Shown: one piece after another, positions 1 through 25,483 of the stretch
Numbering within the stretch: the first letter of the stretch is position 1
How the letters are laid out: each line of letters begins with the position of its first letter
IMG/VR virus record: IMGVR_UViG_3300003876_000022
Span: 1-25,483 of that record
DNA length: 25,483 bases
Reading direction: 5' to 3' (one strand)
Source of the DNA: a virus
The notes under the pieces: model-generated
What the model was told of the DNA's origin: nothing
The model's database searches: none
What the model saw: the letters and a program-made list of their open reading frames with translations, nothing else
Translations under genes and position numbers: made by a program

Positions 1-1
1 G

Positions 2-172
2 GGTCATTCAAAACAACTAAACCATGTGCGACCCGTTCCAAGTATTGCTCTGGAAGATGTAAATCGGCTATGCTGCGTAAGCGTAACGCCAAAAAGCCCT
101 GAGCCTGTGTTTTGCTTAACCGTACCTGAAACCGGCGTATTTGCGTTGGAAAATGGAGTTTTAGTTTCTAAC
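2..172 (+). other. intein C-terminal splicing region inside the terminase gene
   Basis: Residues encoded by about 107-172 resemble Hint-fold blocks F and G: a hydrophobic strand ending in LTVPETGVFAL, then ENGVLVSN, then Cys as the +1 extein residue (TGT at 173-175). Asn at 170-172 would be the cyclising C-terminal residue. The penultimate residue is Ser, where His is usual; this is seen in some inteins and may slow Asn cyclisation. The insertion sits in the conserved nuclease motif of the terminase, a common site for phage inteins. The N-terminal part lies outside the window, so whether a homing endonuclease is present cannot be seen. Confidence 0.7.
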
Positions 173-316
173 TGTTGGGATGAATTTAGATATAGCTTGG
201 TGTCGCGGCATAAGCCGTTTACACGCAAGAAAAAAGAATCTGGCATTAAGCCGGGTACATTCGACTGGCTAACGAGTTTAAGTGAACCGAAAGCCAAACA
301 CCCTTTAAAAATGTAA
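2..316 (+). CDS. terminase large subunit, C-terminal end (partial, with intein remnant)
   Basis: The frame is open to the left window edge, so the gene is 5' partial. The reading gives an intein C-terminus (VFCLTVPETGVFALENG followed by VLVSN), then a Cys that starts the C-extein: CWDEFRYSLVS. The extein matches the last conserved helix of phage terminase nuclease domains, where an Asp close to an aromatic and Arg-Tyr (DxxRY) helps form the metal site. The protein would be the ATPase/nuclease motor that packages DNA into the procapsid. It lies directly upstream of the portal region, as expected. The basic tail (RKKKESGIKPG) is typical of terminase C-termini. A GTG at 26 is not a real start because the open frame continues upstream. 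Confidence rests on the intein blocks, the extein motif and the position. Confidence 0.78.
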   Translation, partial: GHSKQLNHVRPVPSIALEDVNRLCCVSVTPKSPEPVFCLTVPETGVFALENGVLVSNCWDEFRYSLVSRHKPFTRKKKESGIKPGTFDWLTSLSEPKAKHPLKM

Positions 317-332
317 TTAAGAGGATACAAAA

Positions 333-647
333 ATGCGATTAACAACTATTGCAACAACTGCGGCTGATGGAAATCAGGACGTTGATCTTAACGCTTTAGC
401 AACGCCTGCCATTGCAAACAGCGAATGCACAATAGTGCTCATTCCCACAGCTAATTTTGACGGCACCGTTGCTATTCAGGATGACACGTCGGTAGAAGGC
501 GCTTATGCGCAGGTTACTGACATCGACGGCCTTAATGTTTCGGGCGATACCGTAATGGAAATGTTCCAAGTTAAATTGGCGGATCATGTGCGCGTCGTTA
601 CTGCAAGTCGCACAACTGGTTCTGTTCGTGTTTGCTTGTTAGGCTAA
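333..647 (+). CDS. small beta-rich virion protein (unknown function)
   Basis: This 104-residue acidic protein has no membrane segment and many Thr, Val and Asp residues, consistent with a beta-sandwich. The start ATG follows an AAGAGGA Shine-Dalgarno at about 319-325. It sits between terminase and portal, 16 nt after the terminase stop. In related podoviruses this slot often holds a small capsid-associated or decoration protein, but I do not recognise a family signature. The repeated strand-like segments (ECTIVLIPTANFDGTVAIQ, VRVVTASRTTGSVRVCLLG) fit a compact all-beta fold. The function as a head decoration or assembly protein is inference only. Confidence 0.6.
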   Translation: MRLTTIATTAADGNQDVDLNALATPAIANSECTIVLIPTANFDGTVAIQDDTSVEGAYAQVTDIDGLNVSGDTVMEMFQVKLADHVRVVTASRTTGSVRVCLLG

Positions 648-659
648 GGGCTAATCTCG

Positions 660-1439
660 ATGCAAAAAGATTACAGAGGTTTAACGCCGGATCAAATTGA
701 AGATGGTGAAAAGGATTTGGTTAAAAATTGGCTTAAAATAATCAAAGAGCGTCGAGATTCGCACGAATACAAGCGTTTGCTTAGAAAAATACCGGGTTGG
801 CGTCGATATGTTAGAGGCCGTCAATATGATGACCATGAGCGCGGTAACGGTGTTAATGATATTAATTATGCAAAATCCGAAGATTTAGTCCGTGCTAATT
901 TAATTGCAACTGAGATGAGCAATTCAATTGCCCGTCTTTATGCTAAAAATCCTGAAATAAGCGTAACACCGACTGAGAGCGTAGAGCCAGACCGGTATGA
1001 GAAGATCAGAAGATTCGGGTTAACGTTGCAAATTGTTTTAAAAAATCAATTCAGCACCAAAGGTGCAAAGTTAAAAAAACGCGCGAAGGCCAATTTAAGG
1101 GCTTCATTTACGACATCAATGGGCGTTTTAAAGGTAATGTATCAGCGCGACATTGAAGAAGATCCTAATATAAAAAACCGCATGAATGATATACAGGACA
1201 ACATTCAGCGTACAGATTCATTAATTAAAGACCTGGAAGACGCAGAGCAAGAGCTTGAATCTTTAGGTGAGCAATTAGAAGTTGTTCGCAATGAAGGCAT
1301 TGTGATTGATCGTGTGCTTACTGAGAACCACACTGTTTCCCCCGATGTGATTGATGCAGATTCTTGTGCAGATGCAAGCTGGCAAGATGAAATCATTCCC
1401 ATGAGCATTGATGAGTGCAAAGCAAAGTTTAAATTTTGA
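660..1439 (+). CDS. portal protein, N-terminal fragment (frame broken)
   Basis: 259 residues, charged and helical, beginning MQKDYRGLTPDQ. Residues about 80-130 (NLIATEMSNSIARLYAKNPEISV) resemble podovirus portal proteins, where this helix and the KNPE(I)xV motif are common. Residues about 170-220 form a coiled coil, followed by a stretch (VSPDVIDADSCADASWQDE) typical of the wing region. The portal is the twelve-subunit ring at one capsid vertex through which DNA passes. The frame stops at TGA after KAKFKF, while the family continues; the continuation is in the +1 frame immediately downstream. An AAGGG at 646-650 is a possible ribosome site. The identification is by motif and context, not by search. 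Confidence 0.72.
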   Translation: MQKDYRGLTPDQIEDGEKDLVKNWLKIIKERRDSHEYKRLLRKIPGWRRYVRGRQYDDHERGNGVNDINYAKSEDLVRANLIATEMSNSIARLYAKNPEISVTPTESVEPDRYEKIRRFGLTLQIVLKNQFSTKGAKLKKRAKANLRASFTTSMGVLKVMYQRDIEEDPNIKNRMNDIQDNIQRTDSLIKDLEDAEQELESLGEQLEVVRNEGIVIDRVLTENHTVSPDVIDADSCADASWQDEIIPMSIDECKAKFKF

Positions 1440-2637
1440 AAATAGCAGCATGAATGTTTATATTCATGAAACTTGGCACAAAGACGGGGGCACTGTTTAC
1501 ACTTTTTGCGAAGGTTACAATGGATACATGCGCGAGCCTTATAGTCCCAAGCGTGTGGGTGAACGGTGGTATCCTTATTTTATTAGCGCTCCGTTTCCAG
1601 TTGATGGTGACATTATCCCGAATTGCTGGGTAGAGGAGTTGATTGAGCTTCAAGATGAGTTTAATGAAACAACTTCAAACTTAAGGGAGCATCGAAAAAA
1701 GAATATTCCTCACTGGTTTGCGTCCGGTAGTGAGCTTACCGAAGATGATGCACGAAAAATTGCAAACCCTGAAAAATTTGGGCTTGAGATTCTCGAAGGC
1801 ATTACAGAAGGTCGCAGTATCCGCGATGTTCTTATTGAAGCAACTGGAATATCGATTGATCCAGCCGTATATGACACCAATGGGATTTTAAATACATTTG
1901 AGCGCATTAGTGGCGGGCAGGCAAGTACGTCCCGCACATCGACATCGAAGCCTAAAACATTAGGTGAAGCCGAAATAATCGAGGGCAGTTTATCTAATCG
2001 AATGGGTGAGATACAGGACTCAAACGAGGACATGATTCAAGAAATTGCGCAGTATTCTGCGGAGATATGCTTGCAAGAAATGACGCAAGAGCAGATTTCA
2101 AAGATTGCGGGACCCGGTGCTTTTTGGCCTGAGATGAGCAGGGAGGAAGTTTTTTCAATGGTTCAAATTGAGATTAAGGCCGGTTCCTCTGGCAAGCCAA
2201 ACGAGCAAAAGGAACGCCAGGTATGGGTTGAATTTTTGCCAGAATTTAGAGAAACACTAGTTCAGGTTGAGCAATTGCGTGCGAATAAACAGGACGGATT
2301 AGCTGATGCGTTAATTAAATTATTACAGGAAACAATGCGAAGATTCGATGAACGCATTGATATGGAAGAGTATTTCCCGACCAAAGAAGAAGGCGAAGAG
2401 GTTCAGCCCTCACCGCAGGAAATTCAAGAAATGCAGGAACGCCAGGTGCAAATGCGTAAGCAGGCTGAGATGATGGATGCGCAAATAGCTGAAATAAAAT
2501 CAAAGGTAATCAAAAATATATCTGATGCCGAAGCAAATGAAATAGGCAGGCAGTTTGATAACTACTCTCAAGAAATGAATTTTTTAATGAGTTTAACTAA
2601 TCCCGAGCCACAGGCAGGCGGCGGGACTTTACAATGA
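1438..2637 (+). CDS. portal protein, C-terminal fragment (+1 frame)
   Basis: This continues the portal protein in the next frame (open from 1408, plausible portal sequence from 1438). It starts near VYIHETWHKDGGTVYTF and includes VGERWYPYF, then DGDIIPNCWVEELIELQDEFN. That last block is the conserved portal signature in which a dimer of hydrophobics precedes LQDEFN. The C-terminal third (about 2340-2560) is Gln/Glu-rich and predicted coiled coil, as in portal barrel or crown regions. No ribosome site precedes the fragment, so it is not an independent gene. It ends in ATGAGGA, where the stop overlaps the next gene's Shine-Dalgarno. Relative to relatives I remember, residues seem to be missing at the junction, so a deletion plus frame change is more likely than a single-base slip. 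Confidence 0.7.
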   Translation, partial: ENSSMNVYIHETWHKDGGTVYTFCEGYNGYMREPYSPKRVGERWYPYFISAPFPVDGDIIPNCWVEELIELQDEFNETTSNLREHRKKNIPHWFASGSELTEDDARKIANPEKFGLEILEGITEGRSIRDVLIEATGISIDPAVYDTNGILNTFERISGGQASTSRTSTSKPKTLGEAEIIEGSLSNRMGEIQDSNEDMIQEIAQYSAEICLQEMTQEQISKIAGPGAFWPEMSREEVFSMVQIEIKAGSSGKPNEQKERQVWVEFLPEFRETLVQVEQLRANKQDGLADALIKLLQETMRRFDERIDMEEYFPTKEEGEEVQPSPQEIQEMQERQVQMRKQAEMMDAQIAEIKSKVIKNISDAEANEIGRQFDNYSQEMNFLMSLTNPEPQAGGGTLQ

Positions 2638-2647
2638 GGAATAAACA

Positions 2648-3715
2648 ATGGCGCTAAATGAGTTATTAAAAAGAGGGTATTGGGCTGAGGCTGGGGATAC
2701 CCCTAATGCGGGCGTGGTTGAAGGCGCAGGTGATGTTGACGACATTAATACTGACAATCTCGAAAAACCTGTTGATGAGCCGCAATCCATGGCGGAGGCG
2801 ATTTCACAAAGCATTCATTCACAAGATGAGCCGAGTGAGCCTAAGGTTCCGGCAGATGAAAGTAAAAACGAGGAGGTTAGTTCGCTGCCCGACTCTGATG
2901 CCATTGTTGATAAAAATAAAGACGATGACCTCGCAGAGCCTGACCCATACGAGCCACCCGAAGATTTAGAAAAAAGCAGCAAAAAAACACAGGAACGGTT
3001 TCACGATTTGGTTGAAAAAAACAAAGAAAAAGACACAAGGCTAACTGAATTAAAAACTGAAAACGAAAACATTATAAGCATGATAAGTAGCACAGGCGCT
3101 ACAGCAGAGCAGTTTGGATCACTAATTAACTTATCGGCGCTAATGTATCACCCAGATAAGGCAGACCCCAAAGCGGCTGTGGATTCGCTTTATGCTGCAG
3201 CAAGTAAAATTGCAAAATCAAGCGGTATAGATTTACCTGGATTTGATCCGCTTGAAGGTCACGATGATTTGCGCACGCAGGTTGATGGAATGGAAATAGG
3301 ATTGGATGCCGCCAAAGAATTGGCGCAGTCGAGAAATGTCCAATCAGTAAGAGTGCAGCAGGATAAAGAAAAAGAGCAGATGCAAGAATCTCAGCAGAGA
3401 AGTTCACAGCGTGCAGAAGAAGGTAAAAATGCAGTCACAAAATATTTGCTAAATTTGCAAAATACAGACATTGACTTTGAAGCCAAGGCGCAACATCTAA
3501 TGGATGCCGTGAGTGGAATATCTAAAACAGTGCCACCTGAGCAATGGGTGGAACACCTAGACAGGCACTACAAAACAGTTAATAATATCATTAAATCGGC
3601 ACCAAAAATAAAAGAGGCATCGCCTCTTCGATCTGGTGGTGGTAGCGGCGGCAACAAAGCCCCCGCGAGTATGCAGGAAGCAATATCACAAAGTTTACAG
3701 TTAGGAAGTAACTAA
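2648..3715 (+). CDS. capsid scaffold protein
   Basis: This 355-residue, strongly acidic protein has no Cys and a long helical middle: KKTQERFHDLVEKNKEKDTRLTELKTENENI is coiled coil. A Gly-rich linker near the end (LRSGGGSGGNKAP) is followed by a short helix SMQEAISQSLQ. This is the usual design of phage scaffolds: an extended helical rod with a C-terminal coat-binding helix, located between portal and major capsid protein. The protein would line the inside of the procapsid and leave before or during packaging. Start ATG follows GAGGA at 2636-2640. A near copy of the C-terminal helix motif, SMAEAISQS, occurs at residues 47-55, which is unusual (see findings). Confidence 0.8.
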   Translation: MALNELLKRGYWAEAGDTPNAGVVEGAGDVDDINTDNLEKPVDEPQSMAEAISQSIHSQDEPSEPKVPADESKNEEVSSLPDSDAIVDKNKDDDLAEPDPYEPPEDLEKSSKKTQERFHDLVEKNKEKDTRLTELKTENENIISMISSTGATAEQFGSLINLSALMYHPDKADPKAAVDSLYAAASKIAKSSGIDLPGFDPLEGHDDLRTQVDGMEIGLDAAKELAQSRNVQSVRVQQDKEKEQMQESQQRSSQRAEEGKNAVTKYLLNLQNTDIDFEAKAQHLMDAVSGISKTVPPEQWVEHLDRHYKTVNNIIKSAPKIKEASPLRSGGGSGGNKAPASMQEAISQSLQLGSN

Positions 3716-3859
3716 ACGCATCTGGGGTCGTTACCAGAAATTTAGTATACCGATGTAAGCCGGTTCATCACGGCAGACTGCAAAAGGCTTCGTCACCTTA
3801 TTGGATCGAATACGGGAATCGTCCACCCATAATATTTATTCATTCGATAAGGAGGCATC
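3716..3859 (+). promoter_or_regulatory. major capsid protein leader with hairpin and strong ribosome site
   Basis: This 144-nt stretch has no gene. It holds a hairpin at 3803-3824 (GGATCGA pairing with TCGTCC, one bulged T, 9-nt loop). A second possible pairing joins AAGCC at 3757-3761 with GGCTT at 3786-3790. A near-perfect Shine-Dalgarno AAGGAGG at 3849-3855 lies just before the ATG at 3860. The layout suits a stabilised leader that boosts capsid protein production. No convincing sigma-70 promoter was found. That the hairpins are functional is inference. Confidence 0.35.
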
Positions 3860-4432
3860 ATGCCTTTTAATTCAGAAGAAATCGCAGAGGCGGGTATTGT
3901 CGGTTTAGATTATTACATGCGTAATAACCCGATCGACCAAGTAGCTCAAGAGCGCCCGTTTTTAGCAAAAATGCAAGCCGGGAAAAAATCATTCCCCGGT
4001 GCCAAGCAGTACGTGGTTGAACAGATCCGTACACAATATCAATCAAACTTTCAATGGTTCAACGGTGCATCGACTGTAACGTATAACAAGCGTAAAACAG
4101 TTAAGCAGGCAAATTTCCCTTGGCGCTCCGCCCATGATGGCTTTGCGCTTGATGAGGATCGCCTGGCTCAAAATGGAATCACCATTATTGAGGGCAAAAC
4201 TAAAACCGCATCCGAGGCCGAGGCCATTCAGTTAACAAACTTGCTCGAAGAGCAAACCGAAGTTTTACGCTTGGGCTACGAGGAAAAGTTTAACGAAGAA
4301 ATCCTCAAAGACGGCACAACTAGTTCGGATACGATTGAAGGCCTGGACAAGTTAATTGCTGTTGACCCCACATCTGACACGGTCGGTGGCATTGATGCTT
4401 CGACTGATACTTATTGGCGCAAATTGCATTAA
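3860..4432 (+). CDS. major capsid protein, N-terminal fragment (frame broken)
   Basis: 190 residues starting MPFNSEEIAEAGIVGLDYYMRN. The pattern NPIDQVAQERPFLAKMQAGKKSFPGAKQYVVEQIR matches the N-arm and early E-loop of podovirus HK97-fold coat proteins, and SAHDGFALDEDRLAQNGI resembles the E-loop/spine boundary. The strongest Shine-Dalgarno in the window precedes it, fitting the most abundant virion protein. The last residues GGIDASTDTYWRKLH stop at TAA, whereas such proteins normally continue from a WRN-like motif for about 150 residues. The remainder lies downstream in the +1 frame, apparently with an internal segment missing. Confidence 0.78.
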   Translation: MPFNSEEIAEAGIVGLDYYMRNNPIDQVAQERPFLAKMQAGKKSFPGAKQYVVEQIRTQYQSNFQWFNGASTVTYNKRKTVKQANFPWRSAHDGFALDEDRLAQNGITIIEGKTKTASEAEAIQLTNLLEEQTEVLRLGYEEKFNEEILKDGTTSSDTIEGLDKLIAVDPTSDTVGGIDASTDTYWRKLH

Positions 4433-4433
4433 C

Positions 4434-4919
4434 ATGGGTTCAGATGCCGTTGATGGTCTTAGAAACTTCATGCTTAATACTTATGGCCGTGTTAACTGGG
4501 GTCACATGGATCAGAAAACGGTTGAAGCCGGTTCCGGGCATGATTCTGGAACCAATACCGGTATGACGTTTCATGGTGTTCAAATACACTGGGATCCTAC
4601 CTTTGCTGATTTAGGCAGTACCTGGGAAAAACGCATGTATTTCATCAACTCGAAGCACTTAAAGCTTCGCCCTTTGAGTGGTCATGACATGATTACTCGC
4701 AAACCTCCACGCGCTTACGATAAGTACCAGTACTACTGGGGCTTAACTTGGCGCGGTGCGATGTGCACTATGTCGTTTGTCCGTGGCAGAGCAAGGGGAG
4801 CGCCACCGCTTAACGGACTTTATATCTTAATTGGCGTATATCGGAGAAAAAGCAATGTTCAAAACACAAAAAGTAAAAATTTTAATTGTAAAAGACATGA
4901 CAACAAAGCTGGGTATTGA
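4434..4919 (+). CDS. major capsid protein, C-terminal fragment (+1 frame)
   Basis: This continues the coat protein: GSDAVDGLRNFMLNTYGRVNWG, then GMTFHGVQIHWDPTFADLG, then KRMYFINSKHLKLRPLSGHDM and YYWGLTWRGAMCT. The block YFINSKHLKL...W/YxWGLTWRGAM is the usual end of this capsid family (P-domain and A-domain strands). No ribosome site precedes ATG 4434, so this is not an independent gene. The frame runs to 4919 and overlaps the next gene by 65 nt, but the roughly 45 residues after WRGAMCT do not look like capsid sequence, so a further frame change near 4765 is likely and the true stop is probably before 4843. A possible hairpin (GTGGC with GCCAC) lies at about 4774-4806. Confidence 0.68.
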   Translation: MGSDAVDGLRNFMLNTYGRVNWGHMDQKTVEAGSGHDSGTNTGMTFHGVQIHWDPTFADLGSTWEKRMYFINSKHLKLRPLSGHDMITRKPPRAYDKYQYYWGLTWRGAMCTMSFVRGRARGAPPLNGLYILIGVYRRKSNVQNTKSKNFNCKRHDNKAGY

Positions 4920-5397
4920 AGCTTTGGCGCATGAAATTCCCATTTATGAAGAGGCGCACCCAGAAGGGACGGTGCAGCTTTTGTCAAAGGGTGAAGTAAT
5001 TGAAATGGATGCGGGCGAAGAGTTCGAAGAATTAATGCACAAATTCGGCCAGCATGAAGAGTCAGGCGTGCCATTGGCGGAGCACATTTATGGTCGCGGT
5101 GGTCATCAGTTAGAAAATAATGATTTCTCAATAAAAAGCGATGTTATCGCAGCGGATGAAATCGCGCCAGAGTTTGAGGCGGATACGCCTGATTTGTCGC
5201 TGGATGACATGCGCGAGTACCTTAGCAAGCTGGGTGTTGAATACAAGTCAAGAATGAATGGCGGCACACTCAAGGCGCTTATTGAAACAGCAACCGGCGA
5301 AATGGTTAAAAAGCTTGAGGATTTGGGGCTTTACATCCCTGATGACCCGCTTGCTATGAAAGCTATTCTTGATTCGGTGGACGATAAGGCTGCGTAA
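4855..5397 (+). CDS. conserved virion-region protein, possible capsid-associated or SAP-like domain
   Basis: 180 residues when started at ATG 4855, which has GGAG at 4843-4846; an upstream in-frame ATG at 4831 lacks a site and lies inside the capsid reading frame. The N-terminal part (FKTQKVKILIVKDMTTKLGIEALAHEIPIYEEAHPEGTVQ) looks like a small beta domain. Residues about 115-150 (DLSLDDMREYLSKLGVEYKSRMNGGTLKALIE) resemble a SAP- or HeH-like helix-extended-helix found in phage head proteins. The protein is very acidic and lies between capsid and adaptor genes, where podoviruses often encode a head-completion or capsid accessory protein. The exact role is unknown. Confidence 0.6.
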   Translation: MFKTQKVKILIVKDMTTKLGIEALAHEIPIYEEAHPEGTVQLLSKGEVIEMDAGEEFEELMHKFGQHEESGVPLAEHIYGRGGHQLENNDFSIKSDVIAADEIAPEFEADTPDLSLDDMREYLSKLGVEYKSRMNGGTLKALIETATGEMVKKLEDLGLYIPDDPLAMKAILDSVDDKAA

Positions 5398-5399
5398 CC

Positions 5400-5621
5400 A
5401 TGAAGCCGATATTCAAAACAAAAGGCGATTTGAGAAGCACGCTTTTAACCCGCTTAGGTTATGGCGGGCTAGGGGCGAGTGCTGGCAATTATGTCAGCAT
5501 GGCGAATGATCTGTTAGATGAGGCGCAAGAAGAAATTTTTGACGTTTTGCCTAATCGTTATCGAGTTCAAGATTTTGCAGGTTCGCGTTTTTTATGCAGG
5601 CTATTGGTTTCCCTTGAATGA
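5400..5621 (+). CDS. head-tail adaptor protein, N-terminal fragment (frame broken)
   Basis: 73 residues, of which the first about 60 look genuine: FKTKGDLRSTLLTRLGYGGLGASAGN and ANDLLDEAQEEIFDVL. The motif of a small N-terminal helix followed by xLxEAQEExF resembles podovirus adaptor proteins (P22 gp4-like or related) that attach beneath the portal. It begins 2 nt after the previous stop with no strong ribosome site, suggesting translational coupling. The tail end SRFLCRLLVSLE is out-of-frame sequence; the real continuation is in the +1 frame. Confidence 0.6.
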   Translation: MKPIFKTKGDLRSTLLTRLGYGGLGASAGNYVSMANDLLDEAQEEIFDVLPNRYRVQDFAGSRFLCRLLVSLE

Positions 5622-6006
5622 GGGCATTGATTACGCACATGATTCGGTTTCTGATACAACTTCTTATCCACAGCGTTACTCAATAAGCTTTAATCCTGAC
5701 ACAGATAAGGCTCAAATTGAATTCTGGCCTGATACGGATGCGATATACCCGATTAGAGTGGTGTCGGAGCTTTTGCTTGATCCGTTTGTCAGTGATGGTG
5801 ATTTTTGTTCCATTGATTACAGATTACTGCTAATGCACGCAGAAGCCTGGGGTAAGTCACACCTTAATAAACCGGACAAAAACGATGCCATGCGCAAATG
5901 GAATTTACGGTTAAGAAAGCTTAAGGCTGCGCAGCATAAAGACAAAAAATATGTTCGTGGTGATAATAAGCACCATGAAGTTTTAGCAAAACCAATTTTA
6001 GTTTAA
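5581..6006 (+). CDS. head-tail adaptor protein, C-terminal fragment (+1 frame)
   Basis: This carries VFYAGYWFPLNEGIDYAHDS, then SYPQRYSI, IEFWPDTD, and VVSELLLDPFVSDGD. The sequence W-x-PL-x-x-GID followed by PQRY and later IxxWP is typical of the beta half of podovirus adaptor proteins. Basic C-terminus KLKAAQHKDKKYVRGDNKHHEV. The frame is open from 5518, but upstream of about 5581 it is a shadow of the preceding fragment. The expected strand-turn region between the two halves seems short by a few tens of residues. Direct repeats GCAGG near 5577 and 5597 flank the break and could have promoted a deletion. Confidence 0.6.
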   Translation, partial: VRVFYAGYWFPLNEGIDYAHDSVSDTTSYPQRYSISFNPDTDKAQIEFWPDTDAIYPIRVVSELLLDPFVSDGDFCSIDYRLLLMHAEAWGKSHLNKPDKNDAMRKWNLRLRKLKAAQHKDKKYVRGDNKHHEVLAKPILV

Positions 6007-6018
6007 GAGGAAAAGACC

Positions 6019-6252
6019 ATGGATGTAATAGACACGCCGGTTGCGTTCGGCCCAATTTATGAAGATGCAACATACAAATATTTTGCAGAAGCAGTGCCGG
6101 GGTCAAGCTTATCTGCCGCAGTATGGCGGGTTAGTAGAATGGTCATAGCCACTACTCAGATTCAATGGGCAAATGTTGGGGATGGAAATGTTCCAGGCTT
6201 CAATAACGTGTTTACCAATCTGGCGGCGGCTGCCGCCCTAACTTATTCATAA
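6019..6252 (+). CDS. small connector/neck protein
   Basis: 77 residues with VPGSSLSAAVWRVSRMVIATTQIQWANVGDGN...FNNVF. The pattern A-x-PGSSLSxxxWRIxR followed by a WA-x-G...F turn is common in small proteins between adaptor and tail genes of podoviruses and siphoviruses. Ribosome site AGAGGA at 6006-6011, start ATG 6019. It probably joins the neck or tail assembly; no enzyme motif is visible. The 15 nt GAGGAAAAGACCATG before and at the start recur exactly at the tail fibre gene (18167-18181). Confidence 0.6.
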   Translation: MDVIDTPVAFGPIYEDATYKYFAEAVPGSSLSAAVWRVSRMVIATTQIQWANVGDGNVPGFNNVFTNLAAAAALTYS

Positions 6253-6263
6253 GGGGTTATTTG

Positions 6264-8159
6264 ATGGGTTTATCAAAGCATATAATCGAGCATGAAAAAT
6301 TAGGGTTTGCAGGGTCATCATCCAGCGCATCGCCCGAGCTTCTTTTTGGTCAGGTGTTAGTCGGCAGCTCAAATGGGAACAGAATATTCGCGTTCCTCGC
6401 AGATGGTTCAGATGAGATAGCAACGTTTACTTTGCTATGGGATTACGTCAAAGCTGAGCTTGTCGCAGGCAGAGATGCTGTAGTTAAATTCGGTATCGGA
6501 AAATTCGGCATGGACGGCAACGGGTTTAATTTAACGTTTGAAAGAGGCTCTACCGTAACTATATTAGGTTCAGGTAAACCAACAGAAATTGGCTTTGTTG
6601 GCAACACCCCCCTGGGTGGCAACAAGGCCTTATTTGATATTAAAACAAATTTCAACGATACAAACATTGTTACCGGAACTGTTGGTGCTCACAACGCTAC
6701 TGTAGGGTCGAGAATACGCGCCTATCAGATCGGCAATGCAGCCAGTGGGGATGTACCTAAAAACGGCATAACACCAATTGACGGCGAGCATTTGGTAACA
6801 GCAATTACCGCAACGACAGTTACTTATGTTGCAAAGGTGCCTGTAACAGTTGCGTTAGGCGTAGCCCCTCAAATCTCAATCTTCAACAATTATTTAAAAG
6901 GCTTGGAGATTGGCAACTTTATGCTTTTTGACGACAACCCAGCCGCGCACGTTAATGGCGGGGAAGAGTCGCACGGCATGTTTATCACCAGCGTTATAAA
7001 CCCTCATGTTCATGATATTTGGAGTAGAGGAATTGGGGACGAAGCGGTAGAGCTTATTCGATGTGAAGGTTATAACGTTAAAAATATAATCGGCGTTAAT
7101 TCCCCCTCCGTGCAAACAGGCGGCGGTGGTTTGTGCTCAATTAAAAACGGGTGCTGGAATGGTGTAGTAGACACAGTGATGTCTCGTGAGCCATTTTCTG
7201 AACTTGAGACAACTTTGACCTCGTGTCTTTCACTAAAAACCGCAGGGAACGCGCTTGATATGGGCGGGATGGTTGCAAGAAACATTATTGGTAACTACCC
7301 TGAAAATTCAACGATAAATTTCGGTACCGCCGGAGCAAGAATAACGAATATTTCGATACATGGTGTTATTGCTACAGGTGGCGAGATAGGCGTTTCTGCC
7401 AGTGGTTCTTTCTTATTGTCAGAAGTTGACATTTATGATTTGAAGGCAAATCAGCAAACAGAAAGACCCGTTCAGTTTGCTGCAGGTGCTGCTGCTTACA
7501 AGGGCATAAGACTACATAATCCACAACTTGATGGCTCTCATTTGGCAAGCACAGATAAAGAGCTAATAAGAATGAACGGGAATGATAACAGGCTGTTTAA
7601 TCCTACGCTTTCCAACGCCTTATCAGCTTTCTTTAAAAATGGTGGCACAGGCATGAGAATAATCGGGGGCACTGTTGATAATTGTGGAGGTTCCGGCAAT
7701 GGTGGCATCATAATGCGAGACACAGGATCACAGGATACGGTGGTTGACGGGACTATTTTTACCAATATTAAATCAACTACTGCTGGATTTAATGGAATTG
7801 AAAAAATCATTAACTGCCCAGAAATAAACTTCACATCAATTCCATTTGCTGATACTGCATTAAACATTGTTAATTTTTCTGGTAACTCTAAGGTAAATAT
7901 GCCGATAAAGATGGATAAGCCCAATGGAAGAGCCGAAAATAATGAGTTCACAAGAACCACGACAGAAGGTTTAGCTGGAATGATTTTATTAAGTGCAAGC
8001 AATATACTTTGTACTGGAAACACTGCGCCTAACCTGGTTACGGGTGGCGGGATAGCAGAAGCTGTTGGTGTCGATAGAAACATTATCAAAAATAACAACA
8101 TGAACAGCGCAGGCGTAACGACCGTCGGAGCTTCAACTATTGCAGCGGATAATTTGTAG
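6264..8159 (+). CDS. tail spike, right-handed beta-helix
   Basis: 631 residues from ATG 6264, which has AAGGGGTT at 6251-6258; the TTG at 6261 is less likely. The N-terminal about 40 residues would attach to the virion. Residues about 190-560 are rich in short strands with Asn/Gly turns (VHDIWSRGIGDEAVELIRCEGYNVKNIIGVNSPS, NGGIIMRDTGSQDTVVDGTIFTNI) typical of a parallel beta-helix, as in P22-type tailspikes and pectate-lyase-like depolymerases. It would recognise or cut surface polysaccharide. I see no clear catalytic Asp/Glu pair, so enzyme activity is not assigned. Located between neck and nozzle genes. Confidence 0.75.
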   Translation: MGLSKHIIEHEKLGFAGSSSSASPELLFGQVLVGSSNGNRIFAFLADGSDEIATFTLLWDYVKAELVAGRDAVVKFGIGKFGMDGNGFNLTFERGSTVTILGSGKPTEIGFVGNTPLGGNKALFDIKTNFNDTNIVTGTVGAHNATVGSRIRAYQIGNAASGDVPKNGITPIDGEHLVTAITATTVTYVAKVPVTVALGVAPQISIFNNYLKGLEIGNFMLFDDNPAAHVNGGEESHGMFITSVINPHVHDIWSRGIGDEAVELIRCEGYNVKNIIGVNSPSVQTGGGGLCSIKNGCWNGVVDTVMSREPFSELETTLTSCLSLKTAGNALDMGGMVARNIIGNYPENSTINFGTAGARITNISIHGVIATGGEIGVSASGSFLLSEVDIYDLKANQQTERPVQFAAGAAAYKGIRLHNPQLDGSHLASTDKELIRMNGNDNRLFNPTLSNALSAFFKNGGTGMRIIGGTVDNCGGSGNGGIIMRDTGSQDTVVDGTIFTNIKSTTAGFNGIEKIINCPEINFTSIPFADTALNIVNFSGNSKVNMPIKMDKPNGRAENNEFTRTTTEGLAGMILLSASNILCTGNTAPNLVTGGGIAEAVGVDRNIIKNNNMNSAGVTTVGASTIAADNL

Positions 8160-8167
8160 AGCTAATA

Positions 8168-9610
8168 ATGGCCTCAATAACTTACGACAGATTCAACATT
8201 GGCTTAGATCACCGAAAAAGCCCTTCAACATCTGAATCAAATAGATTGCAGGTTTTAAAAAATGCGTACATTAATGCCGGAAAGGCGATAGTTAAGCGCC
8301 CGGGCTTAATATTGGTTGCTACGCTTGAGACCGGCACTAAAGGATTGTTTGGAGCCAACGGCGTTTTAAATACATTTTACCCATACAATGCAACGCCTAT
8401 CACACATGCGAACACCTTGTTTTTGGCTAATGAGTTAAATCACGCGGCCACTACCGCCTATGGTGGCGGCGATCTGGATAAAATATACATTTGCGATGTT
8501 TTCAGTGGATTTATTTATTTATCAGCGCAATACACGAACAACAATACGTTTCACTATTACTTGGACGGATTGGCTGGGGCGCAAAATTTGGTCACAGACG
8601 TAGAGTGCCCACACAGTAAGAACTTTGTAAAAATGGCTGAGAAAATATTCGCCACGGATGCAGCAAATAATCAGGTTAAATACACCAAAACAATTGACCC
8701 AAAAGTTTGGACGCCAGGTGCGGCGGCGGGTGACGCTGGAAATCTCGCAACCGGCAACCAGACGCAGGGGTCGTCAATACCTATTGCGCTGGGTGAGTTT
8801 CAAGAGAGAATGGCAGTCTTTATGACTGATTCAGTTCAGCTATGGAATGTTGGATCGGTTGACACCGATTTTTCTTTTTATAAGAAAATAAGCGGAATAG
8901 GCACCAAGTACCACCGAAGCGTTAAAGAATTTGCATCTGAGATTGTCTTTGCATCAAAAGCGGGCTTTAGATCAATTGGCATTCAGGAGAATTACGGCAA
9001 CCTTTTAGATAATGACATAGGTAGCCCAATTGATTCGATTGTTCGCCCTAAAATAAGCGACACGACTGAAATATTATCCTCTTATTTTCCGAGCCAAGGG
9101 CAACTATGGCAGGTTATAAACAATGTCGATACGTCAACTATTTATGTTTACACATTTTCTCGAACCCAGAGAATTTCAGCATGGTCTGAATATGTTTTTC
9201 CGTTTGTGGTTAGCGACATCACGCTTCTGGATGGCTATGTTTATTTACGATCTGGCGATAAAGTGTATAAGGTTGATGAGGATAGTTTATTTTATGAGGA
9301 TGATGGCGCTCCTTATGAGATGCGAATTGAGCTACCTTTTCTTGATTTTAAGAAAACCGGGCACACGAAGTATATAAGTTCGATGGATATAGTGTGTAGT
9401 GGCACTGTAAATGTTCAGTTTAGGTACGACCCCAATAATCCCGATTTAATTACAGACCCAATTGAATTGACGAGTAATACGCAGGTTAAGAGCGTCATTC
9501 CGGTGGAGATAACCTCGACATCAATTGCACCTGTCATTACCAGCTCAAAAAACGAATTAATTCAGGTCGATTTAATTACATTTTATTACGATGATTTAGG
9601 AGTATTCTAA
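8168..9610 (+). CDS. tail nozzle / stabilisation protein (P22 gp10- or T7 gp12-like)
   Basis: 480 residues, opening YDRFNIGLDHRKSPSTSESNRLQVLKNAYINAGKAIVKRPGLI. The pattern F-x-GLDxRKxP...L-x-x-LxNAxVxxGGxxxKRPG is the signature N-terminus of podovirus tail nozzle proteins. The middle is a long beta-propeller-like series (IPIALGEFQERMAVFMTDSVQLWNVGS, IGIQENYGNLLDNDIGSPIDSIVRP). The SIGIQE...GxIG-like repeats fit propeller blades around the DNA channel. The end overlaps the next start as TAATG, so the two are translationally coupled. It would form the hexameric nozzle at the tail tip. Confidence 0.75.
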   Translation: MASITYDRFNIGLDHRKSPSTSESNRLQVLKNAYINAGKAIVKRPGLILVATLETGTKGLFGANGVLNTFYPYNATPITHANTLFLANELNHAATTAYGGGDLDKIYICDVFSGFIYLSAQYTNNNTFHYYLDGLAGAQNLVTDVECPHSKNFVKMAEKIFATDAANNQVKYTKTIDPKVWTPGAAAGDAGNLATGNQTQGSSIPIALGEFQERMAVFMTDSVQLWNVGSVDTDFSFYKKISGIGTKYHRSVKEFASEIVFASKAGFRSIGIQENYGNLLDNDIGSPIDSIVRPKISDTTEILSSYFPSQGQLWQVINNVDTSTIYVYTFSRTQRISAWSEYVFPFVVSDITLLDGYVYLRSGDKVYKVDEDSLFYEDDGAPYEMRIELPFLDFKKTGHTKYISSMDIVCSGTVNVQFRYDPNNPDLITDPIELTSNTQVKSVIPVEITSTSIAPVITSSKNELIQVDLITFYYDDLGVF

Positions 9611-10518
9611 TGGCATTCACAGAGGAGCGATTAGCGCAGCTTGAAACAATGTTGGCTAAAACCGATGTTAATTCAAGATTTGGAAAGTACCAGGGTAATG
9701 ACGATCTTAATCTACTTAATAAGATTTTTAAAAACATAAACGAAGATTCTAATGGCGATGGTAAAGCAGACTGGGAAAACGGATTTCAATTCAACAGAGA
9801 TGGAAGCAGTTTGTATAATAGTCAAAATGGAATCAATAAAGATTATGATCGTAATTATCTAGCAAATACCTCATGGGGTGATTCTTTTAATTCGCTTGGC
9901 CTCAACCAGCCTTCTGTAGGTTGGGGAATTAGCGACATGCTAAAGTTTTTTGATAAAAATAATTTTCGTGATTATCAGAAAACGGCCAAAGAGAGCGAGA
10001 ATTTTTTAAATAATAAATACGACACGCTAAGCAAAGATATTTTTGATATTCGCAACAATGACATAAACAGAGACTATGGGCGAAACCTGAATGAAACACG
10101 TTCAGTTCTGGCGGGTCGTGGGTTAAACAATAGCGCCATTCTTGCCCGCTTAGAAAATAGATTAAATGAGCGCAAGGATAATGCCGTTTCAGGTGCCGTG
10201 AACACGTCGAGTCGGGCAGTTAATGAGGCAAAGGACTACACACGCTCAACGCGCGAGAACTTGGTTCAGCGAATAACCGATGGCTTTGGCGCAGATGTTG
10301 ACGTTAACGGCGCTTTCAATGACTTAAGTGCGCGTATTGATATTGCAAAAGATAACAACACAATTTCAGGTGTTGGTAATTCTTTAGGTGATTTTGCAGA
10401 ATTGAATAATTACCGTAATTACAATAATGGTGCATCAAGAGCGCGCAATGGGGGGTCATCTCAGCAGAATGGATCACCTAATTATTTTAATAACGCCGGT
10501 TATAACGGAAGGAATTAA
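9610..10518 (+). CDS. putative internal/ejection protein with a calcium-binding-type loop
   Basis: 302 residues, very rich in Asn, Asp and Arg, largely helical (about 100-235). Residues 46-57 read DSNGDGKADWEN, matching the canonical DxNxDGxxDxxE loop of dockerin/EF-hand proteins. A run YDTLSKDIFDIRNNDINRDYGRN with GRGLNNSAI looks like helices found in podovirus internal core proteins. TAATG overlap with the nozzle gene and close spacing with the next gene suggest one operon of virion proteins. No family recognised; the ejection role comes from position and amphipathic helices. Confidence 0.6.
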   Translation: MAFTEERLAQLETMLAKTDVNSRFGKYQGNDDLNLLNKIFKNINEDSNGDGKADWENGFQFNRDGSSLYNSQNGINKDYDRNYLANTSWGDSFNSLGLNQPSVGWGISDMLKFFDKNNFRDYQKTAKESENFLNNKYDTLSKDIFDIRNNDINRDYGRNLNETRSVLAGRGLNNSAILARLENRLNERKDNAVSGAVNTSSRAVNEAKDYTRSTRENLVQRITDGFGADVDVNGAFNDLSARIDIAKDNNTISGVGNSLGDFAELNNYRNYNNGASRARNGGSSQQNGSPNYFNNAGYNGRN

Positions 10519-10520
10519 AA

Positions 10521-11204
10521 ATGAGCTTACTAGCTGCGATAGGAATTAAATTAGCCGGTGACTATTTGTCCAATCGGTCGGAAAATGGAGCGTTAGACGA
10601 TCAGAAAGCGGCGGCTAAACGCGGTCGAACTCGACAAAACGAATTAAATTCTCGCGGTCGAAAAGAAATCACAGACAGACTGGATGATTTTGATCCTGCA
10701 AAGCAAGAAGGTGAATTCAATGCGTCGGCAAGCAAATATACAGACCAAATAATAAATGAGCTGAGTAAGTCTAATGAAAATTATCAGGAAACTGTTGACG
10801 GTGCCGTGGGAAGAAACAAGCAATCATATCTCGACTTGGCAAAGTATTTATCTGATGAAAGAATGAAAGACTCATCAGAAAAAGCCTCTATTGCCGGTCG
10901 ATTAAATGCGCCTAATGATATTCGATTTAACGACCGTGATGCGTATTCTGACATAAATAGTGAACAGACTTATATTAATTACCTGAAAAGATTGTACGCA
11001 TCAACTGACCAAACCAGACTTAATTCTGTTAGACCGGATAAAAGGCAGGCGTTTCTTGGCGGGCTATTATCTAGCGCTGGGCAAGCTTGGGCAGGCAATT
11101 CATTGGGCGGCGGCGCTGGATTAGACTATGCAACGAATGGCACTGATTCATTTTCGCCCACATCGGCTGGGAGCTTTGATAGTGCGGGGAGTCGACTTTC
11201 ATGA
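10521..11204 (+). CDS. putative internal virion/ejection protein
   Basis: 227 residues. Short hydrophobic start LLAAIGIKLAGDYLSN, then long charged helices (DDQKAAAKRGRTRQNELNSRGRKEITDRLDDFDP, ELSKSNENYQETVDGAVGRNKQSYLDLAKYLSDER) and a Gly/Ser/Ala-rich C-terminus (GLLSSAGQAWAGNSLGGGAG). This composition is like the T7 gp14-type ejection proteins, which insert in the outer membrane. Ribosome site AAGGA at 10510-10514. It overlaps the next gene as ATGA. The family is not certain. Confidence 0.55.
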   Translation: MSLLAAIGIKLAGDYLSNRSENGALDDQKAAAKRGRTRQNELNSRGRKEITDRLDDFDPAKQEGEFNASASKYTDQIINELSKSNENYQETVDGAVGRNKQSYLDLAKYLSDERMKDSSEKASIAGRLNAPNDIRFNDRDAYSDINSEQTYINYLKRLYASTDQTRLNSVRPDKRQAFLGGLLSSAGQAWAGNSLGGGAGLDYATNGTDSFSPTSAGSFDSAGSRLS

Positions 11205-12091
11205 GAGACCCATATTCAAAGTTAGGCGATAGCGCCGCGCGCCTTATAGGCTCATTTATGGACGGAGGCCAGAATCAAAAAGGCTATGAGGATGAGTCTC
11301 GCAAAATATCACGCAGAAACGTTAATTCTTCTCGTGCTAATTTAAACAACGAAAAAGCGCTTGGGCAGCAATTAGAAAACGAAAAACAACGAAGAGGTTT
11401 AAGCATCACTGCAGATAAACTGATTCGTGCCATGGGAGTTGATAATCCAGAGCGCGCACGCATGGAAGCGCCTGATAGTTTTGAGGGGCCGCGATCAGTT
11501 AGTCCCCAGGACATTGACAAAACGCAGCGAGGCGATTCTGTGTTTTTGGGTCAGCAATTAGGCGGCGGCAATGTCGAGGCTATTGTTCGCGCTATCAGTG
11601 GTATGCAAGATATAAACGCCAGAGACAATGTTTTAAACGGAAGCTACGATGCAGAGCAAGTGGCGGAGTCTGCAGCGGCCGCTGATGGCGATCCACTGTT
11701 TCAGCAAGGCATTAATGGCATTATGCAGAAATTCACCGGCGAATTGCAGGGAACTGACTTATCAGCCGCAAGAGCGAATAATTATAATGCGTCGGCTAAT
11801 AAACGAAATAAAGACATTAAAGCGGGTACAAGCTTAATTAAAAAACAAGCCTCACCGCGTGATAACTATAATCGTTTGGTCAATAATTATATTCCCCGGG
11901 CATCCAATGGCTTTGCACCAGATCAAGAGGCGATTGATTATGGTGAAAATGTTATTAATGATGTGATGACTCAGCAATATGGCGTCAACTGGAAGTCTCT
12001 AATTAATCCGAAAAATAAATCAACCCCAGCCGCACAGGATCTCCCTCCCGGGATTCCCCAGGGCTGGACAGTTGAGCAGGTCATTCAGTAA
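11201..12091 (+). CDS. putative internal virion protein (unknown family)
   Basis: 296 residues, polar and Asn/Arg-rich, with helices near 20-80 (SARLIGSFMDGGQNQKGYEDESRKISRRNVNSSRANLNNEKALGQQLENEKQRRGLSI) and a Pro-rich C-terminus ending GIPQGWTVEQVIQ. The last stretch is shaped like the docking ends of proteins acting before a giant virion protein. Start and end overlap neighbours as ATGA and TAATG, so it is translated in step with them. No motif or membrane segment was recognised; it probably travels in the head with the DNA. Confidence 0.5.
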   Translation: MRDPYSKLGDSAARLIGSFMDGGQNQKGYEDESRKISRRNVNSSRANLNNEKALGQQLENEKQRRGLSITADKLIRAMGVDNPERARMEAPDSFEGPRSVSPQDIDKTQRGDSVFLGQQLGGGNVEAIVRAISGMQDINARDNVLNGSYDAEQVAESAAAADGDPLFQQGINGIMQKFTGELQGTDLSAARANNYNASANKRNKDIKAGTSLIKKQASPRDNYNRLVNNYIPRASNGFAPDQEAIDYGENVINDVMTQQYGVNWKSLINPKNKSTPAAQDLPPGIPQGWTVEQVIQ

Positions 12092-15000
12092 TGCCCGTTT
12101 TTCAGTTCACCTCACCCGATGGCAAAAAATACCGTGTTAATGGCCCCGAAGGTTCAACAAATGAGCAAGCATTCGGCGTGCTTCAAAATCAAATATCAGC
12201 CGGCTCTATTGCGCCTTATCAAGCGCCTGAGCCAGATAATGAATCAGGAATTATCGATAGCATTACCAATGCGCTAAGTGGGGCAGGTGATATTGCAGCC
12301 GATACGGTTACAGGCTTTACCGATGCCGCGCAAAGTGCAGGACAAAACGCGGTGACGCTAGGCAGGCTTGCATTGCAGGAAGATCAATTTACGCCGGAGC
12401 AATTGGACGATCGAGTACAACAAAGAATATGGGCGGGCACCGGAGAAGGTAAGAAAGATGAGTTATCACCTGTTGGGCAAGAGGTTTTAGCGGGTCTGCC
12501 TAATCAGCTGGGAGCTGCATTACAGGGCGCGTTGGGCGATGGGGTTAATTTCGTGAACAACGCATCAAAGGCGGCGGGTATTGAAGGTGACGGGATAGTC
12601 AGCGATATTTCAGATTGGTTTTATAAAAATGAGCAAGCCAATGAGCAGGCCTCCTTAAACAAGGGATTGGATTTAAGCAGACTTGACCCTGGCAGCGGCG
12701 CTGGTGCCATGGTGGCAGGATTTAAAAGCGCAGTAAGTCAAGCGCCTATGCTGGCACTGGGCGTGGCCGGTAAACCAATTGCTGGTTTATTGGCAATGGG
12801 CGTGCAGGTGGCGGGCGATGAAAAGCGAAACGAGGCGTTAATTAAAAAAGGCTTTTCGCCACAAGCCGCTTTTGGCATACAAATACTGGACGGCACAATT
12901 GAAGCGGGTTCAGAGAAGCTCTCACTTGACCGGTTAATCGGTAAGTGGGGGAAAAATTGGATGGAAGAGGCCATTAAATATGCTGCCGTTGAAACCACCA
13001 GCGAAATTAGCGCAGAAGGTTTAAATGCCCTGGTAGATAAATACATCACCGGTCTTCGTGAAGACATGACATTGGATGATTTTGTCGGTGATGTAAAGGT
13101 GATGATGGCGCAGCTTCCTTATGCGGCAGGTGCGCAGGTGGCAACGGCAAAAGGTGCGCAATTCGGAGTTAAAAAAGCTGAAAAAATGTCAGCAGAGCAA
13201 TCTGCGGATGACTTCTTTAAACAGTTTGATGCCCCGCTGAATAATGTTGCACAAAGCCAAGCAAGCGAATTGCTTAACCCTAAAACCTACGATCCGGCGC
13301 TGGTTAATCCGACTATTACCACTCAACAAACAAATCAGGTCGGCCCCGGTGCTGGACAAAATACGGCGAACGAAAAAAACAACGAAGCCGTAAACAACGA
13401 GGCGCAGCGACTAGAGGATGAGCGTGCGGCGCGTAACCAGAAGGCCGATCAGGAAATAGAGATAGCCGATACGGTAAATGCCGGTTTTGAAAACCCAACG
13501 GCAATACAGGCTGCATTTGATGATGCTGGCATATCGCAAGTCTCCGACATAAACAATGCAGATATTAACGCAGATCGTCGAGATCATGTTAAGCAAGTGG
13601 CTAATAACAAGCGTGAAGAAGTGCGCAGGCAGGATGTAGATGCGCGAAAACGTGTTGATCAAATGACGCAGGATGAAATGTCAGCCGCATTATTGATTAG
13701 CGATAAAAGCGGATTGAGGAATGAGCGCGCTTATAGCGAAGATAAGCAAAAAAAACACCAGTCATTTTTTGATGTTGATGATTTTAAGGCAATGAATTCA
13801 AGACTGACTTATGAGGGTGCCGATAAGGCTCTGGAAGAGGTTGGGCGCATTATGCGTGAGCAAGCAGGTGATTTAAATATTCCATATCACCTCCATGGTG
13901 ATGAGTTCATTACGCAATCAGATGACCCGAAAGCGCTTGATGAATTCAGCCAGCGGGTTCAGAATAAACTTAATACATCGGTGGTTAAGTTTACGCTACC
14001 TGATGGGAAAGTATTAACCGAAAAAGGTATTGGTGTTAGCTATGGAATTGGATCAACAAAACAACAAGCAGAATCAAATCTCACAAAAGACAAAGAGCGA
14101 CGAAAGCAGTCAGGTGAGCGAGTCGGAGTACGTGCGCAAGCCGGGGGAGAGTCTGATGCAGTTCATGGCGAGGCTACCCAAGGGGACGAAAATAACGAGC
14201 GTGAAAACGCCGCAATAACGCTATCCAGTGATACTGGCTCTGATTATTCAAAGACGAAGTCATTAGATAAGAGATTTGACTCAGTTGTTAAGGATTATGA
14301 AAATAAAATAGAGCTGGGCACTGATGACGCCTATCTTCTTGATGACCTTGAAGAAAAGTTCAGTGAAAATAAAGATGTCGCAATAATACAAGAATCAGAC
14401 ATAGAAGAGTACGGGCATAAAGAAGTTGGTGGGGTTAGTTCGTCCGAGCTAATGATTATTGATGATGATAGCGCCATTAACAATGCCTTTAATGAATCGA
14501 TTATTAATGAAGTTGATAATTTAGATGATACGTATTACCTGGTAGATCACAAAAAATTCAAAACATTAGTAGGGAAACTGGTTGATGAAAAGATTAATCG
14601 CTCTGATGCCCATACTGAAAAAGTCTATACTGCACAAGATTTAGTTAGTGAATTAATTTCAAGCCATAACAATACAAAAATTTCCCCTGACAACCACCGA
14701 TCTGATTATCTTAACGTTGAAACTGTAGACAAGGATGGTGAAATTGTCGATTTTGAGGTTCGCATAAAAGACCATGATTCGCCAAGTGGCGGCGGCATTA
14801 ATGCCGGAACCGGTGAAAAATATGGCGACACAGATTTAGATATAGTTGTTGATGAAGACGGGGTGTTGTCCGTTCGTGATGTTACCGGAATTGCGGCAGA
14901 GACCGAATTGTTCGATAAGCTGATGGGTCTTAATGGCAAAAATATCAATGATTCCCAGGAAAAATACAGCAAACAAACAGAGATAAATAAATCTAATAAA

Positions 15001-15891
15001 GACGGGCTTTCTGTTTCTGAGGTAACGCAAACGGTTGAAGCTTTGTCGGCAAAGTGGAAAAACGCACCCGACATTAGCATTGTTCAAAGTCAGTCTGAAT
15101 TGCCCAAAGAAATTACCGGCCAGGCAAATGATGGCGATGTTATCGACGGTGTTTTTTACGACAACAAAGTATATTTAGTCGCTGATAATTTAGTGGATGA
15201 AAAAAGCGTTGAATTCACTTTGCTTCACGAGTCTTTGCTGCACTATGGTGCAAGGCAGACGTTCGACGATAAAACGTTCGACGATATTCTTGTTTATTTA
15301 TGGAACAACAATGATTCCATTAAAAAAGGTGCAGCACGCAAAATTACTGACCTCGGCGTCAATAAAAAAGAAGCGGTTGAGGAGGTGCTGGCTGATATGG
15401 CGGGTAACGGCGCAACCAAAAAACTTAAAGGCTGGGAAAAGCTATGGTCATTTGTTAAAGGCTGGCTGGCTAAAAATGGATTTACAAAACTCAATAGCAA
15501 TGATGTCGTTGACCAAATTTTGCGAGCATCAGAAGATGCTGTAATTGAAGGGCGCGTGAAGGCTGTAAATAAGACATCGGCAAGATTCAGCAGAAACAGT
15601 GACAATCAAATGTTTAGCGTTGCTGATGAGACGACAAAAGATAAAGTTGCACGAAAATTACAGGATAAATTCCAAAGATTGTATAAGGCTCAACAGGCAA
15701 TCGGGAAAATTGAAACCGATTCAGATGCCTATGCAGCAGAAGCTCGAATGCATGGAAAAATAGAATATGATTTTGAGAATTTAGAAAACGATTACATTGA
15801 GCCTTTGGCAAGCGCATTGGCAGAATATGAAATTGAAATAGCCGTTCTTGATTTCTTGAAAAAAAATACGGCGATGACATTAAAAAAGTAG
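12091..15891 (+). CDS. giant polyvalent virion protein, N-terminal fragment (GGDEF-like and zincin-like)
   Basis: 1266 residues before the frame breaks. Residues 1-45 (FQFTSPDGKKYRVNGPEGSTNEQAF) are the usual N-terminal module of phage injected giant proteins. Residues about 200-300 are Ala/Gly-rich with membrane-like segments (APMLALGVAGKPIAGLLAMGVQV). Residues 538-650 form a GGDEF-like domain: DKSGLRNERAY, DVDDFK at 561-566, HGDEF at 602-606. Residues about 880-970 hold a polyvalent-type module (VRIKDHDSPSGGG). Residues 1041-1105 have LLHESLLHYG (His1046, Glu1047, His1051) and EEVLADMA, a metallopeptidase-like pattern. It is likely carried in the virion and delivered to the host. The frame leaves the family sequence near 15857; pieces follow downstream. 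Confidence 0.75.
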   Translation: MPVFQFTSPDGKKYRVNGPEGSTNEQAFGVLQNQISAGSIAPYQAPEPDNESGIIDSITNALSGAGDIAADTVTGFTDAAQSAGQNAVTLGRLALQEDQFTPEQLDDRVQQRIWAGTGEGKKDELSPVGQEVLAGLPNQLGAALQGALGDGVNFVNNASKAAGIEGDGIVSDISDWFYKNEQANEQASLNKGLDLSRLDPGSGAGAMVAGFKSAVSQAPMLALGVAGKPIAGLLAMGVQVAGDEKRNEALIKKGFSPQAAFGIQILDGTIEAGSEKLSLDRLIGKWGKNWMEEAIKYAAVETTSEISAEGLNALVDKYITGLREDMTLDDFVGDVKVMMAQLPYAAGAQVATAKGAQFGVKKAEKMSAEQSADDFFKQFDAPLNNVAQSQASELLNPKTYDPALVNPTITTQQTNQVGPGAGQNTANEKNNEAVNNEAQRLEDERAARNQKADQEIEIADTVNAGFENPTAIQAAFDDAGISQVSDINNADINADRRDHVKQVANNKREEVRRQDVDARKRVDQMTQDEMSAALLISDKSGLRNERAYSEDKQKKHQSFFDVDDFKAMNSRLTYEGADKALEEVGRIMREQAGDLNIPYHLHGDEFITQSDDPKALDEFSQRVQNKLNTSVVKFTLPDGKVLTEKGIGVSYGIGSTKQQAESNLTKDKERRKQSGERVGVRAQAGGESDAVHGEATQGDENNERENAAITLSSDTGSDYSKTKSLDKRFDSVVKDYENKIELGTDDAYLLDDLEEKFSENKDVAIIQESDIEEYGHKEVGGVSSSELMIIDDDSAINNAFNESIINEVDNLDDTYYLVDHKKFKTLVGKLVDEKINRSDAHTEKVYTAQDLVSELISSHNNTKISPDNHRSDYLNVETVDKDGEIVDFEVRIKDHDSPSGGGINAGTGEKYGDTDLDIVVDEDGVLSVRDVTGIAAETELFDKLMGLNGKNINDSQEKYSKQTEINKSNKDGLSVSEVTQTVEALSAKWKNAPDISIVQSQSELPKEITGQANDGDVIDGVFYDNKVYLVADNLVDEKSVEFTLLHESLLHYGARQTFDDKTFDDILVYLWNNNDSIKKGAARKITDLGVNKKEAVEEVLADMAGNGATKKLKGWEKLWSFVKGWLAKNGFTKLNSNDVVDQILRASEDAVIEGRVKAVNKTSARFSRNSDNQMFSVADETTKDKVARKLQDKFQRLYKAQQAIGKIETDSDAYAAEARMHGKIEYDFENLENDYIEPLASALAEYEIEIAVLDFLKKNTAMTLKK

Positions 15892-16145
15892 CTCAAAAAG
15901 TTTATGACTTGCTTGAATATAAGCGCAAAATATTGCGCAAAGAAAACTTAGGCAATGACGAGCTTATCGACAATTGGGAAGTAAAATATAAATACTATGT
16001 GCCATTAAAGGGGTTTGCGGAAGATTCGATTAATGACGAGTTCCCAAGAATAGGCAAAGGGTTAAGTATTTCAGGCAAAGAGTCGCAAGCTGCGAAGGGT
16101 CGAAAGTCAAAGGCATTTTCAACGAGGTCGGGCTGCATTTATTAA
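15858..16145 (+). CDS. giant polyvalent virion protein, middle fragment (frame-shifted)
   Basis: Open in the -1 (or +2) frame relative to the preceding piece. It reads EKKYGDDIKKVAQKVYDLLEYKRKI, then YKYYVPLKGFAED, DEFPRIGKGLSISGKESQAAKGRKSKAF. The motif Y-x-YVPLKGF followed by GKGxxIxGKExxxAxGRKSKA is characteristic of the polyvalent protein family upstream of its LPD38-like part. After KSKAF at about 16118 the sequence (STRSGCIY) leaves the family. The expected linker of roughly 20-30 residues to the next block is absent, pointing to a deletion. It has no ribosome site and cannot be a separate gene. Confidence 0.65.
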   Translation, partial: EKKYGDDIKKVAQKVYDLLEYKRKILRKENLGNDELIDNWEVKYKYYVPLKGFAEDSINDEFPRIGKGLSISGKESQAAKGRKSKAFSTRSGCIY

Positions 16146-17851
16146 GGCTGGTTGAGAGTAATCCGAATAAAGAGTACTGGGAAATATTCACAGATGCCAG
16201 GCCTGATAAAGAATCGGTAATGGTAAAAGGAAAAGTACAAACTAGACCGGTGTCAATGCGCAGTAATCCCGATTACTTCGGGGTAAAGCTAAAAGGTGAG
16301 CAGCACTATATTAAATTAAAAGACAAAAGACTGGCCTCCGCCATGCAAAATTTGGGAGTTGAAAAGCAGAATGTATTAGTTCAAACAATGGGGTCAACAA
16401 TCCGCTTTTTATCCTCGATGAACACATCTTTAAATCCTGAGTTTATTGTGTCCAACTTTTCACGCGATATTCAAACAGCTGTTTACAACATATTGGCTGA
16501 GCAAGATTTAAACGATGGAAAAATATCAGGCGAAAAAATAGCCGAGCAGGTTGTAAAAGACGTGCCGAAAGCAATGCGTTCAATTTATCGTGAGCTGCGC
16601 AGTAAAGATGCCCGAGAAGATTCTGAGTTTGATCAATACGCTAAAGACTTTATTGCCGATGGGGGCAAGACAGGATTTTTTGACATGAAGGATTTAGAGG
16701 CGCAAAAGCGCCACCTTCAAACCCTAATCACTATAAGCAAAGGCGGCACAAAAGGCAAAAGCATCAAAGCGATTAAATCAATTGGCAAATTTGTTGATGA
16801 TGTTAATGGTGCTGTAGAAAATGGGGTGCGGCTATCGGCTTACATAAACGCCAGAAAAACACTTGAATCAAGCGGGATAAGCGAAAGCGTTTCAAGAAAG
16901 CGTGCCGCTAATTTAGCAAAAGATTTAACCGTAAATTTCAATCGTCGTGGTGAATGGTCAACAGTAGCAAATGGCATGTATATGTTTTTTAATGCATCAG
17001 CCCAGGGTACTGCCCAATTTTCTCGTGTAATGCTAACCATGAAAAAAGTAGACGGCAAAAAACGACTTCATATGGCACAAAAAGTGGCTATAGGAATGAC
17101 TATTTTTGCTTACGCATTAGCTCACTTAAACCGTGCTATAGCGCTAGATGATGACGATGGTGAAAATATTTATGACAAAATACCCAGTCATATTAAAGAG
17201 CGCAATTTAATTATTATGGACATGTTCGGCGACAAAGCCGGTAAAGACTACACATCAATCCCATTGCCCTACGGATACAATATATTTCATGTGTTGGGCA
17301 CAACAATCAATGACACCATACACGGGACTAAAAAGTTAAGTGATGCCGCTCAAGATTTAACTATGGCATTACTCGGGTCGTTTAATCCGGTGGGGATTTC
17401 TGAGTCTGAAAGCTTTGGGTTTGGCGCTTTTAAAACAATAACACCCACGGTTTTAACCCCAGCGGCGGAGCTGTACGGGAACGAAAACTTTTTTGGTAGC
17501 CCGATTTACAATAAAGACAAATTTAATGATAGAACGCCAGATTCTTCATTGTCATTTAATTCAACAAAAGAGCATTTTAAAAATATTTCGCAATGGCTTA
17601 ATGAGATTACCGGCGGCTCAATGTATGAGAAAGGCATGATTGACTTATCGCCAGATTCGCTAGAGCATTTATTTGAGTTTGCCACTGGTGGCGCTGGGCG
17701 ATTTGTCGGTAAAGTGGCGAACGTGACAGATAAAATAATAAATGACGAGCCGCTACGCACTAGAGAAATCCCGTTTTTAAGCAAGGTAAGGGGCGAGCCT
17801 AACGAGTATAACGCAGACAGGCAGTACTACGAGCGAGCGAAAGCAGTATAG
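16121..17851 (+). CDS. giant polyvalent virion protein, LPD38-like C-terminal fragment
   Basis: The true frame resumes at 16121 with NEVGLHLLRLVESNPNKEYW, and runs without ATG need until TAG at 17849. It contains GKVQTRPVSMRSNPDYFGVKLKGEQ, FLSSMNTSLNPEFIVSNFSRDIQTA (a hallmark RD-x-Q block), and long helices to about 17100. A single hydrophobic stretch (VAIGMTIFAYALAHLNRAI) lies near 17080-17140. Followed by NIFHVLGTTINDTIHG, GSFNPVG and TPAAELYGNENFFGSPIY, all typical of the LPD38-type C-terminal part. This part is thought to help ejection or DNA protection after entry, but this is not established. Ends in YNADRQYYERAKAV, followed by another frame change. Confidence 0.7.
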   Translation, partial: NEVGLHLLRLVESNPNKEYWEIFTDARPDKESVMVKGKVQTRPVSMRSNPDYFGVKLKGEQHYIKLKDKRLASAMQNLGVEKQNVLVQTMGSTIRFLSSMNTSLNPEFIVSNFSRDIQTAVYNILAEQDLNDGKISGEKIAEQVVKDVPKAMRSIYRELRSKDAREDSEFDQYAKDFIADGGKTGFFDMKDLEAQKRHLQTLITISKGGTKGKSIKAIKSIGKFVDDVNGAVENGVRLSAYINARKTLESSGISESVSRKRAANLAKDLTVNFNRRGEWSTVANGMYMFFNASAQGTAQFSRVMLTMKKVDGKKRLHMAQKVAIGMTIFAYALAHLNRAIALDDDDGENIYDKIPSHIKERNLIIMDMFGDKAGKDYTSIPLPYGYNIFHVLGTTINDTIHGTKKLSDAAQDLTMALLGSFNPVGISESESFGFGAFKTITPTVLTPAAELYGNENFFGSPIYNKDKFNDRTPDSSLSFNSTKEHFKNISQWLNEITGGSMYEKGMIDLSPDSLEHLFEFATGGAGRFVGKVANVTDKIINDEPLRTREIPFLSKVRGEPNEYNADRQYYERAKAV

Positions 17852-18050
17852 GGAAGAAAACGAAAATATGCTAAAAATGGCACGATTCAATGGCAAGTTA
17901 TCTGCACTTAGAAAGCGCAGAGACAGGCAGCTAATGAAAGACCTTGATCGAAAACAAATTAAAAAAATAAAAGATAAGAATCTTGATGACTCAATAAGCA
18001 TTTACAATGAGTTTAACCTTAAATGGAATCAGCTAATAGAAAAAAATTGA
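17850..18050 (+). CDS. giant polyvalent virion protein, C-terminal tail fragment
   Basis: Open in the +1 frame from about 17850: REENENMLKMARFNGKLSALRKRR, then DRQLMKDLDRKQIKKIKDKNLDD and IYNEFNLKWNQLIEKN. The strongly basic helical tail with an ending FN-like motif is common at the end of LPD38-type proteins, so this is the real C-terminus rather than a 60-residue gene starting at ATG 17868. No ribosome site lies before 17868. The join needs a +1 change at about 17846-17853. Confidence 0.5.
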   Translation, partial: REENENMLKMARFNGKLSALRKRRDRQLMKDLDRKQIKKIKDKNLDDSISIYNEFNLKWNQLIEKN

Positions 18051-18141
18051 TAGCTCATTTGCGAGTATTAACACCCATAAAATAACCCATAGAATGGCTT
18101 TAGTTGCTGTCATTCGTTGATTTTAACAAAAAATATCAAGT

Positions 18142-18164
18142 CCTGCACGATGCCAGGGCTTTTT
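18142..18164 (+). terminator. possible intrinsic terminator before the tail fibre gene
   Basis: CCTGCA pairs with TGCCAGG around a 3-nt loop (one bulged C), then GCTTTTT follows. The 6-bp stem with a U-run lies in the 128-nt gap between the giant virion protein and the tail fibre gene (18051-18178). The stem is short, so some read-through is expected. No -35/-10 pair was convincing in this gap. Confidence 0.4.
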
Positions 18165-18178
18165 ATGAGGAAAAGACC

Positions 18179-19054
18179 ATGTCATTAACACCATATGTCC
18201 GTCAAGGCGATTTCTCAGATGATGAGACAAGCAATAAAGGGGGGCGATCTAGCCAGGACAGCGCTCAATTAGATGCTGAACTTGACGCCGTAAAAGCGAC
18301 TATGGATGAAGCCGCGGCATTGTTCGATGTGCTGCTTAGAACCGATCACAAGCTTGCCGATAGCATTGTTGAAACCAACTCTCTTTCACAGGCTGTCATT
18401 AACTATTTATCCGGTGTAATTAATTCGGATTCAACATGGATTCATACGGGGTCGTGGGCTGCGACAAAGGCTTATGCTGTTCACAATATTGTTTCTTTTT
18501 CGGGTGACTCTTATCTCTGCGTAGTGGCTCATACCTCTCCAGCGGTCTGGGATGGCGTGAACTGGGAGAACTTAACCTCTGGCGCACTCCCCGGGCAGTC
18601 AGGCAAAAACTTAATGTCTTTGGTTAGCGATGGCACCAATGCAGACTGGAAGCTTATTGAAATAGCGAACACAACAGGCATTGCGCCTTCGGTTAATCCA
18701 ACATTTACCGGCGCGGCTGATTTTGATGGTTCGATCAAAACAAACAAGGTTGAAGCTGGCTCCGGTGCTACACGCAATATTGATTTTAATGGCTCGGCGA
18801 ATCAGACTATTTCATTGACAGCAGATACAACATTAACCACATCTAATCGAGCCGCAGCTACAGGTGAGGTCAAGATTGTTGATGTTATTATTACTTGCGA
18901 TGCATCGGCAAGATTGTTCACTTTCCCTTCTAACTGGATTTGGTTAACCCCGGAGCCCGGGTCAATTACAGCAAATAAAACCGCTGTTTTAAGCTTGCGG
19001 TCTACCGATGTTAACGACAACTCAGTTATTGCGGCGTATGTAGAGGAGCCATAA
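18179..19054 (+). CDS. tail fibre protein (virion-attachment N-terminus)
   Basis: 291 residues from ATG 18179, preceded by GAGG at 18167-18170; an upstream in-frame start at 18104 lacks a site and covers the terminator. The start SLTPYVRQGDFSDDETSNKGGRSSQDSAQLDAELDAV and LFDVLLRTDHKLAD-x-IVET-x-SLS resembles T7-like fibre N-termini that bind the tail. Residues about 85-125 (TWIHTGSWAATKAYAVHNIVSFSGDSYLCVVAHTS) form a small carbohydrate-binding-like module, seen in many phage fibres (W-x-x-GxxYxxGDxVxxxGxxYxCxxAH). The C-terminal half is a beta-rich shaft. TAATG overlap with the next gene suggests the two form one fibre complex. Confidence 0.7.
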   Translation: MSLTPYVRQGDFSDDETSNKGGRSSQDSAQLDAELDAVKATMDEAAALFDVLLRTDHKLADSIVETNSLSQAVINYLSGVINSDSTWIHTGSWAATKAYAVHNIVSFSGDSYLCVVAHTSPAVWDGVNWENLTSGALPGQSGKNLMSLVSDGTNADWKLIEIANTTGIAPSVNPTFTGAADFDGSIKTNKVEAGSGATRNIDFNGSANQTISLTADTTLTTSNRAAATGEVKIVDVIITCDASARLFTFPSNWIWLTPEPGSITANKTAVLSLRSTDVNDNSVIAAYVEEP

Positions 19055-19833
19055 TGTTTATTAATATTGCCATGTTCTCTAATGCGAGAACCCCAGTACA
19101 GGCTTACCTTTCCAGAATGAGTGATACTGATTCCGTTATAAGAGCGCATATAACGACCTTAATAAATGGATTAATCACCGATGGAATATGGGATAAATTG
19201 GCATATTTAGGTGTTATTCAAAACCTTGAATCCGATTCGTTATTGTGCTTAAAGCGTGAAACTGGAACGTTTGCCTTTGTCGATTGCACTTATTTAGCAA
19301 ACAATTATATAAAACCGAATGCAGCCGGTTATATTGATTCTAACTTTGACCCAGAGATTGATTCTACTATAGTGAATAAGGATAGCTTTTCTTTTTCATC
19401 ATACTTAAACACGATCACAACCGTGGACGGCAACGCATACGGAAGATGGGACGCGACAAACATCGTGCGGTATCTTGCCCAAGCCAATGGGTCAAATTCT
19501 TTTTTCTGGCATATCAACTCGCTGAACATTAGTGAGCCATCCGCAACACGCGGGCTATGGCTTGGAAGTAGTAGCGCCACTGATTCATATATTTACTCTG
19601 GTGGTGTTAACAACAGCTCATCAGGGGCTAATAATGGTTTATTTACGTGGTCAACGTCTATATCTGGCGATAGATCCGTTTATCACGGCGCTGCAAATAT
19701 TGGCGGCACAGTGTCCACAGTGATGCAAGATGAGGTTATGGCGTGGCATGGCGGTTCATACCTTACGCCTGCTGAGGTTGCTAATTTTAGAACAAGAATT
19801 GAAACATATTTAACAGCAAGAGGTGCTATTTAA
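19054..19833 (+). CDS. tail fibre tip / receptor-binding protein
   Basis: 259 residues. The beginning (NARTPVQAYLSRMSDTDSVIRAHITTLINGLITDGIWDKLAYLGVIQN) is the helical collar common to phage fibre-tip proteins, where GIWDKLDALY-like text precedes a jelly-roll domain. The rest (TFAFVDCTYLANNYIKPNAAGYIDSNFDPE, SFSFSSYLNT, SLNISEPSATRGLWLGSSSATDSYIYSGG, VMQDEVMAWHGGSYLTPAEVANFRTRIETYLTARG) fits a concanavalin/jelly-roll lectin fold. It would bind the receptor at the end of the fibre of the preceding gene. Start and stop both overlap neighbours (TAATG). No enzymatic motif seen. Confidence 0.65.
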   Translation: MFINIAMFSNARTPVQAYLSRMSDTDSVIRAHITTLINGLITDGIWDKLAYLGVIQNLESDSLLCLKRETGTFAFVDCTYLANNYIKPNAAGYIDSNFDPEIDSTIVNKDSFSFSSYLNTITTVDGNAYGRWDATNIVRYLAQANGSNSFFWHINSLNISEPSATRGLWLGSSSATDSYIYSGGVNNSSSGANNGLFTWSTSISGDRSVYHGAANIGGTVSTVMQDEVMAWHGGSYLTPAEVANFRTRIETYLTARGAI

Positions 19834-20066
19834 TGTCACCAGAACAGATAAAGCTGGCAGTTAAAGAGGCCATAGAAGAAAGCTCATTTATGAGCAATGA
19901 AGAGCATCGTAAACAGCATGAAGTATTTACTCGATGGATTGAACGCGATAACAGGCGAAAAGAGTTAATACAAACGGCTAAAAAATCCTTTGTTGGGGCG
20001 TTTACGATTGCTATTTTTGGCTGGCTTTCTGGGCTAGGGGAAGTAGTTATGGCGGCCTTTAAATAG
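19833..20066 (+). CDS. small membrane protein at the end of the tail operon
   Basis: 77 residues: a charged helical N-terminus (EQIKLAVKEAIEESSFMSNEEHRKQHEVFTRWIERDNRRKELI) and one hydrophobic segment SFVGAFTIAIFGWLSGLGEVVMAAF at about residues 52-76. TAATG overlap with the fibre tip gene indicates coupling. The gene ends 8 nt inside a convergent - strand gene. Similar proteins accompany lysis or tail fibre genes in many phages, where they may be accessory holins or membrane anchors; the role here is unproved. Confidence 0.55.
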   Translation: MSPEQIKLAVKEAIEESSFMSNEEHRKQHEVFTRWIERDNRRKELIQTAKKSFVGAFTIAIFGWLSGLGEVVMAAFK

Positions 20067-20304
20067 CCTTGCGCCTCTGAACCTCGCGCCAAAATTCGAA
20101 AAGATTATTGCCACCCCTGCGACGATCTATGTACAGCCCGTGCATGTTGTGTGGCAGGTTATCATAATCCCGATCGCTGTATGGCTCGCTAGTCCATGCA
20201 ATTAGCCCCATATCACTTGCAACCGCTATTTCAACCTCGAATCCGTTCTCGTGTATGCGTGCATTTGTCACAAAGGCCAGCTTATGTCTGTTGTGTTGTT
20301 TCAT
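20059..20304 (-). CDS. small hypothetical protein
   Basis: 81 residues, MKQHNRHKLAFVTNARIHENGFEVEIAVASDMGLIAWTSEPYSDRDYDNLPHN then basic NNLFEFWREVQRRKAI. Predicted mixed alpha/beta without membrane segments; the motif Trp-Thr-Ser-Glu-Pro-Tyr may be a short active-site-like turn but I recognise no family. No Shine-Dalgarno is visible and the previous gene ends about 26 nt before the start. It overlaps the + strand membrane gene by 8 nt at the 3' end; the two operons converge here. Confidence 0.5.
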   Translation of the reverse strand: MKQHNRHKLAFVTNARIHENGFEVEIAVASDMGLIAWTSEPYSDRDYDNLPHNMHGLYIDRRRGGNNLFEFWREVQRRKAI

Positions 20305-20321
20305 GTTTTTATTTATAGGTT

Positions 20322-20340
20322 CTTAGCTGTTATGTTTTAA
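20322..20340 (-). repeat. 19-nt repeat copy A at a stop codon
   Basis: The plus-strand string cttagctgttatgttttaa is identical at 20322-20340 and 21314-21332. Both copies overlap the stop codon of a - strand gene (ACATAA on that strand). A shorter version lies at 21076-21088 and a diverged one at 21727-21740. See findings for the attC-like interpretation. Confidence 0.8.
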
Positions 20341-20536
20341 TGCTGTAACCGGTGTCAAAATCTTGTTGTTTATCAGCCTCTGCTATTGCTTTATTTAGTC
20401 CTACAGTGCCCTTAAATCCAATTTGAGCGCATCTCTCTGAGTGGGTTAGCTTGTTTCGATAAACTTCAAACCCATGCTTTGAACGACAAACCCAATAGCC
20501 GTTATTTTGGTACAATATATCTTTTTCTGTTTCCAT
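20330..20536 (-). CDS. small hypothetical protein
   Basis: 68 residues, hydrophilic, with an aromatic N-terminal part (ILYQNNGYWVCRSKHGFEVYRNKLTHSERCAQIGFKGTVGLNKAIAEADKQ). The shape (short strand pair then helix) occurs in small phage accessory proteins, but I do not recognise it. No ribosome site is obvious before ATG 20536. Its stop codon sits in a repeated 19-nt sequence (see repeat at 20322-20340) that is also found at the end of the gene at 21322. Confidence 0.45.
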   Translation of the reverse strand: METEKDILYQNNGYWVCRSKHGFEVYRNKLTHSERCAQIGFKGTVGLNKAIAEADKQQDFDTGYSIKT

Positions 20537-20558
20537 ATTAAGTTACATTTTTTTATTC

Positions 20559-21050
20559 TTATTTACCCTTAAAGTTCTTCTCTTTACTACCCGCTGAACT
20601 GCCGAAAAAGAAATTCATTATTTGCACAATGCCTGCAGATAAAATACCCAGCAAATAATTTGCCATATCTTTTATGCCATCGGGCAGACCTTCTTCTTTA
20701 TTAAACACAAAGACTAGTATCAAAACAAAGCCAACCATAAATATAGAGCTAATCACCATCTGAGGGGCAAGCGTTGTGCCTGTAGCCATTACCCTTGCGC
20801 TTGCCCTGTCCTCGGCGTGCAATTTCTTTTCATCAAGCCCCAGCCTTGCCATATCCACCTTAAACGTGGCGTCCAATTCTTTTATTTTAAACAGCGTATC
20901 GGGATTGGCATTCAGAACTGCATTTTCTAAATCAGATTCTTCAACACCTAATTTTCCCGCTAACCACTTGCCCGCCATTGCGCCATACGAGCCACCAAGT
21001 GAGCCGCCCAGTATCGGCGCTATTCCGCCTATTAAACTTTTCCAATTCAT
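20559..21050 (-). CDS. holin (three-TM, GTA-holin-like family)
   Basis: 163 residues. The Gly-rich N-terminus LIGGIAPILGGSLGGSYGAMAGKWLAGKLG is followed by a charged helix region DTLFKIKELDATFKVDMARLGLDEKKLHAEDRASARVM. Two hydrophobic helices follow: MVISSIFMVGFVLILVFVF and MANYLLGILSAGIVQIMNFFF. The architecture matches the 3-TM phage holin family (GTA holin). It would punch the inner membrane at the end of infection so that a lysin can act, although no lysozyme was recognised in the window. AAAAGG precedes ATG 21050. Confidence 0.65.
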   Translation of the reverse strand: MNWKSLIGGIAPILGGSLGGSYGAMAGKWLAGKLGVEESDLENAVLNANPDTLFKIKELDATFKVDMARLGLDEKKLHAEDRASARVMATGTTLAPQMVISSIFMVGFVLILVFVFNKEEGLPDGIKDMANYLLGILSAGIVQIMNFFFGSSAGSKEKNFKGK

Positions 21051-21075
21051 GTTATTTGCCTTTTTTTTATAAAAA

Positions 21076-21088
21076 CTTAACTGTTATG
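21076..21088 (-). repeat. short repeat copy C at a stop codon
   Basis: cttaactgttatg on the plus strand differs by one base from the start of the 19-nt repeat. It again covers the stop codon of a - strand gene (GCATAA). The copy is short, so it is only a candidate. Confidence 0.45.
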
Positions 21089-21244
21089 CTGCATGAATAG
21101 TAATCTTCCGCTGCCCTTCTGTCCCTTTAATATTTATTGTCTTTTGCCCATCACCTTCACCGCTTCTTATTTCGCAATAAGCGACATTAATCCCAACAAA
21201 AAGGCCTGTAATGTGAACTCATGCTCAAGCTCGTCTTGCGTCAT
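21084..21244 (-). pseudogene. broken small gene (frame change)
   Basis: ATG 21244, with AAGGATA upstream, starts MTQDELEHEFTLQA and stops by TAA at 21167-21169. A second frame from about 21208 to the stop at 21084-21086 reads GLFVGINVAYCEIR then SGEGDGQKTINIKGTEGQRKITIHAA, which looks like coding sequence of a normal small protein. The two probably formed one gene with a frame change near the T5 run at about 21200-21206. I do not recognise the family. The start of the second part is unsupported by a ribosome site. The stop overlaps repeat copy C. Confidence 0.35.
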
Positions 21245-21313
21245 AATTTAATATCCTTACCCTAAATAGCAGGGCGTTCAAATGGATTGCGCAAAAGGCG
21301 CGCAACCCTTTAA

Positions 21314-21332
21314 CTTAGCTGTTATGTTTTAA
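21314..21332 (-). repeat. 19-nt repeat copy B at a stop codon
   Basis: Identical to copy A at 20322-20340. It overlaps the stop of the gene at 21322-21651. Downstream, on the - strand, a hairpin-forming run follows: TTGCGC at 21300-21305 pairs with GCGCAA at 21287-21292 around a 7-nt loop, flanked by GTTAAAGGG / TCCATTTGAAC pairs with single unpaired bases. It resembles an attC-like arrangement without a good outer core. Confidence 0.7.
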
Positions 21333-21651
21333 ATGTTCCAGTTACCCATTTTTTCAATCGCCACCCAACGCTTGTTTTATTCCATCCCGTGACTATTATT
21401 TTAATATTGTTATTATAGGGTACGTCGCTATTTTTATTTAATTCCGTTAATTCGCTTTTTATTTTCAGCTCAATAATATTTCCGTTTATATAATCAGAGT
21501 TAACAGAAACATTCATTCTTCCGTTTGTTTTTTTACCTTCAGTGGTTGCGGTATAAAAAACATCAAAACTTGTATATTTTTCATATAAAAATAAATTTAT
21601 TGCCAATGAAGCCATTAATCCCCAAATAACAATTGGCGGTATATCTATCAT
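21322..21651 (-). CDS. small membrane-anchored hypothetical protein
   Basis: 109 residues with an N-terminal hydrophobic segment PPIVIWGLMASLAINLFLY and an otherwise soluble beta-rich part (FDVFYTATTEGKKTNGRMNVSVNSDYIN). Likely an inner-membrane protein with an external domain. GGAG at 21661 to 21658 precedes ATG 21651. Not recognised. Lies in the lysis/accessory cluster between a holin and the attC-like site at 21669-21738, so a lysis-timing or superinfection role is possible but unproved. Confidence 0.55.
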   Translation of the reverse strand: MIDIPPIVIWGLMASLAINLFLYEKYTSFDVFYTATTEGKKTNGRMNVSVNSDYINGNIIELKIKSELTELNKNSDVPYNNNIKIIVTGWNKTSVGWRLKKWVTGTFKT

Positions 21652-21668
21652 TTTATTTCTCCAAAATC

Positions 21669-21738
21669 ATATAACAAGTAAATTAACGTGGGCCACCCGC
21701 CGCTACGCCATGGATTCCCAGTTATTAAAGCGTTATGT
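21669..21738 (-). repeat. attC-like imperfect palindrome
   Basis: On the - strand, ACATAAC (21738-21732) and GTTATAT (21675-21669) lie at the two ends and are inverted with 6 of 7 positions complementary. Inside are six-nt spacers, then TAACTGGG and CCCACGTTA, which pair with one unpaired base, around a GC-rich centre. Integron attC sites have this arrangement: outer 7-nt cores, inner boxes with extrahelical bases, and a folded centre. The left end overlaps the stop codon of the upstream micro-gene, as attC sites typically do. No integrase is in view, so the identity is uncertain. Confidence 0.4.
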
Positions 21739-21888
21739 TAATAAGTCTCTAGCTTTGCAATATGGCTTTAATGCGCTTTCGATTGATTTGATTCTTTCAT
21801 CAGCTTCTCTGCCTGCTAGTTCGGCTAACCCATAAGCGCCCATCCCACAATCTTTTGTAATCTCTTTAAATTTTTTTTCATAAGTCAT
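21733..21888 (-). CDS. 51-residue hypothetical protein
   Basis: MTYEKKFKEITKDC... then GMGAYGLAELAGREADERI and KSIESALKPYCKARDLLT. Two short helices separated by a Gly-rich turn, with two Cys. Ribosome site GGAG lies at 21898-21895 and the ATG begins 1 nt after the stop of the upstream micro-gene, so the two are coupled. Family unknown. Its stop overlaps the attC-like end. Confidence 0.55.
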   Translation of the reverse strand: MTYEKKFKEITKDCGMGAYGLAELAGREADERIKSIESALKPYCKARDLLT

Positions 21889-21889
21889 C

Positions 21890-22032
21890 TTAATCTCCAA
21901 AATTATCAATTACACCTAATGCCCTGCTTTGATGCTCTTCTTCCATACGTGTGCATTTCTCAATGTCGCATAGGTTGTGCCAGCTACTTTTTTCACGCAG
22001 AAAATGCTTGCGGCAAATTCTTTGCTAATCAT
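21890..22032 (-). pseudogene. broken Cys-rich micro-gene
   Basis: ATG 22032 (close to a GAAGAG site) opens MISKEFAASIF and ends at TAG near 21916. The more protein-like reading is another frame: ICRKHFLREKSSWHNLCDIEK then CTRMEEEHQSRALGVIDNFGD, with the stop at 21890-21892, one base before the next ATG. This frame has a stop (TAG at 22025-22027) just upstream of it and no clear start. The pattern C-x2-H...C-x4-C suggests a small zinc-binding protein. Probably one gene with a frame change near 22015-22022. Confidence 0.4.
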
Positions 22033-22084
22033 TTCTCTTCACAGTGCCTTTTAAATATTATCATTTCGTTTTATAGTGCCTTTT
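22028..22084 (-). repeat. imperfect tandem repeat, 25 nt units
   Basis: Two 25-nt copies, at 22060-22084 and 22028-22052, agree at 21 of 25 positions by my count. The first encodes the KGTIKRND end of the zinc-ribbon micro-gene, and the second lies just downstream and could encode KGTVKRND. A local duplication followed by decay would explain both. Confidence 0.6.
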
Positions 22085-22242
22085 ACCATATTGACGCATG
22101 TAGCGTGAACAGCCGCTTTTGATCCATGGGAAGTTACAAGGTAAGCCTCTTCATATTCTAGAATTTCATTTTCGCAAATAGGTCAAGGAGGAAATTCTCC
22201 TTGCTCAAAATCTTCACTTATATCTATAATATATTTATCCAT
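22051..22242 (-). pseudogene. zinc-ribbon-like micro-gene interrupted by TGA
   Basis: ATG 22242 with GGAA upstream opens MDKYIIDISEDFEQGEFPP, then TGA at 22183-22185, then in the same frame PICENEILEYEEAYLVTSHG and SKAAVHATCVNM to the TAA at 22051-22053. The TGA stands where the first Cys of a CxxC knuckle (TGA-P-I-C) is expected; a later His and HATC complete a treble-clef or zinc-ribbon pattern. The N-terminal fragment alone would be 19 residues and useless. A single nonsense mutation TGT/TGC to TGA is the simple explanation. Confidence 0.5.
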
Positions 22243-22312
22243 ATTAGTTTCCTTTGCGCATACGTTTTAGCATAGCGCGCACTTTTTATGCAAACAGATT
22301 TCGCATAACCAA

Positions 22313-22759
22313 TTATTTATTATTTTCATTTCTTTCAAAATCCCGAATGTAGGCAACATGCTTTTTCAGCTTAAGCTTGCTGGCTTCATGCATTTCAAAA
22401 AACCTATAATAAGTATCATTTTCAGAAATAAGATTATAGGTTCGTTTATCTCTAAACACGCCATTCAAATAAAGCGTGTCGCTAACCATCCAATAATCAT
22501 CACTAATCAGCAGGTAAATACCGCACGCAATGCCCTTTTTTTCGTTTACGATTATCTCAGTGTGGCAACGGTGCGCAGAATCAACCAGGTCAGTGTATAC
22601 GGCCATGTAATTAAGTACGTTGTCTTCATGCTCGCTTGCAAATGATGGTTGTGAAAAAACCAACACCACTAACCCTATAAAAATAGATGTCCATGCCCAG
22701 CCTTTTTGCAAAAGATACAAAGCTATGAATAAAATGCCTAATGCTATTAATGCGTTCAT
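22313..22759 (-). CDS. membrane or secreted hypothetical protein
   Basis: 148 residues. Two hydrophobic N-terminal stretches (ALIALGILFIALYLL and WTSIFIGLVVLVF) end at SQPSFASEHED, which looks like a possible signal-peptidase site. The remainder is soluble with two Cys (AHRCHTEIIVNEKKGIACGIYLL) and a lysine/glutamate-rich C-terminus. ATG 22759 overlaps the stop of the upstream micro-gene as ATGA. Two consecutive small membrane proteins recall spanin pairs, but the Cys and size do not clearly fit; family unknown. Confidence 0.5.
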   Translation of the reverse strand: MNALIALGILFIALYLLQKGWAWTSIFIGLVVLVFSQPSFASEHEDNVLNYMAVYTDLVDSAHRCHTEIIVNEKKGIACGIYLLISDDYWMVSDTLYLNGVFRDKRTYNLISENDTYYRFFEMHEASKLKLKKHVAYIRDFERNENNK

Positions 22760-22866
22760 TTTTCTTTCTCCGTTGTTGTCGGTAACTCAGCAATTACGTG
22801 CATAATCAAATAACCATAAACAGAAACTATGGCAATAACAAATAAAATAACTCTTAACTGTTTCAT
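22756..22866 (-). CDS. 36-residue single-TM micro-protein
   Basis: MKQLRVILFVIAIVSVYGYL then IMHVIAELPTTTEKEK: a basic start, a 17-residue hydrophobic helix and an acidic tail. It overlaps both neighbours as ATGA (upstream winged-helix gene stop, downstream membrane gene start), so the three are translated as a chain. Likely a membrane peptide that partners the 148-residue protein, perhaps in lysis; this is inference. Confidence 0.5.
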   Translation of the reverse strand: MKQLRVILFVIAIVSVYGYLIMHVIAELPTTTEKEK

Positions 22867-23117
22867 GATTCGGCCTCTTTAATTGCTGGCATGTGGTTAA
22901 ACAAATCAATCGGCGTGCTTTTGTGCGATAATATATACATATCGGCTTTGTTGTTCGTCCGCTGTCTTGTCTTTTTTATCTTGCCAAGGCGCACCAATTG
23001 TTTAAACGATTCGACTACTGTTACCCTTCTGATTCCTAAAGTCTTAGACATGCCGGTGATCGTAAACATGCTGTTTGCTGAGTTAATGTGATCTAATATT
23101 CTTTGGTGTTCGGTCAT
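22863..23117 (-). CDS. winged-helix DNA-binding protein
   Basis: 84 residues when started at ATG 23117: MTEHQRILDHINSANSMFTITGMSKTLGIRRVTVVESFKQLVRLGKIKK. This is a winged helix-turn-helix, with helix 2-3 (TGMSKTLGIRRVTVVESFKQL) and a basic wing. A longer start at 23195 adds a hydrophobic 26-residue segment that is out of character, so the short start is preferred. No ribosome site precedes 23117 and the frame upstream belongs to a truncated neighbour, so the junction may itself be a deletion. Role as phage transcription or replication regulator is inferred. Confidence 0.5.
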   Translation of the reverse strand: MTEHQRILDHINSANSMFTITGMSKTLGIRRVTVVESFKQLVRLGKIKKTRQRTNNKADMYILSHKSTPIDLFNHMPAIKEAES

Positions 23118-23292
23118 TCTTAGCAATAAAAGTAATGGCATCTCTGCCTTTATTTGTTGAAGTATCTGGAACAATCTTACGAACTTCATCTTCAACGCTT
23201 TGAATTATCTTCTCTATGCAGCCAGTTTTAAATACATCCATTGCATTTGTTTCTTTTTGAATAGAAGCCAAATCATATTTTTTATCATTCAT
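23083..23292 (-). CDS. truncated protein of a coiled-coil early-phage family
   Basis: 69 residues: NAMDVFKTGCIEKIIQSVEDEVRKIVPDTSTNKGRDAITFIA. The pattern FKTGCIEKIIQSV-x-DEVRxIVPDTST-x-KGRDAI is the N-terminal signature of a common early phage protein that continues for over 150 residues as a coiled coil (SKTxID...). Here it ends shortly after GRDAITFIA with out-of-family KNDRTPKNIRSH and overlaps the winged-helix gene by 35 nt. Most of the protein is missing, so a deletion through the rest of the gene is likely. Function unknown; these are often neighbours of recombinases. Confidence 0.55.
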   Translation of the reverse strand: MNDKKYDLASIQKETNAMDVFKTGCIEKIIQSVEDEVRKIVPDTSTNKGRDAITFIAKNDRTPKNIRSH

Positions 23293-23293
23293 T

Positions 23294-23803
23294 TTACATG
23301 AATTTCTTGCTCATTGATTCAATTAATTTAGCCGGCGTTAATTCAGCTTTAAATAACTCAATCCAATTTGCTTTATTTGCTTCAATATCACTATCTAAAT
23401 ACAAAGGCAATTCGATAGCTAACGGCTGGATAGTGTAGGTTGTAACTTTATGTTTTGATGATCTTAATGGGATTTCACGTTTAGCCGCAATGCCGGTTAC
23501 ATGCGATACTCTAATGCCACCTGTCGGCACTCCTCCCCACATTACTTCCATATCGCAGTATAAAGTCATACTTTGTCCTACCCAGTTGACACTGTAAGTT
23601 CCCCACACTATAGCTAATAACCGGCGCATAGTTTTGCATGGCTTGTATGGCTGACGGCCTTCTCCAATGCTAATAATTACCGGCTGATCTGCGCCCTTGT
23701 TAACTGTTATTGCTAAGACCTTAACCGTTAAACCACCGCCGACTAAATCGGCTGCATTTAATTGGTCGCTCTTTGCAATTAGCGTTTCTGAAATATCATC
23801 CAT
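23294..23803 (-). CDS. recombination-module protein next to YqaJ
   Basis: 169 residues. LTVKVLAITVNKGADQPVIISIGEGRQPYKPCKTMRRLLAIVWG, then WVGQSMTLYCDMEVMWGGVPTGGIRVSHVTGI. The block QPYKPCKTMRRLL...W...WVGQSMTLYCDPEV-x-x-GG-x-x-x-GGIR(V/I)SH is a recurring phage family found beside exonuclease and ssDNA-annealing genes; the beta-rich start is OB-like. It likely binds ssDNA or helps recombination, but this is inference from context. Start overlaps the YqaJ stop as TAATG. Confidence 0.6.
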   Translation of the reverse strand: MDDISETLIAKSDQLNAADLVGGGLTVKVLAITVNKGADQPVIISIGEGRQPYKPCKTMRRLLAIVWGTYSVNWVGQSMTLYCDMEVMWGGVPTGGIRVSHVTGIAAKREIPLRSSKHKVTTYTIQPLAIELPLYLDSDIEANKANWIELFKAELTPAKLIESMSKKFM

Positions 23804-24495
23804 TAAATTATCTCCGGTTCAACGTCATATAATTCGTTAAGTGCAAAAATTGATTGCTCGCATATCTCATAAACCGCGTCACTATATCGGTCTTTAGCAA
23901 GTTCAATAAATTCGTCGATTTCTTCAATTCCTTTCATTACAGATGATTCTAATTTTTTAATAATTTCGTCATCACGGTATTGGGTAATTATGTGAATAGG
24001 CTTCTCGCCAAACTGCGGGCAGAATGAAACATAATCCCATTTGTTAACGCCAAACACCCACATACAGCCCTGCATTTGAGGCACATACTCTTTAGGCGCT
24101 TCGCCTGCTGCAATCGTTCGCATATGTGCTTTAGGATTAGGGCATTTAATTTCAACACCACCGTCTTTAATTAATCCATCAGGGCTGGCTGCAACTCGCA
24201 TATCTTTGTTTAAATAACCTATCCCTACCTCTTCAACAATCACGCCTTTAATCTCTTCATAGACGCGCCTTGCATAGCTTTCAAGTAGATTGCCTCGCGC
24301 AATATCAATTGTATTAATATTTCCAATCAATACGCCGGATGCCATTTCACTTGCCACATCTAGCAGGTAGTTTCTACGTGTTACGCCATTTCCTGCCGTC
24401 AGCATGGCCTTAGCATTGCTCATTGTTATGCACCCTACACGAGCATTTTTCCATTCTTCTGTTCCTTGCTCTAACTTGCGTTTAATAATTGTCAT
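23803..24495 (-). CDS. YqaJ-type (lambda exonuclease family) recombinase nuclease
   Basis: 230 residues from ATG 24495 (a TTG at 24501 is less likely). EQGTEEWKNARVGCITMSNA, then ASPDGLIKDGGVEIKCPNPKAH (metal-binding Asp in SPDG and the E-x-K pair in GGVEIKCP) and EYVPQMQGCMWV (the QMQ helix). The catalytic D...ExK arrangement is intact. It would resect double-strand ends 5' to 3' to give 3' overhangs for annealing. Upstream coupling: the previous micro-gene ends in TGA that overlaps its ATG. This, with the downstream protein, forms the recombination core of the early operon. Confidence 0.85.
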   Translation of the reverse strand: MTIIKRKLEQGTEEWKNARVGCITMSNAKAMLTAGNGVTRRNYLLDVASEMASGVLIGNINTIDIARGNLLESYARRVYEEIKGVIVEEVGIGYLNKDMRVAASPDGLIKDGGVEIKCPNPKAHMRTIAAGEAPKEYVPQMQGCMWVFGVNKWDYVSFCPQFGEKPIHIITQYRDDEIIKKLESSVMKGIEEIDEFIELAKDRYSDAVYEICEQSIFALNELYDVEPEII

Positions 24496-24608
24496 ACCCA
24501 ATCCGCCCGAGTTCGCTTTTTAGTTAAGCCAATCAAGATACGTCGAATTAGTCCGGTGAATCCCGCTGGCTTGCGCTTGCGTTTTAGTAGGTCTGTGCCG
24601 AATATCAT
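24492..24608 (-). CDS. 38-residue basic micro-protein
   Basis: MIFGTDLLKRKRKPAGFTGL then IRRILIGLTKKRTRADWV. Arg/Lys-rich with an amphipathic helix (LIRRILIGLTKKRTR). It overlaps the upstream gene stop and the exonuclease start as ATGA on both sides, so it sits in a translation chain. A nucleic-acid-binding or membrane-active peptide is possible; no homolog is recognised. Confidence 0.5.
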   Translation of the reverse strand: MIFGTDLLKRKRKPAGFTGLIRRILIGLTKKRTRADWV

Positions 24609-24880
24609 TTAATCACCTCTTTGAATTCTTTGGCGATGTATCTATAGGTTCCAAATTGCGCCGCTGAATTCGCTTCTGATATTGTGGAGTATAAAATTGG
24701 ATTACCATGATTGTCTCTTTTATTCCCGTAGTAAACTTCTGGCTTAGGCATTTCCACGTATTTAGTATCAACCTTAAACGAGCCATTTTCCCTAACAAAA
24801 TTATCATTGTCATAAAACCCGATAATCTCGCCCTTACTTCTGCGGAGATATAAATTCGCCATTTCGTTGTCTGAGTTCAT
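24605..24880 (-). CDS. small early hypothetical protein
   Basis: 91 residues, MNSDNEMANLYLRRSKGEIIGFYDNDNFVRENGSF, then EMPKPEVYYGNKRDNHGNPILYSTISEANSAAQFGTYRYIAKEF. Alpha/beta with several Tyr and Asn; no motif recognised. Its ATG overlaps the stop of the upstream gene and its stop overlaps the start of the micro-gene at 24608, so it is part of the early operon. Possibly an anti-host or recombination accessory protein, unproved. Confidence 0.5.
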   Translation of the reverse strand: MNSDNEMANLYLRRSKGEIIGFYDNDNFVRENGSFKVDTKYVEMPKPEVYYGNKRDNHGNPILYSTISEANSAAQFGTYRYIAKEFKEVIK

Positions 24881-25182
24881 AAGTCATTCCCATCTAACAT
24901 TGTTTGTGCCGTTAAAAACAATTCATCAGTTACCCAGCCCACTATCATTTTAGCCAGCTTAACTTCGGATAACGTTAGCTTTCCTTTTGATAGCTCAATC
25001 TTTTTAATTTGCTCACCAATGCGCGTTCTTTTATCGTTGTTTTGCAAAACCTCATCAAGCGCTTCCATAATTGAACCACTGCACTGAATTAGTTTGTCGT
25101 ATTCATTTGTTGCGTTTGCTTCCTTTGTGCCTGATAAATTATCGGGATCGTTTGGGTCGTAAAATTTAGTATTGTCACACAT
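24877..25182 (-). CDS. first gene of the early operon, hypothetical
   Basis: 101 residues from ATG 25182; GGAA at 25195-25192 gives good spacing, while a TTG at 25191 is worse. MCDNTKFYDPNDPDNLSGTKEAN, then helical (KLIQCSGSIMEALDEVLQNNDKRTRIGEQIKKIELSKGKLTLSEVKLAKMIVGWV). It lies directly behind the strong - strand promoter, so it would be the earliest product. Family unknown. Confidence 0.55.
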   Translation of the reverse strand: MCDNTKFYDPNDPDNLSGTKEANATNEYDKLIQCSGSIMEALDEVLQNNDKRTRIGEQIKKIELSKGKLTLSEVKLAKMIVGWVTDELFLTAQTMLDGNDL

Positions 25183-25209
25183 TGTTTTCAATTCCTTTAC
25201 GTTGTTTGC

Positions 25210-25244
25210 GAGTTCAAATATACTCCTTATTTCAAATATGTCAA
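25210..25244 (-). promoter_or_regulatory. strong sigma-70 promoter for the leftward early operon, with operator-like repeats
   Basis: On the - strand TTGACA (25244-25239) and TATATT (25222-25217) are separated by 16 nt. On the + strand, TTCAAATAT occurs at 25213-25221 and 25231-25239, 18 nt apart, so each copy overlaps one hexamer. Direct repeats covering both -10 and -35 suggest a repressor-binding arrangement. The sequence is AT-rich, so repeats might arise by chance. Confidence 0.55.
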
Positions 25245-25279
25245 TATGATTATTATATTAATTCGCCATAAATAAACTA

Positions 25280-25307
25280 TTGACTATGATTCAATTAAGC
25301 GCATAAT
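25280..25307 (+). promoter_or_regulatory. rightward promoter for the YdaS/Cro-like gene
   Basis: TTGACT at 25280-25285 and CATAAT at 25302-25307 with a 16-nt spacer. The expected transcription start, about 7 nt beyond the -10, coincides with ATG 25314. The mRNA would be leaderless, as known for some repressor transcripts. No Shine-Dalgarno precedes the ATG. Confidence 0.5.
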
Positions 25308-25313
25308 GGACGC

Positions 25314-25476
25314 ATGAAACCTAATGAATATTGGTCTAGCCTTGTACCAGAAAGAAAAAAGGCATTAGCCGCAAAGCTTAAAAAGAGCGTCGCATACTTA
25401 TCTATTATCTAAAAAGATTCACGCCGCTACTAAGGGCAAAATTAATAAGGCTGATTTACGTCCTGATATTTTTTAG
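25314..25476 (+). pseudogene. YdaS/Cro-like regulator, frame broken
   Basis: ATG 25314 opens MKPNEYWSSLVPERKKALAA then KLKKSVAYLSII and stops at TAA 25410-25412. In the +1 frame, SKKIHAATKGKINKADLRPDIF continues to TAG 25474-25476. The LAxxLxxSVAYLS helix and the ending T-x-G-x-x-x-x-x-DLRPD are hallmarks of YdaS/Cro-like phage repressors or antitoxin-like regulators. About a dozen turn residues (the HTH helix 3 and next turn) seem missing at a TATCT...TATCT direct repeat (25400-25410). AGAGGAGA after the stop is a ribosome site for a gene beyond the window. Confidence 0.6.
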
Positions 25477-25483
25477 AGGAGAA

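Follow-up and report, generated by a model that had tools for sequence, protein, structure and literature searches.

An integrase-less pair of probable attC sites bounds an inverted gene in a tailed-phage contig

A 70-nt palindrome within a virus record raises the question of whether a tailed phage carries a recombination site of the integron type and, if so, which neighboring gene belongs to it. The record analyzed here in its entirety, hereafter the window, is 25,483 bp of a tailed phage whose head protein matched phrog_9953 in a profile search. Long ORFs lie on the plus strand up to approximately 20 kb, and a minus-strand run, which holds the palindrome, starts at 20059 and includes a YqaJ-type recombinase detected by profile search (23803-24501). 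No match to the integron integrase family TIGR02249 was found anywhere in the record, which may be a fragment. The contig seems to contain frameshift errors, as two of its genes look split: the reading of the head protein gene (3860-4919) seems to continue in another frame at approximately 4430, and the gene before the next-but-one to the head gene (660-2637) seems to switch frame at approximately 1430.

The preliminary description had read the palindrome at 21669-21738 (site 2) as attC-like from its matching 7-nt ends, 6-nt spacers, inner boxes and folded center, and each of these elements is present exactly as claimed. Read on the minus strand, the site runs from ACATAAC through a 6-nt spacer and an inner box to the folded center, and then through an inner box with an extra base and another 6-nt spacer to GTTATAT. 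On the plus strand, it comprises R'' (ATATAAC), L'' with two unpaired bases, L', and R' (GTTATGT). The outer boxes are inverted 7-mers with AAC and GTT that pair at 7/7 positions, and each has one mismatch to the consensus RYYYAAC/GTTRRRY. The expected cut falls between 21732 and 21733 (G↓TT).

We evaluated the site with covariance models that were built in-house and trained on sequences other than the window. Integron loci identified by integrase family TIGR02249 served as the source of attC. This family was present in 137 of the 369 genomes sampled from the class to which a genome titled Gammaproteobacteria belongs, and the array regions of the loci were extracted. After 8 sequences that appeared doubtful by eye and 10 others at alignment were removed from 51 deduplicated candidates, 33 attC remained to train the first model (R1). 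For the second model (R2), the training set consisted of the 150 best among 221 hits in bacterial integrons. With filters off, the two best R1 matches in the window were 21264-21327 (site 1; 16.7 bits) and site 2 (15.9 bits, E 0.034). R2 placed site 2 first (24.5 bits, E 5e-4) and site 1 next (19.9 bits, E 0.006), and its third-best match reached only 12.3 bits. Control phage DNA totaling 285,446 bases, searched with filters off, gave a maximum of 14.3 bits, which came from Polaribacter phage P12002L; the maxima for 11 loci of relatives and for T4 (50 kb) were 13.6 and 12.5 bits, respectively. Under R2 with filters off, both window sites score above this background. A covariance search had been proposed as the check on the palindrome, and the result, together with the second site on the same strand, supports the attC-like claim and confirms that the site at 21669-21738 is real. 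The 14.3-bit match in P12002L lies at 30005-30059 on the plus strand, flanked by two methyltransferase genes on the minus strand to which it is antisense; it is possibly a published attC of that phage.

The filter setting affects how these searches can be read. With default filters, R2 returned three attC in TJE1 and four in PH101, two phages tested by Qi et al. (PMC9892861). A 30-kb stretch of MW202573 gave four strong attC, and 422 kb from 28 loci of relatives gave a single match, of 15.1 bits. Neither window site was returned at this setting, although their scores should have passed the limit. Because default filters lose the window's own sites, absence under those filters says little, and the comparison with filters off is the fair one.

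That loss is one of several observations consistent with a palindrome that arose by chance or is an ordinary intergenic element, for example a terminator of transcription or a gene-end RNA hairpin. The single-strand fold of site 2 was no better than that of dinucleotide shuffles (z from -0.29 to 0.91); the bottom strand folded at -7.3 kcal/mol versus -4.4 kcal/mol for the top, but with a z of only -0.29, compared with -1.5 to -7.7 for five folded sites of PH101 and TJE1. An ungapped inverted-repeat search of the window did not list the palindrome. A hand-made box scan gave scores equal to that of site 2 in 15 of 100 shuffled windows, and for this reason we dropped it as proof of attC. Against this reading, the window has two adjacent same-strand matches with the R2 E values given above, compared with a maximum of 14.3 bits for 285 kb of control DNA at the same settings, and both sites have their unpaired bases on the same side. 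Furthermore, no terminator-like site was found at either palindrome and the window lacked any Rfam match, which led us to reject the terminator and RNA-family readings. Taken together, we consider a chance or ordinary palindrome improbable.

Site 1 is a partly decayed attC. Its R'' (AAATAGC) is degenerate and lacks AAC, its R' (GTTATGT) is intact, and the model alignments leave two unpaired bases on L''. The two sites are 341 bases apart on the plus strand. At least two attC close together and no integrase, the latter judged on a possibly fragmentary record, give the locus the composition of an attC cluster without integrase (CALIN).

Which strand corresponds to the attC top strand determines which gene the sites would mobilize. 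In known attC, the unpaired bases lie on the L'' side. Both window sites place them on plus-strand L'', which indicates that plus is the attC top strand. The preliminary description had in effect taken minus as the top strand and a 51-residue gene as the cassette gene. In favor of that polarity, the outer boxes are near-palindromic and the TAA of the 51-aa minus-strand ORF falls inside an outer box of site 2, as in integron cassettes. The reported overlap with the stop codon stands, but the box is R' rather than R'', and the gene sits outside the cassette that site 2 ends. Moreover, R1 and R2 both put both sites on plus, and in the box scan a minus-strand reading would need the unpaired bases on L'. 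We regard the minus-strand polarity as very improbable.

With plus as the top strand, the R' cuts of sites 1 and 2 bound a 411-bp cassette at 21322-21732, which we infer to be one exchange unit. Its gene, which encodes 109 aa (21322-21651, minus strand), is inverted with respect to the attC: the TAA starts at the R' cut of site 1, and the start adjoins the R'' box of site 2. A canonical cassette has its gene along the attC with the stop at R''; here, the gene runs opposite and stops in R'. The 51-residue gene extends to 58 aa if begun at TTG instead of ATG (21733-21909, minus strand; TAA in R' of site 2) and is probably a phage gene at the right edge of the cassette. Profile searches with the 109-aa protein gave no family above cut-off; searches of phage and plasmid records and of viral contigs gave no relatives, nor did a search of the 369 genomes, from which an empty answer carries little weight. 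No relative of the 51-aa protein was found in viral contigs. A single-sequence structure model of the 109-aa protein was poor (pLDDT 47).

The left side of site 1 offers a second potential unit. A possible cassette of 238 bp (21084-21321, plus strand) would extend from site 1 to a lone GTTATGC at 21083, and it contains a short minus-strand ORF that is apparently split across two frames. The lone R'-like motif at this left edge, CTTAACTGTTATGC (21076-21089, plus strand), is a candidate entry point or attC remnant. Another R'-like motif, CTTAGCTGTTATGT (20322-20335, plus strand), is found at the stop of a 68-aa minus-strand gene. The shared sequence CTTARCTGTTATGY has three copies in the window (20322-20335, 21076-21089 and 21314-21327), with 0.02 expected. 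Every copy is at the stop of a minus-strand ORF and only the one at 21314-21327 is within a recognizable attC, and the copies are candidates for attC remnants or insertion targets.

The inverted layout recurs in many other attC-bearing virus contigs. Virus loci were drawn using two attC-shaped patterns, and R2 then gave 260 hits with E ≤0.01 over the 79 loci that the second pattern newly added; an exact-motif scan of viral contigs gave no match. The best 150 of the 260 hits constitute the virus orientation set, and the 150 bacterial hits that trained R2 also serve as the bacterial orientation set. For layout, we relied on a strict stop test, which scores ORFs of at least 60 aa with a stop 5-6 nt inside a box. 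Among the bacterial sites, which come from loci picked for holding intI, the stop was in R'' only for 41, in R' only for 4 and in neither for 105. The corresponding numbers for viruses (n=146) were 18, 48 and 71, with 9 in both (Fisher 8e-12). A looser stop test gave 113 normal and 4 inverted sites for bacteria (n=150) and 39 and 72 for viruses (n=150). Likewise, the longest ORF between neighboring attC ran along the attC in 98 and against it in 11 of the bacterial intervals (n=111), versus 36 and 60 of the viral ones (n=103). Coding beside the attC was antisense at 33, same-sense at 7, mixed at 24 and undetermined at 1 of 65 virus loci; for 37 bacterial loci, these classes numbered 1, 22, 12 and 2. 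This flank test classes the window itself as mixed, and its longest-ORF labels are wrong for some loci, such as L201, which the stop test scores as inverted.

A bacterial set poor in intI comprised 30 attC from 7 of 21 genomes, with no intI match at 1e-80 and a weaker match possible; it resembled the other bacterial sites by the looser test, which scored 18 as normal, 1 as inverted, 3 as ambiguous and 8 as none, and the strict test was thin, at 6 to 3, with no clear-cut split. The interval and strict counts omit identical copies and L137, which is the PH101 record again. The strict count also omits L219 and L227, which belong to the sole intI carrier among 49 attC-bearing virus records, as judged from 50 of the attC-bearing loci; the layout is normal for 11 of 13 intervals in L219 and inverted for 2 of 2 in L227. 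Terminase family phrog_2 is present in 16 of the 49 records, which leaves some of the contigs unproven as phage. In deposited annotations, PH101 has 3/3 inverted CDS between its attC, with their stops outside R', and the searched part of MW202573 has 5/5, while both CDS in TJE1 have the normal layout (0/2 inverted). Another virus contig (L139), which carries genes for a primase and a terminase-small-like protein, has six attC hits on the minus strand at 4887-7520, between which the ORFs are mostly on the plus strand; one encodes an MT-A70 methyltransferase.

We also examined relatives of the window phage and their hosts. Among 15 relatives' records searched whole, 13 of them identified by the head protein and 2 by a 163-aa protein, accepted attC were present in G388 only, which has four with E ≤0.01. 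A match in G383 at 11037-11087 lacks outer boxes and was not counted. The inversion is not cleanly repeated in this nearest attC-bearing relative (loci L145/L146), for which the strict test showed two of the four sites with normal layout and one with stops on both sides; this result and that for PH101 come from a stop test covering 142 bacterial hits and 25 phage sites. In the same head-protein relative (record of L020), the attC lie at two separate places and in opposite directions. We found no relative with the gene order of the window and no empty site; in L022 and L023, different sequence adjoins the 163-aa gene. An integron integrase scored above the family cut-off in three of six genomes with head-protein relatives (G001, G002 and G004), which indicates that host integrons are at hand.

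Based on these findings, we propose that the window probably carries an integrase-less pair of attC-type sites in its minus-strand run, where host IntI would have inserted inverted cassettes between phage genes for the phage operon to read. If the sites work like other attC, the minus strand, as the bottom strand, would fold in single-stranded DNA and host IntI would bind its boxes; the 411-bp unit would then be excised or inserted by strand exchange at G↓TT. On the other strand, entry by a host integrase at G↓TT would correspond to TAA↓C, just past the stop of a phage gene, and the attC would thereby be antisense to phage transcription. Because the 109-aa gene is inverted relative to the attC, it could be read as part of the phage operon but not from an integron promoter, and selection could retain cassettes with inverted genes, as only those would be read. 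The involvement of host IntI, the point of entry at a stop codon, the action of selection and any present-day activity are inferred parts of this proposal. Strand placement in replication may be an alternative reason for the inversion; should replication proceed in the same direction as the genes, the recombinogenic strand of the attC would be on the lagging-strand template.

The same origin is compatible with the two sites being a decayed cassette remnant, which differs from our proposal over present activity: the integron-derived sites would no longer recombine and would persist only through their intergenic position. The degenerate R'' of site 1, the weak fold of site 2 and the failure to find relatives of the 109-aa or 51-aa protein are consistent with decay. 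In contrast, site 2 retains fully paired outer boxes, both inner boxes and the two unpaired bases. We judge the chance of such decay to fall slightly short of even.

Returning to the proposal of active sites, exchange with host integrons, which the preliminary description had raised, appears plausible because IntI1 recombined 5 of the 6 attC taken from other virulent phages in one report (PMC9892861). A broader possibility, for which we see the odds as balanced, is that phage cassettes form a virus-adapted inverted pool in which attC are antisense to the operon, genes run along the operon and stops are often in R'. The common view is that integrons orient their cassettes so that a single promoter reads them. 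A cassette of such an inverted pool would be silent under that promoter after transfer to a host integron. If viruses keep cassettes reversed, phages would be more than carriers of host cassettes: they would maintain a separate pool whose expression follows a logic of its own, and phage-host cassette flow could be tested by orientation alone.

Several known systems resemble the window in part. Single sites that are not attC, termed attG, can take cassette insertions. The lone R'-like motif at the left edge of the window resembles such insertion sites, which are named in PMC12901181; the differences are that entry at a stop codon in the phage is our proposal and that no empty site was seen. As described in another study (PMC11023631), IntI recombines attC as folded bottom strands, cassette direction is set by strand choice, and excision in V. 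cholerae rises when the bottom strand of an attC is on the lagging template. Chromosomal integrons of gammaproteobacteria share the attC anatomy, including the pair GTATAAC/GTTATGT in one of them (L070), but their stops are mostly at R'' and their genes run along the attC polarity, in loci that were chosen for intI. CALIN have already been published in phages (Qi 2023, PMC9892861). Searches of open PubMed Central text, which covers few subscription papers and no preprints, gave no earlier description of phage cassettes in the inverted layout. In the text of Qi et al. (PMC9892861), the words opposite, antisense and reverse are absent, and the cassettes of TJE1 and PH101 are described as same-direction and those of P12002L as divergent. 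The CALIN in that text resemble the window in having attC without intI and small genes of no assigned function between them, and one PH101 attC starts with ATATAACAAG, like the window site. Their phages differ from the window phage, and R2 finds the genes of PH101 and MW202573 to be inverted, as in the window.
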